A stretch of 64,000 nt of DNA from Desulfovibrionaceae bacterium (GTDB taxonomy: Bacteria; Desulfobacterota; Desulfovibrionia; Desulfovibrionales; Desulfovibrionaceae): NCBI GenBank assembly GCA_016932995.1, contig JAFGBU010000010.1, forward strand, positions 1-64,000. The letters run 5' to 3'. The first letter of the stretch is position 1, and each line of letters starts with the position of its first letter. The position numbers were made by a program, and so were the translations under genes. Of the stretch, positions 1-64,000 are shown in pieces. The notes beneath the pieces are model-generated. The model was not told the DNA's origin. It did not search any database and saw only the letters and a program-made list of their open reading frames with translations.

Positions 1-2
1 CC

Positions 3-65
3 GGGATCGACCGCCTGGGCATCGTGGCCGAGCCGGTGGACCGAGAGGCCGGGAAAAAACCCTAG
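3..65 (+). CDS. C-terminal end of an ExbD/TolR-like protein (5' truncated)
   Basis: An open frame enters from the left edge and ends at a TAG at 63-65, giving twenty residues that read roughly GIDRLGIVAEP then a charged tail. ExbD/TolR periplasmic domains commonly end with a strand of the form GI-x-R-hydrophobic-G-hydrophobic-x-TEP, which this resembles. The next gene starts 46 bases downstream on the same strand and has a TonB-like N-terminus, as expected for an exbB-exbD-tonB unit. The call rests on a very short stretch plus this context, so it is tentative. Confidence 0.4.
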   Translation, partial: GIDRLGIVAEPVDREAGKKP

Positions 66-111
66 ACGCCCGAGGCCGCGGGGCCGGCCTTGGGAGGGGC
101 CTGATACGGCG

Positions 112-1569
112 ATGCGCGCGATCTGCTGGACACTGTCCATCATGCTGCACGCCCTGGCGCTCTGGGTGATGCTTCTGGTCGTGGCCGCGCCCGACCTGGG
201 CCAGGGCCCCCTGTTGACCGTGGACATCAGGCGTCCCGAGCCCGCGGCCAAGGCCCAGCCGCCCCCAGAAGCGCCCGTGGTCGAGCCCAAGGCCGCGCCC
301 CCGAGGCCCCGGACCCTGCCCGCCGGACCCATGGCCCCGCCGAGCTTCGCGCCGGAGCCGGCGCCGGAGCCCGTGGTCAAGCCCGAGCCGGCCCCAAAGG
401 CCCGGCCCGCCCCGCCTCCGGACGTGGTCGAGATCAGCCCGGTCAAAAAGGGCGTGGCCCTGCCGACCTACAAGGCCACGCAAAAGGAGTACGAGGAGTT
501 CGCCAAGAGCGGCGGGGTGGTGACCATTGACGAGCCCGCCCTGCGCGGGGCCAAGACCAGGTTCGGCCAGCTCGTCGGGTTCTACACCTACACCACCGAG
601 GAGTTCGTGGGCCAGTACCTGACCGCCGACGGCCTGCACAGCGTGAGCATAGTCGACGCCAGGGATACCCCGCACCAGGCCCTGCTCATACACGACTCCA
701 AGTCCGGCCTGTTGCGCAGGCTCAAAAAGTTCGGAAAGTACGTGTACACCTACGGGCCGTCCCTGAACCAGGACGAGCCGGTGGAGGGCTCGGTGACCTT
801 CCTGGCCGACGGCGACCACATCCACAGGATCATCTGGATGGGCAAGGACGGCCAGGCCCAGTTCCCGACCAAGATCCACTTCCGCGAGGAGGCCGTCCGG
901 TTCAAGAGCCGGGGCCTGCGCCTGACCGGGACCCTGGTCCGGCCCCCGGGACCCGGACCGCACCCGGCCGTGGTCTACCTGCCCGGACGCGGCTGCGCGC
1001 CGCCCAAGATGGCCCAGGCCTTTGCCAGGACCCTGGGCGAGCAGGACCTCGCGGTCCTGGTGTTCAAGGACCGCGAGTGCGTCCAGGGCCAGACCCTGCC
1101 CCAGGACCAGGGCCTGGCCCTGGCCGCGGAGGACGCCCTGGCCGGGCTCAGGCTGCTCAAAAAGATCGACGGCCTGGATCCGTCAAGGCTGGGCTTCTGG
1201 GGAAGCGGCGAGGGCTCCCTGGCCGCCCTCAGGGCGGCCGCCAGCGACGACTCCGGCCGCAGGGACAAAAGGGGCGACACGGCCTTCGTGGTCTGCGCCC
1301 TGTCGGCCAAGGACAGCGGCCTGCCCGCGCCGGAGCGGAGCGATCTGGCGGCCACAAAGGCCCCCTGCCTGTGGCTGTTTTCCGGGGAAAACCCCGGCCT
1401 GCGCTGGCGCGGCTACCTGGACCTGGTGGACGATCTCCGCGACAGGGAGATGAAGCCGTTCACGGTCGTGCTCATGCCCGAGGAGGCCGGGGGGCCGAAG
1501 CAAAAGGACGTGGACAGGCTCGTCTCCGGCTACGCGGCCATCGCCGGGCCCTGGATACAGAGGCGCTGA
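112..1569 (+). CDS. TonB-like N-terminus fused to an alpha/beta-hydrolase-fold domain
   Basis: 485 residues. Residues 1-27 are a transmembrane segment containing S-x3-H (Ser9, His13), the pattern that lets TonB couple to ExbB/ExbD. Residues 35-110 are a Pro/Ala/Lys/Glu-rich linker of the kind that spans the periplasm. Residues about 120-275 are a beta-rich region I do not recognise. Residues about 280-485 look like a dienelactone-hydrolase-type alpha/beta hydrolase (strand, PGRGCAP loop, nucleophile elbow). The elbow reads G364-S365-G366-E367-G368, so the usual nucleophile serine at the centre of G-x-S-x-G is a glycine; the fold may be non-catalytic. The normal TonB C-terminal domain is absent. 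A GGGAGG stretch lies upstream of the ATG, and the preceding gene end looks like ExbD. Inference: an envelope energy-coupling or sensing protein rather than a standard TonB. Confidence 0.65.
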   Translation: MRAICWTLSIMLHALALWVMLLVVAAPDLGQGPLLTVDIRRPEPAAKAQPPPEAPVVEPKAAPPRPRTLPAGPMAPPSFAPEPAPEPVVKPEPAPKARPAPPPDVVEISPVKKGVALPTYKATQKEYEEFAKSGGVVTIDEPALRGAKTRFGQLVGFYTYTTEEFVGQYLTADGLHSVSIVDARDTPHQALLIHDSKSGLLRRLKKFGKYVYTYGPSLNQDEPVEGSVTFLADGDHIHRIIWMGKDGQAQFPTKIHFREEAVRFKSRGLRLTGTLVRPPGPGPHPAVVYLPGRGCAPPKMAQAFARTLGEQDLAVLVFKDRECVQGQTLPQDQGLALAAEDALAGLRLLKKIDGLDPSRLGFWGSGEGSLAALRAAASDDSGRRDKRGDTAFVVCALSAKDSGLPAPERSDLAATKAPCLWLFSGENPGLRWRGYLDLVDDLRDREMKPFTVVLMPEEAGGPKQKDVDRLVSGYAAIAGPWIQRR

Positions 1570-1585
1570 GCCCGGCCGCAGGCCC

Positions 1586-1981
1586 TCACTCCGCGGACTT
1601 CCGAGAGCTGAACAGCCTGGATATCTTCTCATTCAGGCTGTTGGAGCTGAAGGGCTTGACTATGTAGTCCGTCACCCCCCTTTTCGCGGCCTCGATCACG
1701 TTGTCCGCGAACGAATACCCGGTCACGATGATGAACGGCAGGTCCTTGTATTCGTCGCTGCCGCGCACCCGGGACAAGAGGTCTATGCCCTTGAGCCCGG
1801 GCATCTGCTGGTCGCAGATGACCAGGTCGACCCCGCCCAGCTCTATCCTGCGCCAGGCGCTTTCCCCGTCCGGGGCCTGCTCCAGGTTCTTCATGCCCAG
1901 CCTCCTCAGGGCCCCGGCCGCCACCTTGCGCATGCTCGGCGAATCGTCCACTATCAGGATGCGGATGTCCTTGTTCTGCAT
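1586..1981 (-). CDS. Single-domain CheY-like response regulator
   Basis: 131 residues, one receiver domain and nothing else. The acidic pocket is D12-D13, the phosphoacceptor is D57 (ICDQQMPG), the switch threonine is T87 and the conserved lysine is K109 (VKPF), so all active-site residues are present. With no output domain it must act by protein-protein contact, either like CheY or as a phosphorelay intermediate. It is convergent with the TonB-like gene (16 bases between stops) and divergent from the HD-GYP gene, with an AT-rich shared upstream region. No histidine kinase is directly adjacent; the kinase at 3526 has its own regulator, so the partner is unknown. Confidence 0.93.
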   Translation of the reverse strand: MQNKDIRILIVDDSPSMRKVAAGALRRLGMKNLEQAPDGESAWRRIELGGVDLVICDQQMPGLKGIDLLSRVRGSDEYKDLPFIIVTGYSFADNVIEAAKRGVTDYIVKPFSSNSLNEKISRLFSSRKSAE

Positions 1982-2222
1982 TTTAAAAGCTTAAAGCAGA
2001 CCTTGCGGCCAGTCAACGGGCCGAAAGGTCCGCCTTAAAAAATCCTGTCGTTAAAATGGGATAGGAAAACCATCGACACTATTTTTTAATTATAATATAA
2101 AGTATAGTCCTAATTAAACTTGGCCCTGCAAAGACAAGGGCTGTCCGGGCATGGCCGCCGGCCTGCCCATGCGGCCGGCAAGGGTGGGCAACAATCGAAC
2201 CGAATCCGAACATGGTCCGAAC
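1982..2222. promoter_or_regulatory. AT-rich divergent promoter region
   Basis: This gap between the receiver gene (minus) and the HD-GYP gene (plus) is much richer in A/T than its surroundings around 2035-2120. A TATAAT hexamer lies at 2091-2096, and the overlapping ATTATA reads TATAAT on the other strand, so -10 elements may point both ways. I see no good -35 at 17 bases. A small GAAA-loop hairpin (2017-2032) lies near the receiver start. No consensus c-di-GMP riboswitch was recognised. Confidence 0.35.
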
Positions 2223-3419
2223 ATGATAAAGAAAATCCCGGTATCCAAGCTGGTCCCAGGCATGAACGTGGCCAAGATGAGGTCCGCGTGGAAGGCCGTG
2301 CCCCACCTCTACACCACGGCCGGGCCCATCGAGTCCGCGGAGCAGGTTCAAGAGATACTCGGCCAGGGCTACACCGAGGTCTTCATCGAGGTCGAGGGGC
2401 CGGAGCACGAAACAGACCGGCCCCGGCCCCGCGAAGACACGGCCCAGGGCCTGGCCAAGGCCGTTGCCGAGGCCAAGCGCATATACGACCTGTCCCTTCA
2501 CACCGCCAAGACGATCCTCAGAAACGCCAAGCGCGGCGACCGCCTGGACTACGAAACCCCGAAAATGGTCGTTGAAAACGTCATCAACCTGGCCACCAAC
2601 AGCCCGGACACCCTGCTTTTGCTGCTCAAGCTCTCCCAGTACGACGACTACACCTACACCCACTGCGTGAACGTCATGTCCCTGGCCGTGGTCCTGGGCC
2701 GGCAATGGGGCATAAACGACGGCGACCTGGAGCGCCTGGGCATCGCCGGGCTGCTGCACGACATCGGCAAGACCAGGCTCCCGGCCATGGTCCTGAACAA
2801 GCGGGGCCCCTTGGAGCCGGAGGAGTTCGAGGTCATCAAGAGGCACCCCCTGGACGGCTACCTCCTGCTCAGCAAGCAAAAATGCTTCCCCTCGGACATC
2901 CTGACCGCGGTGGCCGAACACCACGAGAGGCACAACGGCACCGGCTATCCAAACGGCATCTCCGGGGACAGCATCTGCATGTTCGCCAAGATCCTCAGCC
3001 TGTGCGACGTGTACGACGCGCTGACGAGCATACGGCCGTACAAGGGCCCGGTCTCGCCCTACGAGGCCTTGAGGATCATGTACGGCATGCGCGAAAGGCA
3101 CTTCAAGACCAAGGAGATGGAACGGTTCATCAAATGCCTGGGCGTGTTTCCAGCCGGAAGCCTGGTCAGGCTCAACTCCGGCCACTACGCCGTGGTCTGC
3201 AAGACCAACTCCGACGACCCGCTGCATCCCAAGGTCTGCGTGTGCATGGACAAGAAAATGAGGCCGGTCATGCCCACGGTCACGGACCTGTCCACGGCCC
3301 TGACCGCAGGCGGGGAGCGGTTCAGCGTCGTGGACAGCCTCAATCCCCTGGAGCATTCGCTGGACCTGCCCAGTCTCCTCGGCCTTGGCCATGGATTCGT
3401 CCTCCAGGGTTCGACCTAG
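2223..3419 (+). CDS. HD-GYP domain protein (probable cyclic-di-GMP phosphodiesterase)
   Basis: 398 residues from the ATG at 2223; the frame is open back to 2151, but MIKKIPVSKLVPGMNV is the usual beginning of the N-terminal DUF3391 domain found in these proteins. Residues 1-110 are that domain and about 145-340 the HD-GYP domain. The metal motif H179-D180 (HDIGK), the later HHE cluster and G241-Y242-P243 are all present, so catalytic activity is likely. HD-GYP enzymes hydrolyse c-di-GMP to pGpG or GMP and so favour motility over sessile growth. The kinase/regulator pair begins 106 bases downstream on the same strand, but no shared transcript is evident. Confidence 0.93.
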   Translation: MIKKIPVSKLVPGMNVAKMRSAWKAVPHLYTTAGPIESAEQVQEILGQGYTEVFIEVEGPEHETDRPRPREDTAQGLAKAVAEAKRIYDLSLHTAKTILRNAKRGDRLDYETPKMVVENVINLATNSPDTLLLLLKLSQYDDYTYTHCVNVMSLAVVLGRQWGINDGDLERLGIAGLLHDIGKTRLPAMVLNKRGPLEPEEFEVIKRHPLDGYLLLSKQKCFPSDILTAVAEHHERHNGTGYPNGISGDSICMFAKILSLCDVYDALTSIRPYKGPVSPYEALRIMYGMRERHFKTKEMERFIKCLGVFPAGSLVRLNSGHYAVVCKTNSDDPLHPKVCVCMDKKMRPVMPTVTDLSTALTAGGERFSVVDSLNPLEHSLDLPSLLGLGHGFVLQGST

Positions 3420-3525
3420 GGTCGGATCGCGCAGGCGGCATGGGCCCGCCCATGGCCGAACCGCCATTCCCCGGCCCCACGACCGTGGTTGCAGGCCGCG
3501 AAGACGCGCAGGATAAAAAGCGGCC

Positions 3526-5526
3526 GTGAACGACCAGAGAAAAACCAAACGGCAGCTGATCCAGGAGCTAGAAGCCCTGCGCCGGGAGCTCGACGCGCAG
3601 ACGCCGGCCGCGGGCCCGGCCAAGGGCCCCGGACCCTTGACTTGCGACCCCGGCCAACTGTTCCGCAGCTTCATGAACAACTCCGTCTCGGCCATATTCG
3701 CCACCGACCGCCAGGGACGGCTGATCATTGTGAACAAGGTGGCAGAGGCCCTCCTCGGCAAGCCGGAATGCGAGGTCGTGGGCAAGAGCCCCGCCGACCT
3801 GTTCCCAAGGGATCAGGCCGACACGCATTGGGCCGACAAACAACGGGTCATGGACACGGGAAGGCCCATGCGCAAGGAGGAGGTCTTTGCCCTGAACGGC
3901 GAGCGGCGCACCTTCCTGACCTCGCTGTTTCCCCTTTGCGGCCAGGACAATGAAATCCTGGGCGTGGGCGGAATATCCACGGACATCACCGAGCGCAAAA
4001 AGACCCAGGACGACCTGGAGAAGCTCAAGACCGCGGTCGAGCAGACCATCGACGGCATCGCCATGGCCGACCTGGACGGGACCCTGACCTTCCTGAACAA
4101 GGCCTTCGCCAAGATGCACGGCTTTGAGCACGCCCAAGGGCTCCTCGGCAGGCACCTGTCCATCTTCCACACCCCGGAGCAGCTTGAAAACGAGGTCCTG
4201 CCCTTCAAGCGCAAGTCCGTCGAGCACGGCGCCCATTCGGGCGAGATATGGCACAAGAGGGTCGACGGCAGCCTGTTCCCGACGCACATGACCTCCTCGC
4301 TGATCAGGGATGAGCGCGGCGAACCAATGGGCCTGGTCACCGTGGCCCAGGACATCACCGAGGGCAAGGGGCTGAGGGAGGAGCTCCAAAAGGCCCATGA
4401 CCGGCTGGAGATCAGGGTCAAGAAGCGCACCCAGGAGCTGGAGGAGGCCAACTCCAGGCTCCGGGCCGAGTACCAAGAGCGCCTCCAGGCCGAGGCCAGG
4501 TACCAGGAGCTGTTCAACAACGCGCCCATAGGCGTGTTTCAGGCCGACCTCGACGGCCGGATACTGAACGTCAACGCCGAGGGGGCCAAGATGCTCGGCT
4601 ACTCCTCGCCCGAGGAGCTGATGCGCGGCCTTGCGCGCGGCGGCGAACAGGAGCACGCCTGTCTGCAAAGACTCATCCAGGGCTTCAGGCTCGCCCTGGA
4701 CACCGGGGAACTGAAAAACTTCGACTACCTGAGCCGCAAAAAGAACGGCGACCTCATCTGGATCTGCGCCAATGTCCGCAAGACCCTTGACGGCCACAGC
4801 AAGCGCCGCTACCTGGACGCCTTCTGCTCGGACGTCACGGAGAGAAAAAAGGCCGAAGAGCATGTCCAGACCCTGGGCAGGGAGCTCTTGACCGCCCAGG
4901 AAACAGAGCGCCAACGCATGGCCAGGGAGCTCCACGACAACGTGGCCCAAGACCTCTCGTCCCTGAAGATCGCCTTCGGAACCCTGCTCGACGACCAGCC
5001 CAAGGCCTCGGCAACAGTGGCCAAAAGACTGGCGAACATCTCCTCGCTCCTGGAAAAGGCCATCCGCTCGATACGCGATCTGGCCTACGGGCTGCACCCC
5101 TCCGGGCTGGAGCGCCTCGGGCTCGCCGGCGCGCTGTCCAAGCACTGCCGGGACGCCTCCGCGGCGAACGCGATCCCCATCGAGATCTCCTGCGCCGGCC
5201 TTGACGGCCTCAGACTGGCGTCCAACACCGAGATCAACCTCTTCCGCCTGGCCCAGGAGGCCCTGAACAACGCCGTCAGGCATTCCAAGGCCGAGCGGAT
5301 AAACGTCAGGGTCGCGGCCAGCTTCCCGAACATCCTGCTCAGGATCGAGGACAACGGCATCGGCTTCGACGTCCGCAAGCGCCCTGCCGAGGCGTTGCGC
5401 GAACAGCGCATGGGGCTTAAAAACATGAGGGAGAGAGTGGGCCTGTTGGGCGGGGACCTGGAAATTCGATCCCTCAAGGGCCGCGGGACCCTGTTGACCA
5501 TCAGCGTTCCCTACATGGGGGCCTAG
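3526..5526 (+). CDS. Cytoplasmic PAS-PAS-PAS histidine kinase, NarL/DegS type
   Basis: 666 residues starting at GTG (AGGA about 15 bases upstream). No membrane segment is seen, so it is predicted soluble. Three PAS domains lie at about 40-160, 165-285 and 325-445, with a charged coiled coil (about 285-325) between the second and third. The HisKA_3 dimerisation helix carries the phosphoacceptor H470 in the motif ELHDNVAQDL, and a HATPase_c domain follows (about 560-664, with DNGIGFD and a GRGT loop). H-D-N at the phospho site is typical of the NarX/DegS/UhpB group. The next gene starts after a single base and encodes a LuxR-type regulator, its likely partner. The signal sensed is not readable; small-molecule, redox or light ligands are all used by PAS domains. 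Confidence 0.93.
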   Translation: MNDQRKTKRQLIQELEALRRELDAQTPAAGPAKGPGPLTCDPGQLFRSFMNNSVSAIFATDRQGRLIIVNKVAEALLGKPECEVVGKSPADLFPRDQADTHWADKQRVMDTGRPMRKEEVFALNGERRTFLTSLFPLCGQDNEILGVGGISTDITERKKTQDDLEKLKTAVEQTIDGIAMADLDGTLTFLNKAFAKMHGFEHAQGLLGRHLSIFHTPEQLENEVLPFKRKSVEHGAHSGEIWHKRVDGSLFPTHMTSSLIRDERGEPMGLVTVAQDITEGKGLREELQKAHDRLEIRVKKRTQELEEANSRLRAEYQERLQAEARYQELFNNAPIGVFQADLDGRILNVNAEGAKMLGYSSPEELMRGLARGGEQEHACLQRLIQGFRLALDTGELKNFDYLSRKKNGDLIWICANVRKTLDGHSKRRYLDAFCSDVTERKKAEEHVQTLGRELLTAQETERQRMARELHDNVAQDLSSLKIAFGTLLDDQPKASATVAKRLANISSLLEKAIRSIRDLAYGLHPSGLERLGLAGALSKHCRDASAANAIPIEISCAGLDGLRLASNTEINLFRLAQEALNNAVRHSKAERINVRVAASFPNILLRIEDNGIGFDVRKRPAEALREQRMGLKNMRERVGLLGGDLEIRSLKGRGTLLTISVPYMGA

Positions 5527-5527
5527 C

Positions 5528-6202
5528 ATGGATACGAAAAAAATCCTGATCGTGGACGACCACCCCCTGTTCAGGGAGGGACTCAAGACGATCATCAAAC
5601 GGGATCCGCGGTTCGAGGTCGCCGGAGAGGCCGGGGACGGGCCTCAGGGACTGAAAAAGGCCACCGAGCTCGCGCCGGACATCGTGCTCGCGGACATCTC
5701 CCTGCCGGGCATGGACGGCATCAGGCTGATCTCGGAGCTCAAGGCCCTGCTGCCCCGGACCAGGTTCATAATAATCAGCATGCACGCCCAGGCCGACTAT
5801 ATCGCCGAGGCCTTCCAGGCCGGGGCCTCGGGCTACATCGTCAAGGAGTCCGCGGTCGAAGGGCTTCTGCCTGCCCTGGCCTCGGTGGCCGGGGGCAGGC
5901 CGTTTCTGGACAGCGCCCTGTCCAGCGAGGTCATCGAACGGCTGGTGCGGGACAAGGAAACCGCCGGCCAAAGGGGCCCGTCCGGGTACGGATCGCTCAC
6001 CCCCCGCGAGCAGGAGGTCATGCGCCTGCTGGCCGAGGGCCTGAGCGCCAGGGAGGTGGCCGCCAAGCTGTCCGTGAGCCCCAAGACCGTGGAAAACCAC
6101 CGCGCCAATCTGATGCGCAAGCTGGGCCTGCAGAACTCCGTGGAGCTGGTCCGCTTCGCGGCCAGGATCGGGCTCATAGACCTGGAGACCTGGGCGGGCT
6201 GA
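5528..6202 (+). CDS. NarL/FixJ-family response regulator
   Basis: 224 residues: a receiver (about 5-120) with D10-D11, phosphoacceptor D56 (LADISLPG) and a lysine in the expected last-strand position (VKES), then a LuxR/GerE helix-turn-helix (about 150-215; SLTPREQEVMRLLAEG and SPKTVENHRANLM). Phosphorylation by the preceding kinase should drive dimerisation and promoter binding. The ATG is one base after the kinase stop, so the two are co-translated. The regulated genes cannot be told from the sequence. Confidence 0.95.
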   Translation: MDTKKILIVDDHPLFREGLKTIIKRDPRFEVAGEAGDGPQGLKKATELAPDIVLADISLPGMDGIRLISELKALLPRTRFIIISMHAQADYIAEAFQAGASGYIVKESAVEGLLPALASVAGGRPFLDSALSSEVIERLVRDKETAGQRGPSGYGSLTPREQEVMRLLAEGLSAREVAAKLSVSPKTVENHRANLMRKLGLQNSVELVRFAARIGLIDLETWAG

Positions 6203-6233
6203 GACCCGCGCCGGATACTCGGCCCGGGCCGCC

Positions 6234-6425
6234 TCAGTCCTTGTCCCTGTCCCACTGGTCCCGGGGCACGGCCTCCTCCACGAGCATGATCGGTATCTCG
6301 TCCTTGACCGGGTACACGACCCGGCACCTGTCGCAGGCCAGGCCGCGCTCTCCGGGCAAAAGCTCCAACTTGCCCTTGCACTTGGGACAGGCAAGAAGTT
6401 CGAGCAGCTCCCTGTTCAAAGCCAT
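6234..6425 (-). CDS. Trm112/UPF0434-like zinc-ribbon protein
   Basis: 63 residues from the ATG at 6425, which has a strong GGGGGAGGA ribosome site nine bases upstream; a longer reading of the frame lacks one. The protein has two Cys pairs, CPKC and CDRC, framing a short beta ribbon, then YPVKDEIPIML, the signature end of the Trm112/UPF0434 family (E. coli YcaR). Eukaryotic and archaeal Trm112 activates methyltransferases; the role of the bacterial form is less clear. It is convergent with the NarL-type regulator. Confidence 0.88.
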   Translation of the reverse strand: MALNRELLELLACPKCKGKLELLPGERGLACDRCRVVYPVKDEIPIMLVEEAVPRDQWDRDKD

Positions 6426-6691
6426 TGCTTCCTCCCCCGGCCGATATTGTCCGCTCAAGGGCCTTGCCCCGCCGGCCGGCAGCCCAGGGCGTCGAGAATC
6501 GAACCCTTGGTCAACGGCTTTGCGCGGATTCAAGCCCGGTCGGGCCGGGCCATCTTCAGCCATTGCGCGCCAAATGGCAAGCCGCCCGCCGAGCCCCTCT
6601 TTTTCCTGAAACGCCTTGCGCTGGCCCCGGTTATTTGTCTAAATCAAAGGGCCCCGGCAACAAGGGCCCGGGGCAAAAAAACAAGGCCAAA

Positions 6692-7549
6692 ATGCTCGGC
6701 GTAGACCTGCACACCCACTCCACCGCGTCCGACGGGACCCTGAGTCCCAGGGACCTGGTCCGACTGGCCAAGGACAGCGGGCTCGCGGCCGTGGCCCTCA
6801 CCGACCACGACACCGTGTCCGGCCTGGACGAGGCCCTGGCCGCGGGCCGGGAGTTCGGCATCGAGGTCGTCCCGGGCTGCGAGCTCAGCGTCACCTCGCC
6901 CGCGGGCTGGATGCACATCGTGGGCCTGTGGATCGGCCCAAACCCCAGGCACCTGCTGGAGGCCTTCGAGTTCATCCATGAAAGCCGCTCCAAGCGGAAC
7001 CTGCAGATCATCGAAAAGCTCCGGGCCCTGGGCATCGACATAGACTACGACCAGGTCCGGGCCGCGGCCCGGGGAGTGATCGGCCGGCCGCACATATCCA
7101 GGGTGCTCATGGACAAGGGAGTGGTCTCCTCGATTGGCGAGGCCTTTGAGCAGTATCTCGGCAGCAAGGGCAAGGCATACGTGCCCAAGGCCAAGCTCTC
7201 GCCGCAGCAGGCCCTGTCCGTGCTGGCCAGGGAAGGGGCGACCTCGATCCTGGCCCACCCCTACCTGCTCAACCTGGACCCCGAGCGGACCGAGGCCCTG
7301 GTCAGGGAGCTCAAGGCCCTGGGCCTGGAGGGCATCGAGGCCTACTACACCGAGCACAGCCCGGGGCAGACCGCAATGTACCTGGACCTGGCTAAGCGCC
7401 TCGGCCTGCTGGTCAGCGGGGGCTCCGACTTCCACGGCGAGGTCAAGCCGAACACTTACCTGGGCACGGGCAAGGGCGACCTGTTCGTGCCCTACGAGGT
7501 CCTCGAGCGGCTCAAGGCCAGGCGCAGGGAGCAGGGCCGGTGGACCTGA
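6692..7549 (+). CDS. PHP-domain phosphoesterase (YciV/RNase AM-like)
   Basis: 285 residues from the ATG at 6692; MLGVDLHTHSTASDG is the normal beginning of this family, so the open frame back to 6425 is not used. Metal-binding motifs are in order: HTHSTASDG, LTDHD, PGCELS, RPHISR, LAHPY and GSDFHG, which together form the trinuclear site of the PHP superfamily. Length and order match the YciV/TrpH group, whose E. coli member is a 5'-3' exonuclease acting on 3',5'-bisphosphate nucleotides and short RNAs. The ribosome site is weak. An 8-bp-stem hairpin lies just after the stop. Confidence 0.88.
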   Translation: MLGVDLHTHSTASDGTLSPRDLVRLAKDSGLAAVALTDHDTVSGLDEALAAGREFGIEVVPGCELSVTSPAGWMHIVGLWIGPNPRHLLEAFEFIHESRSKRNLQIIEKLRALGIDIDYDQVRAAARGVIGRPHISRVLMDKGVVSSIGEAFEQYLGSKGKAYVPKAKLSPQQALSVLAREGATSILAHPYLLNLDPERTEALVRELKALGLEGIEAYYTEHSPGQTAMYLDLAKRLGLLVSGGSDFHGEVKPNTYLGTGKGDLFVPYEVLERLKARRREQGRWT

Positions 7550-7552
7550 ACC

Positions 7553-7575
7553 GGTCAGGCGGGCCCTGCCTGACC
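7553..7575. terminator. Hairpin between convergent genes
   Basis: A perfect 8-base stem (GGTCAGGC / GCCTGACC) with a seven-base loop lies in the 30 bases between the PHP gene and the small membrane protein gene, which converge here. There is no T tract, so intrinsic termination would be weak; a bidirectional role is inferred from position. Confidence 0.45.
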
Positions 7576-7579
7576 AGGG

Positions 7580-7768
7580 TCATTTGTCCTCCTGGTCCTC
7601 GTCCTGATCGTGTTTTTCTTCCGGGTCGTATCTTCCCTTGAGCCAGAACTGAACGGGATTTTTTTTGCCGGGGTGGCGCTTGTCGTAACGTTTCTTCATC
7701 CGGGCGAAATAGATTATGTACCCGAAGCCGAGCGCGACTATCACCAAAACAAAGACCTTGGTGCTCAT
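7580..7768 (-). CDS. Small membrane protein of unknown function
   Basis: 62 residues with a good AGGAGG ribosome site eight to nine bases before the ATG. Residues 3-21 (VFVLVIVALGFGYIIYF) form a single membrane helix; the rest is very hydrophilic, with a basic stretch (KKRYDKRHPGKK) just inside followed by an acidic tail ending in mixed D/E/Q/K. The positive-inside pattern puts the C-terminus in the cytoplasm. I do not recognise a family. The strong ribosome site and clean composition argue it is real. Confidence 0.65.
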   Translation of the reverse strand: MSTKVFVLVIVALGFGYIIYFARMKKRYDKRHPGKKNPVQFWLKGRYDPEEKHDQDEDQEDK

Positions 7769-7898
7769 GGGGCGGCCCTCCTGTTTGGGGTCTCATGCAC
7801 TATACCCCGGCCCGGACGCGGCCAACAAGGGCTCTTTGGGCCCCAAGCCGGTTGCGGTTTGCAAACCCGCCCGGGCCAAGGGCTGAGCCCGCAGTGCA

Positions 7899-9137
7899 AT
7901 GAAACACCAACAGGGCCTTCCCGAGCTTCTGGTCCCGGCCGGGGACATGGAGATGCTGGAGACCGCGGCCGTGTACCGGGCCGACGCCGTGTACCTCGGC
8001 GGCCCGGAGCTCAACCTCAGGGCCGGGGCCCGGGGCTTCGGGTTCAAGGCCCTGCCCCGGGCCATCGACTTCGCCAGGGCCCGGGGCATGAGGGTCTACT
8101 TCTGCCTGAACGCCTATCCCAGACAGGGCCAGCTCGGCCTGGTGGACCAATACCTGGACCAGCTGGCCGAGGCCGGGCCGGACGCGCTCATCGTCTCGGA
8201 TCTGGGCGTCGCGGACAGGGCCAGAAAACGCGTCCCGCACATCCCCCTGCACGTGAGCACCCAGGCCAACACCACCAACAGCGCGGCGCTTGCGTTCTGG
8301 CGCGAGTTCGGGGCCAGGCGGGTCAACCTGGCCAGGGAGACCGACGCGCGCGCGCTCAGGGACATCCTGCTCGGCCGTCCGGGCCTGGAGATCGAGATGT
8401 TCGTGCACGGGGCGGTGTGCATGGCCCTTTCCGGCCGCTGTCTGCTGAGCGCCGGGCTCAACGCCAGGTCGGCCAACCTGGGGCTGTGCAGCCAGGCCTG
8501 CCGGTTCGAGTACCGCGTAAGCTCCTACACGGTGGAGGAGAAGACCAGGCCGGGCCTGGACGTCTGGGAGGCGCGGCGGCTGGACAATGACGGAAAATTC
8601 TCGGCCCTGTTCGCGGCCAGGGACCTGTGCCTGGCGCACTACCTGGGCTGGTTCGCCCGCCTGGGCGTCTCGGCCCTCAAGATCGAGGGCCGGACCAGGA
8701 GCTCGGCCTGCCTGGCCCAGGTCGCGGACGCCTACCGCAGCGCCCTGGACCATTTGGCCCGGGGCTGTTTCAGGCCCGCCAGATATCTGCCGGAGCTGGT
8801 CAACGCCTCCACCCGGCCCATGGACACGGGCCTTTTCCGGCCCAGCGGGCCCCGGCTCGTGGCCCAGGCCCCGGCCCAAAAAAGGCCGGTGCTCGCCCGG
8901 GTCCTGGAACAGACCGGCCCGGATTTGTGGAGGATCGCGGTAAAGGCCAATTGGCCGGCCGGATCAGATGTCGAGATACTGTGTCCGGGCCTGGACAGGC
9001 CGCTGATCAAGGCCGAGGAGTACGGGCTGCTGGATGTTCGGGGAAACCCGCTGGACCGGGCCCATCCCGGGGTCGAGGCCGGGCTTGCCTGCGGCCATCC
9101 GGGCCTGCGGCCCTTCCTGTTCATCCGGGCGCGATGA
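7899..9137 (+). CDS. Peptidase U32 family protein (TrhP/RlhA/UbiU-type)
   Basis: 412 residues. The N-terminal TIM-barrel-like part starts LPELLVPAGDMEML, and the family signature FVHGAVCMALSGRC is followed by CSQAC, giving the four conserved cysteines that bind an Fe-S cluster in studied members. A small C-terminal beta domain (about 325-412) matches the U32 C-terminal domain of the longer members. Despite the 'peptidase' name, characterised relatives (TrhP, RlhA, UbiU/V) support prephenate- or O2-independent hydroxylation of tRNA, 23S rRNA or ubiquinone precursors. Which substrate this one serves cannot be read directly; the overall layout is nearest to the RNA-hydroxylation group. The gene stands alone. 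Confidence 0.88.
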   Translation: MKHQQGLPELLVPAGDMEMLETAAVYRADAVYLGGPELNLRAGARGFGFKALPRAIDFARARGMRVYFCLNAYPRQGQLGLVDQYLDQLAEAGPDALIVSDLGVADRARKRVPHIPLHVSTQANTTNSAALAFWREFGARRVNLARETDARALRDILLGRPGLEIEMFVHGAVCMALSGRCLLSAGLNARSANLGLCSQACRFEYRVSSYTVEEKTRPGLDVWEARRLDNDGKFSALFAARDLCLAHYLGWFARLGVSALKIEGRTRSSACLAQVADAYRSALDHLARGCFRPARYLPELVNASTRPMDTGLFRPSGPRLVAQAPAQKRPVLARVLEQTGPDLWRIAVKANWPAGSDVEILCPGLDRPLIKAEEYGLLDVRGNPLDRAHPGVEAGLACGHPGLRPFLFIRAR

Positions 9138-9202
9138 CCGGCGCGAGGCACAAAATTGCGCGCCGTGCCGAACTTTCGGCTGGTCCCGGGATACCTTCCC
9201 TA

Positions 9203-9300
9203 GGGAACCTTATGGCGCGCTGCGCTCTTTCAGGGCCCGCGGCGACTCGATTCGCCATTCTTTGATTCGGTCCTTGGTTTTTATTCCCTTTCACCCTCCG
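9203..9300. repeat. Imperfect direct repeat, copy A
   Basis: Shares with copy B (9573-9671) the exact blocks CTGCGCTCTTT (9220), GGCGACTCGATTCGCC (9241) and ACCCTCCG (9293), all at the same 371-base offset, so the two copies are colinear over about 80-100 bases. The middle block can fold as GGCGA-loop-TCGCC. No gene is evident inside. Confidence 0.7.
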
Positions 9301-9572
9301 TCAGGGTTGACCACAAATATCTCCATGGCGTCTCCGCCCTTTTATATATAAATAAGCATGTTTTTTCGATTGTCCATGGGCTCGGGCGGGCGATCCGCGG
9401 CCCAAGGCCGAAAAGGTCCCCGGCCTTGACCGGGCCAAACCGGGCGGATGAGATTCTTGCCGAGGCCGGGGCCTCTTGGAGGGCGCCGCCGCATGCGGCC
9501 GGATGGCTTATAAAAAAACGTGCGCTTTGCCGTTTATACGGCCGGTTCCCGTGGGTCTGGGGCCCCCAACCC

Positions 9573-9671
9573 GGGAAGCCTTGTCGCGCACTGCGCTCTT
9601 TGTGTTCAGTTGGCGACTCGATTCGCCGATATATGGACAAGTGGTCTGTTTCTATTTAATTCTACCCTCCG
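9573..9671. repeat. Imperfect direct repeat, copy B
   Basis: Second copy of the repeat at 9203-9300: CTGCGCTCTTT at 9591, GGCGACTCGATTCGCC at 9612 and ACCCTCCG at 9664. Between the blocks the copies differ substantially, as expected of an old duplication or of a structured element kept only at paired positions. Confidence 0.7.
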
Positions 9672-9875
9672 ATTGGGTGCTTGAACCAGGGGCCTGAGAC
9701 CCCTTGCCTCTTACTTGTTCTAATAGCTCAACAGGGCGCGGCTGTCCAGTTTTTTCGCCCTTAAGGACCATGGCTTGCCCTTGATCATGATTGAACTTTT
9801 TAAACTTCGCCTCGCTGCCGGAGTTTTTCGGCCACATATTGCCGTAAACCGACAACTGTGCCACTATCCGCGCCG

Positions 9876-12134
9876 ATGTTTTCCAAAGCCGAATCTTTGA
9901 GCCGGGCCGGCGGCGGGGAAAAAACAGGCCTTTCCAGGCAGATATCCCTGCTGGCCGTGGCCATGGTCATCATGCTCCTGGTCCTGTCCGCCTCGGTCAT
10001 GTTCAGCGCCGAACTGCTGCGCAGGGACAACCAGCGCGCCGTGCACCGGCAGGAACTGCTCGGCCTGTCCGAGCAGTTGGGCAACCTCCTTTCGCAACGC
10101 GTCGAGGCCCTGAAGGTCCTGGCGGGCCAGGACCGGGTCCTGGCCCTTTTGCAGGGCGAGATCGAACCCGGGGACCCGGAGATCGGGCTGCTGCTCGACG
10201 CGGCCAGGGACCTGACCGGGGTCGAGGTGGTCTGGATATTGGACCTGAGGGGCGTGGCCATCGCCAACTCAAGGGTCCAGGGCGTCGATTTCAGGGGCCT
10301 GGACTACTCCTACCGGCCGTACGTCCAGGCCGCGCTCAAGGGCGTCTCCACGGTGTTCCCGGCCTTCGGCGCCAACACCAACACCCGGGGGGCCTATCTG
10401 GGGACGCCCGTGTACGGCAAACGCGGCCAGGTCATCGGGGCCGCGGCCGTCAAGGTGTCCGCGGACGAGTCCGACGCCCTGCTCCGCAAGCGCTCCGCGC
10501 CCACGGCCCTGGTCTCGCCCGAGGGGGTCATATTCTCCTCCAACAGGCCGAGCCAGGTGTTCAGGTCCATCAGGCCGCTGTCCCCAAAGACCCTGGCCAG
10601 GCTCAGCCGGACCAGGCAGTTCGGGGACGCCGAGCTGCGCCCCCTGGAGACCGACCTCTCGGCCGAAGAGGAGAACCAGCCCTGCCTGCTGGAGCAGGCC
10701 TCCCTGCCCATTCCCGGCTGGAGGGTCGTCTCGTGCATGAAGTTCGACCCCGCCTTCCCCCTGTCCCGGCTTCAGAAGGCGATGCTGGGCTGCGCCGTGG
10801 CGGTCATCGGCGGACTCTACACCCTGGCCCTGTTTCTGTTCGTCAACATCCGGCTCAGGAAGGAGTATGAAAGGGCCCTTCGGAAAAACTCCGGCATCCA
10901 GAACGCGCTCCTGGCCAACATCCCGGCCATGGTCTTTCTCAAGGGCCGGGACCGGAGATACATCTCGGCCAACAGGGCCTTTTGCGAGGCCCTGGGCCTT
11001 GAGCAAGGCCAGGTCGCCGGAAAGACCGACGCCGAGCTCATGACCGCTGAGGAGGCCCTGGCCTTTTCAAGCGGCGACGCCGAGGTCCTGGCCGGCGCCG
11101 GGCCCTTGCCCGTGGTGGAAAGACGGCTGTTCTTCGGCAGGCCCGAGGCCAGATGGTTCTCCCTGTCCAAGGCCGCGTTCCGCGACGAAAACCACGAGGC
11201 CGCCGGCATCATAGGCGTCGCCCTGGACGTCAGCGCCCGCAAGCAGACCGAGAAAAGGCTCGCCGCCCTCAACCGGGAGCTGGAGAGCATGGTCGAAAAG
11301 CGCACCAAGGACCTCGAGGAAAAGGCCAATGAGCTCAGGTACGCCAACGAGCGCCTCCTGGAGCTGGATGAGATGAAGTCCTCGTTTCTGTCCTCGGTGT
11401 CCCATGAGATGCGCACCCCCCTGACCTCCATCCGGGGGTTCGCCAAGCTGATCAACAGGGACTTCAGCAAGGCCTTCAATGACCTGCCGGCAATGGACCC
11501 GGACCTGGCCAAGGTCTCCAACCGCATTCTCTACAACCTCAAGATAATCGAGCAGGAGGGGGACAGGCTCACCAGGCTGATCAACGACGTCCTGGACCTG
11601 AACAAGATCGAGTCCGGACGCATCGAGTGGGACGACAGGCCGCTCTCGATCAAAAAGGTCATGGATCACGCGGTCCGGGCCGTTGCCGGCGCGTTCAACA
11701 ACAACCCCGAGACCGGGCTCGAGGTGCGCCTGGACGACGATCTGCCCACGATCTTTGCCGACGAGGACCGCCTGGTCCAGGTCATGATCAACCTCCTGGA
11801 CAACGCCGCCAAGTTCACCCCTGCGGGCAAGGTCCAGGTGACGGCCTCCTGCGCCCTGCCCCAGACCCTGCACATCAAGGTCTCGGACACCGGCATAGGC
11901 ATCGCCAAGGACGACCTCGCAAAGGTCTTCAACAAGTTCCAACAGGTCAAGTACGACGGTTCGCTGTTGAACAAGCCCAAGGGGACCGGCCTGGGCCTGA
12001 CCATCTGCAAGGAAATCGTCGAGCACTACAAGGGCCGCATCTGGGTCGAGTCCCTGCCCGGCAAGGGAAGCGTGTTCACCGTGCAGCTGCCCACAGGCCA
12101 TCGGTCAAAGGACGCCGGAGGCGCCTGGGCCTGA
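9876..12134 (+). CDS. Membrane-bound sensor histidine kinase (Cache-PAS-HisKA-HATPase)
   Basis: 752 residues from the ATG at 9876; a GTG at 9858 is the alternative and neither has a clear ribosome site. A first membrane helix (about 24-46) and a second (about 300-322) enclose a large periplasmic double-Cache-like region (DFRGLDYSYRPYVQAALKG is typical of such ligand-binding domains). A PAS domain (about 345-455), a coiled coil, a HisKA domain with phosphoacceptor H510 in SHEMRTPLTS, and a HATPase_c domain (DTGIGIAKDDL, GTGLGL) follow. No response regulator is next to it, so it is an orphan kinase. The periplasmic Cache-type domain points to a small organic or amine ligand, not identifiable here. 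Confidence 0.92.
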   Translation: MFSKAESLSRAGGGEKTGLSRQISLLAVAMVIMLLVLSASVMFSAELLRRDNQRAVHRQELLGLSEQLGNLLSQRVEALKVLAGQDRVLALLQGEIEPGDPEIGLLLDAARDLTGVEVVWILDLRGVAIANSRVQGVDFRGLDYSYRPYVQAALKGVSTVFPAFGANTNTRGAYLGTPVYGKRGQVIGAAAVKVSADESDALLRKRSAPTALVSPEGVIFSSNRPSQVFRSIRPLSPKTLARLSRTRQFGDAELRPLETDLSAEEENQPCLLEQASLPIPGWRVVSCMKFDPAFPLSRLQKAMLGCAVAVIGGLYTLALFLFVNIRLRKEYERALRKNSGIQNALLANIPAMVFLKGRDRRYISANRAFCEALGLEQGQVAGKTDAELMTAEEALAFSSGDAEVLAGAGPLPVVERRLFFGRPEARWFSLSKAAFRDENHEAAGIIGVALDVSARKQTEKRLAALNRELESMVEKRTKDLEEKANELRYANERLLELDEMKSSFLSSVSHEMRTPLTSIRGFAKLINRDFSKAFNDLPAMDPDLAKVSNRILYNLKIIEQEGDRLTRLINDVLDLNKIESGRIEWDDRPLSIKKVMDHAVRAVAGAFNNNPETGLEVRLDDDLPTIFADEDRLVQVMINLLDNAAKFTPAGKVQVTASCALPQTLHIKVSDTGIGIAKDDLAKVFNKFQQVKYDGSLLNKPKGTGLGLTICKEIVEHYKGRIWVESLPGKGSVFTVQLPTGHRSKDAGGAWA

Positions 12135-12151
12135 GCTTCCGGCAGGCCGGA

Positions 12152-12970
12152 TCACCTGCCCAGGCCGGCGAAAAATCCGTCCAGGCCCCGGGCGTAGTCC
12201 TCCCCGCTCTCGATCAGGCCCGCGTTGTGGCCCCCGGAGAGGCGCAGAAAGGTCTTTTTGCCCCCATAGGCCTCGAAGAGCCGCCTGCCGTGCTCAAAGG
12301 GCGCCACCTCGTCCTCCGGGCTGTGGGCGATGAGCACCGGGCAGTCTATGTCCCTGAGCCTGGCCAGGGTGTCGTACTTGAAACGGCAGAGCATGCGCAC
12401 CGGCAGAAAGGGATATATCTCCGCGCCGAGGTCGGCCGCGGAGGTGAAGGCCGACTCCAGTATCAAACCCGCCGGCCGGACCCGGGCGGCCAGGTCGGCG
12501 GCCACGGCCGCGCCCAGGGAGCGGCCCATTATCACCACCTCGGAGGGGGCCGCGCCCTTGACCTTGGTCAGCCAGTCCCAGGCCGCCCGGGCGTCGGCGT
12601 AGGTCCCGGGCTCAGAGGGCCGGCCCTGGCTGCGGCCGTACCCGGCATAGTCGAAAATGAACACCGACAGCCCGAGCCGATTGAGCAGGGCCAGGGTCTC
12701 CAGCCGATTGGACATGTTGCCCGCGTTGCCGTGGCAGAACAGGACCGCGGCCCGGGCCCGGGCCGCGGGCACGAACCAGCCGTGCAGCTTGAGCCCCCGG
12801 GAGTCGGAAAACACGACCTCCTCATGCTCGAGGCCCACGTCCCCGGGCCCGGCAACAAGGCCCTTGGTGGGGAAAAAGACCATGCCGGCCTGGAAGAAGT
12901 AGACGAAGGCCGCGAGGCAGACCCAGCCCAAGGCCGCGATCAGGGCCGCGGAAATCAGAACCCGCCACAT
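12152..12970 (-). CDS. Membrane-anchored alpha/beta hydrolase (Bem46/YfhR-like)
   Basis: 272 residues from the ATG at 12970, which follows TGGAGGTCCA; an upstream in-frame start at 12997 has no such site. An N-terminal hydrophobic helix (about 4-28) anchors it. The hydrolase core has the HGNAGN oxyanion region, nucleophile elbow GRSLGA, an acid in HSPEDEVAP and the catalytic histidine in SGGHNAG, so the Ser-Asp-His triad is complete. The family contains esterase-like proteins of uncertain substrate. It converges on the sensor kinase (17 bases between stops) and is divergent from the CBS-ACT gene. Confidence 0.87.
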   Translation of the reverse strand: MWRVLISAALIAALGWVCLAAFVYFFQAGMVFFPTKGLVAGPGDVGLEHEEVVFSDSRGLKLHGWFVPAARARAAVLFCHGNAGNMSNRLETLALLNRLGLSVFIFDYAGYGRSQGRPSEPGTYADARAAWDWLTKVKGAAPSEVVIMGRSLGAAVAADLAARVRPAGLILESAFTSAADLGAEIYPFLPVRMLCRFKYDTLARLRDIDCPVLIAHSPEDEVAPFEHGRRLFEAYGGKKTFLRLSGGHNAGLIESGEDYARGLDGFFAGLGR

Positions 12971-13033
12971 TGGACCTCCAATCCCGTCTTGCCGCACAAG
13001 GTGAACTTTCTAACTTTATTATTTTATTACGAC

Positions 13034-13062
13034 TTGAAAAAGGACCGCAACATTGGCTAAAA
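13034..13062 (+). promoter_or_regulatory. Candidate sigma-70 promoter for the CBS-ACT gene
   Basis: TTGAAA at 13034-13039, a 17-base spacer, then CTAAAA at 13057-13062, some 40 bases before the ATG at 13105, inside an AT-rich patch. The -10 match is only partial. Confidence 0.35.
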
Positions 13063-13104
13063 GGAAATCGGACACCCTAGGGACAAATCAGGAGGTATCC
13101 CCAG

Positions 13105-13779
13105 ATGCTCATCAAAAACTGGATGACCAAAGAGGTCATCACCCTCACCCCGGACCGCTCGATGATGAAGGCCGCCAAGATGATGAAGGACAACAACATC
13201 AGCAGGATTCCCGTGGTCGACGAGAGCGGCCGGATCGTGGGCATCGTTTCGGACCGGGACATCAAGGAGGCCTCGCCCTCCAAGGCGACCACCCTGGACA
13301 TGCACGAGATGTACTACCTCCTGTCCGAGATAAAGCTCAAGGACATCATGACCAAGAACCCGGTGACCATCAAGCAGGACGAGACCGTGGAAAAGGCCGC
13401 GGTGCTGATGCTCGAGGGCAACTTCGGGGGCCTGCCCGTGGTCGATGAAAACAATGCCCTGGTGGGCATAATAACCGACACGGACATATTCAAGGTGCTC
13501 ATCAACATCACCGGCGTGCTCGAGGGCGGCGTGCAGATCGGCTTCAAGCTGTCCAACAAGCCCGGCGGCCTGGTCCCGGTGCTCGACTTCCTCAAGGACA
13601 ACGGCGCAAGGGTCATGAGCCTGCTGACCTCCTGCGAGCCGCCCGAGGTCGGCACCCGAAGCGTCTACATCCGCATCCGGGACATGGACAAGACCACGCT
13701 GAAGAGGCTCCGGGAAGACTTGGAAAAAAATTTCGAGCTCGAGCACTGGGTGGTGGACTCGGTCCACCCCGTGGCCTAG
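13105..13779 (+). CDS. CBS-CBS-ACT protein (AcuB-like)
   Basis: 224 residues with an AGGAGG site eight bases before the ATG. Two CBS domains (about 1-60 and 75-130; RIPVVDESGRIVGIVSDRD and LPVVDENNALVGIITD) form a Bateman module that normally binds adenine nucleotides. A C-terminal ACT-type domain (about 138-222, FKLSNKPGGLVPVLDFL) would bind an amino acid or other small effector. This is the AcuB arrangement, though the acu genes themselves are not here. Inference: a soluble regulator that reads energy charge and a metabolite. A strong terminator follows, separating it from the next operon. Confidence 0.9.
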   Translation: MLIKNWMTKEVITLTPDRSMMKAAKMMKDNNISRIPVVDESGRIVGIVSDRDIKEASPSKATTLDMHEMYYLLSEIKLKDIMTKNPVTIKQDETVEKAAVLMLEGNFGGLPVVDENNALVGIITDTDIFKVLINITGVLEGGVQIGFKLSNKPGGLVPVLDFLKDNGARVMSLLTSCEPPEVGTRSVYIRIRDMDKTTLKRLREDLEKNFELEHWVVDSVHPVA

Positions 13780-13799
13780 GGCTCGGCCGCCGGGCCTTC

Positions 13800-13840
13800 C
13801 GGGCCGGCCCGGTTGCAACCGGGCCGGCCCGATCTTTTTC
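13800..13840 (+). terminator. Strong intrinsic terminator with long perfect palindrome
   Basis: Bases 13800-13831 are a perfect 32-base palindrome, each arm 16 bases (CGGGCCGGCCCGGTTG and its complement), followed by ATCTTTTTCCCC. Extruded as RNA it gives a stem of about 14 pairs plus a T run, right after the CBS-ACT gene. Confidence 0.85.
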
Positions 13841-13937
13841 CCCTTCCAAAACAAGGGCTCCCCGAATATATTCGTACTTGTCGCCTTGGATCCGCCCGGC
13901 CCGCAGGGCCCAACCTCAACAACTTCCGGGGGCTGCA

Positions 13938-14399
13938 ATGAATGTCGGAAAGCACATGAACACCAGCCTGACCACCGTGGGTCCGGACACCGCCTTCAGC
14001 ACCCTGCTGGTCAAGCAGTGCAACTGGAGGACCAGGCAGATATATGTCGTGGACCAGGGCTTCAAGCTCCTGGGCATCGTGACCACTCACAACCTGCTCA
14101 GCAGGCTCGTTCCCCAATACCTGGACTCGACCCTGTCCAAGACCCTGCCCAGCGGCGATTCCCTGTTCGCCAAGCACTACAGGGAAAGCAGCGGGCTCAC
14201 GGCCAAGGAGGTCATGACCACCGACTTCATCTCCCTCGGGCTCGACGACGTGATCATCGAGGCCGGGGCGATCATCAAGGACCGCCGGTTCAACGGCCTG
14301 CCGGTCCTCGACGAGCAGGGCGTGCTGCGCGGCGACATCGGCCGCAAGGACATCCTGCGCTATATAACGGCAAAGGTCTGCGGCCTGGACATCGGCTGA
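13938..14399 (+). CDS. CBS-domain pair protein
   Basis: 153 residues from the ATG at 13938 (GGGGGCTG upstream); the frame is open further back without a better start. Two CBS repeats fill the protein (IYVVDQGFKLLGIVTTHNLL and LPVLDEQGVLRGDIGRKDIL) with a longer insertion between them. There is no catalytic or DNA-binding domain, so it is a stand-alone Bateman module. The permease gene starts 21 bases later; the pairing suggests that nucleotide-dependent gating or regulation of the transporter is this protein's job, which is inference from gene order. Confidence 0.87.
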   Translation: MNVGKHMNTSLTTVGPDTAFSTLLVKQCNWRTRQIYVVDQGFKLLGIVTTHNLLSRLVPQYLDSTLSKTLPSGDSLFAKHYRESSGLTAKEVMTTDFISLGLDDVIIEAGAIIKDRRFNGLPVLDEQGVLRGDIGRKDILRYITAKVCGLDIG

Positions 14400-14420
14400 G
14401 GCCGGACAGGGGGAAGCGCT

Positions 14421-15752
14421 ATGTTCTGGACGGCGACCATCATCTTCGCGGTCTGTTACGCGGTCATTGTCTCCGAAAAGATCCACAAGACCAAGGTGGC
14501 CATATTCGGGGCCGCCCTGACCCTGGTGGCCAAGGTCCTGACCCAGCACGACGCCCTGCACGACATCGACTTCGGGGTGGACTGGAACGTCATATTCCTG
14601 CTCATCTCCATGATGGTCATCGTCAACATCCTGGCCAAGACCGGGATATTCCAGTACGTGGCCGTGCGCGCGGCCAAGCTGGGCAAGGGCGAGCCGTTCA
14701 CCATAATGGTCATCTTCGCGGCCCTCACCGCCGTGGGCTCGGCCTTTCTGGACAACGTGACCACGGTGCTGCTCCTGGCCCCGGTCACGCTGCTCATCGC
14801 CGACCAGCTGGACATCGACCCGATCCCCTACCTGGTCACCGAGGCCCTGGCCTCGAACATCGGGGGCACGGCCACGCTCATCGGCGACCCGCCGAACATC
14901 ATGATCGCCTCCAAGGCCAACCTGGTGTTCATGGACTTCATCATCCACCTCGCGCCCGTGGTCCTGATCATCATGCTCGTCTGGCTGGCGATCTGGAAGC
15001 TGATCTTTGCCAAGCGGCTGCACGTGCGCGAGGAGCTCAAGGCCCAGATCATGGCCATGGACGAACGCGAGCTCATCCAGGACCCGGCCCTGCTCAAGCG
15101 GGCCGGCGTGATCCTGACCCTGACCATTTTGGGCTTCGTGCTCCACGGGTTTCTGCACTACGAGCCGGCCACCGTGGCCCTGATGGGCGCGGCGGCCCTG
15201 CTTCTGGTCTCGGGCCAGGACCCGCACCACGTCCTGTCCGAGGTCGAGTGGCCGACGATCTTCTTCTTCATCGGCCTGTTCATCATCATCGGCGGGGTGG
15301 TCAAGGTCGGGCTGATCGAGATCCTGTCCCAGAAGATGATCGCGGTCACCAACCCCACGCCGCAGAGCACCATGGTCCTGTCCATGGTCATGATCTGGTT
15401 CTCGGGCGTGGCCTCGGCCATCGTGGACAACATCCCGTTCGTGGCGACCATGAACCCGCTGCTGGTCGATCTGGCGGACAAGGTCTTCGGCCCGCATTCC
15501 GGGTCCGAAAGCGCCCTGCAGCACGCGGCCATGATGCCCGTGTGGTGGTCCCTGGCCCTGGGCGCCTGCCTGGGCGGCAACGGTTCGGCCATCGGGGCCT
15601 CGGCCAACGTCATCGTGGTCGGGCTGTCCGAGAAGGCCGGGCACAGGATCACTTTCATGCGCTTCGTCAAGTACGGCGCGCCGGTCATGGTCCTGACCCT
15701 GGCCATATCCATGGCCTACGTGTACGTGCGCTACTTCTGGCTCAAGATATAG
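14421..15752 (+). CDS. ArsB/NhaD-superfamily (SLC13/P-type) ion or organic-anion permease
   Basis: 443 residues, about eleven to twelve hydrophobic helices, with an AGGGGGAAG ribosome site. The two pseudo-symmetric reentrant motifs of the ion-transporter superfamily are clear: ASNIGGTATLIGDPPNIMI in the first half and GACLGGNGSAIGASANVIV in the second. This places it with the 'P protein'/YbiR-type permeases next to ArsB and NhaD rather than with DASS dicarboxylate carriers. The substrate is not certain; Na+/H+ exchange, arsenite and organic anions all occur in the superfamily. It is the last gene of the CBS operon and is followed by an intrinsic terminator. Confidence 0.88.
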   Translation: MFWTATIIFAVCYAVIVSEKIHKTKVAIFGAALTLVAKVLTQHDALHDIDFGVDWNVIFLLISMMVIVNILAKTGIFQYVAVRAAKLGKGEPFTIMVIFAALTAVGSAFLDNVTTVLLLAPVTLLIADQLDIDPIPYLVTEALASNIGGTATLIGDPPNIMIASKANLVFMDFIIHLAPVVLIIMLVWLAIWKLIFAKRLHVREELKAQIMAMDERELIQDPALLKRAGVILTLTILGFVLHGFLHYEPATVALMGAAALLLVSGQDPHHVLSEVEWPTIFFFIGLFIIIGGVVKVGLIEILSQKMIAVTNPTPQSTMVLSMVMIWFSGVASAIVDNIPFVATMNPLLVDLADKVFGPHSGSESALQHAAMMPVWWSLALGACLGGNGSAIGASANVIVVGLSEKAGHRITFMRFVKYGAPVMVLTLAISMAYVYVRYFWLKI

Positions 15753-15772
15753 CTGCGCGGCGGGATGGACGC

Positions 15773-15802
15773 AAAAAGGCCCCGGTTTCCCGGGGCCTTT
15801 TT
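15773..15802 (+). terminator. Intrinsic terminator of the CBS-permease operon
   Basis: AAAAAGGCCCCGG, a TTT loop, then CCGGGGCCTTTTT: a near-perfect hairpin with flanking A and T runs, so it could work in both directions. It lies 20 bases after the permease stop and also faces the small minus-strand gene at 15825. Confidence 0.85.
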
Positions 15803-15824
15803 CGCGGGCGGGCCCGATGCGGCC

Positions 15825-15977
15825 CTATCTGGCCAGGGCCAGGGACGGCAGGTCCCGGACCAGGGCCATGCCCGGCGCATGTCCCCTGGCCACGGCCGCG
15901 GTGTCCGTGCGCCCGGCCATCCAGGCCGTGACGCACAGGACCGCGACCAGTCCGACGTAGAGCAAGGCTTGCTTCAT
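15825..15977 (-). CDS. Small exported or membrane-anchored peptide
   Basis: 50 residues. ATG at 15977 with GAGAGGA eight to nine bases upstream. The N-terminus MKQALLYVGLVAVLCVTAWM is a basic start plus a hydrophobic core typical of a signal peptide or anchor; the remaining 30 residues contain ARG, PGMALVRDLPSLALAR and no cysteines. Codon use (C/G third positions) fits its neighbours, and its stop lies 23 bases from the shared terminator at 15773-15802. No family recognised. Confidence 0.5.
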   Translation of the reverse strand: MKQALLYVGLVAVLCVTAWMAGRTDTAAVARGHAPGMALVRDLPSLALAR

Positions 15978-16167
15978 TTCGGCGTTCCTCTCGGGTTCTC
16001 GTCTGTATCCCCTTTCGGGGCGGGCGCAACCTAAGGCATTTCAGGGCCCCTGGCAAGGGGTCTTTTTTCCGGACCCGGCCCCGGACGGCCTTGCCTTTTT
16101 TTGCGCCTCATGGTTTAGGCTAAAAAAGCTCCGTTGCGCCTTCGCGGCCGCGGCGGCCGGACAAGAG

Positions 16168-16392
16168 ATGAAAAAAACCAGCGCAGCCCTGATCCTCATA
16201 GGCCCAGGCGTCATCCTCGGGTTTCCGATCTTCAGCATGGCCTATTACAACAACCAGGGCTTCGTGGCCGAGCGCATGGACCGCCGCCTGCCCGCGCCCC
16301 GCGAGACCTCCGACTTCTTCTGCTCCAAGGCCGAATGTCACAGGGACCTGGCGCACGTGGGCCAGGGCCATCGCAACTACAAGGGGTCCTAA
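16168..16392 (+). CDS. Small exported protein with one CX4CH haem-type motif
   Basis: 74 residues, preceded by ACAAGAG. Residues 5-25 are a hydrophobic helix (uncleaved signal or membrane anchor), so the rest is periplasmic. Near the C-terminus is FCSKAECHRD, a C-x4-C-H pattern. CX4CH is a haem c attachment variant well known from tetrahaem cytochrome c3 of sulfate reducers, so a single bound haem is possible; a histidine four residues on (HVGQGH) could be the distal ligand. The octaheme cytochrome gene starts 19 bases later, so this looks like its membrane partner. The same role is filled in some bacteria by a NapC/NirT-type or small haem subunit, but this is not that family. Confidence 0.75.
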   Translation: MKKTSAALILIGPGVILGFPIFSMAYYNNQGFVAERMDRRLPAPRETSDFFCSKAECHRDLAHVGQGHRNYKGS

Positions 16393-16411
16393 CAGGAGAC
16401 GGAGGGGGGAC

Positions 16412-17803
16412 ATGAAAGGAAAGGCTTTGCTCCTCGCGCTGTTCGTTCTTTCGGCCCTGTCGGCAGCCTGGCCCGCCAGCGCCCAGAACGCTCCCAAGGT
16501 CAAGGAGCTCCGCATCGGGCAGGACATGCCCAAGGAAGCCGTGGCCTGCATGGAGTGCCACAAGCGGGAGTCCCCGGGGATATTCGCGGACTGGGCCATG
16601 AGCCGCCACGCCGAGGCCGACGTAACCTGCCTCGACTGCCATCAGGCCGAGGGCTCCGACAAGGACGTCAGCAAATCCCACTTCAAGCAATACGAGCGCT
16701 CCGACACCAAGTGGGGCGCGCCCGGGTACCGCACCCCGGTGGCCGGGGCGGTGACGCCAAAGGACTGCTCGCAGTGCCACCCGGACGAGGTCGAGCAGTA
16801 CGCCAAAAGCAAGCACGCCAACACCATCGAGATCATCTGGAAGATCGACCCCTGGCTGAACATGGGCATGAACAACGACCTGGAAAGGGCCACGGGCTGC
16901 CTCCCGTGCCACGGCACGGTCCTGGAGGTCGCCCAGGACGGCGGCCTCGACCCCCTGACCTGGCCCAATGTCGGGGTCGGCCGGGTCAACCTGGACGGGA
17001 GCCTGGGCTCGTGCACCAGCTGCCACACCAGACACCGCTTCTCGGTCATGGAGGCCCGCAAGCCCGGGGCCTGCGGCCAATGCCATCTTGGTCCGGACCA
17101 CCCTCAGACGGAGATATACGCCGAGTCCAAGCACGGGGACATCGCCGACGCCTACGGAGACCAGTACGACTGGGAGGCCGCCCCCGGCTCGTGGACGCCC
17201 GGGACCGACTATCGCGCCCCGACCTGCGCGGCCTGCCACATGTCCGGGTCCGGTTCGGTCATGACCAGCCACGACGTCACCGAGCGCCTGGCCTGGGAAC
17301 TTCAGGCCCCGCTGAGCGTCAGGCCCCAGGACTTCGGGCCCTTCCCGGCCAAGAACGCCTGGTCGACCGAACGGGACAAGATGAAGGAGATCTGCCGGCA
17401 GTGCCATTCAACGACCTGGACCGACGGCCACTTCGACAAGGCGGACCGGGCCGTGGCCAACTACAACGAAACATACTTCAAGCCTGCCAAGGCCAAGCTG
17501 GACGAACTCTACGCCAAGGGTCTCCTGGACAAGACGCGGTTCTTCGACGAGGCCCTGGAGGTCGAGTTCTACGAACTCTGGCACCACGAGGGCCGCAGGG
17601 CGCGCATGGGAGCGGCCATGATGGCCCCGGACTATTCCTGGTGGCACGGCTTCTACGAATGCAAGAAGCGCTACAACGAATTCATGGAGCAGGCCGAAGG
17701 GCTGCTCAAGTCGGGCAAGCCGGCCCCGCGTTTCGAGCCCTACCCCGGCTTTGGCGGGAACACGGCCAGGCCGGCCCGGGTGTTCGGGAAAAAGGCCCCC
17801 TGA
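16412..17803 (+). CDS. Octaheme cytochrome c, hydroxylamine-oxidoreductase-like
   Basis: 463 residues. Residues 1-24 are a cleavable signal peptide (AWPASAQ). Eight CXXCH motifs are present: CMECH, CLDCH, CSQCH, CLPCH, CTSCH, CGQCH, CAACH and CRQCH, with numerous extra histidines for distal ligation. The number, spacing and the C-terminal region around WHHEGRRARMG and PDYSWWHGFYE match the HAO family, located in the periplasm. In nitrifiers a tyrosine crosslinks the catalytic P460 haem; in anaerobes lacking that crosslink the enzyme reduces nitrite or hydroxylamine to ammonium. A tyrosine lies in PDYSWW, but whether it aligns with the crosslinking residue needs a proper alignment. The GGAGACGGAGGGGG stretch gives a strong ribosome site. 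Nitrogen-oxide detoxification is the likeliest role. Confidence 0.9.
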   Translation: MKGKALLLALFVLSALSAAWPASAQNAPKVKELRIGQDMPKEAVACMECHKRESPGIFADWAMSRHAEADVTCLDCHQAEGSDKDVSKSHFKQYERSDTKWGAPGYRTPVAGAVTPKDCSQCHPDEVEQYAKSKHANTIEIIWKIDPWLNMGMNNDLERATGCLPCHGTVLEVAQDGGLDPLTWPNVGVGRVNLDGSLGSCTSCHTRHRFSVMEARKPGACGQCHLGPDHPQTEIYAESKHGDIADAYGDQYDWEAAPGSWTPGTDYRAPTCAACHMSGSGSVMTSHDVTERLAWELQAPLSVRPQDFGPFPAKNAWSTERDKMKEICRQCHSTTWTDGHFDKADRAVANYNETYFKPAKAKLDELYAKGLLDKTRFFDEALEVEFYELWHHEGRRARMGAAMMAPDYSWWHGFYECKKRYNEFMEQAEGLLKSGKPAPRFEPYPGFGGNTARPARVFGKKAP

Positions 17804-17810
17804 CCCGACC

Positions 17811-17835
17811 GGACCCGCCCGGGTCCTCAAGTTTT
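17811..17835 (+). terminator. Possible weak terminator after the cytochrome gene
   Basis: GGACCC-GCCC-GGGTCC forms a six-pair stem, then TCAAGTTTT. It lies eight bases after the octaheme cytochrome stop and before the next gene on the same strand; short stem and interrupted T run. Confidence 0.4.
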
Positions 17836-17903
17836 GCCCCGGGACGTCCGAAAAGGCTTTCGCGGGGCCAAGCCGGCGCCCGGCCAAAGCCAAAGGACGG
17901 TCC

Positions 17904-18311
17904 ATGTCCAGCGTGATCGCGCTTTGCGAGTATCGAAGGAAAAAGGCCCTCGAGGACCTGAGCCTTGTCCGCACCGGACCGGAGCGGACCGAGAAGCCGG
18001 ACCTGGTCGGCGCGGAGATATGGGGCCGGGACTACTCCGAGCTGGAGGCCGTGGTCTTCGGGCTGCTCAAGGTCAGAGAGATCGTCCTCTACTACATCGG
18101 CTACGACCAGGACCTGGAGAGCCTGCTCCTCTGCGTGCTGGAGGCGGCCTACGGCTACGCCGCGCACGGGCCGGACCGGCTGCGCGCGGCCACCATGCCC
18201 CTCAAGGAGGCGGTCCTGGCCAGGGCCGACGAGGACAACCGCAGGCCCCTGGCCATGGCCGTGGTCATCCTGGACCTGATCGAGAAGACCCCGGGGTTCA
18301 AACGGCCCTAG
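17904..18311 (+). CDS. Conserved-looking cytoplasmic protein of unknown function
   Basis: 135 residues from the ATG at 17904 (AAAGGACGG upstream); the frame is open further back but without a ribosome site. No membrane segment and no cysteine-metal motif. The middle is mainly helical and hydrophobic (EAVVFGLLKVREIVLYYIGYDQDLESLLLCVLEAAYGYA), and the end is KTPGFKRP. I do not recognise it. It follows the octaheme cytochrome gene by 100 bases with a possible weak terminator between, so a functional tie to nitrogen-oxide stress is only suggested by position. Two small hairpins (CCCGCC-TTT-GGCGGG at about 18329) separate it from the convergent channel gene. Confidence 0.7.
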   Translation: MSSVIALCEYRRKKALEDLSLVRTGPERTEKPDLVGAEIWGRDYSELEAVVFGLLKVREIVLYYIGYDQDLESLLLCVLEAAYGYAAHGPDRLRAATMPLKEAVLARADEDNRRPLAMAVVILDLIEKTPGFKRP

Positions 18312-18373
18312 TGTCGTGTCCCTTACCCCGCCTTTGGCGGGTATGGTGTCGCGATCTACAAAGGATCGAGACC

Positions 18374-19435
18374 CTAGCCCTCGGAAAGCAGCCTGCGCCT
18401 GCCCAGGGGCAGGCTGCCGGGGTGCTCGCGCTGCAAAAAGTCCACCAGCCTCTCGCGCACCAGGCAGCGCAAATCCCAGCACTTGGACGCGTCCGCGGCG
18501 CTCACCAATGCCCGCAGGACCATGGTCGAGTCGTTCAGGTCCGTGACCTGCAGGCCGCAGACCCTGCCGTCCCACAGGTCCCCGGCCTCCTGGCGGCAGA
18601 TCCTCTCCAGCTCGGCCCGGACCTCGGCCACGGGCAGCCTGAAGTCCGCATGCACAAAGACCGTGCCCATGATCTCCGAGCTCTTGCGGGTCCAGTTCTG
18701 GAAGGGCCTCTCCAAGAACCAGGTCACCGGCACCACCAGCCTGCGCTGGTCCCATATGCGCACGACCACATAGGTGAAGGTGATCTCCTCCACCCGGCCC
18801 CACTCGCCCTCGACGATCACCACGTCGTCGATGCGCACGGGCTGGGTCACGGCTATCTGGACCCCGGCCAGGACCGCGGCCAGGGTCTTCTGCGCGGCCA
18901 GGCCGACCACGATCCCGGCGACCCCGGCCGAGGCCAGGATGCTCACGCCCAGCTCGCGAAAGGCGTCGAAGGTCATGAGCATGGCCGCGGCGGACAGGAT
19001 GAAGACCAGCACAAAGACGATGCGCTGCAGGACCTTGTACTGGGTCAGGACCTTGCGGGCCACGAGGTTGTCCTTGGCGCCCAGGTCGTAGCGCCTCCTG
19101 AGCACGGCCTCCAGGATCCAGGTCGAGGCCATGAGCGCCCAGGCCAGGGCCGCGATCCAGGCCAGGCTCAGGCCGTGCTCGACCCAGGCCCGGGCAGGGC
19201 TTGGCAGGGGGAACAGGCTCAGGCCGACGCCCAGGGCCGCGAGCAGGCAAAAGGACCGGGCCGGAGCGGAAAGATGGGCCAGGGCCGCGTCGTCCAGGGG
19301 GGAGGCGCTTTTCCGGGCCAGCCTGCGCAACAGGGCCATGATCAGGCGATGGGCCGCAACCCCGAGCCCAAGGGCCAGGGCCGCGGCCAGCAGGGGCGCT
19401 CCATACGCGCCCGCCAAGACGGCGGATTGGTTCAT
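18374..19435 (-). CDS. MscS-family mechanosensitive channel
   Basis: 353 residues from the ATG at 19435 (AAGGGAGG about 12 bases upstream). Four hydrophobic segments precede the pore helix; the TM3 region GVAGIVVGLAAQKTLAAVLAGVQIAVTQPVRIDDVV is the hallmark of the family, with the A/G packing pattern followed by the beta domain (GRVEEITFTYVVVRIWDQRRLVVP). The C-terminal alpha/beta domain ends at about residue 340. Such channels open on hypo-osmotic shock in the inner membrane. The five-helix layout is longer than E. coli MscS and resembles the YnaI/MSL group. Confidence 0.92.
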   Translation of the reverse strand: MNQSAVLAGAYGAPLLAAALALGLGVAAHRLIMALLRRLARKSASPLDDAALAHLSAPARSFCLLAALGVGLSLFPLPSPARAWVEHGLSLAWIAALAWALMASTWILEAVLRRRYDLGAKDNLVARKVLTQYKVLQRIVFVLVFILSAAAMLMTFDAFRELGVSILASAGVAGIVVGLAAQKTLAAVLAGVQIAVTQPVRIDDVVIVEGEWGRVEEITFTYVVVRIWDQRRLVVPVTWFLERPFQNWTRKSSEIMGTVFVHADFRLPVAEVRAELERICRQEAGDLWDGRVCGLQVTDLNDSTMVLRALVSAADASKCWDLRCLVRERLVDFLQREHPGSLPLGRRRLLSEG

Positions 19436-19602
19436 TTTCCGGACCGACCTCCCTTGCGCCCGACCAGGGCGCCTATAGCCGCTCAATAGCCGAACTTCGC
19501 GCCCTGTGTCGAGCACACCCGGCCATGCGCCGTTCACCCCGCCCAACCGGCCCTTCCCCGAATATTGCGGGACCGGCTTGACGACCCCTGGTAGGCCGAG
19601 GC

Positions 19603-20424
19603 ATGGCCATAAAAGTCACTCAAGGGGCCGAGGGCGCGCAAGGCCCGTTGATCCTCTTGTCCACCGGCTGCCTGTTCCACCTGCCGCTCAGGCAGGTGGC
19701 GGACATCGCGGCCAAGGCCGGATACGACGGCCTGGAGGTCATCGTCAGCAGCCCCAGGATCGCCCCGGGCCCGGAGATGGACGAGATCGACGCGATGTGC
19801 CCGGTGCGCAGCCTGCACGCGCCGTTCAGGCAGTGGAGCCTGTGGGGCGGCCATTTGAACGCCTGGCGGGCGACCACGGCCCTGGCCAACGCCCTTCCGG
19901 GGACCACCAACGTGACCCTGCACCCGCCGGACTCCGGCATGCGCGACGCCATCCAGTACCGCTGGTTCAGCAAGGCCTCGGACCTGAACCACATCCTGGA
20001 CACCCGGGGCAGGGTCGGGCTGTCCCTGGAAAACCTGCCCTGGCCGGCCACCCCGACCTTCGGCCGGGACCCCATGCAAAAGCTCCTGGAGACCTGCAGG
20101 GAAAAGCGCCTGGGCCTGACCCTGGACGTATGCCACCTGGGGGTCTCGGGCCGCGACCCCCTGCGGGCCTTAAGCGTCCTGCCCCCGGACATGATCGTCA
20201 ATGTCCATTTTTCCGACGCCCGCGGGCACATGGAGCATCTCTTTCCCGGCCAGGGCGACCTGCCCCTGAACGACTTCCTCAAACAACTGGCGGCCTTGGC
20301 CTACAAGGGCTACCTGACCGTGGAGCTCCAGCCCGGGGCCTTTCCCCCGGGTCCGCCGGAAGGCCTGATCCCCATCCTGAAGCAGCTCCTGGCCCAGGTC
20401 CGGGGCCTGGTCTCCGGGTCCTGA
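19603..20424 (+). CDS. Sugar phosphate isomerase/epimerase-like TIM barrel (AP endonuclease 2 family)
   Basis: 273 residues. The pattern follows the xylose-isomerase-like TIM barrel: early strand LFHLPLRQVADIAAKAGYDGLEV, then SLENLPW with the metal-binding Glu, LDVCHLGVSG with Asp and His, VNVHFSDARG, and the late Glu in LTVELQPGAF. All expected divalent-metal ligands are therefore present. Members act on sugars or sugar phosphates (IolE, IolI-like) or on AP sites; nothing nearby narrows the substrate. It is divergent from the MscS gene across 167 bases. Its stop codon lies inside a 15-base tandem duplication. Confidence 0.82.
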   Translation: MAIKVTQGAEGAQGPLILLSTGCLFHLPLRQVADIAAKAGYDGLEVIVSSPRIAPGPEMDEIDAMCPVRSLHAPFRQWSLWGGHLNAWRATTALANALPGTTNVTLHPPDSGMRDAIQYRWFSKASDLNHILDTRGRVGLSLENLPWPATPTFGRDPMQKLLETCREKRLGLTLDVCHLGVSGRDPLRALSVLPPDMIVNVHFSDARGHMEHLFPGQGDLPLNDFLKQLAALAYKGYLTVELQPGAFPPGPPEGLIPILKQLLAQVRGLVSGS

Positions 20425-20451
20425 GCGCATCGGGCCTGAGCGCATCGGGCC
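20422..20451 (+). repeat. 15-base tandem duplication at a stop codon
   Basis: TGAGCGCATCGGGCC occurs twice head-to-tail, the first copy starting at the stop codon of the TIM-barrel gene. Likely a replication slippage; no function is evident. Confidence 0.85.
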
Positions 20452-20556
20452 TGACCCGGGCTTTCCTTTCCCCGGCATTTGCCCTATTCCTAAAGCCGTT
20501 CGGCCGGGGCCGAAAAATCCCTTAACCACAACATACCACAATAATGGGGCCCGGAG

Positions 20557-20961
20557 ATGACCGATTACCTCAAGCTCGTCCAGGAGCCCGGACAGACCGT
20601 GAACCCGCTGTTCGCCTTTCTCGGGGTCAGGGTCGAGGAGATATCCGGCCAGCGGGCCGTGCTCCGCCTGGACCTGAAACCCGAGTTCGTCCAGGGCGCG
20701 GGCAAGGTGGCCGGGGGGATCGTGGCCACCTTGCTGGACGAGGCCATGGCCCATGCGGTCATGGCCTCGCTTGAGCCGGGACAGGCCACGGCCACGACCG
20801 GGCTGAACGTGCGCTACTTCAGGCCCGCGGACAAGGGCCAGGGCCTCAGGGCCGAGGCCCGGCTGGCCAGGCGGGGCCGCAGGCTGGCCTTTGTCGAGGC
20901 CGAGGCGAGCATCGACGGCCAGGTGGTGGCCAAGGCCGACGCGCAGTTCCTGGTCCTTTGA
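20557..20961 (+). CDS. Hotdog-fold thioesterase (PaaI/YiiD-like)
   Basis: 134 residues preceded by CCGGAG. The central helix region reads GAGKVAGGIVATLLDEAMAHAV, where the Asp/Glu pair and the preceding G-G are typical of the PaaI/4HBT hotdog group, followed by TTGLNVRYFRPADKGQGL. The fold hydrolyses acyl-CoA or acyl-ACP thioesters as a dimer or tetramer. The acyl group is not predictable from sequence; no phenylacetate genes are adjacent (a PaaK-like gene lies 12 kb away). Confidence 0.87.
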   Translation: MTDYLKLVQEPGQTVNPLFAFLGVRVEEISGQRAVLRLDLKPEFVQGAGKVAGGIVATLLDEAMAHAVMASLEPGQATATTGLNVRYFRPADKGQGLRAEARLARRGRRLAFVEAEASIDGQVVAKADAQFLVL

Positions 20962-21151
20962 CCCGATTTCGGCCGGCCACGGGGCCGGGCTCGATGTAGG
21001 CCCACCCCCCCGCGGTGGTAAAAAAAATTGGCCCAAAGCCATTTTTTTGGCTTGCATAGGGTTTCAAACACGACTATGGACAAAACATGCCTGTTTCTGA
21101 CAAGGAGCCGCCGGCCGACGCGAGGTTTCCCCAAGCCCGGGAGGAAAACGC

Positions 21152-22261
21152 GTGAACAGATTCTTCAGCTGCATGCTCAAGCTCCTGGCCCCGGCCGTGC
21201 TGCTCTGCGCCACGGGCTGCGCCGGGGTGATCCCCCTGGCCATGAGCACCGGCGCCTCCCTGGCCGTGCCCAAGACAGTCTCCCTGGCCATGACCGGGGT
21301 CAAGATGCTCCACAAGACCACGCTCCTGGCCGCTGACGAGCGCAACGCCGGGGACATGCTCAAAGACAAGATCGTGGACATCAAGGCCCAGGCCTCCCTG
21401 CTCACCGACAGGCTGGACGCCGATGTCGAGGCCCATTGCTACAACGGCGACATCTATCTGGTCGGCGAGGTGGACAGGCCGGAAACCGCGGACCGGCTGG
21501 TGCGCAGGATGAAGTCCATAAACGGCGTCACCGAGGTCAAGGGGGTGATCAAGACCCGGCCGGGAACGGGATACGCCCCGCCGGTCAACGACTGCCTCGT
21601 GGAGGCCAAGGTCGAGGCCAACCTCATCAAGCACTATCACATCCGCTCGGCCAACTTCGATGTCGACGTGGTCCAGGGCGAGGCCGTGCTCCTGGGGGTC
21701 GTGGAGAACAAGGCCGAAGAACAAGAAGTGGTTGATTTCGTAAAAAAATTGAAGACCCTGAAGGGCCTGGCCCACATGCGCGTGACCTCGCTTCTGGCCA
21801 TCCAGGACGAGTACGAGGCCGGGCTTGAGGACAGCAACTCGAAGTTCGCCCTGCTGGAAAACCCGGCCCCCCAATCTCTTTGCGCCAGACCCGAAACCCG
21901 AACCCTGGCCGCCAAACCCGAGGCCCGGCCCCTGGCCTTCAAGACCAGGACCTGGACCCCTCCCGAATCAGCGCTCCAAAACCCGGCCGACGATCCCTCA
22001 CCCTGGCAGATGGCCAGGCTGCGCATGAACCGGCGCATCGTGACCATGGCCAAGGCCGAGATCAACCACAAGTCCAGAGTCGAGCTCCTGCGCCTGTCGC
22101 ACAAGATATTGAGGGACAAGAACACCTCGATTCTGGCCAGACTCAGCAAGACCTTGAACAACTCCAGCCAGTTGGCCACCAAGGTCAAGCTCCAGACCCT
22201 GATCGCGGACATATCTCCGGACGCGCCCAGGAAGGTCTGGAACCTGGCCAGCCTGCAATAG
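21152..22261 (+). CDS. BON-domain lipoprotein with a long C-terminal extension
   Basis: 369 residues starting at GTG after GGGAGGAAAACGC. The signal peptide ends in the lipobox LLCATGC, with Cys23 lipidated, so it is exported to the outer membrane or periplasm. Two BON domains (about 70-145 and 150-225) carry the usual short beta-alpha-beta pattern (VEAHCYNGDIYLVGEVDRPETADRL; VQGEAVLLGVVENKAEEQEV). BON lipoproteins such as DolP and OsmY-like proteins bind phospholipids and keep the envelope intact under stress. The last 140 residues have no recognisable domain: first a Pro/Arg/Thr-rich stretch, then basic helices (about 290-360). Confidence 0.88.
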   Translation: MNRFFSCMLKLLAPAVLLCATGCAGVIPLAMSTGASLAVPKTVSLAMTGVKMLHKTTLLAADERNAGDMLKDKIVDIKAQASLLTDRLDADVEAHCYNGDIYLVGEVDRPETADRLVRRMKSINGVTEVKGVIKTRPGTGYAPPVNDCLVEAKVEANLIKHYHIRSANFDVDVVQGEAVLLGVVENKAEEQEVVDFVKKLKTLKGLAHMRVTSLLAIQDEYEAGLEDSNSKFALLENPAPQSLCARPETRTLAAKPEARPLAFKTRTWTPPESALQNPADDPSPWQMARLRMNRRIVTMAKAEINHKSRVELLRLSHKILRDKNTSILARLSKTLNNSSQLATKVKLQTLIADISPDAPRKVWNLASLQ

Positions 22262-22330
22262 TCCCCTGCCGGACCCAGCAAGCGGCCCGCTCAATGAGCT
22301 TTGCAATCCTTGCCGCATTTCTTGTTTGGC

Positions 22331-22353
22331 GGCCGGAGCTTCGGGCTCCGGCC
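22331..22353 (+). terminator. Hairpin with TTCG tetraloop after the BON lipoprotein gene
   Basis: GGCCGGAGC-TTCG-GGCTCCGGCC-type stem of eight to nine pairs closed by a stable tetraloop, but followed by CTCTGCGTTTGAC rather than a clean T run. It lies 70 bases after the stop. Confidence 0.55.
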
Positions 22354-22422
22354 CTCTGCGTTTGACTGGCCGCGGCCGTTCAAGATAGTTGGAGGTCTCG
22401 GGGGTCCTCGAACCAAGGGGGG

Positions 22423-23163
22423 ATGATGCGCCGTCTGGTTTCCATACTCTTGCTGGCCGCCGTATTGGCCTGCGCCCTGCCGGTGCGGGCCGGGCAGATG
22501 ACCGTGGCCTTCAGCAGCCTGCCGCCCTGGAAGATGACCATCCAGGGCCAGCCCCTGGGCGCGGACGTGGACCTGATCCGGGCCGTGGCCCGGGAGATGG
22601 GCCTTGAGCCGGTCTTTGTCCGGGGGACCCTGGAGGAGTGCCTGGCCATGCTCCGCCGCGGCCAGGCCGAGGTCATGACCAGCCTGCTCAAGACCCCGGA
22701 CCGGGAGCGCTACCTGATCTATCTGGACCCTCCCCTGCGGGAGAACGAGGACAAGGCCTTTTACCAGCGGGCCGGGGACCGGCCCATAGGGGCCTACTCG
22801 GACCTTACGGGCCGAAGGATCGGGGTCAAGACCGACGCGGTCTACTTCCAGCCCTTTGACTCCGACCCGGCGATCACCCGGCTGGCCACCCCGAACATCA
22901 CCGATCTGATCAGCATGCTCAACGACAAGACCATCGAGGCCTTTGCCCTGACCGCGGCCGAGGGCGACTACTGGCTCCGGGTCCTGGGCTGGGAGGGGGA
23001 GATCAAAAAGGCCCCCTACGTCTACCAGGGCCTGAACCCGGCCTACCTGGCCATTGCCCGGCGCTCGCCCCTGGCCTCCAGGGCGGCCGAGATGTCCGCA
23101 ATACTGGAAAAGCTCAAGTCCAGCGGCGCAATGGCCAGGATCACGGCCAGATACGTGCGCTGA
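22423..23163 (+). CDS. Periplasmic solute-binding protein, amino-acid type (SBP_bac_3)
   Basis: 246 residues preceded by AAGGGGGG. A clear signal peptide (1-22, ALPVRAG). The mature protein has the two-lobed family-3 pattern: AFSSLPPWKMTIQGQPLGADVDLIRAVAREMGLEP, then GRRIGVKTDAVYF and the hinge LNDKTIEAFAL. Ligands in this family are polar amino acids, opines or similar small molecules. No ABC permease or ATPase gene is beside it; the next two genes are an unknown protein and a sirtuin. It may therefore serve a sensor or a transporter encoded elsewhere. Confidence 0.87.
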   Translation: MMRRLVSILLLAAVLACALPVRAGQMTVAFSSLPPWKMTIQGQPLGADVDLIRAVAREMGLEPVFVRGTLEECLAMLRRGQAEVMTSLLKTPDRERYLIYLDPPLRENEDKAFYQRAGDRPIGAYSDLTGRRIGVKTDAVYFQPFDSDPAITRLATPNITDLISMLNDKTIEAFALTAAEGDYWLRVLGWEGEIKKAPYVYQGLNPAYLAIARRSPLASRAAEMSAILEKLKSSGAMARITARYVR

Positions 23164-23190
23164 GCCGCAACCCCAAACCGAGGAGAAGAC

Positions 23191-23586
23191 ATGAGCGCCT
23201 ATTCGGAAACCATCCGCTTCGCCCGGGAGGTCCTGGGCTGCGGCTGCCCCGAGGAGGTCTTCGGCCGCGTGGAGTGCGTGTTCGAGGGCCGGCTCGGGGA
23301 GCCCGAGCCCAGGCTCCGGCGCATCACCATAGGCGACCGCCTGCTGATCCACGTCCGGCAGGTGGAAGGCCCGATCCAGGCCGCGGCCCTGATCCCGGAC
23401 ATGGTCCGCCAGGGCCTGGCGGAGCGAAACGCCAAGGGCCTCAACCGCTTCCGGGCCGTGCTTCTGGCCGACATCGAGCCCGAGGCGGTCATGGCGGCCG
23501 CGCAGCAGGCCTTTGAGGCCTTGAGCGAAACGGATGACAAGGTCCATGTGCATGTCCTGCCAAGCAAGGCCGTGGCCGGGATATAG
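23191..23586 (+). CDS. Unknown protein, 131 residues
   Basis: Preceded by GAGGAGAAGAC. No signal peptide or membrane helix. It has a CGC near the N-terminus (residues 17-19) and one further Cys at about 29, then a beta-rich part (RRITIGDRLLIHVRQVEG) and a helical half (PDMVRQGLAERNAKGLNRFRAVLL, PEAVMAAAQQAFEAL) ending in KVHVHVLPSK. The CxC plus C could bind metal. It sits 27 bases after the solute-binding protein gene and 9 before the sirtuin gene, in one likely operon. I do not recognise a family. Confidence 0.7.
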   Translation: MSAYSETIRFAREVLGCGCPEEVFGRVECVFEGRLGEPEPRLRRITIGDRLLIHVRQVEGPIQAAALIPDMVRQGLAERNAKGLNRFRAVLLADIEPEAVMAAAQQAFEALSETDDKVHVHVLPSKAVAGI

Positions 23587-23595
23587 GAAAGGACC

Positions 23596-24342
23596 ATGAG
23601 CAACCACGCCCTGGCCGAGGCCGCGGCCATAATCCGCGACTGCGCGCAGGCCGTCGCCTTCACCGGCGCGGGCATCTCCGTGGAGTCGGGGATCCCGCCG
23701 TTTCGCGGCCCCGAGGGCCTGTGGACCAAGTACGACCCGGAGCTCTTCGACATCCGCCAGTTCAAGGCCCGGCCCAAGGAGTCCTGGGAGCTGATCAAGA
23801 AGCTGTTCTACGACTTCGTGGCCAAGGCCAGGCCCAATGCGGCCCACTACGCCCTGGCCGACCTGGAAAGACACGGCCGTCTGGCCTGCGTCATCACCCA
23901 GAACATCGACAACCTCCACCAGGCCGCGGGCAGCAGGCTGGTCCACGAGTACCACGGCAGCATCCGGGACCTGGTGTGCCTCAAGTGCGGGGCCAGGTTC
24001 CTGGCCGAGGCGGTCGGGCTGGACACGCTCCCCCCGCTCTGCCCGGAGTGCGGGGGCCTGCTCAAGCCGGACATCGTGTTCTTCAGCGAGCCCATACCCG
24101 ACGAGGTCAACAGGACATCCGTGCAGCAGGCACAGATGGCCGGGGCAATGATCGTCATCGGCACCACCGGCGAGGTCATGCCCGCCTCGCGCATCCCGTA
24201 CATCGCCAAGAACCGGGGCGCCAAGATCATCGAGATCAATGTCCGCGAGTCGGCCTACACGCACAGGACCACGGACATCTTTCTGGAGGGCAAGGCCTCG
24301 GTCATGACCCGGGCCCTGGCCGAGGCCGTGCTCGGGGGCTGA
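23596..24342 (+). CDS. cobB: Sir2-family NAD-dependent protein deacylase
   Basis: 248 residues. Rossmann NAD motifs FTGAGISVESGIPPFRG and TQNIDNLHQ are intact, the catalytic His lies in VHEYHGS, and four zinc cysteines are present as CLKC and CPEC. This is the bacterial CobB-like class, which removes acetyl or other acyl groups from lysines using NAD+. In studied bacteria it reactivates acetyl-CoA synthetase, but no acs gene is here. A good ribosome site (AGGAAAGG) and tight spacing put it at the end of a three-gene operon with the solute-binding protein. Confidence 0.92.
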   Translation: MSNHALAEAAAIIRDCAQAVAFTGAGISVESGIPPFRGPEGLWTKYDPELFDIRQFKARPKESWELIKKLFYDFVAKARPNAAHYALADLERHGRLACVITQNIDNLHQAAGSRLVHEYHGSIRDLVCLKCGARFLAEAVGLDTLPPLCPECGGLLKPDIVFFSEPIPDEVNRTSVQQAQMAGAMIVIGTTGEVMPASRIPYIAKNRGAKIIEINVRESAYTHRTTDIFLEGKASVMTRALAEAVLGG

Positions 24343-24362
24343 GCCCGGGCCCGTGGGGCCGC

Positions 24363-25016
24363 CTACTTGAGGGTCTTGACCAGCGCGCCGTGTTCGCGGC
24401 TGGGCTCCAGGGCGTAGACCCGGCCGGCCGAGACCGCGAACAGGTCCAGGGGATGGTGGGAGATGACCAGGACCTGGAGCCCGAGCCGCTCGGCTATCTC
24501 GGCGATGAGCTTCATGAACCTGGGCACGAGCGAGGGCTTGAGCCAGCAGTCCTGCTCGTCGAGGACCAGAAACGGCCTGTGCCTGGCCGGGTCCAGCTGG
24601 GACAGGGCGATGAGCCTCAGGCCCACGGACAGGATGTTGCACACGCTGCCGCCCTGGCCGGCATAGATGTCCTCCACCTGCTCCTCGCGGCCCTGGTTGA
24701 ATATCTGGAAGTAGACCTGGAGCCGGTTGCCCTTGACCTCGCGCTGGGAGGTCACCACCCGGTCCTGGCCGAGTATCTCCCGGATGGCGTGGGTCAGGTT
24801 GGCCTCGACCTGGTCCAGTATCTCTCCGAACAGGGCCGTGGCCAGGTCCTCCAGGGTCCCGGCCGCCAGCGGGGCCAGGTCCAGGAACCTGCGGGCCTCC
24901 AGCAGGCCGCGGCGCGCGGCCGCATGGTCCCGGACCAGGGCCGCGGCCCTGGCGGACAACAGGTCGTGCCTGCGCTCCAGTCCGCGCAGATGGTCCCGGC
25001 CGAGCTCCCGGCTCAT
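24363..25016 (-). CDS. C-terminal half of a split SbcC/Rad50-like ATPase
   Basis: 217 residues. It starts with about 45 residues of charged helix (coiled-coil end), then carries the ABC signature region YAGQGGSVCNILSVGLR (119-134), Walker B LVLDE (D153, E154) and H187 in VISHHP (H-switch). It has no Walker A: that motif is in the gene at 26266, three genes upstream in the same operon. Together they would make one complete SbcC/Rad50-type ATP cassette. Its ATG overlaps the previous stop (ATGA), so translation is coupled. It converges with the sirtuin gene (20 bases between stops). The closest match is the C-half of SMC-like repair ATPases; a stand-alone nuclease-associated ATPase cannot be excluded. 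Confidence 0.8.
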   Translation of the reverse strand: MSRELGRDHLRGLERRHDLLSARAAALVRDHAAARRGLLEARRFLDLAPLAAGTLEDLATALFGEILDQVEANLTHAIREILGQDRVVTSQREVKGNRLQVYFQIFNQGREEQVEDIYAGQGGSVCNILSVGLRLIALSQLDPARHRPFLVLDEQDCWLKPSLVPRFMKLIAEIAERLGLQVLVISHHPLDLFAVSAGRVYALEPSREHGALVKTLK

Positions 25017-25330
25017 TCGGGCTCCGCCTCCCCGGACCCGGCCTCTATGGCCGCAAGGTTCTTGCGGATGTCGTGGATGTGTTTAGAGTACTCAGATACC
25101 AGTCGTTGATTTTCCTGCCTTTTTTCCTCAAGCAGGGCTTGCAGCTTGTCGGGGTCCGAGGTGCCGTACTCGGCCCTGGCCCGGTCCTCCAGGTCCTTGA
25201 GCTGGTCCTTGAGGTTGGCCAGGTCCTGCTCGATGCGCACCTTGCGCTCCCTGAGGGAATCATACTCCCGCCTCAGCCCGGCGAGCTCCTGCTCGAGCCC
25301 CGCGTCGCCGCCCTTAGCCTTGTCCGCCAC
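25013..25330 (-). CDS. Small coiled-coil protein of the split SbcC operon
   Basis: 105 residues, GTG start after GGGAGGTGACAA. Nearly the whole length is heptad-patterned helix (LAGLRREYDSLRERK, QDLANLKDQLKDLED, KRQENQRLVSEYSKHIHD), with acidic ends. It has no cysteine and no enzymatic motif. It lies between the SbcD-like nuclease gene and the C-terminal ATPase half, overlapping both (17 bases and 4 bases). Inference: it supplies part of the missing second arm of the coiled coil that would normally run back from the zinc hook to the C-terminal ATPase half. Confidence 0.75.
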   Translation of the reverse strand: MADKAKGGDAGLEQELAGLRREYDSLRERKVRIEQDLANLKDQLKDLEDRARAEYGTSDPDKLQALLEEKRQENQRLVSEYSKHIHDIRKNLAAIEAGSGEAEPE

Positions 25331-26279
25331 TTGTCACCTCCCGGTACAGGTCCCAGATCAATTCGGTCTCCAACAGCTCCGGATTCAGGTTGGCCTTGAG
25401 AAACTGCTCCAGGCCCATGCCCTCCCGGGTCCGCCGCCAAGCCAGGCGCTCCAGGCCGAGGATGAACCCGGACTCGCCCTCGGTCTCCTGCTCCTCAGGG
25501 GGGAACTCCTGGTCCGGGAAGACCTGCTCAAAGGCCAGGTGGGGCACGACCCATTTCTCGAGCTCGGCCAGGCCCGGGGTCCAGATGGCCGCGCTCGGCT
25601 TGCGCTCCTTGGAGCGCCGGGTGAAGGTCAGCCTGGTGATGTTGCCCGGATTGGCCCAGATCGTGGACCCGGCCCGCAGGGTGGGCTGGGGCCTGTGGAT
25701 GTGGCCGTTTATGACCCAGTCCACCCCGGGGATCTCCCGGATGCGGCCGGCCCGCTCCTGGAACTCCGGGAACTGGATGTTGTGGTGGGTCAGCCAGAGC
25801 ACGAAGTCAGGGCCCGGGTCGTCGCGGTGAAACAGGCTGGGGATCGATGTCCCGTCCGGGCTGGCCCCGACAAGCGCGGTCCGGTCCTTGACCCGCAGGA
25901 CGAGCTGCGGCCCGGGCTCGGACATGAGCCTGACCACGCCGGCCGCCTCCAGCACGGCCAGGGACACGTCCCGGGTGAGCCGGGCCTGGTACTTGTCGTG
26001 GTTGCCGACCAGGACATAGGGCATGAGCTCCCCGCCGTGGGGCCCGAGCAGGTCGATCAGGTTCACGAGCATGGCGTTGGAGTTCTCGCGCGGCCAGTGG
26101 AACAGGTCGCCCAGAAACACCGGCAGCATGCCCAGGGCCTTGGCCCGCTCCAGGCAGGCCGCGATCTTGTCCATGACCTGCTCGCGGTATCCGGGCAGGC
26201 GCTGGCCCGGCGGGGTGTCGGCCAGATGCGGGTCGCCGATGAGAAAAAGGCCCTTGGCCGCGATCTCAGGAACAGACAT
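25314..26279 (-). CDS. SbcD/Mre11-like metallophosphoesterase nuclease
   Basis: 321 residues with GGGGAGG just before the ATG. Metal-binding motifs of calcineurin-like nucleases follow in order: GDPHL (D16, H18), FLGDLFH, VGNHD, LTHHN and INGHIH, giving the full two-metal site. This is the SbcD/Mre11 pattern: a dsDNA exonuclease and endonuclease that works with the SbcC/Rad50 ATPase. It overlaps the N-half gene upstream (14 bases) and the coiled-coil gene downstream (17 bases). The C-terminal region (about 230-321), which would contact the ATPase, has no recognisable SbcD capping domain. Confidence 0.85.
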   Translation of the reverse strand: MSVPEIAAKGLFLIGDPHLADTPPGQRLPGYREQVMDKIAACLERAKALGMLPVFLGDLFHWPRENSNAMLVNLIDLLGPHGGELMPYVLVGNHDKYQARLTRDVSLAVLEAAGVVRLMSEPGPQLVLRVKDRTALVGASPDGTSIPSLFHRDDPGPDFVLWLTHHNIQFPEFQERAGRIREIPGVDWVINGHIHRPQPTLRAGSTIWANPGNITRLTFTRRSKERKPSAAIWTPGLAELEKWVVPHLAFEQVFPDQEFPPEEQETEGESGFILGLERLAWRRTREGMGLEQFLKANLNPELLETELIWDLYREVTSGGQG

Positions 26280-27492
26280 GTCCCTCCCCGTCCAGAAAGC
26301 GGCCCAGGTCCATCCTGGACCCGCAGGTCGGACAGGCGCCTATCTCGGCCAGCCGCTTCTCGATCCTGCGGCGCAGGGAACCGATGTCCCGGCCGCAGGC
26401 CTCAAGCCCGGCCCCGAGCCCGGCGATCCTGCCCGCGCAGCGGGAAAGCTCAAGGGCCAGGTCCTTGAGCCGGGCGGTTTCAAAAAGGGTTGGGGCCTGT
26501 TGCAGACCGTCCAGGACGCGGTCCTGGGCCTTGAACCTGCCGAGGCCTGCGCGCAGCTCCCTGCCCGCGGCCGCGGCCTGGGCCAGGGCCGTTGTCGGAA
26601 AGAGGTCCGGCGGCGGGGCCAGGGCCTCAAGCCCGGCGCTCAGGGCCCGGGCCCGGGCCTGTTTTTTCTCCAGCCCGCGGCCCTGATCCAGTATCTGCTC
26701 CAGGGGCCTTGCGGGCCAGAGCCCGGGCGGCTCGCCAAGGCCCCGGACGGCCTTTGCGGCCTGTTGAAGTCTTTGCAGATCGGACTCCAGGTCCAGGCGC
26801 GCGCTTATCGCGGCCTCAAGCCCGGGCAGCAGGCCCTCCAGGCGGTCCAGACGGTCCCTCTGGGCATTGGCCAGCTCAAGGTCCAGGGCCAGGTCCGGCA
26901 GGCCACCGAGCCGGTCCAGGTCCCGGGCGATGTCCTCCATGCGCCGGGCGTGCGCGGCCTCATCCCTTTTGGCCTCGAGCGTCTTTCTCTTGAGCAGGTT
27001 CTGCATGGCCAGGAGGTGGACGCTCTCGGTGGAGGCGGCGAAGAACGCGGCCGCGGCCGAGGGCGGCTGGTTGAGCAGGAATACCGGCTCGCGCTGGTTG
27101 CCCAGGTGCACGTCGATCTCCTGGCCGGTTTCGAGCTCCACCGGGTCGAGCTTCAAAAGGTCGAGCACGTCCCCCGGCGGGCGGCGGCCGAACTTGGCGT
27201 ATGTCTCGGGCCCGTCCGCGCCCGGGGCCCAGACCTCGTAGATCGCGGAGGTCTTGGACCTGACCCAGGCCACGCGAAACCCGTTGTCCAGGAGGGCCTC
27301 GACCCTGGCCCTGGACGCGCCGTGGCGGATGAAGTGTTTGGGCGCGGGGTTGCTGGCCAGGCAGCGCAGGCCCTCGACCACCGCGGACTTGCCCGAGTTG
27401 TTGGGGCCGGTGAGCACGGTGAGCCCGGGCCCGAGGTCGATCTCGGTGCGCTCGTGGGCCATGAAGTTCTCAAGGACTATCCTGCTGATCAT
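26266..27492 (-). CDS. N-terminal half of a split SbcC/Rad50-like ATPase ending in a zinc hook
   Basis: 408 residues. MISRIVLENFMAHERTEIDL is the usual RecF/SbcC beginning, with Walker A GPNNSGKS (G29-S36). A Q-loop-like LLNQPPSAAAAFF follows near residue 140. Residues about 165-385 are coiled coil, rich in Leu/Arg/Ala/Asp. The protein ends with CPTCG (C387, C390) plus HVC (H405, C407): in full-length Rad50/SbcC, CPxC sits at the apex of the arm and is followed by a second arm and the Walker B half. Here the polypeptide stops just after the hook. The missing parts are encoded downstream in the same operon (25013 and 24363). Confidence 0.82.
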   Translation of the reverse strand: MISRIVLENFMAHERTEIDLGPGLTVLTGPNNSGKSAVVEGLRCLASNPAPKHFIRHGASRARVEALLDNGFRVAWVRSKTSAIYEVWAPGADGPETYAKFGRRPPGDVLDLLKLDPVELETGQEIDVHLGNQREPVFLLNQPPSAAAAFFAASTESVHLLAMQNLLKRKTLEAKRDEAAHARRMEDIARDLDRLGGLPDLALDLELANAQRDRLDRLEGLLPGLEAAISARLDLESDLQRLQQAAKAVRGLGEPPGLWPARPLEQILDQGRGLEKKQARARALSAGLEALAPPPDLFPTTALAQAAAAGRELRAGLGRFKAQDRVLDGLQQAPTLFETARLKDLALELSRCAGRIAGLGAGLEACGRDIGSLRRRIEKRLAEIGACPTCGSRMDLGRFLDGEGHVCS

Positions 27493-27568
27493 AATCGATC
27501 ACCCCGCGGCCGGGCCTTGCGGCAAAAAACCACAACAATCCCCAAGGTCGCTTGTCCGCTTGCTCGGC

Positions 27569-28336
27569 TCACTGCCCGGCATTGCACCCCAAAAAGGGGC
27601 AAAAGGCAAGGGCCTGGCCGGTCAGCCCGGACCCGGACCGGCCGGCGTAGAGGACCAGCGGCGGCTCCACGGCCAGGCCCGGCCGGCCGGCCTTGACCGC
27701 CTCCACCAGGACCAGGCGGGCCGCCGAGTCGGCCCGGCCCTGGACCAGGCGCATGCGCTTGGGCTCAAGCCCGGCCCGGGCCAGGGCGGCAAACAGCGCG
27801 GACAGCCTGTCCGCCGGGTAGACCAGGCTGAACCTGGCCCGGGTCCTCATCAACCCGGCCGCGGCCAGGCTGAAGTCCTCGATCCCGGCGCCGGTCTCGA
27901 ACCTGGCCCGGGCCCGGCCGGGGTCCGGGCAGACCCGGCCGCTGTCCAGGCCCCTGTATGGCGGATTGGCGACCACGAAATCAAACAGTCTGTCTTTCAT
28001 TTTGTAATTCAATATGTCGCCTTGAACCATGTCCAGGCACTTGCCAAGGCCCAACAGGCCTATGTTTTTCCTGGCCAGCCCGACAAGCTCCGGGTCCTGC
28101 TCAATTCCCGTGATGTGCATGGGCCGCTGCAAGTGGCGCAGGGCCAGGCCAAGGCCCACGACCCCGCAGCCTGCGCCCAGGTCCAGGCCCCTGGCCGGGC
28201 CCCTTGACGCGGCCGGCCGGGCAAAGCAGGCCAGAAGCAGCGAATCGACCGAAAAGCGGTAGCCAATGACCGGCTGGAACAGGCCCCGGGGGAACGCGGC
28301 CCTGGCCTCCGCAACCATGTTGTTGGAGTCTGGCAC
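27569..28336 (-). CDS. TrmN6-like tRNA (adenine-N6)-methyltransferase
   Basis: 255 residues; GTG start with CGGGAGGAC upstream. Class I SAM-methyltransferase: QPVIGYRFSVDSLLLA opening, SAM motif DLGAGCGVVGLGLA, and NPPYRG, the N-P-P-Y motif of N6-adenine methyltransferases. The overall pattern matches E. coli YfiC/TrmN6, which methylates A37 of tRNA1(Val). Spacing of 76 bases to the split-SbcC operon and 18 bases from murJ suggests it is co-transcribed with murJ. Confidence 0.87.
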   Translation of the reverse strand: MPDSNNMVAEARAAFPRGLFQPVIGYRFSVDSLLLACFARPAASRGPARGLDLGAGCGVVGLGLALRHLQRPMHITGIEQDPELVGLARKNIGLLGLGKCLDMVQGDILNYKMKDRLFDFVVANPPYRGLDSGRVCPDPGRARARFETGAGIEDFSLAAAGLMRTRARFSLVYPADRLSALFAALARAGLEPKRMRLVQGRADSAARLVLVEAVKAGRPGLAVEPPLVLYAGRSGSGLTGQALAFCPFLGCNAGQ

Positions 28337-28354
28337 GGGCCGTCCTCCCGGGCC

Positions 28355-29884
28355 TCAGCCCCGGCCCCGCCTGAGCCTGGCCTTGATCATGTCCAGGAAC
28401 ATCCCGGCCTCCTCCAGGCGCAGGACCATGGCCGCGAGCACATAGGCCGCGGCCCAGGCCGGGATGAGCAGGTACCACAGCGAGAGGCCCGCGCTCAGGT
28501 AGGCGCACAGACCCATGGCCGCGCTCAGGGCCAAAGACTTTGCCCCGGCAGGCAGCCTGAGCAGGCAGGCCCCGAGCCGCCTGGACAGGATGAGGTGCAG
28601 GAGCAGGAAGTTGACCACCGCGGCCACGCTGACCGCCAGGGCCAGGCCCACGTGGGCCATGGGGCCCATGAGCAGCAGGCCGAGGCCGATGTTCACCACC
28701 AGGCAGAGCACGCCCACCAGGACCGGGGTGCGCGTGTCCTCCAGGGCGTAAAACCCGGCCACCAGGGCCCGGGACAGGGCGATGAACGGCAGGCCCGCGG
28801 CGTAGGCCACCAGGGCCAGGGCCGTGGCGGTCACCGCGTCCGGGGTGAAGGCCCCGCGCTGGAAGAGCAGGTCGATTATCGGCCTGGCCAGGGCCATGAG
28901 CCCGGCCATGGACGGCAGGGCGATGAACAGCGACAGGCCCTGGGCCGAGCGCAGGGCCGAGGAGAAGCCGTCCCAGTCCTTTTCCGCGGCCAGGACCGAC
29001 AGGCTGGGCAGGGCCGCGGTGCTCACGGCCAGGCCGAACACGCCCAGGGGGAACTCCACCAGCCGGTCCGCGTAGTACAGGTACGAGATGCTGCCCAGGG
29101 GCAGAAACGAGGCCAGGAGCGTGCCCAGAAGGATGTTCAATTGGTATACGGCCGCGCCGAACACCGTGGGCAGCATGAGCAGGCCCATGCGGATCACGCC
29201 CGGGTGCCGCCAGGACCAGCGGCCCCGCCAGGAGAACCCCCGGGCCTTGAGAAAGGGCTGTTGCAGGAACCACTGGCCGAGCCCGCCCAGAAGCGCGCCC
29301 CAGGCCATGCACACGGCCACGTTGAAGCCAAGGGCCCAGCCGAACAGGGCCGCGCCGATGAGCCCGACGTTGAGCAGGGCCGGGGATATGGACGGGGCCA
29401 GGAAGTGGTCCATGGAGTTCAGGACGCCCATGCACAGGCCCACGGCCGAGACCAGGACGATGTACGGAAAGCAGATGCGCAAGAGCCGCGCGGTCAGGTC
29501 GAACAGCCCGGGGTTGTCCGCGAAACCCGGGGCGATGGCCATGACGATGGGCTTGGCCAGGGGCAGGGCCAGCAGGCTGATGGCCCCGAGTATGGCCAGG
29601 AGCCAGGCCAGGGCCGAGCGGGCCATGGAAAAGGCCTCCTCGTCGCCCTGCTCCTTTCTGAGCCGCGAGAACACCGGGATGAAGGCCATGGTCATGGAGC
29701 CCTCGGCGAACAGCCGCCTGAGCAGGTTGGGCACCCTGAAGGCCACGAAAAAGGCGTCGGCAAAGAGCCCCGCGCCCAGGGCAAAGGCCACGACCACGTC
29801 GCGCAGGAACCCGAGCACGCGCGAGACCAGGGTGGACGCGGCCACCACCGAGGCGTTCCGGGCGATCTTCTGTCCGTGGCTCAT
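28355..29884 (-). CDS. murJ: Lipid II flippase MurJ
   Basis: 509 residues, about fourteen membrane helices. It begins KIARNASVVAASTLVSRVLGFLRDVVVA, and RLFAEGSMTMAFIPVF and YQLNILLGTLLASFLPLGSISYLYYADRL match MviN/MurJ throughout, with the conserved arginines facing the central cavity. It moves undecaprenyl-PP-MurNAc-pentapeptide-GlcNAc to the outer face of the inner membrane for peptidoglycan synthesis. It lies 28 bases after mutM on the same strand. Essential in most bacteria, so a single intact copy is expected. Confidence 0.95.
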   Translation of the reverse strand: MSHGQKIARNASVVAASTLVSRVLGFLRDVVVAFALGAGLFADAFFVAFRVPNLLRRLFAEGSMTMAFIPVFSRLRKEQGDEEAFSMARSALAWLLAILGAISLLALPLAKPIVMAIAPGFADNPGLFDLTARLLRICFPYIVLVSAVGLCMGVLNSMDHFLAPSISPALLNVGLIGAALFGWALGFNVAVCMAWGALLGGLGQWFLQQPFLKARGFSWRGRWSWRHPGVIRMGLLMLPTVFGAAVYQLNILLGTLLASFLPLGSISYLYYADRLVEFPLGVFGLAVSTAALPSLSVLAAEKDWDGFSSALRSAQGLSLFIALPSMAGLMALARPIIDLLFQRGAFTPDAVTATALALVAYAAGLPFIALSRALVAGFYALEDTRTPVLVGVLCLVVNIGLGLLLMGPMAHVGLALAVSVAAVVNFLLLHLILSRRLGACLLRLPAGAKSLALSAAMGLCAYLSAGLSLWYLLIPAWAAAYVLAAMVLRLEEAGMFLDMIKARLRRGRG

Positions 29885-29912
29885 GGCTCGAGCGCCCCCT
29901 GCGGCCGCGGGC

Positions 29913-30728
29913 TCATTTCTGGCAGCCCGGGCAATAGGTCGTGGCCCGGCCCGCGACCCTGACCCTGACCATGTTTTCGCCGCACCTCGGGCAGGCCAGG
30001 CCGGCCCGGCCGTAGGCCCTAAACGAGTTCTGGAACGCGCCGGCCGCGCCCCCGGAGTCCACGTAGTCCCTGATCGAGCTGCCGTTCTCGCTTATGGCCT
30101 GGCCGAGCACCGCGCTGAGCGCGGCGTGCAGCCCGCGGAGCCTGTTGAGAGAGATGTCCGAGGCCCGGGCCGTGGGCCTGATCCCGGCCCTGAACAGGGC
30201 CTCGTCCGCATAGATGTTGCCCACCCCGGCCACGACCCTCTGGTCCAGGAGCAGGGCCTTGATACTTGCCCTGCGGCCCCTGAAGCGGTCCGCGAACTCG
30301 GCCGGCCCGATCTCCAGGGGCTCGGGCCCCAGGCTGCGGAAGAAGTCCCAGTCCTTGAACCCGTCCGGCGAAACGGCCCGGCACCAGCCGAACCTGCGCA
30401 GGTCCGCAAAGACCAGGCTGGCGCGGTTGTCCAGGTGAAAGATCAGGCGCGCCCTGTCCCGGGCCTCCTGGCCCGGGTTCTGGACCACCAGCCTGCCGGT
30501 CATCTTCAGGTGAAAGGCCAGGGTCAGGGCCGGGTCCAGGTCCAGGAGGGCGAGCTTGGCCCTGCGCCGGGCCCGGACCACCCTGCGCCCGGCGACCAGG
30601 GCCCCGAACCCCCGGGCGTCGCCCTGGACAACCGCGGGGTCCAGGACCTCGACCCGGACGATGCGCGCCCCGGCCAGGGCCCTGTCCAGGCCCCGGACAA
30701 TGATCTCCACCTCGGGCAGCTCGGGCAT
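29913..30728 (-). CDS. mutM: Formamidopyrimidine-DNA glycosylase
   Basis: 271 residues, starting MPELPEVE: Pro2 (Schiff-base nucleophile after Met removal) and Glu3 are the catalytic pair. The helix-two-turn-helix part includes LLLDQRVVAGVGNIYADEALF, and the zinc finger is CPRC...CPGC at the very C-terminus. The enzyme removes 8-oxoguanine and formamidopyrimidines and nicks the strand (AP lyase). The gene starts three bases after the preceding stop, in an operon with murJ. Confidence 0.95.
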   Translation of the reverse strand: MPELPEVEIIVRGLDRALAGARIVRVEVLDPAVVQGDARGFGALVAGRRVVRARRRAKLALLDLDPALTLAFHLKMTGRLVVQNPGQEARDRARLIFHLDNRASLVFADLRRFGWCRAVSPDGFKDWDFFRSLGPEPLEIGPAEFADRFRGRRASIKALLLDQRVVAGVGNIYADEALFRAGIRPTARASDISLNRLRGLHAALSAVLGQAISENGSSIRDYVDSGGAAGAFQNSFRAYGRAGLACPRCGENMVRVRVAGRATTYCPGCQK

Positions 30729-30731
30729 GAG

Positions 30732-31244
30732 TCACCCCCCCCGGGCCGCGGCCAGGGTCTCGCGGGCCGCGGTCAGGCCAAGGCCCGGCGGCGCGCAGAC
30801 CCAGTACAAAAGCGCGCCCCGGCCGAACACCAGGTGCTCCTGGCCCAGGCCGGTGAACAGCGCGGCCCGGACCCCGTCCAGGTCCAGGTCCGTGGGGCCG
30901 CGAAACGGCGTGGCCCCGGCCACGCTCATGGCCCGAATCATGGCCCGGCCCTGCTCGGCCGCAAGCCCCGGGCTTCGGCTCCTGGATATCCAGACCATGG
31001 CCGGAGGGCCGCCGGGCGCGGGGTAAAACCCGACCGCGGCCTGGAGCAGGTCAATGGCCCTGCCGTGCAGACGCTCCACCTCGGCCAGGGCCTCGGCGCC
31101 CCTCAAGACCTTGGCCAGGGGCCTGCCGGCCAAGGCCCGGGGCAGGGCCAGGGGCTCGTCCCCGGGCTCGGGACCGCAGGCCCAGGCCAGCAGGCAGAGG
31201 GCTATGCAGGCCGCGGCCAGGACCTTTTGAGCGCTTTTGATCAT
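30732..31244 (-). CDS. Putative lipoprotein of unknown function
   Basis: 170 residues from the ATG at 31244 (GAGG upstream); an open frame continues further back without a ribosome site. The signal peptide ends in a lipobox-like LLAWAC, so Cys23 may be lipidated. The mature part has no domain I recognise: a helical first half (LAKVLRGAEALAEVERLHGRAIDLLQ) and a beta/loop half with MVWISRSRS and LLYWVCAPPG. It lies 3 bases before mutM on the same strand. Shape and context suggest a periplasmic or outer-membrane accessory protein. Confidence 0.65.
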   Translation of the reverse strand: MIKSAQKVLAAACIALCLLAWACGPEPGDEPLALPRALAGRPLAKVLRGAEALAEVERLHGRAIDLLQAAVGFYPAPGGPPAMVWISRSRSPGLAAEQGRAMIRAMSVAGATPFRGPTDLDLDGVRAALFTGLGQEHLVFGRGALLYWVCAPPGLGLTAARETLAAARGG

Positions 31245-31340
31245 CAACGGGCCTCGACTATGCTCATTACCCGGCAGGGGCGGCCAAGTAAACGCCGGAA
31301 CAGGCCGGCCCAGGGTCCGGGTCAGCGGTCCGGGCAAGGA

Positions 31341-32501
31341 TCATCTCCCCGCGCCGAGAAGGCCCAGGTCCGCGTTCAGGGTTTTGCCGCCCCTGCGCAG
31401 GGTGAAGACCAGGGGCTCCTTGTCCCTGAAGGCCTCGGACCCGGCCAGGTGCAGGCCCATGAGGCTGTCCAGGGGCCGGCCCTGGGCCTTAACGATCAGG
31501 TCCCCGGGCCGCAGGCCGGCCTTGTCCGCGCGCGAGCCCGGCTCGACCCGGACCACGGTCAGGCCCTGGACCCGCTCCTCCAGGACCATGCCCATGCGGC
31601 TGACGTACGAGTTGGGGCAGAAGAAAAAGGCCTCCCCGGACCCGGGATCGAAATCCAGGCCGCGCCAGGGCATTATCAGCAGAATCCCGGCCCCGGGATC
31701 GAGCATGGCTATGCGCCTGGCCAGGCCCCAGCCGTGCTCCACATGGGCCTCGCCGGCGATGACCAGCACCGGCCAGCCGTATCTGGCGCGCAGATCCACC
31801 GCGGACAGGGCCATCTGGGTGTCCCACAGGGACTGGATCAGGAAGAAGCGCTCAAGCTGGCCCCGGTCCTCCCTGTCCCTTCCCTGGTGCAGGACAAAGG
31901 CCTCGGTCAGGGCCGCCTCCTGGTCCGGGGGCTGCGGAATCACGGTCAGGGGAAGCTGGCCGCGCTCCCCGGCGCTCAGGGCGTCCAGGCCCTGCCTCGA
32001 GGCCTTGCGCACGATGTCCGGCGGGGCGTTCAGCCCGGCCACGGGCAGGGAGTGCCTCTCGGCCAGCTCGAATATCGGCCTGAACATGGCGAACGGGTAG
32101 CCCCAGCGCCTGCCCCAGTCCAGGCGCTCCTCCAGCCCGTCCACCCGGACCTCGCCCCGGGCAAAGGCGTCGAGCGCGTCCTGCTTGTCCCGGGCGACCA
32201 TCTCCAGGCCGATGGCCAGGGGCCGGCCGGACTCGGCCAGGGCCTTGACCAGGGTCGCCTGGACCTGGTGGTCGCAGGGGTTCTTGTGGCCCTCGCCGAC
32301 GAGCAGGTAGTCGGCCCGGCCGGCCATGTCCAGGAGCTCGTCCGGGCTGAGCCTGGTCCCGTTCTGGGCCAGGAACTCGCCCGGGCAGGGCAGAAAGGTC
32401 GCGCCCAGGGGCGGCGCGGGCGCGGGCCTTGCGGCGCAGGCCGACAGGGCCAGGGCCGCGGCCAGGCCGAGGGCCGGAAGGAGAGCTGCTCTGAGGGTCA
32501 C
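31341..32501 (-). CDS. ChaN-family lipoprotein with C-terminal PDZ domain
   Basis: 386 residues. Lipobox LALSAC (Cys22). Residues about 40-290 follow the ChaN/haem-uptake lipoprotein pattern (ADYLLVGEGHKNPCDHQVQ with the G-E-x-H, LAIGLEMVARDKQ, and VIAGEAHVEHGWG late). A PDZ domain fills about 305-380 (VVRVEPGSRADKAGLRPGDLI). ChaN-PDZ arrangements are also known in Pseudomonas relatives of this family. The family is linked to iron or haem acquisition, although no haem-uptake genes are next to it. It is 12 bases after the PaaK-like gene. Confidence 0.85.
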   Translation of the reverse strand: MTLRAALLPALGLAAALALSACAARPAPAPPLGATFLPCPGEFLAQNGTRLSPDELLDMAGRADYLLVGEGHKNPCDHQVQATLVKALAESGRPLAIGLEMVARDKQDALDAFARGEVRVDGLEERLDWGRRWGYPFAMFRPIFELAERHSLPVAGLNAPPDIVRKASRQGLDALSAGERGQLPLTVIPQPPDQEAALTEAFVLHQGRDREDRGQLERFFLIQSLWDTQMALSAVDLRARYGWPVLVIAGEAHVEHGWGLARRIAMLDPGAGILLIMPWRGLDFDPGSGEAFFFCPNSYVSRMGMVLEERVQGLTVVRVEPGSRADKAGLRPGDLIVKAQGRPLDSLMGLHLAGSEAFRDKEPLVFTLRRGGKTLNADLGLLGAGR

Positions 32502-32513
32502 TTTCCAGGCCCG

Positions 32514-33779
32514 TCAATCCCAGCTGCGCTTGTCCTCGATGGGCTTGATCTGGGGCGCGAGCGAGCCCGGGGCCAGGACCTTGAGCTCAGGGCGCAGCTT
32601 TATCTTCTCCCGGAACATGTGCAGCAGCTCCTCCTCGCGCTTGAAGGCCGCGGCCTCGACGGACAGGACCATCTCGTCTATGCCGCCGGGGTTGGTGACC
32701 TCGATCTGCCAGCGCTTGATCTCCTCGAAGCGGGCCATGACCTGCTCGACCTGGTGCGGGTAGACGAACATGCCCTTGATGCGCGCGGTGGTGTCCACGC
32801 GGCCCGCGATGTTGCCCAGGCGCGGGCTGGTCCGGCCGCAGGCGCAGGGCGAGCGGTCCAGATAGCCCAGGTCGCCGGTGGCCAGGCGGATGAGCGGATA
32901 GGTCTTGTTGAAGGCCGTGACCACGATCTCGCCGACCTCTCCGTCCTTGAGCACGATGCCCGTGTCCGGGTGGCAGATCTCGACGTAGGCGCGGTTGGAC
33001 AAATGCAGGCCGCTGCGGTGGAAGCACTCGTAGCCGATGCAGCCCACGTCCGCGGTGCCGTAGCCCTGGCGCATGATGGCGTCGAACTTCTTCTCCAGGA
33101 GCGAGCGGGTCTTTTCGGAGAACTTCTCGCCGGTGACAAAGGCCACCTCCAGAAACAGGTCCTTGCGCAGGGACAGGCCGATCTCCTCGGCCTTCTGGGC
33201 CACGTGCATGAGGTGGGAGGGCGTGCCCACGTAGCCGGTGACCCTCAGCTTCTGCATGATCTCGATCTGGGTGGCGGCGCTGCCCGGCCCGGCCGGGATG
33301 ACCGCGCAGTTGAGGTTGCGCAGGGGCTCCTCGAACATGAGCCCGGCCGGGGCGAGGTGGTAGCTGAAGGTGATCTGGGCCACGTCCCCGGCCCGGAACC
33401 CGGCGGCGTAGAAGCCCTCGGTCCAGCCCCAGTAGTCGTCGGTGCGGTCCTCGGGGTCGAAGATCGGGCCGGGCGAGAGGAACACGCGCCTGAGCTCGCC
33501 CAGGTCCTTGGTCAGGAGCCCGCCGAGCCTGGGGCCCATGGACTGGAGGAAGATGAGCTCCTTTTTCTTGATGATCGGGATGTGCTTCAAATCCGTGAGG
33601 GCCTTGAACTTGTCCACGTTGAACTGGGCGCGGTCAAAGCGCTTCTTGACGTCCTCGGAGTAGCGGTAGGCGTAGGTCAAAAGCTCCTTGAGCTGGAGCT
33701 GGTAGTACTGCCTGCGCTCGGACTCGTCCAAGACCTCCCTGCGGCTGTATATGCCTTCGGTGCGATCCTTTCTGGTCAT
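32514..33779 (-). CDS. Phenylacetate-CoA-ligase-like adenylate-forming enzyme (PaaK family)
   Basis: 421 residues from the ATG at 33779, which has AAGGAG six bases upstream. The family pattern is clear: YYQLQLKELLTYAYRYSEDVKKRF opening, GYGTADVGCIGYECFHRSG as the adenylate-binding core motif, VVTAFNKTYPLIRLATGDLGY (A8 region), CACGRTSPRLG and the C-terminal domain IEVTNPGGIDEMV. The enzyme would make an acyl-AMP and then an acyl-CoA. Phenylacetate is the founding substrate; other aromatic or short acids are possible. No ring-degradation genes are nearby. Confidence 0.88.
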   Translation of the reverse strand: MTRKDRTEGIYSRREVLDESERRQYYQLQLKELLTYAYRYSEDVKKRFDRAQFNVDKFKALTDLKHIPIIKKKELIFLQSMGPRLGGLLTKDLGELRRVFLSPGPIFDPEDRTDDYWGWTEGFYAAGFRAGDVAQITFSYHLAPAGLMFEEPLRNLNCAVIPAGPGSAATQIEIMQKLRVTGYVGTPSHLMHVAQKAEEIGLSLRKDLFLEVAFVTGEKFSEKTRSLLEKKFDAIMRQGYGTADVGCIGYECFHRSGLHLSNRAYVEICHPDTGIVLKDGEVGEIVVTAFNKTYPLIRLATGDLGYLDRSPCACGRTSPRLGNIAGRVDTTARIKGMFVYPHQVEQVMARFEEIKRWQIEVTNPGGIDEMVLSVEAAAFKREEELLHMFREKIKLRPELKVLAPGSLAPQIKPIEDKRSWD

Positions 33780-33822
33780 ATCCATCTCCTTGACAAGCCG
33801 GTGTTTTCTCACATGTAATCCA

Positions 33823-33855
33823 AGTATATAAATCAGCGGGATAAAAAAAACAAGG
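33823..33855 (-). promoter_or_regulatory. AT-rich candidate promoter for the PaaK-like gene
   Basis: On the minus strand a TTGTTT followed by T-rich DNA and TTATATACT lies about 45-80 bases before the start. Spacer is 16-19 depending on which hexamer (TTATAT or TATACT) is used, so the exact elements are not certain. Confidence 0.35.
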
Positions 33856-33929
33856 AAATCGAAAAAAGTTCTTGCATTGCGATGGGTTGTGGTTGAGAAT
33901 GGGGTCAAGTCGGGGCAGTTGCGGCCGTC

Positions 33930-33958
33930 TTGACAGGAGGGTAGTCTACGGTTATCAA
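33930..33958 (+). promoter_or_regulatory. Sigma-70 promoter for the tRNA pair
   Basis: A perfect TTGACA at 33930-33935, a 17-base spacer and TATCAA at 33953-33958, sixteen bases before the first tRNA. This is one of the best promoter matches in the window and fits strong tRNA transcription. Confidence 0.75.
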
Positions 33959-33973
33959 ATTTTTCCTTTTGCC

Positions 33974-34049
33974 GGGCCGTTAACTCAGTTGGTAGAGTAT
34001 CTGCCTTTTAAGCAGAGAGTCGCAAGTTCGAGTCTTGCACGGCCCACCA
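33974..34049 (+). tRNA. tRNA-Lys (anticodon TTT)
   Basis: Full cloverleaf: acceptor GGGCCGT pairs with ACGGCCC, D arm with AACTCAGTTGGTAGAG, anticodon stem TCTGC/GCAGA with loop CTTTTAA (anticodon TTT), T arm GCAAG-TTCGAGT-CTTGC. The discriminator A and CCA end are encoded. It is the first of two tandem tRNA genes and should be co-transcribed with tRNA-Glu 11 bases later. Confidence 0.97.
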
Positions 34050-34060
34050 AGGGAAGACAC

Positions 34061-34136
34061 GTCCCCATCGTCTAGTGGCCTAGGACGCTGGCCTCTCACG
34101 CCGGTAACGGGGGTTCAAATCCCCCTGGGGACGCCA
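34061..34136 (+). tRNA. tRNA-Glu (anticodon CTC)
   Basis: Acceptor GTCCCCA pairs with TGGGGAC; anticodon stem CTGGC/GCCGG with loop CTCTCAC (anticodon CTC); T arm GGGGG-TTCAAAT-CCCCC; encoded CCA. This is the minor glutamate isoacceptor reading GAG. Its 3' half and the terminator after it are repeated in diverged form at 36041-36120, making it a probable integration site. Confidence 0.97.
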
Positions 34137-34146
34137 AGGAAATTCA

Positions 34147-34178
34147 AAGGGTCAGGACCATGTCCTGGCCCTTTTTTT
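34147..34178 (+). terminator. Intrinsic terminator after the tRNA pair
   Basis: AAGGGTCAGGAC, a CCATG-type loop, then TCCTGGCCC and seven T residues. It ends the tRNA transcript and is duplicated, in improved form, at 36080-36112. Confidence 0.88.
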
Positions 34179-34239
34179 GTGTTTGGCGAACACCTCGTCC
34201 ATTGCAGCCCCCGCCCCGCACGGCCGCGGGCTTCCCTTG

Positions 34240-34258
34240 GTTAAGGTTTTGCCTTAAC
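34240..34258 (+). promoter_or_regulatory. Inverted repeat before the GNAT-HDAC gene
   Basis: GTTAAGG-TTTTG-CCTTAAC, a perfect seven-base inverted repeat ending eight bases before the ATG at 34267. It is placed where a regulator could block transcription or where an RNA hairpin could hide the start; no ribosome site other than this AAGG is visible. Confidence 0.5.
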
Positions 34259-34266
34259 ATTTTAAA

Positions 34267-36006
34267 ATGTTTCGCATCCGGCGCATATACGACGACACCC
34301 TGCCCCTGGACCGCCAGGCCATTGCCGCGGCCCAGGCCATCCTGCGCGAGCAGTTCCAACTGCTCAGCAGCGAGGAGATCGAGGCCCTGCCCGACCTGCT
34401 GGGCGACCCCGTGGCCCACGGCTTCCGCACCATCCTGTTCGTGGCCGATGCGCGCGGCAAGATCCAGGGCTTCGCCCTGCTCATGCACTTCCCGGACCTG
34501 CGCTTCTGCTACCTGGACTTTTTGTCCGTGCCCAAGGCCATGACCAGCCGGGGCACGGGCGGGGTGCTCTACGAACGGGTGCGCCAGGAGGCCCGGGACC
34601 TGAAGTCCCCGGGCCTGTTCTTCGAGTGCCTGCCCGACGACCCAGCGCTGTGCGCGGATCCGGCCGTGCTGGCCGCCAACCGGGCGCGGCTGCGCTTCTA
34701 CGAGCGGTACGGGGCCCGGCCCGTGGTGGGCACGGCCTACGAGACCCCGCTCAAGCCGGGCGGGGACTGTCCGCCGTACCTGGTCCTCGACCCCCTGGAC
34801 AGCCTCAGGCCCCTGGCCGGGAGACGGGCGCGGGCCATAGTCCGGGCCGTGCTGGAGCGCAAATACCGCGGGGTCTGCCCCCCGGAATACGTGGACATGG
34901 TCGTGCGCTCGTTCCGCGACGGGCCCGTGCGCCTGCGGCCGCCGCGCTACCTGGAGCCGCGGCCCGAGCCCCTGCCCAGGCGCGCCGTGGGCCCGGACCA
35001 GCGCATCGCCCTGGTGGTCAACGACCGCCACGACATCCACCACATGCATGAGCGCGGCTACGTGCAGGCCCCGGTGCGCGTGGACCGCATCCTGGAGCAG
35101 CTGCGGCGCACCGGGCTGTTCGAGGACCTCCCGGCCCGGCGCTTTCCGGACGCCCGCATCAAGGCCGTGCACGACGCGGACTACGTGGACTACCTGAAGC
35201 GGGTCTCCCTGCGCATCCCGGAGGGCCGCTCGGTCTACCCGTACGTCTTTCCCATCCGCAACCAGGCCAAGCCGCCCCGGGAGCTGCCGGTGCGCGCCGG
35301 GTACTACTGCATCGACACCTTCACCCCGCTGAACCCCAGCGCCTGGAAGGCGGCGCGCCGGGCCGCGGACTGCGCCCTGACCGCGGCCTCGGCCGTGGCC
35401 TCGGGCCAGCGCCTGGCCTACGCCCTGGTCAGGCCGCCGGGGCACCACGCCGAACGCAGGTCCTTCGGCGGGTTCTGCTACCTGAACAACGCGGCCCTGG
35501 CCGCCCAGACACTCTCGGCCCTGGGCCGGGTGGCGGTGCTCGACCTGGACTTTCACCACGGAAACGGCACCCAGAACATCTTCTACTCCCGCTGCGACGT
35601 GCTCACCGTGTCCATCCACGGCCACCCCAGCTTCGCCTATCCCTATTTCAGCGGCTTCCGCGACGAGCGCGGGGAGGGCGCGGGCCTGGGCTTCAACCGC
35701 AACTTTCCCCTCCAGGAAGGGGTGGACGGCCACATGTACCGCAACGTCCTGGCCCGGGCCCTGGGGGAGGTCCAGACCTTCGGCCCGAGCTTCCTGGTCC
35801 TGGCCCTGGGCCTGGACCCGGCCAAGGGCGATCCCACGGGCACCTGGTCCCTGGGCGCGCGCGACTTCCTGGCCAACGGCCGGATGGTCGGGGAGCTGGG
35901 CCGGCCCACGGTGGTGGTTCAGGAGGGCGGCTACCGCATCCGCTCCCTGGGGACCAACGCCCGACACTTTTTCCAGGGCCTTTGGCAAGGGGCCTTCGGG
36001 CGCTGA
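34267..36006 (+). CDS. GNAT acetyltransferase fused to a histone-deacetylase-family amidohydrolase
   Basis: 579 residues. The N-terminal part (about 1-160) has a GNAT pattern: FRTILFVADARGKIQGFALLMHF, then FLSVPKAMTSRGTGGVLYERVR, whose RGTGG is the acetyl-CoA loop. A linker of about 100 residues follows. The C-terminal part (about 250-575) is a class II-like HDAC: MHERGY, the catalytic pair H393-H394 in RPPGHHAE, zinc ligands D428 and H430 in DLDFHHGNG, a third aspartate in LGLDP, and QEGGYR near the end. Prokaryotic HDACs act on acetylpolyamines, acetoin-related or protein substrates. One protein with both acetylating and deacetylating domains is unusual. It lies between the tRNA-Glu gene and the diverged copy of its 3' end. 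Confidence 0.85.
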   Translation: MFRIRRIYDDTLPLDRQAIAAAQAILREQFQLLSSEEIEALPDLLGDPVAHGFRTILFVADARGKIQGFALLMHFPDLRFCYLDFLSVPKAMTSRGTGGVLYERVRQEARDLKSPGLFFECLPDDPALCADPAVLAANRARLRFYERYGARPVVGTAYETPLKPGGDCPPYLVLDPLDSLRPLAGRRARAIVRAVLERKYRGVCPPEYVDMVVRSFRDGPVRLRPPRYLEPRPEPLPRRAVGPDQRIALVVNDRHDIHHMHERGYVQAPVRVDRILEQLRRTGLFEDLPARRFPDARIKAVHDADYVDYLKRVSLRIPEGRSVYPYVFPIRNQAKPPRELPVRAGYYCIDTFTPLNPSAWKAARRAADCALTAASAVASGQRLAYALVRPPGHHAERRSFGGFCYLNNAALAAQTLSALGRVAVLDLDFHHGNGTQNIFYSRCDVLTVSIHGHPSFAYPYFSGFRDERGEGAGLGFNRNFPLQEGVDGHMYRNVLARALGEVQTFGPSFLVLALGLDPAKGDPTGTWSLGARDFLANGRMVGELGRPTVVVQEGGYRIRSLGTNARHFFQGLWQGAFGR

Positions 36007-36040
36007 ACCGGGCCGCCGCGGGCAAGCCTCTCCGGCCGCT

Positions 36041-36120
36041 AACAGGGCTCAACTCCCCCTGGGGAGGCCAAGTTTATTCAAGGGGTCAGGACAAAGTCCT
36101 GACCCCTTTTTTGTGGTTGG
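36041..36120 (+). repeat. Diverged copy of the tRNA-Glu 3' end and its terminator (att-like)
   Basis: Colinear with 34106-34186 across about 80 bases. Shared blocks include TCCCCCTGGGGA then GCCAAG, ATTCAA, GGGTCAGGAC, GTCCTG and CCCTTTTTT. Identity is roughly 80% by eye. Only the T-arm/acceptor 3' part of the tRNA is present, so this is not a working tRNA. Such partial duplication is what integration of an element at a tRNA 3' end leaves behind. No integrase gene is in the window. Confidence 0.8.
36080..36112 (+). terminator. Perfect intrinsic terminator in the att-like copy
   Basis: AGGGGTCAGGAC-AAA-GTCCTGACCCCT is a perfect twelve-pair stem followed by T residues. It ends the GNAT-HDAC gene (74 bases after the stop) and matches the tRNA terminator at 34147. 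Confidence 0.9.
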
Positions 36121-36205
36121 GCGCTGGGGCGGGGGAAAACTTTTTTATTATGGAGTTTCAGGATGTTGGCTAAAAAATTGATGCCGCCCCGTAAAACTTA
36201 AGCAT

Positions 36206-37690
36206 TCAACTACCCTGAGGCAATAATTTTGCAAAAGGCCCTACTATAGTGTCAACCTCATCCGGATAGTATTGTGTCCAGATGTAAATGAACGCATCGC
36301 GCACAGAGTCTTCAGCCAAAAATCCAACTTTTTCACCAATCTGGGAATAAAGGAGGTGGGGGTCTCTGTTAGTTCGCCTTGTCTCTTCGACTACCTGCTT
36401 AACCATGTCCTGTTCTTTAAAATCCCTCAATAAAATAACTGACAGCTGCCCCTTGCACTCAGATATCTTATCCATCACCTTGTCATAAATATAGGTTTCT
36501 GGTGACTCACCGGGCAATCTAAATACTTTATCTTCAGCTGAATCAGATTCCTGAGAATCACCATCAATGATACAAATTGACGGATATTTTGATGTTGGGT
36601 CAGAGTTGTGGAAGGTATTAATTTTAACAGCAGACCCATCACCATACATTGGGTGTATTTCAATTGATTCTAAAAGCTCACTATTCTTTTTCTTTAAAAT
36701 ACCACGAATCCATGCTTTGGCAAAATCATCCTCCACAAAGATAGCCAAACCAGTGTCAACTTCGCCTGTAATTGTTCTAATGGCATGAATGTTCAACTTG
36801 CCTTGTACCAGGGTCCCGTCAATACATGCCCATATAGCACAGTCTGGCAACGGAACTAATGCATCGTTAGAATGTGTAGTAAACACTACTTGTGTTTTTT
36901 TTCTTTTTGAAAGATCTATCAAATACTCAACTACCCTAATTGTAGCAACAGGATGCAGTCCATTTTCTATTTCCTCAATCAATACAAGACTATTATCTTC
37001 TATGTTTTCTAGCAGCATAAGCATTCGTATTATGCTTGATTCTCCAGCACCAAAATGAAATTCCGAATAACGCGAGCCATTATGATTTCCGGATAATAAT
37101 GAAATTTTGCCTCTCTGATCTATTTGAAGACTAGCGAAGTTTGATATGTCTTTTCCAAGAATTTTTTCTACATTATTTTTTACATTATTCTCGAGTGAAA
37201 AAATGTCATTTTCATTGAATGCAAACGATGGTGATGCGCACTTTTTGAGCTCAATTCGCTCATTAGCAGGAACAGTTCTTGACACACCAAAAAACACACA
37301 GTCCCTTTCCAGTGCCCCTCTTTTCCATCTATAGCTTTTATAGCTTGCTGTACGCCTAATAGTATCATCAGTTTTTATATTTTTATCAATAAGAGTATAC
37401 TCTATTTTCCAGTTCTGCATTGCTTCATCGAGTTTGCCACTTTTTGCAAAAAACTGGTTTGGTTTAATATCTTTATATATACACCCTGAAGCCCCAAGTA
37501 CTGTTGTTTTTCCACCTCCATTAGAGCCAATTAAGGCTGTTACAGGGAAATCAAAATTGATTGCCTGGCCATTAAGCATTCTTAATGCGTGAAACCTAAT
37601 TTTTTTAAGGTATTGTTCGTAGTTGTTGTTGGCAACTTTTTCAATTAATTCATTCTTGGTGCTGTCTCGTATTTCACTGCGGTAAGCCAT
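36206..37690 (-). CDS. OLD-like ATPase with C-terminal TOPRIM domain (candidate phage-defence protein)
   Basis: 494 residues, with GAGGG just before the ATG. Unlike its neighbours the gene is AT-rich, with A/T third positions. Residues 30-280 form an ABC/AAA_21-type ATPase: Walker A GSNGGGKT (55-62), signature-like FGAGESS (213-219), Walker B LVLIEEIENGLHP (235-247) and H273 in TTHS. Residues about 315-490 look like a TOPRIM domain: FVEDD (E320) and IIDGDS (D376, D378), the acidic set that binds metal in OLD-family nucleases. The ATPase-TOPRIM order is that of OLD and GajA. OLD-like proteins act as antiviral nucleases. No partner gene (UvrD-type helicase, reverse transcriptase) is adjacent, so it would be a class 1, stand-alone OLD. 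Confidence 0.78.
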   Translation of the reverse strand: MAYRSEIRDSTKNELIEKVANNNYEQYLKKIRFHALRMLNGQAINFDFPVTALIGSNGGGKTTVLGASGCIYKDIKPNQFFAKSGKLDEAMQNWKIEYTLIDKNIKTDDTIRRTASYKSYRWKRGALERDCVFFGVSRTVPANERIELKKCASPSFAFNENDIFSLENNVKNNVEKILGKDISNFASLQIDQRGKISLLSGNHNGSRYSEFHFGAGESSIIRMLMLLENIEDNSLVLIEEIENGLHPVATIRVVEYLIDLSKRKKTQVVFTTHSNDALVPLPDCAIWACIDGTLVQGKLNIHAIRTITGEVDTGLAIFVEDDFAKAWIRGILKKKNSELLESIEIHPMYGDGSAVKINTFHNSDPTSKYPSICIIDGDSQESDSAEDKVFRLPGESPETYIYDKVMDKISECKGQLSVILLRDFKEQDMVKQVVEETRRTNRDPHLLYSQIGEKVGFLAEDSVRDAFIYIWTQYYPDEVDTIVGPFAKLLPQGS

Positions 37691-37743
37691 GTCGACCCTC
37701 GTTTTAATTTAGACACTAATCCCAAAATTTGTAAATTTAATAT

Positions 37744-37773
37744 ATAATTAATTTTAGTACATAGTCTAGTCAA
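37744..37773 (-). promoter_or_regulatory. Candidate promoter for the OLD-like gene
   Basis: On the minus strand TTGACT (37773-37768), an 18-base spacer, then AATTAT (37749-37744), inside very AT-rich DNA about 55 bases before the start. Confidence 0.45.
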
Positions 37774-37935
37774 CAAAATGGAGTGACTGAAAGGAACTTT
37801 ATTTTGAATTCTGGCCGGACCGCTCTCAAATCAACTCTCCCAAATCGCACTCAAGGACGCGGGACATGGCAAATATTCCCCCCTGCCCTGGGGCGTTCAG
37901 CATCCAAGATATCGCCCCCCATCACCTGACGCCGG

Positions 37936-39009
37936 TCATGGCGCTGGTTGCGGGATCGGCCGGCCAAACACCGTGTATATCCTCTCGATCTCCCCCAAGA
38001 CAAAATCCGCCAGCCTTTGCTGGTTCGCCCGCGCCGTCGGGTCACTGGCGCCGTGGTCGCCAATGACCAGGATGTTCTCGTCGTTCAGCAGGTTCGCAGG
38101 GCCCGTGTAGTTGAAGCTGCCCGCAATGATCACCTGCCGGTCAATGACCATCAGCTTGTGGTGCAGCTTGCCCACCGGGGCCTTGTTCGGCACCTGCCTG
38201 ATGTCGATGTTCGTCTGGTTGAGGAGATGCTTTGAGGCCGCCCACTTCTGGTTGGCCTGCTTGGCGTCGAGATTGCCCTTGATCTTGATGTCGGCCCTGG
38301 CGGCCAGAAGCATCTGGTCGTCAATGGCCGAGGACTCCGCAAAGGTGAAGATGGCGAAGTCGATCCGCTCCCGGGCCTTTGCCATCTGCTTGGCGATCTC
38401 CATTTCCGGGTCATGGTCGGGGGCGAAGAGCACCTTGATCGGCACGCCGGACACGATCTCGACTTTCGGCTTGCGGTCATGGCCTTCGTTGAGCCTGCCG
38501 AAGTGCCCCTGTTGGATTTCCCGATACTCGCGGCCGTAGATCTTGGCGATCTTTTCGTCGTGGATGACGATGACGTGGTTCAGGTTCCTGCTGACGCCGG
38601 TCGTGGTGAAGTTGGTCGAGCCCGTCAACAGGGACTTCCCGTCGCGGATGATGAACTTCTGGTGGAATATCTTGGGGTTGAAGTCCGAGTTGACCTTGAT
38701 GGCGGAGCGAAGGATGGCGTCGTGGAGCTGGCGGTTGAGCTCATTGGTCCCTTGCTGCTCAAAAGGGTCCGGCCGGAACTTCGGCACGGTCAGGTAGTCG
38801 GCTTCGAGCACGACGCGGACCTTGACCCCGCCCTGCTTGGCGCGGATTATCGCCCCGGCGATCTCCCTGCTGTCGATCTCCTGCACGGCGATATCAAGGC
38901 TTTTGCGCGCACCGTCTATGAAGCCGACAATGGTCTTGAGGAGGTCGTCGGGCGCGCCGGCCTGCTGCGGCCCCATGTGGATTTCTATGTTTTCTACCTG
39001 CACGGCCAT
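37936..39009 (-). CDS. Phospholipase-D-superfamily nuclease-like protein
   Basis: 357 residues from the ATG at 39009 (AAGGAGG nine bases upstream); the frame runs further back without a ribosome site. Two HKD motifs are complete: HQKFIIRDGKSLLTGSTNF and HHKLMVIDRQVIIAGSFNY, so the two halves can build one active site. No signal peptide is seen, so it is predicted cytoplasmic; cytoplasmic PLD proteins are often nucleases (Nuc, BfiI-like) rather than lipases. Base use is intermediate between the AT-rich OLD-like gene and the host genes. It lies upstream of the OLD-like gene on the same strand (245 bases). A defensive role is possible from location only. Confidence 0.83.
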   Translation of the reverse strand: MAVQVENIEIHMGPQQAGAPDDLLKTIVGFIDGARKSLDIAVQEIDSREIAGAIIRAKQGGVKVRVVLEADYLTVPKFRPDPFEQQGTNELNRQLHDAILRSAIKVNSDFNPKIFHQKFIIRDGKSLLTGSTNFTTTGVSRNLNHVIVIHDEKIAKIYGREYREIQQGHFGRLNEGHDRKPKVEIVSGVPIKVLFAPDHDPEMEIAKQMAKARERIDFAIFTFAESSAIDDQMLLAARADIKIKGNLDAKQANQKWAASKHLLNQTNIDIRQVPNKAPVGKLHHKLMVIDRQVIIAGSFNYTGPANLLNDENILVIGDHGASDPTARANQQRLADFVLGEIERIYTVFGRPIPQPAP

Positions 39010-39214
39010 GGCAAGGACCCTCCTTTGTCTTGCTGCGAGTTGTTGAAAGACCATGGCCCGGCCCAGTCCTCCCGCACAGGCAACAACAGCTATAGTATCC
39101 ACGTAAACCAATTCGATTGCCGGGTATAGACTTGCGGCCCAAACCGCGGGGCGGCTCAACGACTTGGGGCCAGGCGGCCAGGCCCTTGAGATGCGGGCCT
39201 GGTGCGAAAAAATC

Positions 39215-39973
39215 TCACCTCGGCCTGAACAGGCCGATCTCAAGCGCCAGCCTGGCCAGGTCCAGGTCCTTGGGCTCGTCCAGGTCGATGGATTCGATCA
39301 GGGTCAGCTCAAGCACGATCGGAAGCCGGAACCGGGGGTGCCGATGCAGGTCGTCCCGGTTGTCCTTGACCGCGTTGAACGAAAAAAGATTCTGATACAG
39401 GCGATTGCCGCCGCCTTCCCGGCCCGCCGAACCCGCCGAACCCGCCGAACCGGGCCGGCGGACAAGCCCCGCGCAAAACAACGCAAGCGCCCCGCCCGCC
39501 TCGCCCCAGAAGCCCTGCGCAGGGTACGGCAACACACACATGCCCCGCACATTGGCCGCGTTGGGATCAGCGGCCAGCATGTCCAGGGCCTGGTCGATGC
39601 GGCCCGGCAGCCTGAACGGATAGGTCGGGCTCATGCCCACGGCGATGTCCGCGACAAAGCCCTGATTGTCCCGAAGCCAGGCCCGCTGGAACTCAAGCGC
39701 CCGCTCCAGGGGCGAATCGTCCGCGGCCAGCCCGGCCGGGCGCAGAAACGGGGCCTCGGCCCCGTACTCCACGGCCGCGGCCCTGATGGCCGGGCTGTCC
39801 GTGTTCACGATCACCCGGTCCACGCCCCGCGACTCCAGGGCGGCCGCGATGGTGTGGGCGATGACCGGCCTGCCGCCCAGGTCCTGGAGCGCCTTGCCGG
39901 GCAGGCCCTTGGATCCGCCGCGCGCCGGTATCCAGGCCAAGACCGTCTGTTTCCTGCCTTGAACAGCTACCAT
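39215..39973 (-). CDS. CMP-sugar cytidylyltransferase (NeuA-like), copy 1
   Basis: 252 residues from the ATG at 39973 (a TTG two codons earlier is possible). The nucleotide-binding motif IPARGGSKGLPGKAL, then DRVIVNTDSP and VGMSPTYPF, define the acylneuraminate/CMP-NulO synthetase family. It would activate a keto-sugar acid with CTP for transfer to a surface glycan. It closely resembles the second copy at 40498 in protein and in DNA, most strongly in the first 100 residues. Near the C-terminus a nine-base repeat in triplicate adds Gly-Ser-Ala units absent from copy 2. It is the last gene of the locus. Confidence 0.85.
   Translation of the reverse strand: MVAVQGRKQTVLAWIPARGGSKGLPGKALQDLGGRPVIAHTIAAALESRGVDRVIVNTDSPAIRAAAVEYGAEAPFLRPAGLAADDSPLERALEFQRAWLRDNQGFVADIAVGMSPTYPFRLPGRIDQALDMLAADPNAANVRGMCVLPYPAQGFWGEAGGALALFCAGLVRRPGSAGSAGSAGREGGGNRLYQNLFSFNAVKDNRDDLHRHPRFRLPIVLELTLIESIDLDEPKDLDLARLALEIGLFRPR
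39425..39451 (-). repeat. Nine-base coding repeat, three copies
   Basis: CGCCGAACC occurs three times without a mismatch inside the first cytidylyltransferase gene, encoding a short Gly-Ser-Ala run in a loop before the QNLFSFN motif. Being a multiple of three it can change length without a frameshift. Confidence 0.85.
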
Positions 39974-40031
39974 GGCCAAGGACCGAATGAAAAAAGGCCG
40001 CAGGCCCGGGCCGGATGAAGAATCGCCCTGC

Positions 40032-40532
40032 TCAAACCCCGGCCGCCTCCCGGACCTGGAGGATTATCTCCAAATTTTCCAGCACATTGCTCCTGTCCAG
40101 GAGCTTTTCCCTTTCCAGCCTGCACATGGCCGTGACCCCCTCGGCCGGGGCGCTCGGAAAGGGGACTCCGGCCGGGACGAATATCAGGGCCGGAACGTAG
40201 CGGTAGACCGCGGGGTAGCGCTGGCGCGAGCCGCGTATCTCCTGGGGCACGTCCACGGCGTAGCTGGCGTAGCCGTCCGCGTCCGCGCTCAGCAGCCTGT
40301 AGGGGTGGTGGTCGTCCTCCACCCGGCAGCCGGAGATGGTCGCCAGGGGGCTTTCGGCCGCGCAGCGCACAAAGCGCGAGACATCGTCCAGCCCGAGCAG
40401 GGGATAGTCCTCGTGGACAATGACCCGGGGCTCCGGGGCCACGCGCTCCACATCGAAGCGCTTGCCGAGCAGCCAGGTCCCTCCCGGCCCGGCTGAATCA
40501 TCCGCGCATTGCCAAATTACCAGCGGTTCCAT
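40032..40532 (-). CDS. N-terminally shortened cytidylyltransferase-like protein
   Basis: 166 residues, with CAGGAGC upstream of the ATG, which lies 35 bases inside the previous gene. It lacks the IPARGGSKG nucleotide motif. The rest follows the central and C-terminal part of NeuA/KdsB-type enzymes: PLLGLDDVSRFVRCAAESPLATISGC, HHPYRLLSADADGYA, the RGSRQRYPAVYRYVPALI segment (compare RRQDLPPVYRPNGAIY in NeuA) and a helical end. Inference: either a decayed gene or a subunit that works with one of the two complete cytidylyltransferases on each side. The intact ribosome site and clean frame favour a working gene. Confidence 0.65.
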   Translation of the reverse strand: MEPLVIWQCADDSAGPGGTWLLGKRFDVERVAPEPRVIVHEDYPLLGLDDVSRFVRCAAESPLATISGCRVEDDHHPYRLLSADADGYASYAVDVPQEIRGSRQRYPAVYRYVPALIFVPAGVPFPSAPAEGVTAMCRLEREKLLDRSNVLENLEIILQVREAAGV

Positions 40533-41238
40533 CGGCGAACAGCTCCTGTTGAAGGATCAGTCTGGCCAAATCGAGGTCCCTTGGCTCGTCAATGTCGATC
40601 GACTCGATCAGGTCCAATTCCAGGGGCGCGATGCGGTCCACAACCCGTCCCCTCGTCTCCTGGTAGCGGCAGTTGAGCACCAGGTTGAAGGAGAACAGGT
40701 TCTGGAGCATGCCGCCCCGGACAGGGACCCGGTCAAAGACCACGGCCGCGAGGGACCCGTTCGCGGCCAGCCAGTAGTTGTCCGGGTCATGCGCCTGGCG
40801 GCCCATGCCCCGGACGTTGCCTATCCCCGGGTCCTTGACCGCCATGTCCAGGGCCTGGTCGATGCGGCCCCTGCGCCGGAACGGATGGGTGGGGCTCATG
40901 CCCACGGCCAGCTCGCAGCTGAAGCCCTGGTTCCGCTCCAGCCAGACGTTCATGTGCTGGACCACGTCCGCAAGGCTGGAGTCGTCCCGGGCCAGCTCAG
41001 CGGGCCGCAGAAACGGGACCTCGGCCCCGTACTCGAGGGCCGCGGCCGCGATCTCCGGATCGTCGGTGTTCACGATGACCCGGTCCATGCCCCTGACCGC
41101 CAGGGCGGCCTCGATGGTGTGGGCGATGACCGGCCTGCCGCCCAGGTCCTGGAGGGCCTTGCGGGGCAGGCCCTTGGACCCGCCGCGCGCCGGTATCCAG
41201 GCCATGAGCGCGCGGTCGCGTCCATCGAGCCGGATCAC
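40498..41238 (-). CDS. CMP-sugar cytidylyltransferase (NeuA-like), copy 2
   Basis: 246 residues. Start is the GTG at 41238 overlapping the preceding stop as GTGA, with GGAGGGCGG in front. MAWIPARGGSKGLPRKAL near residue 10 is the CTP-binding motif; DRVIVNTDDPEIAAAALEYGAEVPFLRPAE and VGMSPTHPF follow. Two-thirds of the residues in the first half are shared with copy 1 and long DNA blocks are nearly identical (39860-39945 versus 41118-41205), so a recent duplication or gene conversion is likely. It is translationally coupled to the glycosyltransferase gene. Confidence 0.86.
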   Translation of the reverse strand: MIRLDGRDRALMAWIPARGGSKGLPRKALQDLGGRPVIAHTIEAALAVRGMDRVIVNTDDPEIAAAALEYGAEVPFLRPAELARDDSSLADVVQHMNVWLERNQGFSCELAVGMSPTHPFRRRGRIDQALDMAVKDPGIGNVRGMGRQAHDPDNYWLAANGSLAAVVFDRVPVRGGMLQNLFSFNLVLNCRYQETRGRVVDRIAPLELDLIESIDIDEPRDLDLARLILQQELFADGTAGNLAMRG

Positions 41239-42527
41239 GACCCGCCCTCCGCGCCGATCTTGAAAATTTCCCGGCCGCAGACCTGGTTGTACATGGCGGC
41301 AAGCCTCGGGAAGTGGCGCTTCATGCCCAGGGTCTGCCTGGCCCGGGCCACGCCTTGACCCAGGGCCTGCCAGTCGGTCCTGGCCGCGATCGAGGCGAAG
41401 TCCTTGAGCTCCCGGCGCTCGATGGCCAGGCCGATGCCGTGTCGCTCCACGAACCGGGCGGCGCAGGCCGTGAATTTGGAGGCCACGATTGGCAGCCCGG
41501 CCTCCAGGAAGTTGAATATCTTGGAGCTCATCACATTGGCGTGGCAAAACGCGGTCTCGGCCCCGTCCTCGAAGTGCTGGTAGTTCCAGCCCAGATCGTG
41601 GCCGCACAGGGCCGCGGCCAGGCGGTCGTTGGCCAGGGCGGGCCGGTAGTTGAACCCGGGCCTGTGCCTGTCGATCTCCGCGTAGGCCTCGAACCCGCCG
41701 TTGCCGTTGTCGCAGGCGTTGAAGATCGTGAACTCGAAGCCCTGGCCGACCAGTTCCAGGGCCACCTCAAGGGTGCTTCGGCCGGTCTGGTAGTCGTGCT
41801 GTCTCCGGTCGCGTTGCAGGCCCCCGGCGAACACGATCCTGCGCGGCACCCCGCGCTCGGCCGGGCAGGAGTTTTCCGGAATCCACTCCTCGCAGACGTA
41901 GGACTGGAACTCCATGGCCCTGGGCGTATGCCCGTGCCGGGCGCAGAGGTGCTCGAAGAACTCCGGGGAGTCCTTGTAGATCACCCCGGCCGCTCCCGTG
42001 AATATCTCCTGCCAGAGCGCGAACTCCAAGTCGGGGTCAAGGACCCCGAAGTAGCGCTTGTGCGCCTCCACGTCCACGGACTCGCCGTCGTCGTACATGA
42101 GCTCCCTGAAATCAATGTAGTCCGCGATCACCGGGGCCCGGGAGCGCTTGACCAGCTCGGAAAAGGGATACGGGCTGTAGGTGCCGACAAGGGCGTGGAC
42201 CAGATCGAAGTCATAGCGCTCGGCCAGCCGGGGCATCGAAAGGACAAAGGGGTTCAGCACGCACAGGGCGTCGAAAAAGCCCTGTCCGGCCATGGCGGTC
42301 AGGGGAAACGCGCCGTTGAGCTCCGGGTCCCCGGTGACCAGGGCCACGATCACCCCGTGCTTTTTCAGATAGTACAACAGCTTGAGATAGTTGAACCCGA
42401 GGCGGAAGGAGGTCGCCAGCACGATCGGCGCGCCCGGGCGCGCGGCCCTGAGCGCGTCCAGCCCGCGCATGAAGCCCTCGAGCTTTTTTTCGTCCACCGG
42501 GTTGAGTCGTCTTCTGGGCAGGGGCAT
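41235..42527 (-). CDS. Glycosyltransferase-like protein (GT-B type)
   Basis: 430 residues, no membrane helix. Two Rossmann-like halves: the first with IVLATSFRLGFNYLKLLYYLKKHGVIVALVTGD, the second with RRIVFAGGLQRDRR and the donor-binding MSSKIFNFLEAGLPIVAS, in which the glutamate after NF matches the E-x7-E region of family-4 enzymes. The exact family is uncertain because the first half is unlike common GT4 members. It most likely transfers the CMP- or UDP-activated sugar made by neighbours, on the cytoplasmic side. Confidence 0.72.
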   Translation of the reverse strand: MPLPRRRLNPVDEKKLEGFMRGLDALRAARPGAPIVLATSFRLGFNYLKLLYYLKKHGVIVALVTGDPELNGAFPLTAMAGQGFFDALCVLNPFVLSMPRLAERYDFDLVHALVGTYSPYPFSELVKRSRAPVIADYIDFRELMYDDGESVDVEAHKRYFGVLDPDLEFALWQEIFTGAAGVIYKDSPEFFEHLCARHGHTPRAMEFQSYVCEEWIPENSCPAERGVPRRIVFAGGLQRDRRQHDYQTGRSTLEVALELVGQGFEFTIFNACDNGNGGFEAYAEIDRHRPGFNYRPALANDRLAAALCGHDLGWNYQHFEDGAETAFCHANVMSSKIFNFLEAGLPIVASKFTACAARFVERHGIGLAIERRELKDFASIAARTDWQALGQGVARARQTLGMKRHFPRLAAMYNQVCGREIFKIGAEGGS

Positions 42528-42545
42528 CTCAGCGCGCCTTTGCTT

Positions 42546-43862
42546 CTATTTGCCGGGCGAGTCCGGTTCCCGGCGGCAGGGCCGGTACAGGGAGCAGTTG
42601 ACGCAGGCCCTGGGCCGTCTCCCGGCCACCCAGTCGGTGACCAGTTGCCTGTGGACCGGCCCGAATATCGCGTCCATGGGCGCGGGGTCGCCGGGCTGGG
42701 CGATGACCAAATCGTCGTGGATCAGGTCCCGGAAGCGGCAGGGGCAGAGCCTGAATGCGCCGTCCGGCAGCACGGTGACCGAGCCGTTCACGATGAACTC
42801 GCAGGGCGGATCATCGGGCCTTGAGCGCACGGCCTTGAGGCTCATGCTGCCCAAGAGGTCCTGGTCGGAGACCGCGCCGGACCAGTTGTCGAACTCCACG
42901 CTCCCGTCTCCGGGATCGAAAAAGATCACGCCCTGCTTGAGATAGGGCAAAAGCCGCTCGAACCCCGGGTCGTGGAAGATGGCCTCGGCCGGCCTGTAGC
43001 TCCGGTGGCAGAGGTTGATCTTCGCGCCCCTGCCGCGCGCCGCCTTGATCTCCGCCGCCAGGAGCAGGCCGTTGAGCACGTCCTGGTAGACGTCCACCCC
43101 GAAGACCTCGCGATAGGCCTCGGGCGCAAGGCCCGGGATGCTCACGGAGATGGTCTCCATGGCCTCCACGAGCAGGGCCGGCAGGTCCGGGTCCCGGCCG
43201 AGCAGGATGGCGTTGGTGGTCAGGCGCAGGGTCTTGATCCCGGCCTCTCGCGCGCAGCTGACCTTGTCCTTGAAGCCCGGGTCCAGGAGGGTCTCGCCGA
43301 TGAGCGGGCTGAAGTCGGCGACCTCGACCTTGGACCCGGCCATGGCCTCGGCGATGCGGGCGAAGGTCGTCAGGTCCATGGTTTGGCGTTTTTCGCGGTA
43401 GGTCTTGTAGGCGCAGAACACGCACCTGCTGTTGCAGGCGTTGGTCAGGGTGAAGTTCAGCTGGCCGGGCGCTTGGCCGCGCATGGCCTCAAAGGCCTCG
43501 AGGCTCTCGGCCGGCCCGAGGGCGGACCCCTTGGCCGGCGCGGACTCGCGGGTCCCGGCCGCGAGGTCGAAGAACACGAAGCAGCGCTCGGCCAGGCCCA
43601 GGCCCTCCAGGGTGGCCCATATCTGGTCGTAGAAGTAGGAGGTGATCACGATGTAGTCGAAGCCGTCGCGGTCAAGGCCCTCGGCGTTGACCACCGGCAG
43701 GCCCTGGAACTCGCCGCCCTTCTTGAACGAGTCGCCGAAGCAAATGATCTCAAGGTCCGGGCGCGAGGCCTCGATGCGTTGCTTGAGCTCCGCGGCCCGG
43801 CCGCCCGTGCCGTAGATGCAGACCCGGGCCGGGCCCGGAAGTTGCGAGACGTCGTAGAGCAT
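42546..43862 (-). CDS. Rossmann-domain/radical SAM fusion protein
   Basis: 438 residues. Residues 10-105 form the small Rossmann-like domain found repeatedly in this locus (VCIYGTGGRAAELKQRIE, ICFGDSF, GLPVVN, DYIVITS). A radical SAM domain follows (about 128-330) with CNSRCVFC (C-x3-C-x2-C) for the 4Fe-4S cluster. The C-terminal part has further cysteines (CPCRF and CVNCSLYRPC) like a SPASM/twitch auxiliary-cluster region. Chemistry in such loci includes dehydration, epimerisation or methylation of sugars; the substrate is not known. GGAAAG lies upstream of the ATG. Confidence 0.78.
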   Translation of the reverse strand: MLYDVSQLPGPARVCIYGTGGRAAELKQRIEASRPDLEIICFGDSFKKGGEFQGLPVVNAEGLDRDGFDYIVITSYFYDQIWATLEGLGLAERCFVFFDLAAGTRESAPAKGSALGPAESLEAFEAMRGQAPGQLNFTLTNACNSRCVFCAYKTYREKRQTMDLTTFARIAEAMAGSKVEVADFSPLIGETLLDPGFKDKVSCAREAGIKTLRLTTNAILLGRDPDLPALLVEAMETISVSIPGLAPEAYREVFGVDVYQDVLNGLLLAAEIKAARGRGAKINLCHRSYRPAEAIFHDPGFERLLPYLKQGVIFFDPGDGSVEFDNWSGAVSDQDLLGSMSLKAVRSRPDDPPCEFIVNGSVTVLPDGAFRLCPCRFRDLIHDDLVIAQPGDPAPMDAIFGPVHRQLVTDWVAGRRPRACVNCSLYRPCRREPDSPGK

Positions 43863-43897
43863 GGCGCTTTCCGATGAACGCCCGGCCGCGGGTCGTC

Positions 43898-44899
43898 CTA
43901 CCTGAGATTGATCTCCTGCATCTTCTTGATGTTGAAGTAGACCGGGTCGGTCATGGAGTTGGGCGCCAGCCCGGCGTCAAAGGCCCGGACAAGGCCCTTG
44001 ACCGCGTCCTCGATGCTGTACCTGGGCTCGAACCCGAGCTCGGTCGCGATCTTTTCCGAGGACACGTGGTAGGAGCGGTTGTCGTTGGTCGGCACGACCT
44101 CCACGTCGATGTCCCCGCCCACGGTCCGGCGCACGATCTCGCCCAAGTCCTTGACCTTGTGGTTCATGTACCCGGCGTTGTAGATCTTGCCGTTGATCAG
44201 CGCGTCCTCCCACTCCAGGGACTTGACGTATATCTCGGCCATGTCCGTGATGTGGATGTTGGGCCGCAGCTGCTCGCCGCCGAACAACTTGATCTTCCTG
44301 TTGTGGTAGGCGTGGTTGGTCAGGATGTTGACCACCACGTCCAGGCGCAGGCGCGGGGCGTAGCCGCAGACCGTGGACGGCCTGATGACCAGGGGAACGA
44401 ACCCGCTTGCGGCCGCGTTCAACAGGACCTGCTCGCACATGGCCTTGTACTTGGAGTAGTCGGTCAGCGGGTCCAGGGACAGATCCTCGGTGACCTCGGG
44501 CTCGTCCTTGATCCCGTACACGCTGGAGGACGAGGCGTACACGAAGCGCCGGACCCCGGCCTTCTTGGAGACCTCGACCAGGTCCAGGAAGGCGTCGTAG
44601 TTGATGGACCTGCCCAGGGAGGGGTCGAGCTCGAAGCTCGGGTCGTTGGAGATGCAGGCCAGGTGGATGACCGCGTCGCAGCCCTTGGCCGAATTCTCGA
44701 CCAGGGCCCTGTCGCGCAGATCGCCCTTGATCTCGGTGAGCCCCGGATGCGTGCGCACCGCTTCAAGGGCCTTGTCCCCGTAGATGTACAGGTCCAGGAC
44801 CCGGACCTTGTAGCCCAGGTCCAGGAGCCGGGGGACCAGGGCGCTGCCCACGTAACCGGCCCCGCCGGTGACCAGAACGGTGTCGAACTTCCTTTTCAT
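43898..44899 (-). CDS. NAD-dependent nucleotide-sugar epimerase/dehydratase (extended SDR)
   Basis: 333 residues preceded by AAGGGG. NAD-binding VLVTGGAGYVGSALV, active-site Ser-Ser-Ser region (YASSSSVYG) and YSKYK with the catalytic Tyr and Lys, so a working extended SDR. The next gene on the right (44915) encodes another member, only distantly similar. Products could be 4-epimers or 4-keto intermediates of a UDP-, GDP- or dTDP-sugar. Confidence 0.87.
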   Translation of the reverse strand: MKRKFDTVLVTGGAGYVGSALVPRLLDLGYKVRVLDLYIYGDKALEAVRTHPGLTEIKGDLRDRALVENSAKGCDAVIHLACISNDPSFELDPSLGRSINYDAFLDLVEVSKKAGVRRFVYASSSSVYGIKDEPEVTEDLSLDPLTDYSKYKAMCEQVLLNAAASGFVPLVIRPSTVCGYAPRLRLDVVVNILTNHAYHNRKIKLFGGEQLRPNIHITDMAEIYVKSLEWEDALINGKIYNAGYMNHKVKDLGEIVRRTVGGDIDVEVVPTNDNRSYHVSSEKIATELGFEPRYSIEDAVKGLVRAFDAGLAPNSMTDPVYFNIKKMQEINLR

Positions 44900-44914
44900 G
44901 TCCCAACCCCTTGG

Positions 44915-45904
44915 TTACGAGAGATACTTGAACCAGTCCCTGGTCGCCTCGGCGATCGTCTCCGGGGTCCAGACCGGGGCCTCTTTCCAGTAGTCGATGT
45001 TGCGCAGGACCTCGGCCACGCCCTGCTCAAAGGAGACCTCGGGCCGCCAGCCCAAAAGCCTGCCGATCCTGGTCGTGTCGGCAAAGGTGCACTCCGGCTC
45101 GCCCGGACGCTTGGGCACGGCCACGGTCTCGCCGCCCAGCAGCCCGGCCAACCGGTTGACGCTGTAGTGGCCGCCCGAGCCCACGTTCATGATCTGGCCG
45201 CTGAGCTCGGAGTTCACGGCCATGAACATGGCCCGGGCCACGTCCGTGACATAGGTGAAGTCCCGGGTCTGGGTCCCGTCGCCCACGATGGTCAGGGGCC
45301 TGCCGGCCAGCTTCTGGGCCAGAAAGACCCCGAACACCGCGCCGTAGGTCCCGGAGGTCCGGGAGCGCGGGCCGAAGACGTTGAACAGCCGCAGGGAGAC
45401 CAGGGGCAGCTTGTAGACCTGGCGCCAGTGCATGGCCAGCTGCTCGCCGAGCATCTTGGTCAGGGCGTAGGGGTACTGCGGCCGCATCTCCGCGCTCTCG
45501 GGCGTGGGATAGAGGTCGGGAACGCCGTAGCAGGACGAGGACGCGGTGTACAAAAAGCGCCCGACCCCGGCCTGCCTGGCCGCCTCGAGCACGTTGAAGG
45601 TCCCGTCCACGTTGGACCGGAAGTATTCCCCGGGCGCCTGGATCGAGGGCACGATGTCCGCCAGGGCGGCCAGGTGGTAGACGTGGTCCGCGCCGTCGAA
45701 CACGCCCTTCAGGGCCCGGGCCTCGCCGATGTCCGCTTGGATCAGGGTCAGCGCGGGGTCCTTGGCCCGGTGCGCGAGGTTCTCGGGCCTGCCGGTGGAG
45801 AAGTTGTCCACCACCCGGACCCTGAAGCCCTTGTCGAGCAGCAGGTCCACCAGGTGCGAGCCGATGAACCCGGCGCCTCCGGTCACCAGCGCGGTCTTGG
45901 GCAT
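44915..45904 (-). CDS. NAD-dependent nucleotide-sugar epimerase (GalE/WbpP-like)
   Basis: 329 residues, first gene after a promoter-like site, with TTGAGGAACG upstream. ALVTGGAGFIGSHLVDLLLDKG, D-x-FSTGRPENL, TASSSCYG and the catalytic YALTK are all present; FGPRSRTSGTYGAVFGVF follows, as in the WbpP/GNE group of UDP-GlcNAc(A) 4-epimerases. It is in line with 43898 (15 bases), so the two act in one pathway. Confidence 0.88.
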   Translation of the reverse strand: MPKTALVTGGAGFIGSHLVDLLLDKGFRVRVVDNFSTGRPENLAHRAKDPALTLIQADIGEARALKGVFDGADHVYHLAALADIVPSIQAPGEYFRSNVDGTFNVLEAARQAGVGRFLYTASSSCYGVPDLYPTPESAEMRPQYPYALTKMLGEQLAMHWRQVYKLPLVSLRLFNVFGPRSRTSGTYGAVFGVFLAQKLAGRPLTIVGDGTQTRDFTYVTDVARAMFMAVNSELSGQIMNVGSGGHYSVNRLAGLLGGETVAVPKRPGEPECTFADTTRIGRLLGWRPEVSFEQGVAEVLRNIDYWKEAPVWTPETIAEATRDWFKYLS

Positions 45905-45975
45905 GATCGTTCCTCAAGGATCGCCGAGGGTTGAAACAACGGCTGAAACCTGTTTGGGCACCCTGGCCCCTGTTT

Positions 45976-46004
45976 CTTATCGGCTGTTTTTTTCATTCAG
46001 TTAA
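45976..46004 (-). promoter_or_regulatory. Candidate internal promoter of the glycan locus
   Basis: On the minus strand TTAACT (46004-45999), exactly 17 bases, then GATAAG (45981-45976), 72 bases before the epimerase start. It lies in the only long gap (247 bases) of the locus and would split it into two transcripts. Confidence 0.5.
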
Positions 46005-46151
46005 CAAAGGGTGCGTCAAAAACCCGAACCCCGGGGATCGACGCGTATCGTTTTGCAAATGCCCTGCAAATGCCGAACCAGCCCGGCGGGCAGCCGTGTC
46101 TTTCGAGGAGTTGAACCGACGGGAATCGGCGCGGGGCCTTGCAGGAATCGC

Positions 46152-47543
46152 CTAGGCCGTGAGCTCCCCGGCCAGGCCGAAACCGTACAGGGCGAACAGC
46201 TCGTTCAGGCCGGTGAACAGCCGGATGTCCTGGCCGCAACGCTCAAGGCGGGCGCGCACCTCGGCCGCGACCGCCCGCTTGTCGAACGATGCGACCACGA
46301 CGGCCTGGGCCTTGAACTCATGCGCCCGGTCCGGCCCGGCCACGGGCAGGCCCATGACCCTGGTCCCCCACAGCCCGGGGTTCGAGTCCAGAAACCCGAG
46401 GACCTCGCATTCCGGGGCGACCTCCCGGAGAAAGGCGCACAGCGTCCGGCCCCTTGTCCCGGCCCCGTACAGGACCACCCGCCGCCTCGATTCGAGATAG
46501 CTCGTCACGCACCCGGCGTTGATGGTCCGAAAGGCCAGCTGCTCGACCTCGGACAATGAGTCGCGCGCGACCCGGAACTTCATGGTCTTGAACATGTGGC
46601 CGTAGCAGTCGGCCAGAAACGCGGCCAGGGCCGGCCGGCCCGAGGCCTGAACCCGGCCGAGCCTCTCCTCGGGCAGGGCCCTCTCCAGGCGGCAGGGCTT
46701 GAGCAGGGCCTCTGTCCACGGCGGGGGCCAGTGCTCCGGCAGGGGCTCGAAGCTCGGCGCGAGCGCCTCCCGGTAGACCGCATCCTCGAACTCGCCGCCC
46801 AGGTGCTCGATGTCCCTTCCCATGCGCAGGGTGGGGCCGAGGTCCGAAGGCTCGATGAAAAAGGTCAGGTCCGTGAACTCGTCGATCTCCCGGCCGGAGG
46901 CGATGAGCCGGGCCAGGATGCGGTCGTAATCCACCACGTGGCAGGGCCGCGCCTGCCTCTGGAGCCCGGCCAGCCGGGTGTAGCCGTGCCTGAAGCCCCT
47001 CTTCCAGCAGGAAAGCCAGGAAAAGGGCGTGGGCCCCAGGCCGGCCAGCGGGGAGAGCCTCTTGATGATGACTATCGGGACCCCGGGCAGGGCCCGCCTG
47101 ACCCTGGCGACAAATTCGCAAAAGCGCTCGAAGTAGTCCTCGGGCCCGCACTCGGCGATCCGGCAGTAGAACAGGGGCCCGACCAGGTCCTCCAGGGCCC
47201 GGCATGAGTCCGTCTGGTCGGACCCGCCCGAGGCGTTGGGCACAAGGGCCTTTTGCCCCTGGACCGGGTGCCGGCAGTACTCGTGCGGCAGGGAGACGAC
47301 GATCCGCTCCGGGTTCAGGGAAACCAGGTCCTCCAGGCCGGGCTGAAAATATATCCGCCCGTTGCCCATGGCCTCGGACAGGCCCTCGGTCGACAGTCGC
47401 CCGCCAAGCAGGCGCTTGGACTCCTTCAGGCCCTGGCGGCCGAACCCGAGCGAGGGGAAGAACAGGTGCTTCGCGGCCCGGCCATGGGCCTGAAAGACGT
47501 GCCCCAGGGAAGACACCTGGCAATTGCCCATGAGTACATTCAT
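46152..47543 (-). CDS. WcbI-like protein with C-terminal Rossmann domain
   Basis: 463 residues. It begins NVLMGNCQVSSLGHVF; G-N-C-Q at the very start is the signature of the WcbI family of capsule-associated putative acyltransferases. About 350 residues with LPHEYCRHP, VPIVIIKRLSP and long charged helices follow, then the recurring small Rossmann-like domain (about 355-460: VVLYGAGTRGRTLCAFL, LGFLDSN, GLPVAG, VVVASFD). Inference: a glycan-modifying transferase whose partner domain binds a cofactor or sugar nucleotide. A GAGG lies about 11 bases before the ATG. Confidence 0.72.
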   Translation of the reverse strand: MNVLMGNCQVSSLGHVFQAHGRAAKHLFFPSLGFGRQGLKESKRLLGGRLSTEGLSEAMGNGRIYFQPGLEDLVSLNPERIVVSLPHEYCRHPVQGQKALVPNASGGSDQTDSCRALEDLVGPLFYCRIAECGPEDYFERFCEFVARVRRALPGVPIVIIKRLSPLAGLGPTPFSWLSCWKRGFRHGYTRLAGLQRQARPCHVVDYDRILARLIASGREIDEFTDLTFFIEPSDLGPTLRMGRDIEHLGGEFEDAVYREALAPSFEPLPEHWPPPWTEALLKPCRLERALPEERLGRVQASGRPALAAFLADCYGHMFKTMKFRVARDSLSEVEQLAFRTINAGCVTSYLESRRRVVLYGAGTRGRTLCAFLREVAPECEVLGFLDSNPGLWGTRVMGLPVAGPDRAHEFKAQAVVVASFDKRAVAAEVRARLERCGQDIRLFTGLNELFALYGFGLAGELTA

Positions 47544-47576
47544 CGCGGCTCGACCTCGCCGACGCCCGCACGCCGA

Positions 47577-48494
47577 TCAATCAAGGTTTCGGATCACGGC
47601 CTCCCGGATTCCCCGGGCGTCGATGCCCAGGCGGCCCATGACCTCGAGCTGGGTGCCGTAGAAGTCGGGAAAAATGTCCGGGATTCCGAGCCGGACCAGG
47701 CGCCTCGGCAGACCGTTGTCCGCAAAGGCCTCGGCCACGGCCCCGCCCAGCCCGCCCATCAGCGTGTGCTCCTCGACCGTGACCACGATCCGGGCCCGGG
47801 CGCTCAGGTCCAGGAGCATCTCGACGTCCAGGGGCTTGACCGTGGGCAGGTGCAGGATGCCCGCGGCCAGGCCTTCGGCTTCGAGCTCCTGGGCCGCGGC
47901 AAGGGCCTGCTGCAGGGTCACGCCCGTGGTCACGATGAGCGCGTCCCCGCCCTCCCGGAAGGGTATCCCCCGTCCGATGGCAAAGGCCAGGTCCTCGCGG
48001 GAGACCACGGGGTCAAAGCCTTTGGCCAGCCGGATGTAGATCGGGCCGGGCCAGTCCACGGACTGGGGCATGAAGCGCTCCATCTCCTTTTCGTCGCACG
48101 GGCAGACCACGGTCATGTTCGGCAGGCAGCGCATGAGCGCGATGTCCTCTATGGCCAGGTGCGTGGAGCCCAGGGGCGCGTAGACCAGGCCGCCGCCGTT
48201 GCCGATGAGCCGGACCCTGACCTTGTGCTGGCACAGGTCGATGACGATCTGGTCCAGGGCGCGCCTGGTGAAGAAGGTGGCGATGGTGTTCGCGTAGACC
48301 ACCCGCCCGTCCAGGGCCAGGCCCGCGGCCATGCCCACGACATTGGCCTCGGAGATGCCCTCCATGAAGAACCGGCCGGGCATGTCCCTTTGAAACTCCT
48401 CAAGGGTCCTGAAGCCCAGGTCCGAGCCGATGAAGCAGATGGACTCGTTTTCGCGCGCCAGCTCGTAGACCATGTTCAAGCACTTCTTTCTCAT
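47577..48494 (-). CDS. Transketolase C-terminal half (pyrimidine-binding and C domains)
   Basis: 305 residues. Contains the Pyr domain of transketolase/DXS (ESICFIGSDLG, FMEGISEANVVGMAAGLALDG, with the family glutamate in EGISEANV) and the C-terminal domain (RIVVTVEEHTLMGGLGGAVAEAF). With the N-terminal half encoded just upstream (48552), it would make an alpha2beta2 transketolase using TPP. Two-gene transketolases often occur in sugar-biosynthesis clusters where they build unusual keto-sugars. Confidence 0.9.
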   Translation of the reverse strand: MRKKCLNMVYELARENESICFIGSDLGFRTLEEFQRDMPGRFFMEGISEANVVGMAAGLALDGRVVYANTIATFFTRRALDQIVIDLCQHKVRVRLIGNGGGLVYAPLGSTHLAIEDIALMRCLPNMTVVCPCDEKEMERFMPQSVDWPGPIYIRLAKGFDPVVSREDLAFAIGRGIPFREGGDALIVTTGVTLQQALAAAQELEAEGLAAGILHLPTVKPLDVEMLLDLSARARIVVTVEEHTLMGGLGGAVAEAFADNGLPRRLVRLGIPDIFPDFYGTQLEVMGRLGIDARGIREAVIRNLD

Positions 48495-48551
48495 ATCCGG
48501 ATTCCGCCTTGACCTTGAAGATGCCTTCCGCCTTGCCTGCCCGGGCCGAGA

Positions 48552-49406
48552 TCAGGCCAGGGCCCTGTACAGGTCCTGGGCCTGCTCGCAGGATATCCTG
48601 CTCTTGTGGTGCCACTCGAGGTTGTTCTCGGCGCAGGCCACGCCCTTGCCCTTGACCGTGTGGCAGATGAACGCCGAGGGCCTGCCCGGCTCCAGGGGGA
48701 CCCTGGAAAAGACCTCTCGCAGGGCCCCAACGTCGTGGCCGTTCACCTCCTGGACCGCCCAGCCGAAGCTGACGAACTTGTCCGCAAGGGGCTCCAGGTC
48801 CAGGACCCGGCAGGTGGCGTCGTAGGACTGGTACTTGTTGTAGTCCACCACCAGGCTCAGGTTGTCCTGGCCCTTGACCCCCGCGCTCATGCACGCCTCC
48901 CACACGCTGCCCTCGTTGCACTCGCCGTCCCCCAGGATCACGAAGACCCGCGAATCACGATTGTCCATGCGCGCGCTCACGGCCATGCCCAGGCCCACGG
49001 ACAGGCCGTGGCCGAGGCTGCCGGTGCTGGCCTCGATGCCCGGGACCTTGGTGGCGTCCGGGTGCCCGCCCAGCAGCCCGCCGTGCCGGCAGAACCGGGA
49101 CAGCTCCTCGGCCGGGAAAAAGCCCTTTTCCGCGAGCATGACGTACAGGGGCACGCAGCCGTGGCCCTTGCTCAGGATGCACCTGTCGCGGCCCGGCCAG
49201 TCCGGCCTTTTGGGGTCGTAGCGCAGGATGTGGTCGTAGAGGACCCGGAGGATCTCGACCAGGGACAAAGAGGCCCCGACATGGCCCCTCTCGGCGCACT
49301 CAAGGACCCTGACCGCCTCCCGGCGCAGGCCGAGCGAACGCTCGTCCAGGACCGCATTCATGGCCTGCTCATGCCAAATCTTCGCGCAATCTCTCATGCT
49401 CTTCAT
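48552..49406 (-). CDS. Transketolase N-terminal half (TPP-binding)
   Basis: 284 residues from the ATG at 49406 (GGAGACAGTGG in front), which lies 38 bases inside the previous gene. SKGHGCVPLYVMLAEKGFF, the glycine-rich PGIEASTGSLGHGLSVGLGMA and the TPP motif GDGECNEGSVWEACMSAG then N (LVVDYNKYQ) are complete. It stops after the TPP domain, as expected for the split form; the partner is 57 bases downstream. Confidence 0.9.
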   Translation of the reverse strand: MKSMRDCAKIWHEQAMNAVLDERSLGLRREAVRVLECAERGHVGASLSLVEILRVLYDHILRYDPKRPDWPGRDRCILSKGHGCVPLYVMLAEKGFFPAEELSRFCRHGGLLGGHPDATKVPGIEASTGSLGHGLSVGLGMAVSARMDNRDSRVFVILGDGECNEGSVWEACMSAGVKGQDNLSLVVDYNKYQSYDATCRVLDLEPLADKFVSFGWAVQEVNGHDVGALREVFSRVPLEPGRPSAFICHTVKGKGVACAENNLEWHHKSRISCEQAQDLYRALA

Positions 49407-51009
49407 CCACTGTCTCCAGATAGTCTTGGGCCTTGGCCAGTTGAGCGGCCAGCAGTTCCTCAAGGGATTGACCCTCGCCGCCGATGCGGCCGGCGAACCT
49501 GCGCCTGGCCCGGTCCTGCCTGACGAACTCGTTCAGCAGGATCAGGCACCACTTGATCCGGTAAAGGGGAAAAAACGCCTTGGCGCGTTTTGCCAGGCCC
49601 GGGCTGTCCAGACCCTTTAAAAAACGCCGCGTAAAACGCCTGCGAAGCCCGCGTTCGAGCCCCATGGCCGGGTGCTGCACAAAGTCGCACAGGGTCTTGG
49701 CCGGGTCGTCGCGGCCGAAGTACTCGAAGTCCAGGAAGCACAGGCTGCGGTCCGGCCTGCGCAGGGCGTTGTGGAACCCGAAGTCCGAAGGCGAAAGCGT
49801 GCGCGCCGCGGGGTCGAGGTCCTGGTCCCAGGCCTGGCCGGTCCGGGCCAGGTCCCGGCGCGCGGCCCGGATGCGGCCCGCGGCCTGGTCCCTGATGCGC
49901 GAGCGCAGGTCCGCAAAGGCCTCATGCGCCGCCCCGACGCCGGAGACCGCCTCCAGCCGCGCCAGCCTTGAAAACAGGTTCCGCTCCAGGGCCAGGCCGC
50001 TGTAGCAGGCCTCGGAGGCGTCGGGCACGGACTCCCCGGCCCCCGAACGGTCGTGCTGGCCCTTGAGCGCGACCAGAAAGTCCACGGCCGCGTCGATGTC
50101 CCCGGCCCCGGGCCGGCCCGGGGGATGCCCCTGGACAAAGTCCATGACCAGGGCCCCGCACCCCTCGTCCCAGGCCACGAGCCCGGGCGCGGGCAGGCCC
50201 GCCCGGCCGCACACGGTCAGGCCCAGGCGCTCGGCCCCGAGCCGGTCGCGCGGATCAAGCCGGTCCCGGAAATACCTCTTGCCCGCCAGGACCCTGCCGT
50301 CGGCGCAGGAGAGCATGAACAGGCGGCTGTTGCCGCCCCGGCAGGGCATGGCCGAGACCCGGGCCGGCCCGCCCACAAGGGCCGACCAGTCGCAGTCCTC
50401 CGCGGACCCGCCGAGCACCTCGCGGCTGACCGCGTCCCAGTCCGGGCAGGGCTCAAGGCCCGCGACCGGGCACTGCGGGCCCGCGCCGAACAGGACCCTG
50501 CGCAGGGACCCGGAGAGCCCGGGCTCCTCAAAGACCTCGATCAGGTCGTCCACGAACACCTCGCAGCCGAGCTCTGTGATCCGCGCGGCCTTCATGTCCC
50601 GCGTGGACTCGAAATAGACCCGCTCCGGGCCCAGGCCGCAGGCCTGGAAAAATCCCTTGTCCCGCAGCCAGGAAAGGGCCGTCTCGCGCATGTTGCAGCT
50701 CCTGGCGGCATCCATCCCCGCGTACTCGGTCTTGTGGCTGACGATGTACAAAACGTGCCCGGCCCGGGCCGCGGCCCTGAAGAACTCGATCGCCCCGGGC
50801 AATATCTCGGCCTCGGCCATGCGCGGGCCGTAGGCCTCGGCCTGGAGGACCTGCCAGGCCTCGTCGCCCGGACCCCGCCTGACCGCGTCCCTGACCGCGG
50901 CCTTGGACGCGGGCGTCGAGGGCTCGATGTAGCCGCGCTCCACGCCCAACAGGTGAAAGAGCCGGTCGTAGCCGACTATGGTGTTGTCCAGGTCCACGCC
51001 GATGATCAC
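49369..51009 (-). CDS. HAD phosphatase fused to an APH/choline-kinase-like domain
   Basis: 546 residues, GTG start overlapping the previous stop (GTGA) with AAGGGGCGGCG upstream. The first 210 residues are a HAD domain: GVDLDNTIVGYD (motif I DxDNT), IVSHKTE (motif II), the lysine stretch after YFESTRDMKA and VFVDDLIE (motif IV). The rest is an aminoglycoside-phosphotransferase fold: nucleotide-binding AMPCRGGNSRLFML, and SPSDFGFHN as the catalytic loop (Asp, Asn) with FLDFEYFGRDDP as the metal-binding Asp region. One polypeptide would remove and add phosphate; a sugar or sugar-1-phosphate substrate is likely in this locus. Confidence 0.75.
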   Translation of the reverse strand: MIIGVDLDNTIVGYDRLFHLLGVERGYIEPSTPASKAAVRDAVRRGPGDEAWQVLQAEAYGPRMAEAEILPGAIEFFRAAARAGHVLYIVSHKTEYAGMDAARSCNMRETALSWLRDKGFFQACGLGPERVYFESTRDMKAARITELGCEVFVDDLIEVFEEPGLSGSLRRVLFGAGPQCPVAGLEPCPDWDAVSREVLGGSAEDCDWSALVGGPARVSAMPCRGGNSRLFMLSCADGRVLAGKRYFRDRLDPRDRLGAERLGLTVCGRAGLPAPGLVAWDEGCGALVMDFVQGHPPGRPGAGDIDAAVDFLVALKGQHDRSGAGESVPDASEACYSGLALERNLFSRLARLEAVSGVGAAHEAFADLRSRIRDQAAGRIRAARRDLARTGQAWDQDLDPAARTLSPSDFGFHNALRRPDRSLCFLDFEYFGRDDPAKTLCDFVQHPAMGLERGLRRRFTRRFLKGLDSPGLAKRAKAFFPLYRIKWCLILLNEFVRQDRARRRFAGRIGGEGQSLEELLAAQLAKAQDYLETVDEEHERLREDLA

Positions 51010-52856
51010 CGCCGCCCCTTGCCGATCTTTTTCAGTTGCGCGTCGAGCAGGTCGCACAAAACGCCGGCCATGCCCGCCAGGTGGCTGAAGTAGTACTGCA
51101 CGCCGTAGGACGGCAGGTCCCGGTCGAAAAAGTAGTAGTGGAACAGCTCGTTCACGAACCTGTTCCTCTTGGTGCCCTTTATCCAGTCCCCGAAAAACGG
51201 GTCCTGCCTGGTCTCGTGGGGGCAGTAGCGCTGGAGCATGAAGGAGACGTTGTTCTTGTCGAACTCGGCGATCCAGGCCGAAGCGTCCTCGACCACGCCC
51301 GGGTCGCGGACCACCCTTTCGGATATCTCGTCCGCGATCCCCTTGACCTTGTTCCAAAAGGCCAAGTGCTCCAGGAGATAGGCCTTGACCTTGAGGGCCG
51401 GGGTGTCCGGAACGCTCAGGGGCAGGCCGCAAAACATGGCCTCGACCTCGGGGTCGGGCGCAAGGACCGGGTCCTGGTCCAGCCGCACCCTGCCGTTGAA
51501 CAGGATCGACTGCGCCGAGGTGTTGACCGCCTCCATCCCGGACATCCTGATCCTGTCCAGGAGCCAGGACGCGGCGTCCAGAAAGTTCAGGGTCGTGAAC
51601 CGGGTGCCCCCGTCCCGGACAGTGACCGGGCACAGCTGGGGGTGCCTGTTGATGAGCGCGGGACCTTCGTCCCCGGACCCGGGCCTGCCGGCATAGGCCA
51701 GGGAGTAGGGGTCGGGCGAGCAGAGCTGGGCGCCCACGAAGACCGCCCGGGAGCAGCCCATGTACCGGGCCAGGGAAAAGGCCGCGGTGATCACCGAGCC
51801 GTGCAGCTCGAGCTTGTCGCGGACCGGGAAGGGCTGGTCCGAGACGTTGCCGAAGAAGTAGACCCTGGGGAACAGGCCGTTGCCCGCGAACGACAGGCAA
51901 TGGGCCACCAGATAGGTCCGGGGCATGGGCGCAAGGCCCTTGAACGTGGCCTCGACCGATATGGAGGTGTCGTTGATCAGGGCGAAGTGCGGTTCAACCC
52001 CCGCGGCCTGGAGCGTCTTGAGCGCGCTGTTGACCGCCACGATCACGGCCCGGTCCCGGTTACGGGCCAGCCAGTCCAGCTTGGCCTCGAGGTCCGGGCC
52101 GGCCGCGACCAGGACGGCGGTCTTGCCCTTGAAGCGGCCCTTGAGGTCCTGGAGGGTCCCGGCCGAAAGGTTGGCCACAAAGTTCTCGTACCTGTGGGTC
52201 ACGCAGTCGTAGTTCTCGGTCCGGGCCATGGTCCTGAGCGGCCGGCCCCAGACGTTGTCCTGGCTGCCCAGGGGATACAGGGCGTGGCGGTAGAAGAATA
52301 TCTCCATGCCCCGGATGACCCGGTCCAGGTACCCGGAGTGGCGGGTCTCCATGCCCTGCTGGACAAAGAACACCGGGTATCCGGCGCTGCACACGTCCCA
52401 GGAAAGGACCATGCCCAGGGGCGGGACCAGCCGGTCGACCATGCCGACGAACAGGAAGACCTTGTTGCTTTTCAATACCTCGGCCGGATAGCGGTCCACG
52501 AACCGGGCGGCCAGATCGAAGTTGGGCTCGAAGACCAGCTTGACCGGCTCGGGCAGGCGAACGGCCCGGTCCAGGACCTCGGACTGCCCGGCGCCCGCAA
52601 AGACCAGAAACCGGGTGTTGGCCACGGCCTGGTCCAGGGTCGTTCCCTGGGGCAGAAAGTCGAACACCTGCCTGCGCCCGTCCAGCTTGAGCGAGTCAAA
52701 GGGCGTCTGGAGGTGCGGATCGAGATAGGCCCACAGGGGCGTGTGCGCGGAAAACCCGTGCCCCCCGCGCTCCTCAAGACCCGAGGCCGCGACCTCGCTC
52801 ATGACCAGGAGCTTGGCCCGCATCAGTTCCTCGAACCTGGCAGCCGGCTCCATCAC
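51006..52856 (-). CDS. DUF115 protein, Maf-type flagellin-glycosylation factor
   Basis: 616 residues. The central DUF115 (MptE-like) domain spans about 210-400: LKGRFKGKTAVLVAAGPDLEAKLDWL, VNSALKTLQAAGVEPHFALINDTS and FVGAQLCSPDPYSLAYAGRPG. Maf proteins with this domain attach nonulosonic acids to flagellin in Campylobacter, Aeromonas and relatives. Flanking regions are long and helical, as usual for Maf. No flagellar structural genes are in the window, so the acceptor is inferred. Confidence 0.82.
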   Translation of the reverse strand: MMEPAARFEELMRAKLLVMSEVAASGLEERGGHGFSAHTPLWAYLDPHLQTPFDSLKLDGRRQVFDFLPQGTTLDQAVANTRFLVFAGAGQSEVLDRAVRLPEPVKLVFEPNFDLAARFVDRYPAEVLKSNKVFLFVGMVDRLVPPLGMVLSWDVCSAGYPVFFVQQGMETRHSGYLDRVIRGMEIFFYRHALYPLGSQDNVWGRPLRTMARTENYDCVTHRYENFVANLSAGTLQDLKGRFKGKTAVLVAAGPDLEAKLDWLARNRDRAVIVAVNSALKTLQAAGVEPHFALINDTSISVEATFKGLAPMPRTYLVAHCLSFAGNGLFPRVYFFGNVSDQPFPVRDKLELHGSVITAAFSLARYMGCSRAVFVGAQLCSPDPYSLAYAGRPGSGDEGPALINRHPQLCPVTVRDGGTRFTTLNFLDAASWLLDRIRMSGMEAVNTSAQSILFNGRVRLDQDPVLAPDPEVEAMFCGLPLSVPDTPALKVKAYLLEHLAFWNKVKGIADEISERVVRDPGVVEDASAWIAEFDKNNVSFMLQRYCPHETRQDPFFGDWIKGTKRNRFVNELFHYYFFDRDLPSYGVQYYFSHLAGMAGVLCDLLDAQLKKIGKGRR

Positions 52857-53698
52857 CGGTCCTCCTCTTGCAGGTCCTCGGCAAAACGCTCCACCGCCCG
52901 CCGCCAGTCCCCGCAGGGCTCAAGCACCCGGCTGGCAAGGCTCAGGTTGAGCAGGGCCTTGTCCTTTCCGAACCAGGCCGCCTCGACCGGAATGATCTTT
53001 GCGGCGATCCCCAGGCGCTGCGTGGCGTAGCTGAATATCTCGTACAGCGAGGCCCGATCCGAGCTCGCCAAATGAAAGGTCCCGGACGCGCCCCGGTCCA
53101 CGAGCGAACGGATCACCCGGGCCGCGTCGTTGACCTCCAGCGGGGAGTGCATGACGTCCATGGCCACGCGCACCGGCCTTCCGCCCCTGGCCTGCTCGAT
53201 CAGCCGGGTCAAAATCTGGTTCTGCGGCCTGCGCGGCGCGCCGAGGACCATGGGCAGCCTGAGCACGCAGCACCCGCGGTCGGACATGGCCCCGCGCACC
53301 AGCCTCTCGCCCTCGAACTTGCTTCTGCCGTAGTCGTCCACCGGCTGCGGGGCGTCGCTCTCCAGCCACGGCCCGGGGCCCGGCCGACCGAACACGCGCG
53401 AGCTGCTCAGGAACACGTAGCCCACGCCCAGCCGGGCGCAGACCTCGGCCATCTTCCCGGGCAGGCGGGCGTTTATGTCCATGATCTCCAAGGCCGGGCC
53501 CCTGTTCACGCCCGCGGCGTTGACCACGGCCCGAGGGCGGTGGAGCCCGCAGAGCCGCTCAAGGCCCTGGGCGTCCGCGATGTCCAGGTCCTCCCGGCCC
53601 AGGCCGACCGCGGCAGGGCCGAAGGCCCGGACCAGCGCCGCGCCGACCATGCCCCTGGCCCCGGTGATCAATACCTTGTTCAACGCCTTATTCCCCAA
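52853..53698 (-). CDS. dTDP-4-dehydrorhamnose-reductase-like SDR (RmlD family)
   Basis: 281 residues. VLITGARGMVGAALVRAFG at the start (NADPH), VVNAAGVNRG, VFLSSSRVFG and YGRSKFEGE with catalytic Tyr and Lys. Length and the compact first strand-turn match RmlD rather than the epimerases at 43898 and 44915. It would reduce a 4-keto sugar made by a dehydratase. It overlaps the DUF115 gene by four bases (ATGA). Confidence 0.84.
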   Translation of the reverse strand: MGNKALNKVLITGARGMVGAALVRAFGPAAVGLGREDLDIADAQGLERLCGLHRPRAVVNAAGVNRGPALEIMDINARLPGKMAEVCARLGVGYVFLSSSRVFGRPGPGPWLESDAPQPVDDYGRSKFEGERLVRGAMSDRGCCVLRLPMVLGAPRRPQNQILTRLIEQARGGRPVRVAMDVMHSPLEVNDAARVIRSLVDRGASGTFHLASSDRASLYEIFSYATQRLGIAAKIIPVEAAWFGKDKALLNLSLASRVLEPCGDWRRAVERFAEDLQEEDR

Positions 53699-53701
53699 AG
53701 C

Positions 53702-54904
53702 CTACTTGCGGTACCAGCCCTCGACCTTGAGTATCGCCCGCAGGACGTCCTCGGCCTCCTGCTCGCCGTAGCGCTCGTTCAGGTACAGGTTGAACGAGCG
53801 GTCGCGCACCGAGCGCGCGTTCGGGGTGTCGAAGGCGTCGGACAGATACGGCCGGGCGAACTCCCAGGTGGACACCAGGCAGCCGTAATGCTCGCCCAGG
53901 CCGATGCCCTCGGCCCGCACGGCAAGGGCGAACTCGGTCTTGGAGCACTTGATCCGGTCCACGTCGACCATGATCGGAAAATAGAACGGCGAAAACCCGT
54001 CGTGAAAGGCGTACGGGCTGCAGACCTCGGACTCCTTGAGGCGCTCGATGACCTTCTTGACGAACCCGACCCGGGCCGCGACGCAGTCGTCGAGCCTTTT
54101 AAGCGAGGCCAGGCCTATGGCGCAGGACAGCTCGTCGGTGTTGAAGTTCAAGGCCGGGAACAGGGCGTGGCCCGGGTTGCGCAGGTCGATGTCCGTGCGC
54201 CAGGAGGGCTTGCCCCTGTCCGCGTGGCCCAGGGCCAGGCGGTAGGTGGCCAGGTCCGGGGCCCAGACCAGGCCGCCGCTGGCGCCCGCGGTCAGGGTCT
54301 TGCGGTACATGGTCGAAAACGCGGCGATGTCGCCCACGGTCCCGACCTTGCGGCCCCTCCAGGTCCCGCCCGGGCACTGGCTGCAATCCTCAAGGACCTT
54401 GACCCCGCGCCTGTGGGCCTCGTCCACCAGGCGGTCTATCTCCAGGGGCTCGCCCGCGCTGTGCACCGCGAGCACAGCCGAGGTCCGGTCCGTGACCCGG
54501 TCCAGGAACTGGTCCGGGCCCATGTTGTAGGAGCCGGGCGCGCTGTCCGCGACCACCGGGACCAGGCCCTGCATGATGATGCAGTTCAAGGGGCCGCTGT
54601 CGGTCACCGGCGAGATGATCACCTCGCTGCCCTTTGGGGGCGCAAGGGCGGCCAGGGCCACGTAGACCGAGGCCGTGCCCGAGGACACCGCGTCCGCGTA
54701 CCCGCCGCCCAGGTACCGGGCAAAGGCCTCGCAGAACATCCGCTCGTAGCGGCCCTGGTACGGGGGGTCCTCGTCCCTGGACACGAAATGGTCCACCGCC
54801 TCGCGCAACATGGCCTGCTCGGCCGGGCCAAAGGCCCGGCGCGCGGGCATGGGGTTCGGGCGCACCTTTTCGCCGCCGTGTATCGCCAGCTTCCGCTTGC
54901 TCAT
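53702..54904 (-). CDS. DegT/DnrJ/EryC1-family PLP sugar aminotransferase
   Basis: 400 residues. DAVSSGTASVYVALAAL (phosphate-binding), VLAVHSAGEP, VLEDCSQCPGG (Asp that pairs with the pyridine ring) and AFSTMYRKTLTAGASGG, in which K202 should form the PLP aldimine. The family transfers an amino group from glutamate to a keto-sugar nucleotide (PseC, ArnB, DegT). The amino sugar produced could be the substrate of the downstream formyltransferase-GNAT protein. Confidence 0.9.
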   Translation of the reverse strand: MSKRKLAIHGGEKVRPNPMPARRAFGPAEQAMLREAVDHFVSRDEDPPYQGRYERMFCEAFARYLGGGYADAVSSGTASVYVALAALAPPKGSEVIISPVTDSGPLNCIIMQGLVPVVADSAPGSYNMGPDQFLDRVTDRTSAVLAVHSAGEPLEIDRLVDEAHRRGVKVLEDCSQCPGGTWRGRKVGTVGDIAAFSTMYRKTLTAGASGGLVWAPDLATYRLALGHADRGKPSWRTDIDLRNPGHALFPALNFNTDELSCAIGLASLKRLDDCVAARVGFVKKVIERLKESEVCSPYAFHDGFSPFYFPIMVDVDRIKCSKTEFALAVRAEGIGLGEHYGCLVSTWEFARPYLSDAFDTPNARSVRDRSFNLYLNERYGEQEAEDVLRAILKVEGWYRK

Positions 54905-54929
54905 CCCCTTGATCCTCGCTCTTTCAGAC

Positions 54930-56114
54930 TCACAAAAAACGCGCCTCCATGTACACCTCGGTCTTAGGCTCGAAACGGCTCATGCCCGCGTGGCGCTCCC
55001 CGGGCCTGACCACGGGCATGCCGACCTTGTCAAAGGTCTTGATCGAGGCCGGGTTGACCTTCTTGGCCATGGCGAAGATCATGTCCACCCGTCTGGTGGA
55101 GCGGATGCCCTCGATGGCCTTGGCCAGCATCTCGGCGCCGTAGCCCAGGCCCCTGAAGTCCGGGTCCAGGTTGATGCTCGTCTCGTAGGCGTTGTCCATG
55201 CGCCTGTCGAAGCGCACGTTCCCGATCCTTTTGCCTGCGACAAGCCCGATGTACATGAGCGTGTCCGGGCTCTTGAGCATCCGGGCGAACCATTCGCAGT
55301 GGCCTTCCCAGCCTATGTAATCGTTCTGCTTGAACATCCTTCTGGTGAGCGGCTCGTTGACCCACAGCCAGTTGACCAGCAGGTCGGCCTCCTCGGCCCG
55401 GCGCACCAGGACCTCGCCCCGATCCCCGGCCGGGAGCCGCCGGGTCGCGGCCGGAGACCGGCCCTGGGTTCCGGGGCCAAGGGGGTCGAAGCCGTGCCTG
55501 TTCACGAACCCCTCAGGGTCCTTGCGGTACTCCACGCCCAGATCAAAGATCTTGCGCACCGGCGTGTCCCAGTCGCGGCCCACCACGCCGAGGAGCCGGT
55601 CGGAAATCTTGCGGTCATGGCAGGAGCCCTCGGCCCGGATCGAGCCCTGAGGGATCGATTCGAAATCGCCGGACACAATGCCCTCCCAACGCTCCATGAA
55701 CAGGGCCTCCAAGCGGTCCATGAGCAGGTCCCAGGAGCTCTTGAGGGTCAGGTCCGGGCCGAGATCGACCCGCTCCTGGACGATGATGTCCCCTGTGTCC
55801 ACGCCGGCGTCGATGAACTGGAGCGAGACCCCCTTGGGCGTGTCCTCGAAAAAGGACCAGACATTGCCCATCAGGCCGCGTCCCCAGGGCAGATAGGTGT
55901 TGTGCAGGTTGACGATCCTATTTTCATAGGCCGAGACCACCGGCTCCTTGAGGATGAAGCCGTATCCGTGGGCGACCATGAAATCCACGCCCAGGTCCCG
56001 GCAGGCCTCAAGGGTCAGGGGCCTGTCGCACTCGATGACCGAGTCCCCCCGGCCCGAGAGAAAGTCCTTGATCCTGTCCGAGCGCGGCGCGCCGGTCAGC
56101 AGCAGCACGTTCAT
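54930..56114 (-). CDS. Sugar formyltransferase fused to a GNAT N-acetyltransferase
   Basis: 394 residues; the ATG overlaps the preceding stop (ATGA). Residues 1-210 match the methionyl-tRNA/sugar formyltransferase fold: VNLHNTYLPWGRG with the catalytic N-x-H, and IDAGVDTGDII with the Asp. Residues about 240-394 are a GNAT domain like PseH (ADLLVNWLWVNEPLTRRMFKQN, LDPDFRGLGYGAEML with the acetyl-CoA loop). The first would formylate an amino sugar with 10-formyl-THF, the second acylate an amine or hydroxyl. Either could use the product of the DegT aminotransferase encoded next to it. Confidence 0.8.
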   Translation of the reverse strand: MNVLLLTGAPRSDRIKDFLSGRGDSVIECDRPLTLEACRDLGVDFMVAHGYGFILKEPVVSAYENRIVNLHNTYLPWGRGLMGNVWSFFEDTPKGVSLQFIDAGVDTGDIIVQERVDLGPDLTLKSSWDLLMDRLEALFMERWEGIVSGDFESIPQGSIRAEGSCHDRKISDRLLGVVGRDWDTPVRKIFDLGVEYRKDPEGFVNRHGFDPLGPGTQGRSPAATRRLPAGDRGEVLVRRAEEADLLVNWLWVNEPLTRRMFKQNDYIGWEGHCEWFARMLKSPDTLMYIGLVAGKRIGNVRFDRRMDNAYETSINLDPDFRGLGYGAEMLAKAIEGIRSTRRVDMIFAMAKKVNPASIKTFDKVGMPVVRPGERHAGMSRFEPKTEVYMEARFL

Positions 56115-57331
56115 TTCCTCGGGCCCCGCTCCTCTGCCCTGTCCAGGTCGTAGCACTCGCGGCAGAACTTGGGGATGTTGCCCTCCAGGTGCGCCCGCCT
56201 GAACCTGCGGTACTGTTTCGAGTTCCAGTGCTTCCTGAACTCCAGGGCGTTTCCGAAATCGACCTCCGGGGAGTAGCCTATGGTCCCGCAGGGGATGATC
56301 CGCAGATCAGAGGCGATGAAGGCCCTGGAAAAGGGCACCGGGCAAAGGGTCTCGGGCGAGCCGACCCGGAAGCGGTCCGTGCAGTTCCAGACCGAGACGT
56401 CCACGCCCTCCTTTTTGCCCACCTCTATGATCCTGGCCTCCTCCTCCGGGCTGAAGGCCTTGGTCTTGAGGTCGTCGAAGCAGTCCTCCTCGCCCCAGCC
56501 GGTGAGGACCACGGAGTAGGTCATGCGCCGAAAGCCCATGCCGGCGGCCAGCTCTATGAAGTCCAGGAGCTGGTGCCGGTTGTTGTTCTGGAGCAGGACC
56601 CACATGCGCGTGTAGTCCCGGTCCTTGGTGGCCACGTACTCGTTCATGAGCTTTAAGTTGGCCACGATGCGCTCGAAGTCCGAGCCGACCCTGATGCGCT
56701 CGAAGACCTCCTTGGTCGCCCCGTCAAACGAGGTCTGGACCTCGCCGATCCCGGAGTCGATGAGCCGCTTGTAGTTCTCGTCCTTGTGCAGGAGCGATCC
56801 GTTCACCGTGGTGCGCACCCAGGTGTCCCTGGAGATGGCGTAGCTGATCATGTCGAACAGGTCCGGGTTCAGGAGCGGCTCGCCCACGCCCTGGACCTTG
56901 ACCTCCACGAACTGGGGGTTGGTGTCCATGAAGCGCCTGAACTCGTCGAAGGTCAGCCGGGGCTTGTCCTTGGAGCGCACCCCTTCCTTGGCCCGGGCGC
57001 ACATGATGCACCGGAAGTTGCACCTGCTGTCCGGCTCGACATCCATCATGACCGGCAGGGAGTCGCAATACTCCTCGCGGATGTCCGCCTTGGCCACGAT
57101 GTAGTTCTTGAGCCGCTCCGGGAAGCGCACGAAGCCCCGGTAGTTCATCATCCGATAGGCGTACTGGTCCGGACGCGGAACGCTCAGCTTGGCGCGGTCC
57201 CGGCCCGCTTCCTGGTCGTCCACCTCGGCCCGGAGCTTGTCCGGGTGGTCCACGTAGTCCCTGGCCTCGGCCATGGCCTCCTCGAACCTGGGGCCGAAGC
57301 GTTGCTCAAAGGTCTGTTGATCCAGCAGCAT
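56111..57331 (-). CDS. Radical SAM/SPASM protein A of the glycan locus
   Basis: 406 residues from the ATG at 57331 (AGGGGGTGG in front). CNFRCIMC (C-x3-C-x2-C) at about 78-86 binds the radical 4Fe-4S cluster; the C-terminal cysteines (CTDRF, CPVPF, IPCGTIG, CRECYD) fit a SPASM auxiliary-cluster domain. SPASM enzymes modify peptides or sugars (carbon-hydrogen abstraction). It lies beside a second radical SAM gene and a methyltransferase gene, which may form a unit acting on one substrate. Confidence 0.85.
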   Translation of the reverse strand: MLLDQQTFEQRFGPRFEEAMAEARDYVDHPDKLRAEVDDQEAGRDRAKLSVPRPDQYAYRMMNYRGFVRFPERLKNYIVAKADIREEYCDSLPVMMDVEPDSRCNFRCIMCARAKEGVRSKDKPRLTFDEFRRFMDTNPQFVEVKVQGVGEPLLNPDLFDMISYAISRDTWVRTTVNGSLLHKDENYKRLIDSGIGEVQTSFDGATKEVFERIRVGSDFERIVANLKLMNEYVATKDRDYTRMWVLLQNNNRHQLLDFIELAAGMGFRRMTYSVVLTGWGEEDCFDDLKTKAFSPEEEARIIEVGKKEGVDVSVWNCTDRFRVGSPETLCPVPFSRAFIASDLRIIPCGTIGYSPEVDFGNALEFRKHWNSKQYRRFRRAHLEGNIPKFCRECYDLDRAEERGPRK

Positions 57332-57340
57332 AACCACCCC

Positions 57341-58414
57341 CTAGACGAACTCAAGGTGCCGACGGTCCGTGCTCAAATAGTCGAGCAGGGCCAGGTTCTT
57401 GCCGTGCTGCACGCAGTGGTGACGACAGACAACGGACGGGTCCAGGCCGCGGGCCGCCCCGCGATAGGCCTCGGAGGCCCAAAAGTCCTTCAGGGACATG
57501 TCCTTGAGCGAGCCGAGCAGGCCGGTCTTGGTGTAGGCCTTGTCCTGGCAGGCGTAGACCCCGAGGTCAGCGGCGATGACGTTCAGAAAGCCGCAGATAA
57601 ACGGACACCAGTGATAGGGCTTGCGGTAGGCGATACTCAGCTCGTGAAACTTGTTGATCACCCGGAAGCCGTCGCCTGAAAGCTCCTTTTCCGCCCGCCG
57701 GACCTCGGACAAAACCTGCTCGAAGTGCGGCCGGTGGTAGTCGTTGTTCTCCCTGTCGTCGGTGCCCATGATGCACTCCGAGACCTTGACGTGCCCGGCC
57801 CCGGAGTCCTTCATCAGGGAGATGAATTCATAGACCTTGCCCGCGTTCAGCCTGGTGACGATGAAGTTGACGCCCAATTCGCAGTCCGGGCGCTTCATCC
57901 GGGCAAAGGCCTCGATGTTCGAGACGATGCGGCCGAACTCCTCGGGCCTGAGGCCCCGGGACTCGGCGATCAAGGCCCCGTCCGTCGAGTCCATGGAGAC
58001 CCGCACCCAGCTCGCGCCCTGGGCCAGGACCGCGGCCGCGTCGCCCTTGAGCGCGGAGCCGTTGGTCAGGGTCGCGACCTTGACCCCGCCGTCCAGAAGG
58101 GCCTGGGCCGTGTCCACGAAGTGGGGGTAGATGAGCGGCTCCCCCCCGCCGGTGAAGGTCACCGCGCGGACCCCGGACTCGATCATGTCCCGGACGATCT
58201 CCCGCATCTTGGGCTCCGGGATCATGTCCTTCTCCTTCATCATCTCCCCGAGGAACAGGTCCTCGCTGCGATAGCAGCAGTAGAAGCAGCGGTGGTTGCA
58301 GGCGTTGATCGGCTTGAGCCGCACGTGCATGGGCGCGAGCGCCTCGCCCCGGTCCAGGGCCTCGAGCCGGTCCTGGAAGTGGAACATCTTGGCTTGGCTG
58401 TATACGTTTTCCAT
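57341..58414 (-). CDS. Radical SAM/SPASM protein B of the glycan locus
   Basis: 357 residues from the ATG at 58414 (AGGGGCGG upstream). CNHRCFYC near residue 40 for the radical cluster, FTGGGEPLIYP as the SAM-binding glycine motif, and a SPASM-like end (CPFIC, ACQDKAYTKTG, CRHHC). It differs from protein A (56111) in length and in most positions, so it is not a simple duplicate. It lies between the methyltransferase gene and protein A with gaps of eight and nine bases. Confidence 0.86.
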   Translation of the reverse strand: MENVYSQAKMFHFQDRLEALDRGEALAPMHVRLKPINACNHRCFYCCYRSEDLFLGEMMKEKDMIPEPKMREIVRDMIESGVRAVTFTGGGEPLIYPHFVDTAQALLDGGVKVATLTNGSALKGDAAAVLAQGASWVRVSMDSTDGALIAESRGLRPEEFGRIVSNIEAFARMKRPDCELGVNFIVTRLNAGKVYEFISLMKDSGAGHVKVSECIMGTDDRENNDYHRPHFEQVLSEVRRAEKELSGDGFRVINKFHELSIAYRKPYHWCPFICGFLNVIAADLGVYACQDKAYTKTGLLGSLKDMSLKDFWASEAYRGAARGLDPSVVCRHHCVQHGKNLALLDYLSTDRRHLEFV

Positions 58415-58422
58415 GGCCGCCC

Positions 58423-59091
58423 CTACTCGAAAAAGATGAACGAATAGTCGCCCTTGAACCCGAAGCGCTCGAAGAGCCACTCCCACTCGTCAACGGAAAA
58501 GAAGCTCTCGCAGGTCAGCTGCCAGTACATCAGGTTCACCCGCTCCGCCTCGTTGCGGTAGGACTCGAGCATGATGTAGGCCCGGGCCGGGTCCTTGGCC
58601 ACGCGGTTCAGCTCGCCTATGGCCCGCTCCAGGTCCATGACCTTCAGGTTGTGAAAGGTCGCCAGGGAGTAGACCAGGTCGAACTCCTTATCCCCGAAGG
58701 GCAGGCTTTGGGCCGGGGCCAGGGTCAGGTCTTCGCGGACCTCTTCCTTGGCCGTGGCCAGGCCCCATTCCGAGGTGTCCACCCCGCGCACCTCAAGCCC
58801 GGGCACGAGCTTCTTGAACTCGTAGAGCAGGTGGGCCTTGCCGCAGCCGATGTCCAGGACCCTCATGCCCGGCCCAAGCCCGTAGTGCTCGATCATGTCC
58901 CGGGCGACCGGCTCCCAGCGGCCGTCATAGGTGTAGCCGCCGTAGCCGTATCTGCGGTCGCCGTCCCAGTACTCCCGGCCGTAGCGCTTGGCCACGGTCG
59001 CGCACTCGATCTTGTCGTGCTCGCAGACCCTTTCCAGGTAGTTGCGGCTGGTCTTCTTGTGCAGCCTGGAGACAAAGTCCTTGTAGGGCAT
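58423..59091 (-). CDS. Class I SAM-dependent methyltransferase
   Basis: 222 residues, cytoplasmic. Motif I is VLDIGCGKAHLLYEF, then the acidic end of strand 2 (VRGVDTS), FDLVYSLATFHNLKV (motif post-I/II) and a C-terminal sheet. The N-terminal part has many Tyr and Gly (GYGGYTYDGRW), perhaps a lid over the sugar. In this position it could methylate a sugar hydroxyl or carboxyl, or serve the radical SAM enzymes next to it. Confidence 0.85.
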   Translation of the reverse strand: MPYKDFVSRLHKKTSRNYLERVCEHDKIECATVAKRYGREYWDGDRRYGYGGYTYDGRWEPVARDMIEHYGLGPGMRVLDIGCGKAHLLYEFKKLVPGLEVRGVDTSEWGLATAKEEVREDLTLAPAQSLPFGDKEFDLVYSLATFHNLKVMDLERAIGELNRVAKDPARAYIMLESYRNEAERVNLMYWQLTCESFFSVDEWEWLFERFGFKGDYSFIFFE

Positions 59092-59108
59092 ATGCTTCCC
59101 CCTGGTTG

Positions 59109-60545
59109 TCAGGCCGGCTTCACGGCCTTGATCAATGCGTCGTAGCAGTACAGGTCGTCCTCGGAATAGGCGGCCCAGGACGGGTGCAAAAAGGACGGCG
59201 GCGCCCTGCGCTGGGAGCGCTCCAAAACCTCGACCCTAAAGCCCAGGTCCTGCCACAGGGACACGAAGTCGTTTACCCGCCAGGCATTGGTCTCTTCCTG
59301 GCGCTCCCGCCATTGCTCTTTGGAATACTTGAGAAAATCGAAGTTGATGTACACCGGCTCGTTGGCCCTGCCGTGGTCCCGGAAGTCTATGCGGTGGACC
59401 ATGACCGCGCCGGGCCCAAGGACCCGGAACAGCTCCCGGGACAGGGAGTCCACGTCGCGGACGTGCTCCAGGACCACCTTGGAGCAGCAAAAATCCACGC
59501 TGGCCTCTTCGAGCCCGAGCTCCTCCACGGTGCACGGCCGGACCTCGGGCTCGAACCCCGGGCGCGCGGTCCTGGCCGCGTCGATGGGGATCAGGCCCGG
59601 GGCGTGGAGCGACAGGGCCCGGCACAGCCCGGACGCGGCCCGGACCCCCTGCTCCGAATATACGATCGGCTCCACCGAGACCCCGGACTTAAACCTGTTC
59701 ATGAGCAGCATGGCCAAAAGCGGGACCCGGCTGCCGCCGATCTCCAGGAACCGCCCGCCTTGGGGCATGTGCGGGCCTATGCTGCGCAGGAAGTTGACCT
59801 GCGAGGCCAGGGTGCCGCCCCCGTCGTCCCCGCAGCGCTCAAGGGCCTCGGATATCTCGTCCAGGCCGCTCAGCCCGCACACCGGCCCGAGCATGCGGCC
59901 GAACGAGCCGCGCTCGAACCACTCTGCGGGCTCGGTCTGCTCGTAGAACGCGGCCAGGATGTCCGGCGGGATCAAGGCGTTCTTCCCGGCGAAGTAGGTC
60001 CCCCAGGCAAAGCGCTCGGCAGGGGCCTCGAGGCCTGAAACCGGCTCGACCCGCAGGCCGAGACTCCTCAGCCGGGCCGGGAACATGCCCGGGGGCAGGG
60101 CCCCGTTGTCAATGCCCGACAGGGCCCCGGCGGCCCGCCTTGTGAGGACCAGAAACTCCCTGGCCGGCATGACCCCCGAGGCGTGGGCCGCGTCCGCGCC
60201 GGACGCGACCAGGCCGCAGGCCAGATCGAGCCCGGCCCTGTCCACCAGGCAGGCGTAGGGCGTCAGCACGGCGCAGGACGCGCAGCCCAAGGCGTCCATG
60301 GCCTCCAGGACCCTGACCTGGGGCGCCTCGGCCCCGCGGACCAGGTCGAAGCCCCAGCCCGCGATGCGCCGGGCGAGCGCGTCCGGGACGTCCCCGGGCA
60401 GGGCAAAGACCGCCTCGCTGAACAGGCCCTGGTCGAGCATCTGGCCGAGGGCCAGGGCAAAGAGCTCCCGGCCCCGGCCGCGGGCAAAGACCGGGTCGGC
60501 CTGGTTCATGGGCCGGGCGAGCACGATGCACGGTCTGCGTTCCAT
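59109..60545 (-). CDS. Degenerate nucleotidyltransferase (SpsF-like) fused to a methyltransferase
   Basis: 478 residues. Residues 1-215 have the outline of a GT-A/SpsF-type cytidylyltransferase: a first strand with ARPMNQADPVFARGRGRELFALALGQML, FDLVRGAEAPQVRVLEAM and CAVLTPYACLVD, but no clear basic CTP loop of the IPARGGSKG type. Residues about 265-478 are a class I methyltransferase (RFLEIGGSRVPLLAML motif I, SVDFCCSKVVLEHV). Inference: the first part may bind a CMP- or UDP-sugar and present it to the methyltransferase. Confidence 0.7.
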   Translation of the reverse strand: MERRPCIVLARPMNQADPVFARGRGRELFALALGQMLDQGLFSEAVFALPGDVPDALARRIAGWGFDLVRGAEAPQVRVLEAMDALGCASCAVLTPYACLVDRAGLDLACGLVASGADAAHASGVMPAREFLVLTRRAAGALSGIDNGALPPGMFPARLRSLGLRVEPVSGLEAPAERFAWGTYFAGKNALIPPDILAAFYEQTEPAEWFERGSFGRMLGPVCGLSGLDEISEALERCGDDGGGTLASQVNFLRSIGPHMPQGGRFLEIGGSRVPLLAMLLMNRFKSGVSVEPIVYSEQGVRAASGLCRALSLHAPGLIPIDAARTARPGFEPEVRPCTVEELGLEEASVDFCCSKVVLEHVRDVDSLSRELFRVLGPGAVMVHRIDFRDHGRANEPVYINFDFLKYSKEQWRERQEETNAWRVNDFVSLWQDLGFRVEVLERSQRRAPPSFLHPSWAAYSEDDLYCYDALIKAVKPA

Positions 60546-60551
60546 GTCCGG

Positions 60552-61742
60552 CTAGCTCCTGCGAAGCACGAACAGCGGCTCGAACCTGGTGTCCGGGCTG
60601 TCCTGCATGCGTTTGGGGTCGTAGCCATAGGAGGCCACAAGCTCGAAGCCCGCAAAGAGCAGGGGCAGGCGGCGCCGGCCATAGACCCGGCAGCCGTTGA
60701 AGATCAGCCTGTCGCGCCAGGCCACGGGCACGTTCAAAAAGAGCAGCCCGCCCGGCCTGAGCAGGCCGCGCACCTGGCGCATGGCCGCAAGGTCCGCGTC
60801 CGGGTCGATGGGGTCGCCGTACGCGCCCAGGCCGTCGTGCTCGAACGAGGAGATGGACAGGGCGTGGTCGAACTCCTCGGGCGCGGCCTTAAGCTCGTCC
60901 ACGGTCAGGGTGCGCACGCGCTGCGTTCTGGAGATGATCCTCTGGTACTCGACGGTCACCGGCCGGCCGCCGTGGCGCAGGCAGACCGCCTCGTACCACG
61001 GGCTGGTCGAGCCGAAGACCGCTACGTCCTTGCCCCCTATGGGGTGCTCCTCGAGGGCCCGGTGGACCAGGCCGTCCAGGGCCCCGTAGATGGTGCTCTC
61101 CCCGCGCTCGATCCTGGCCAGGCAGTCGTCGATCTCGGCGTCGGTGTAGATCAGGACCCGGTTCGGGGGCTGGCGCTGGTCCTGGACGTCGTACTCAAGG
61201 GCGCACTGGCCGTCCATGGTGAACCCGGACAAGAGCCCGTCCGGGATCCTGTCCACCAGCGGCGGGTTCGGCTCAGGCGGGCCGAAGTGCTCGTCGCACA
61301 GGGCCGTGTAGCGCCAGAAGTAGACCTTCTCCCAGAACCGGTGGCCCTCGGCCCTGGCCCTGGTCCCGATCGGGTCCTCGAAGACCTCCCGGTTCACGAA
61401 CCAGTCCGCCCCGCGCACGGCCTTCATGGGCACGAAGCAGCGCCTGGCCCCGCGGGCCTCGATCCCCCGGGCAATGGGCCCGACCCCGGCCGAGGTGATG
61501 ACCAGCTCCACAGGGGAGGCGAAGTCGAAGTCCCGGGCGTTGACCACCGGCAGGCCCTCTACCCGGCCGCCGGTCTCCAGAAAGGTGTCCAAAAAGCAGA
61601 CCGCCTCTATGTCCGGCCGCTCGGACCTGATCCGGCCCAGGAACTCGACCCCGTAGCCGCCCGCCCCGTAGAGGGCCACCCGGCAGCCCTGGGAAAGGTC
61701 GTCCAGGGAAAAGAGTTCGTGTATGCGCATTGCGCCCTGCAT
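60552..61742 (-). CDS. Rossmann-domain/DUF268-type protein, copy 1
   Basis: 396 residues; ATG at 61742 with GAGG six bases upstream. Residues about 18-110 are the recurring Rossmann-like domain (RVALYGAGGYGVEFLGRI, VCFLDTF, EGLPVVN, LVITSAG). The rest matches the DUF268 family: SISSFEHDGLGAYGDPIDPDADLAAM, RPGGLLFLNVPVA and RVYGRRRLPLLFAGFEL, which looks like a divergent methyltransferase. It is a close relative of the gene at 62883, with the mutase gene between them. Confidence 0.75.
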   Translation of the reverse strand: MQGAMRIHELFSLDDLSQGCRVALYGAGGYGVEFLGRIRSERPDIEAVCFLDTFLETGGRVEGLPVVNARDFDFASPVELVITSAGVGPIARGIEARGARRCFVPMKAVRGADWFVNREVFEDPIGTRARAEGHRFWEKVYFWRYTALCDEHFGPPEPNPPLVDRIPDGLLSGFTMDGQCALEYDVQDQRQPPNRVLIYTDAEIDDCLARIERGESTIYGALDGLVHRALEEHPIGGKDVAVFGSTSPWYEAVCLRHGGRPVTVEYQRIISRTQRVRTLTVDELKAAPEEFDHALSISSFEHDGLGAYGDPIDPDADLAAMRQVRGLLRPGGLLFLNVPVAWRDRLIFNGCRVYGRRRLPLLFAGFELVASYGYDPKRMQDSPDTRFEPLFVLRRS

Positions 61743-61750
61743 CTTAGGCC

Positions 61751-62857
61751 TCAGATGGTCTTCATCAGCTTGAAGCAGTCCCTTATGACCACGTGCATGT
61801 TGTCGTACTGGTACTTGCCCATGCGGCCGAGGGTGTAGACCCCCTCGGGAAACATGGCGATGTACTTCCGGGCCTTGGCGATGTCGGCCTTGACCGGATA
61901 GGGGTAGAGCTTGTTGTCGAAGGTCGGAATCTCGATGCCCAGGAGCGTGTCCGGGGACTTGTACCCGGTCAGGAGCTTGTACTCCACGACCCGGGTGTAG
62001 GGCTCGTCCCCGGCGTAGTAGAGAAAGTAGTAGGGCTCGGGCGTGACCCGCTCGCAGGGCAGGATGAGCTTCATGAAATGCCTGCCGATGTAGCGCAGCT
62101 CGCCGTGGCAGTAGTCGAACACGATGTCCGGGGAAATGGTGCTGACGATGATGTCGCCCTCGATCCACTCGTCTCCGGCCAAGACCCGCTTCCGGTCCAC
62201 GTCCAGGCAGTGGACCGGGCAGTTGCGGATGACCGTGGCCCCGTCCACGCAGGCCTTGAAAAAGGGGTTGAAGCCCTCGATGTCGATCGGGTACCCGATG
62301 ACCTTGGAGCCCTCGAAGCTGACCTTGGAGCCCTCCTTCAGGGCCACGCCCTTGGGCGAGAACCCGAAGTCGTCGATCTCCCGGTTGTTCCTGATCCCCC
62401 ACATCTTCTTGGAGTAGTCGTTGATGTACTTGTCGTACAGCGTGCGGCCCACGGAGTTGACCCAGTACTCCTCGAAGTTTTGGGACCCGGACACGTCGGC
62501 CCGCTCGGCCAGCTCCCTGCGGACGGCCTCCTTGTCCGGCATGAACTCGATCTCGTCCCTGTGGATGGGGTAGGTGTAGAACCTGTTGTCCCGGGAGACA
62601 TAGGTCAGGCTGTGGTGGTCGAGCCTGCGCATCTTAACGAAGCGCTCCACGTACTCCCAGGTGTACATCTCGTCCACGTCCACCAGGATGTGGCGCGGGC
62701 CTATGGTGTAGGGGTGGCCGTGATAGAAGAAGGTCCGGCAGCCGCCGCCTACGAACCCTCCGGCCTCCACGACCGTGACCGCAAAGCCCCTGGACTTGAG
62801 CATCTCGGTTATGACGCAGCCGGAAAAACCGCCTCCCACGACAACAGCTTTCTTCAT
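61751..62857 (-). CDS. glf: UDP-galactopyranose-mutase-like flavoprotein
   Basis: 368 residues. FAD-binding VVVGGGFSGCVITEML, then TFFYHGHPYTIGPRHILVDVDEMY, RFYTYPIHRDEIEFM and the conserved LYDKYINDYSKKMWGI, which together match Glf. It isomerises UDP-galactopyranose to the furanose form (reduced FAD nucleophile). It may also act on UDP-GalNAc or a related sugar, because the cofactor site rather than the sugar site is recognisable. It sits between the two DUF268-type genes. Confidence 0.85.
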   Translation of the reverse strand: MKKAVVVGGGFSGCVITEMLKSRGFAVTVVEAGGFVGGGCRTFFYHGHPYTIGPRHILVDVDEMYTWEYVERFVKMRRLDHHSLTYVSRDNRFYTYPIHRDEIEFMPDKEAVRRELAERADVSGSQNFEEYWVNSVGRTLYDKYINDYSKKMWGIRNNREIDDFGFSPKGVALKEGSKVSFEGSKVIGYPIDIEGFNPFFKACVDGATVIRNCPVHCLDVDRKRVLAGDEWIEGDIIVSTISPDIVFDYCHGELRYIGRHFMKLILPCERVTPEPYYFLYYAGDEPYTRVVEYKLLTGYKSPDTLLGIEIPTFDNKLYPYPVKADIAKARKYIAMFPEGVYTLGRMGKYQYDNMHVVIRDCFKLMKTI

Positions 62858-62882
62858 CTCTGCATTCCCTTCCCGCCCGGCC

Positions 62883-64000
62883 TTAAGGGATGTTCCTCAA
62901 GACGAAGAGCGGGTTGAAGACCTTTTCCGGGTCCTGGCGCATCCTGTTTCGGTCGCAGCCCCAGGAGTCCAGGACCTCGAAGCCCTCCAGGATCATGGGC
63001 AGCCTCAGCCGGCCGTAGACCCGGAACTCGTTGAAGTAGATCATGTCCCTTTCCGCGACCGGGACATTGAAAAACACCAGGCCCCCGGGCCGCAGGCGGG
63101 CCTTCATGGCCCGCATGGCCGCAAGGTCCGCGTCCGGGTCCAAGGGGTCGCCGTACGCGCCCAGGCCGTCGTGCTCGAACGAGGAGATGGACAGGGCGTG
63201 GTCGAACACCCTATCCCCGGAGGTGAACTCCCGGGCGGTGATGGTCTCTATGCGCAAGGTCCTGGAGATTATGGGGTTGTAGTCCACGGTCACCGGCCGA
63301 GCGCCGTGGCAAATGCAGAAGCCCTCGTACCACGGGCTGATCGAGCCCATGACCGCGACGCTCGCGCCCCGGATCGGGTGCCGGGCAAGGGCCTCGCGGA
63401 GCCAGTCGTCCAGCCGGCCGTATATGCCGCACTCGCCCAGGTCGATGCGCCGCAGGCAGTCGTCCAGCTCCTGGTCGGTGTAGATCAGCGGGTGGTTCGA
63501 GGGGTAGCGCCTGTCCCATATCTTGTGCTCCACGATCTCGCAGTCGCCGTTCATGGTGAAGGCGTCCACGAGCCCGGCCGGGATGTCCTCGGCCAGGGGC
63601 GGGAGCCCGCACGGCGCGCCGAAGTGCTCGCGGCACAGGGCCCGGTAGCGCCACAGGTACAGGTCGTGGAAGTAGCGGTGGAAGTCCCTGTCCCCGCGCA
63701 GGGCCTCGACGGCCTCGAAGACCTCCTTGTCGCGCCTGACCCTCTCGTCCTCGAGGTCGCGCATCAGGATGCAGGCCTCAAAGGGGCCGCGCCCCTCCAG
63801 CCGCCTGGCGATGTCCCGGTAGTTGGCCGAGGCGATGACCACCGCGTCGAGGGACTGCAGAAGCTCATTCGCCTCCTCGATGTTCACCAGACCCAGGCCG
63901 TCCAGCTCGCCGCTGGGCCTGAAGGTGTCCAGAAAGCAGATGATCCGCGCGTCCGGGCGCTCGCGCTCCAGATCCGCCCTGACCGACGCGCCGTAGGCCC
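62883..64000 (-). CDS. Rossmann-domain/DUF268-type protein, copy 2 (5' end outside window)
   Basis: 371 residues are visible; the start lies beyond the right edge. The first visible residues (AYGASVRADLERERPDARII then CFLDTF) belong to the same small Rossmann-like domain as in three other proteins of the locus, and the rest is a DUF268 domain (SISSFEHDGLGAYGDPLDPD, RPGGLVFFNVPVA, RVYGRLRLPMILEGFEV). It is homologous along its visible length to 60552. A shorter reading from the GTG at 63887 would cut the Rossmann domain in half and is unlikely. Confidence 0.75.
   Translation of the reverse strand, partial: AYGASVRADLERERPDARIICFLDTFRPSGELDGLGLVNIEEANELLQSLDAVVIASANYRDIARRLEGRGPFEACILMRDLEDERVRRDKEVFEAVEALRGDRDFHRYFHDLYLWRYRALCREHFGAPCGLPPLAEDIPAGLVDAFTMNGDCEIVEHKIWDRRYPSNHPLIYTDQELDDCLRRIDLGECGIYGRLDDWLREALARHPIRGASVAVMGSISPWYEGFCICHGARPVTVDYNPIISRTLRIETITAREFTSGDRVFDHALSISSFEHDGLGAYGDPLDPDADLAAMRAMKARLRPGGLVFFNVPVAERDMIYFNEFRVYGRLRLPMILEGFEVLDSWGCDRNRMRQDPEKVFNPLFVLRNIP

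Follow-up and report, generated by a model that had tools for sequence, protein, structure and literature searches.

What does a protein do that begins like TolA or TonB and ends in a hydrolase fold without a nucleophile? The question is raised by an open reading frame at the start of the window, as we call the whole stretch of DNA analysed here, which comprises the first 64,000 nt of contig C14 in the 49-contig genome of a bacterium of the sulfate-reducer type and cuts the upstream gene. The initial annotation described a TonB-like protein beside the end of an ExbD-like gene and suggested that ExbB/ExbD energy may be used to act on, or to sense through, the hydrolase-like domain. On the evidence set out below, the protein is probably a force transducer of the TolA/TonB kind that shares TolQR with TolA and binds through two modules, a beta domain and a hydrolase fold without catalytic function.

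Protein organization and family distribution

The reading frame at 112-1569 (+) encodes 485 amino acids, with an ATG at 112 and a stop codon at 1567-1569 (Table 1); the start at nt 3 given initially included open frame upstream of this ATG. As first described, a long Pro-rich linker is present and the first membrane helix contains an S-x3-H motif, S9-I-M-L-H13, within a hydrophobic stretch at about residues 6-25. The model of the protein places a helix at residues 2-25, with a pLDDT of about 90 in residues 1-20. Among the 33 aligned members that form our main family alignment, His13 is invariant (33/33) and Ser9 is kept in 30, the remaining three having Ala, and this conservation rules out a chance occurrence of the motif. 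Within the window, it was found in only this one of the five reading frames of at least 150 amino acids with an early hydrophobic helix. The full SHLS motif is partial, with Leu at +7 in 20 of the 33 members and a Ser at +11 that is not conserved.

Residues 34-40 read xEVDL or similar in most relatives in the same alignment, and the TolA starts of related genomes show VYTVDLVSL or similar at the matching position. This segment resembles the corresponding segment of TolA and appears to be motor-box-like, a name taken from PMC12204202, passages of which describe TolA and TonB as docking on their motors via the S-x3-H helix plus a strand after the helix.

Table 1. Features of the locus at the start of the window.
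Feature	Residues	Position (nt)	Strand	Basis
3' end of tolR (ExbD-family) gene; contig starts inside		1-66	+	nt 3-66 = GIDRLGIVAEPVDREAGKKP-stop, as in TolR C-termini of relatives
TolA/TonB-like transducer (predicted) with beta domain and pseudo-hydrolase	1-485 (485 aa)	112-1569	+	
N-terminal transmembrane helix with S9-x3-H13	1-25	112-186	+	conservation in 33-row alignment; model helix 2-25
Motor-box-like strand LLTVDIR	34-40	211-231	+	comparison with relatives and TolA starts
Pro-rich linker, putatively periplasmic	42-121	235-474	+	sequence; columns poorly conserved in 33-row alignment
Middle beta domain (predicted), unnamed	145-263	544-900	+	conserved columns; alignment of 34 domains; low-confidence models
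C-terminal alpha/beta-hydrolase fold without nucleophile	264-485	901-1566	+	profile against PDB; strand/helix order of model
Former nucleophile elbow G364-S365-G366-E367-G368	364-368	1201-1215	+	profile alignments; column counts
Cys295, probably disulfide-bonded to Cys323 (1078-1080)	295	994-996	+	column counts; bond inferred

The 485-residue protein belongs to a real family. It matches 57 of the 199 genomes of its own taxonomic family at E 0.001 or better, the weakest of these matches covering the low-complexity linker only. Full-length relatives in many genomes rule out a gene fusion or assembly artefact. A profile built from 34 middle domains matched 87 of 347 genomes of the order, in 18 of 59 genera, and only four genomes in a 395-genome draw from the phylum, all of them from the window's own family. 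Some relatives consist of the helix and the middle domain and end there, the hydrolase fold being absent, and in others nothing but the middle domain is present, in several cases preceded by what looks by eye like a signal peptide.

The adjacent motor genes

The end of the preceding gene had been likened to ExbD. It does belong to the ExbD/TolR family, but relatives with the same C-terminus as the gene at nt 3-66 score as TolR with NCBIfam, and ExbBD as the partner motor was accordingly replaced by TolQR on the curated models. In the related genomes with an adjacent motor gene whose locus was read, the gene comes directly after tolQ-tolR; TolR there passes the cut-off of TIGR02801, and TolQ falls just short of that of TIGR02796 (220.4 of 221 bits). 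Nucleotides 1-90 of the window reappear with 99% identity where contig C25 of the same genome begins, followed there by tolA-tolB-pal, of which TolA and Pal score over the NCBIfam cut-off and TolB under it (272.5 of 343.15 bits). Contig C9, which may belong to either of the two loci of this genome, ends with tolQ (210.4 bits against a cut-off of 221) and a tolR gene of which the first half is present; no miaB-like gene was seen beside tolQ in the fetched loci. Adjacency in the window's genome hence rests on 66 nt of tolR, the rest of the pair being missing from the assembly.

Across the 64 family-positive genomes, all of which have an ExbD-family protein, adjacency was scored as an ExbD/TolR match within 200 nt of the gene. 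Such a match lies 30-194 nt away in 24 genomes and was not found in the other 40. In 20 of the 64, the only ExbD-family match is non-adjacent; these include three single-contig genomes (G047, G237 and G205) as well as the window's own genome, whose copy is cut by the assembly, and G266 may be a like case, with its gene 99 nt from a contig end. Given the invariant His13, the near-invariant Ser9 and the adjacent motor pair in 24 of 64 genomes, and since neither of the two outcomes named initially as refuting the idea was observed, coupling of the protein to an ExbB/ExbD-type motor, TolQR by curated models, is well supported. The idea that ExbB/ExbD energy drives the protein thus holds for motor coupling as such, but the motor would be TolQR, and 20 of the 64 genomes offer a single, non-adjacent protein of the ExbD/TolR type. 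If the conserved helix does bind the motor, the genomes with a single TolR would share the TolQR of TolA. No partner of the 485-residue protein was found in this analysis.

Two tolQR copies in one genome

We fetched both tolQR copies from 18 genomes, copy A lying beside the gene and copy B elsewhere. A script reading placed a TolA-like start after copy B in 16 of the 18, whereas L093 and L107 could not be read clearly; one stretch that extends further shows tolA, tolB and pal behind copy B. Identity between the two copies is 92-99.9% in 12 of the 18, although two of these comparisons span only 468 and 229 nt, and 72-80% in the remaining six. In one genome (G138) they match in two pieces of 99.0%, with extra DNA between the genes of the B copy. 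Between species, A copies are 74-89% identical (45 comparisons, 10 genomes). Identity stops sharply at the pair, as flanks outside tolQ-tolR score 44-53%, i.e., they are unalignable. In a tree of 33 rows, the A and B copies of one genome are sisters with 99-100% bootstrap in 10 of 15 genomes, and in the other five they split into an A clade and a B clade.

Near-identical pairs with unrelated flanks point to gene conversion as the simplest account, which would also explain why the window's contig breaks at tolR. Repeated, independent and recent duplications, with motor sharing incidental, appear an unlikely origin of the pairs. One chromosomal site, with the order kinase gene, [tolQ-tolR], gene, kinase and NarL-type regulator, has the pair in some genomes and lacks it in several others, and presence of the pair takes four changes on the protein tree, gain and loss not being polarised; both observations fit duplication. 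However, two genera, that of the window (where 66 nt of tolR are seen) and g5, have the pair in the same position next to the gene, and the sharp end of identity at tolQ-tolR also speaks against it. Duplication bears solely on how the pairs arose and is compatible with the force-transducer reading, to which we return below.

Comparison with TolA, TonB and other transducers

The family shares with TolA of the Tol-Pal system the S-x3-H helix, the motor-box-like strand, the Pro-rich linker and the TolQR motor. It differs from TolA in lacking any TolA/TonB C-terminal domain that we could find, in ending in an unnamed beta domain and a pseudo-hydrolase, and in standing outside tolA-tolB-pal; in the window's genome that cluster is on contig C25 and our gene on C14.

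Helix and linker are likewise shared with TonB, and the protein might be a TonB paralogue serving uptake through TonB-dependent receptors, its unusual C-terminus still touching them. Searched as a single sequence, the protein matches no Pfam family, and its NCBIfam matches all lie far below threshold, a hydrolase model ranking first; the TonB matches, in NCBIfam and the PDB, are weak and cover helix and linker. Receptor plug domains occur in 19 of 25 genomes tested, as a paralogue would have it, but six of these 25 protein-bearing genomes gave no plug-domain match and the adjacent motor is TolQR by curated models. The TonB C-terminal domain (PF03544/TIGR01352) was absent from the family matches of the window protein and the 33 members, whereas the control, TIGR01352, matches TolA on C25. 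We regard a TonB paralogue as improbable, and the best reading of these comparisons is that the family may work like TolA and TonB but is neither.

The nearest published analogues are the vWA force transducers in section 8 of PMC12204202, which lie beside tolQR-like genes and have an SHLS-type helix, a disordered linker with a motor box and a globular end unrelated to TolA or TonB. Our family has the same motor-type helix, motor-box-bearing linker, kind of neighbors and absence of a TolA/TonB end, but its end is a lineage-specific beta domain with an alpha/beta-hydrolase fold, and no vWA domain was matched among the 33 members. In the text of PMC12204202 the string "desulfo" is absent and "hydrolase" occurs once, about TolB homologues. 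The literature covered, which took in few subscription papers and in which PMC12204202 and PMC9389320 were represented by passages, yielded no description of this protein or its family, of a hydrolase fused to TonB or TolA, or of gene conversion in tolQR.

The C-terminal hydrolase fold lacks a nucleophile

The hydrolase-type fold with Gly in place of the nucleophile, recognized in the initial annotation, is borne out. Residues 268-399 in a profile of 33 relatives matched PDB entries for alpha/beta hydrolases, most strongly 9pjb_A (E 1.2e-15), and in two alignments the GxSxG of solved proteins falls on G364-S365-G366-E367-G368, or G-x-G-x-G in the family. Across the 33 rows, the nucleophile column holds Gly in 21, Asp in seven, Asn in two, Pro and Arg in one each and a gap in one, with Ser or Cys in none; no relative was found that keeps the serine and lacks the S-x3-H motif. 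Eight of the 33 members match Hydrolase_4 (Pfam) singly at E 0.1 or better. Dienelactone hydrolases had been proposed for aligning the elbow; identity with that group was rejected, the profile matches spanning many hydrolase groups with an MHETase-like protein as the best. The predicted full-length structure agrees, with a stretch of beta structure followed by strands and helices in the order typical of an alpha/beta hydrolase, but it is poor (pLDDT 46.5), and its Foldseek matches to S9 peptidases were for this reason used for the fold only.

The family thus resembles Hydrolase_4, MHETase-like and dienelactone hydrolases by profile and differs from them in the lost nucleophile, the unconserved His and its fusion behind a transducer helix. 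That the domain retains an enzymatic activity, gated by motor force and relying on a nucleophile at another site (e.g., the conserved Cys323), seems to us very improbable. Of the 33 rows, 29 have both Cys295 and Cys323 and one is without the domain, an acidic residue occurs near the acid position in 15 (Asp in 10, Glu in five) and column 474 holds His in 16. Nevertheless, this last column is Tyr, Phe or Leu in 13 rows and Tyr in the window protein, so that no catalytic His is conserved across the alignment, and the two cysteines probably form a disulfide bond. Because the nucleophile is gone in all rows and the fold is absent from short members, the hydrolase fold is most likely a non-catalytic binding module. 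The suggestion that the protein acts on or senses through this domain is therefore upheld in that the fold is real, and weakened by these same two losses.

As for sensing, the only sign is the neighboring histidine kinase genes: these and a NarL-type regulator gene lie on either side of the gene in the window, as they do in a single related genus, but orphan members stand among unrelated genes (a response regulator with a methyltransferase-like gene, a hydrogenase, or neither), and we see little prospect that the protein is a sensor input for the kinases by which TolQR energy reports the envelope state.

Elsewhere in the window, about 10 kb away, an intact alpha/beta hydrolase (12152-12997, -), a catalytic contrast to the dead fold, with a GRSLG elbow and a Hydrolase_4 match aligns to the same part of the family's C-terminal profile (E 8e-10, one-sequence search).

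A conserved middle domain, predicted all-beta

Between linker and hydrolase fold lies what, from the alignment, is a separate and better conserved domain that is absent from the initial annotation. The invariant columns of the 33-row alignment, G167, D195, R202 and G226, all fall in residues 145-263 and none in the hydrolase. The model predicted for this domain has beta strands only, although its confidence is low (pLDDT 61.4). Kinship with known folds was rejected: Pfam and PDB profile searches with the 34-domain alignment gave no match of note, no NCBIfam relative was found, and the best Foldseek match of the model, 2jmb, is not significant (E 0.05). These results define a lineage-specific domain, presumably periplasmic, with no relative found in Pfam, NCBIfam or the PDB. 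Since the hydrolase lacks its nucleophile family-wide and is absent from short members, the middle domain is more likely than the hydrolase to be the core of function.

A probable force transducer sharing TolQR with TolA

In the force-transducer reading, the proton-driven TolQR motor would be bound by the S-x3-H helix and the strand after it, the Pro-rich linker would cross the periplasm, and the globular end, made of the lineage-specific beta domain (about 145-263) and the catalytically dead alpha/beta-hydrolase domain, would bind a wall or outer-membrane partner, which would then feel the TolQR pull. The motor would be shared with TolA, either as the sole genomic copy or through a second, adjacent pair that is often near-identical to the tol-pal copy. 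The persistence of the middle domain where the hydrolase is absent, and the S-x3-H and motor-box-like segment shared with TolA, count in favor. Against it stand Ala for Ser9 in three of 33 members and the poor models (pLDDT 46 and 61), and against a shared motor the divergence of the tolQR copies to 72-80% in six of 18 genomes, by which sameness of the motor is not always kept.

A protein that looks made for pulling by TolQR but has such end domains hints at a mechanical role in the envelope that has yet to be described. More tentatively, and as a possibility that we hold well short of probable, it could be a third PMF-driven transducer of the Desulfovibrionales, competing with TolA for one TolQR pool kept interchangeable by conversion and gripping an envelope partner via the new beta domain, with the dead hydrolase as a mechanical handle. 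Among the few proteins presumed to be driven by 5:2 proton-driven motors, the family would bring in an unrecorded end-module, and it would provide naturally occurring genomes whose single TolQR has to work with more than one transducer, where motor sharing is testable by simple deletions.

Further observations at family loci

Downstream of the gene in the window are a response regulator gene and an HD-GYP/NosR-like gene. In one metagenome-assembled genome (MC-06; L009 and L010) the gene is broken between two contigs whose ends share a short identical sequence, and at this same locus the upstream kinase gene and the gene have no tolQR between them. One member (L076, in G200), which comes from a different family within the order, has a C-terminal domain that looks even more degraded, its elbow reading W-T-E-P. 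Several family members (among L063-L065, L068, L051 and L076) adjoin periplasmic [NiFeSe]/[NiFe] hydrogenase or hydrogenase-maturation genes, with hydrogenase small subunits beside short forms of two genera and maturation proteases beside longer forms of two others. Finally, stand-alone, secreted-looking copies of the middle domain (L069, L071 and L072) each adjoin a similar gene with a repeat-like sequence, which we take to be of the HAF type, in all three loci.

Follow-up and report, generated by a model that had tools for sequence, protein, structure and literature searches.

Mre11 and Rad50 together form a two-protein machine that processes DNA ends in nearly all cells that have been studied. 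Rad50 is regarded as one continuous chain, folded so that a long coiled-coil arm, with a zinc hook at its centre, brings its two ends together; how this arm and hook influence an ATPase head that lies far away has long been a question. In phage T4, the corresponding protein, gp46, is likewise a single chain with ABC motifs at both ends, and phage SbcCD genes have been reported that lie apart but are whole (PMC5105663). Mimivirus-type fusions of Mre11 with Rad50 have also been described, and a fusion in Bacillus phage 0305phi8-36 was reported to be without one ATPase segment (PMC3175470). We found no description of a split Rad50/SbcC in the open PMC papers that we searched, in line with the initial annotation of the locus considered here, which knew of no account of its four-gene arrangement.

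The four genes and their ATPase and nuclease motifs

The window (the whole 64,000-nucleotide stretch of a Desulfovibrionaceae genome that we analyzed) carries on its minus strand four consecutive, overlapping genes in the order N-D-CC-C. The first, N (26266..27492, 408 aa), encodes a Rad50-like N half that consists of an ABC N-lobe, a modular arm and a terminal CPTCG, and it matches Pfam AAA_23 (9e-11) and phrog_16465 (8e-27). D (25314..26279, 321 aa) encodes an Mre11/SbcD-like nuclease, whose Pfam match is the calcineurin-like phosphoesterase family (Metallophos, 4e-8). CC (25013..25330, 105 aa, with a GTG start) encodes a small helical protein, and C (24363..25016, 217 aa) a Rad50-like C half. 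Shine-Dalgarno-like purine runs are located inside the upstream genes, i.e., gggaggga before D, ggaggtga before CC and ggagg before C. The initial annotation had proposed overlaps of 14, 17 and 4 bases (N/D, D/CC and CC/C, respectively), with an SbcD-like nuclease gene and a 105-residue gene between the two ATPase halves. The same overlaps were obtained when we re-read the ORFs, and D, with its Mre11-type motifs, and CC are indeed located there.

The N half contains the Walker A motif previously noted in it, GPNNSGKS (27385..27408, minus strand; residues 29-36), of which G29, N31, N32, G34, K35 and S36 are invariant in 56 aligned homologues, as is Q133. P-loop models of the AAA_23/SMC type match N over the head only. 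In its AF2 model (mean pLDDT 82, pTM 0.39), the stretch between the head and the hook consists of several helices, and proline linkers interrupt each of them; because of the low pTM, the arrangement of these helices is uncertain. A structure search identifies the head of the model as an N-lobe of the SMC/Rad50/RecF type (Z 10-13), e.g., with SMC 1xex_A (Z 12.7, rmsd 3.1, 135 aligned) and Rad50 1f2u_A (Z 10.6, rmsd 3.2, 131 aligned). SMC, RecF and Rad50 score near one another as matches to this head.

The C half was also read correctly at the outset as having a signature motif and Walker B without Walker A. Its signature motif, GQGGSV (24642..24659; residues 120-125), Walker B motif, FLVLDE (24555..24572; residues 149-154), and H-loop histidines, within ISHH (24453..24458; residues 187-188), all lie on the minus strand, and we looked for a Walker A motif in C and found it absent. 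Among 73 homologues, the invariant residues are G120, G122, G123 and V125 of the signature, L152, D153 and E154 of Walker B, and H187 and H188, together with residues in the D-loop region. C matches only the end of the SMC/AAA_21 models, and among solved structures it has no close sequence relative beyond weak SMC/ABC matches. In its AF2 model (mean pLDDT 88), a helix of 80 residues leads into an ABC C-lobe, and the best structural match is Rad50 1f2u_B (Z 12.6, rmsd 2.9, 142 aligned). The models of C and of the N head thus both have the ABC-lobe folds of Mre11-Rad50.

Taken across N plus C, every ABC motif (Walker A, Q-loop, signature, Walker B, D-loop and H-loop) is present once and is invariant. 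Two ABC lobes in one polypeptide with a mid-chain hook were not found, C being a separate gene in all loci, and scores stay far below the cut-offs of the Rad50/SbcC equivalog models (the best Rad50 model gives 30.9 bits, where the cut-off is 1000).

D has the active site of an Mre11/SbcD-type phosphoesterase. Its motifs GDPH, GDLF, GNHD and GHIH retain every Mre11-type metal ligand motif, and residues D16, H18, D58, N93, H94, H165, H193 and H195 are invariant among the D homologues. The D profile matches the SbcD/Mre11 chains 4o24, 2q8u and 3qg5. Two genomes each have a D-like gene, about 300 aa long, that stands alone with no N, CC or C adjoining. The matches to these solo genes stop near D residue 257, which may mean that the final 60 residues of D serve as a contact with the ATPase.

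Occurrence in bacteria and phages, and relation to SbcCD

Eight further genera of the family have homologues of all four genes, arranged in the same order and roughly 40-68% identical. The 39 related genomes that were examined include 23 from the family; C occurs at 60% identity or more, once per genome, in 10 of these 23, one of which is the genome of the window. N-D-CC-C lie on one strand in the eight loci that were read out in full. A search of a one-genome-per-species collection with the C profile gave 124 relatives, of which 80 were kept. In most of these 80 loci, amounting to nearly all whose contig is long enough, the N, D, CC and C profiles match four consecutive ORFs in order. The loci belong to Desulfobacterota (Desulfovibrionaceae, Syntrophobacteraceae/Desulfacinum, Desulfobacca and Desulfobacterales), to Planctomycetota (Thalassoglobus neptunius, Rhodopirellula rubra and Gimesia) and to Bacillota. 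Some planctomycetal loci have C alone beside unrecognised neighbours, and in two loci a CPBP-protease-like membrane gene is present at the CC/C junction. In all three phyla the genes of the set overlap or nearly abut. Overlaps of 4-29 bases between N and D and between D and CC are seen repeatedly in different phyla; CC and C are joined less tightly. The gene order is therefore conserved rather than randomly lost in relatives, a check that the initial annotation had named. A chance arrangement is excluded by the same-order homologues in the eight further genera and by the presence of the overlaps in several phyla. Five neighbours were examined as well; upstream of N, many Desulfovibrionaceae have murJ and a trmN6-like methyltransferase gene, and because these neighbours recur, the split set is a stable chromosomal locus in this family.

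These data also bear on a simpler account of the operon. A protein that is normally a single chain is here coded in pieces, as would be expected of an sbcC gene that is broken, decayed, frameshifted or mis-sequenced. However, the motifs are invariant, and the identical split, order and overlaps are kept in three phyla as well as in phages, so we rule this account out with near certainty.

The phage examples vary in layout. In Microcystis phage Mvi-JY20, all four genes are present and overlap, as in the window; they encode an N of 332 aa with CSQC near its end, a D of 319 aa, a CC of 94 aa and a C of 205 aa. In jumbo phages the N-D-CC-C order is found with intervening genes: an uncultured phage of 485 kb has the four genes in order over 8 kb, with a sliding-clamp-like gene between CC and C, and a relative of this phage has the same arrangement. 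N, CC and C are also present, in a different layout, in Bacillus phage vB_BboS-125 and 26 further viral or proviral contigs (27 in total); two such contigs were read out further, and both have D about 1 kb downstream of C. Microbacterium phage Magritte has N, C and an MRE11 gene at scattered positions. The viral contigs were found with the C proteins of B125 and of the jumbo phage as queries, and none was found with profile A4 or with the C protein of Mvi-JY20. Among the PHROG families, 16465, which matches N, is annotated as an exonuclease, and 15167, which matches C (3e-7), as an ATPase. Because phages carry the split set too, the split is older than any single bacterial family.

The initial annotation had recognised that a full-length sbcC elsewhere in the genome would speak against a machine made from pieces. 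The genome that contains the window (2.48 Mb in 49 contigs, 99.5% complete) has no whole sbcC that could be found with TIGR00618, PF13558, PF13476 and PF00149. The sbcC model, TIGR00618, scores at best 18.6 bits in the whole genome, at a place other than the operon, and there is no match to PF13558 or to TIGR00619. Among the relatives, TIGR00619 matches 1 of 10 split genomes versus 26 of 29 others (Fisher p 9e-6, ignoring shared ancestry), and in the phylum set it matches 1 of 14 split genomes versus 164 of 283 others (Fisher p 1.6e-4, again ignoring shared ancestry). The single match among the split genomes is a 264-residue frame at 3e-6 in the former set, and in the latter it is a match at 4e-5 in a genome listed separately. 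Four families contain both split and non-split members. At locus L129, from a relative that does not have the split set, an SbcD-like gene (469 aa) adjoins a YhaN/SbcC-like gene (1434 aa). Because nearly all split genomes are without an SbcD/YhaO match and most other relatives have one, the split set probably replaces ordinary SbcCD in its hosts.

The presence of relatives in phages and prophages, together with a patchy occurrence within the phylum (14 of 297 genomes), could also mean that the module functions mainly in anti-phage defence, or as a nuclease of mobile elements, and not in housekeeping repair. The pairing of an SMC-like ATPase with a nuclease is a common theme in defence systems. 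However, PADLOC gave no specific defence match for the four genes, only generic ATPase matches over P-loop/Walker A or Walker B stretches, and none for D. The chromosomal synteny with murJ and the trmN6-like gene, as well as the mutual exclusion with SbcD/YhaO, are likewise at odds with a primary role in defence, which we therefore regard as improbable.

The modular arm, the terminal hook and the CC protein

In the window, the arm of N extends over residues 157-386 (26335..27024, minus strand), and its 230 residues place it in the shortest of several length classes. Counted between residue 157 and the first of the two hook cysteines, arm lengths are 230, 268/269, 306-311, 346/347 and 386 residues, with few exceptions (316 and 355), so that the length is approximately 230 + 39k. 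Self-identity along the arm peaks at a lag of 39 (0.218 versus a mean of 0.092, sd 0.02), and a single-chain YhaN-like control has no peak. The phage N arms peak at a lag of 47 rather than 39 (0.142 versus 0.080, sd 0.015). On a quick tree of D and C, the length class of the N arm has changed at least 19 times.

The arm leads into the hook, CPTC (C387 and C390; 26323..26334, minus strand), followed by an 18-residue tail that ends in HVCS. The initial annotation had pointed to CPTCG plus HVC at this end. Both are present here, and the two cysteines of the CxxC zinc-hook motif are invariant in 56 homologues (zinc binding itself being putative), but the exact HVC is not conserved, and what recurs is a tail enriched in histidine and cysteine. 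We therefore rejected a four-ligand zinc finger formed with HVC as such. The histidine enrichment persists: histidine makes up 8.5% of N tails versus 2.3% of the N body, and still 5.7% once codons that overlap the start of D are left out. Phage N tails, e.g., CPLCESPMSFEHSH and CPLCDQPHTGGGC, follow the same trend.

In 66 of 67 bacterial loci, N ends 14-43 residues beyond the CxxC; the exception has no CxxC near its end. Because the chain stops so soon after this motif, usually in a histidine-rich tail, the CxxC together with two histidines or cysteines might make up a full zinc site in cis, which would differ from the hook of Rad50 in not being shared. Several tails have no histidine or cysteine at all, so a hook made by two chains at this terminus is equally possible. 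The earlier idea that a terminal hook is used differently from that of Rad50 is possible, and the histidine-rich tails lend it some support.

The CC protein is part of the set, since it is kept even where the gene order differs, in phages; its homologue adjoins C in most loci and in phages. Two helices are predicted in it, on either side of a conserved YGTSDP break (25151-25168, minus strand). One reading is that CC supplies the distal part that the descending arm would otherwise lack, such that CC plus C would form a full second strand along the whole N arm. The gene order places CC between the hook and C, as in the descending arm of a whole Rad50, and CC is helical and accompanies C. Against this, the lengths of CC (107 +/- 5 residues) and of the C helix (85 +/- 6) are constant while the N arm steps from 230 to 386 residues. 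Helices are predicted in N, CC and C, and the arm lengths of N and of CC plus C do not match. Because the arm grows in 39-residue steps and CC and the C helix do not, it is unlikely that CC plus C form a two-stranded coiled coil with the N arm over its whole length; at best, CC would pair with a fixed part of the arm. We accordingly consider the descending-arm reading unlikely. A second reading is that CC is a regulatory or bridging subunit outside the arm, e.g., one that links D to the coil base or one complex to another. The two predicted helices around the YGTSDP break, the constant length, and a gene that adjoins D or C at differing places in different phages are consistent with such a role, whose prospects we judge from these sequences to fall just short of even.

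Proposed function and comparison with known systems

We consider it likely that the four genes encode one ATP-driven DNA-end nuclease of the Mre11-Rad50 (SbcCD) type, composed of four polypeptides and doing the job of SbcCD or YhaNO. The initial annotation had suggested a Rad50-Mre11-like machine assembled from pieces, with the small protein as part of the second arm. The machine is well supported by the motifs, the folds, the conserved gene order and the lack of a whole sbcC, but the place of CC in the second arm is not established, given the lengths discussed above.

From these observations we infer how the proteins would assemble and how ATP would gate the nuclease. N, with Walker A and the Q-loop, and C, with the signature, Walker B and the D- and H-loops, would fold into one ABC head. 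Two N-C heads would then close on ATP over DNA, as expected because of the established Rad50 mechanism and the distribution of the motifs. D, as an Mre11-type nuclease, would be docked near the base of the coil and cut DNA, and CC would be an obligate accessory helical partner. The N arm would be a rod of repeated 39-residue modules, each a helix plus a proline linker, with the CxxC as a putative zinc site at the free C-terminus.

More tentatively, and with rather more doubt than confidence, the set could represent a different design of Rad50. In such a design, the head would be made by N and C, the rod would be a single modular chain that varies in 39-residue steps, zinc would be bound in cis by the CxxC and the His/Cys tail, the tip would not join complexes in the manner of the Rad50 hook, and CC would act as a clamp or bridge.

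The four-gene set amounts to a natural Rad50 that is cut at the hook, with separate halves and arms that differ by whole modules, and it offers a ready-made means of varying arm length and hook while the head is left as it is. A further consequence is that whole sets of bacteria scored as having no SbcCD probably have a split form that searches for the single protein miss.

Compared with SbcCD and Mre11-Rad50 (of the COG0419/COG0420 type), the split set has in common the ABC head motifs, the Mre11-type nuclease, the CxxC hook, the folds of both halves and the linkage of the genes. It differs in having Rad50 divided among separate chains, a hook that sits at a free C-terminus, the CC protein as an addition, and an arm built of 39-residue modules broken by prolines. 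The YhaN-YhaO-like pair, as in L129, seems to fill the same slot in relatives without the split set, but its YhaN-like ATPase is a single chain without the 39-residue periodicity. Phage T4 gp46/gp47 and other phage SbcCD proteins are likewise a phage-encoded Rad50/Mre11 pair. The Mre11/Rad50 fusions also represent an unusual architecture of the same machine, although a fusion is the opposite of a split, and PMC3175470 does not describe the other ATPase segment or a CC gene. PHROG 16465 and 15167, finally, hold the phage halves separately, without linking them as two halves of one Rad50 and without a mechanism, whereas we propose that these halves belong to one ATPase.

Loci with a single recognised part

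Among the loci read out around homologues, six from Planctomycetota (L088, L091, L093, L094, L100 and L110) have C, the Rad50-like C half, as the only part recognised by our profiles of N, D, CC and C. Two of these loci (L088, L100) are short or truncated, but at L093 and L110 these profiles did not find N, D or CC in the 5 kb upstream. Genes resembling the nuclease D also stand alone (L126:5115-6029 and L127:4843-5748), lacking the last ~60 residues, with N, CC and C absent nearby.

Genes within and beside the set

A gene for a CPBP-protease-like membrane protein sits between CC and C in L032 and, as L072:4102-4974, in L072. In jumbo phages, CC is separated from C by a sliding-clamp-like gene (L131:9124-10257 and L160:7895-9013). 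An AP2-domain gene, perhaps a homing insertion, separates N from CC in Bacillus phage vB_BboS-125 (L040:6410-6982).

A Sir2-like gene (window 23596-24342, plus strand) is convergent with C, and such a gene also adjoins the operon in L054, L059/L033 and L056. Elsewhere, a low-GC island (window 36001-38000; 41% versus about 66%) holds a 500-aa AAA ATPase frame, adjoined by a PLD-like nuclease frame; the island is possibly a mobile or defence insertion.

Modules of the N arm

The N arm (window 26335-27024, minus strand) and the homologues compared with it are built of 39-residue modules, and among these homologues arm length differs between species by whole modules. The modules of its phage relatives are 47 residues long.
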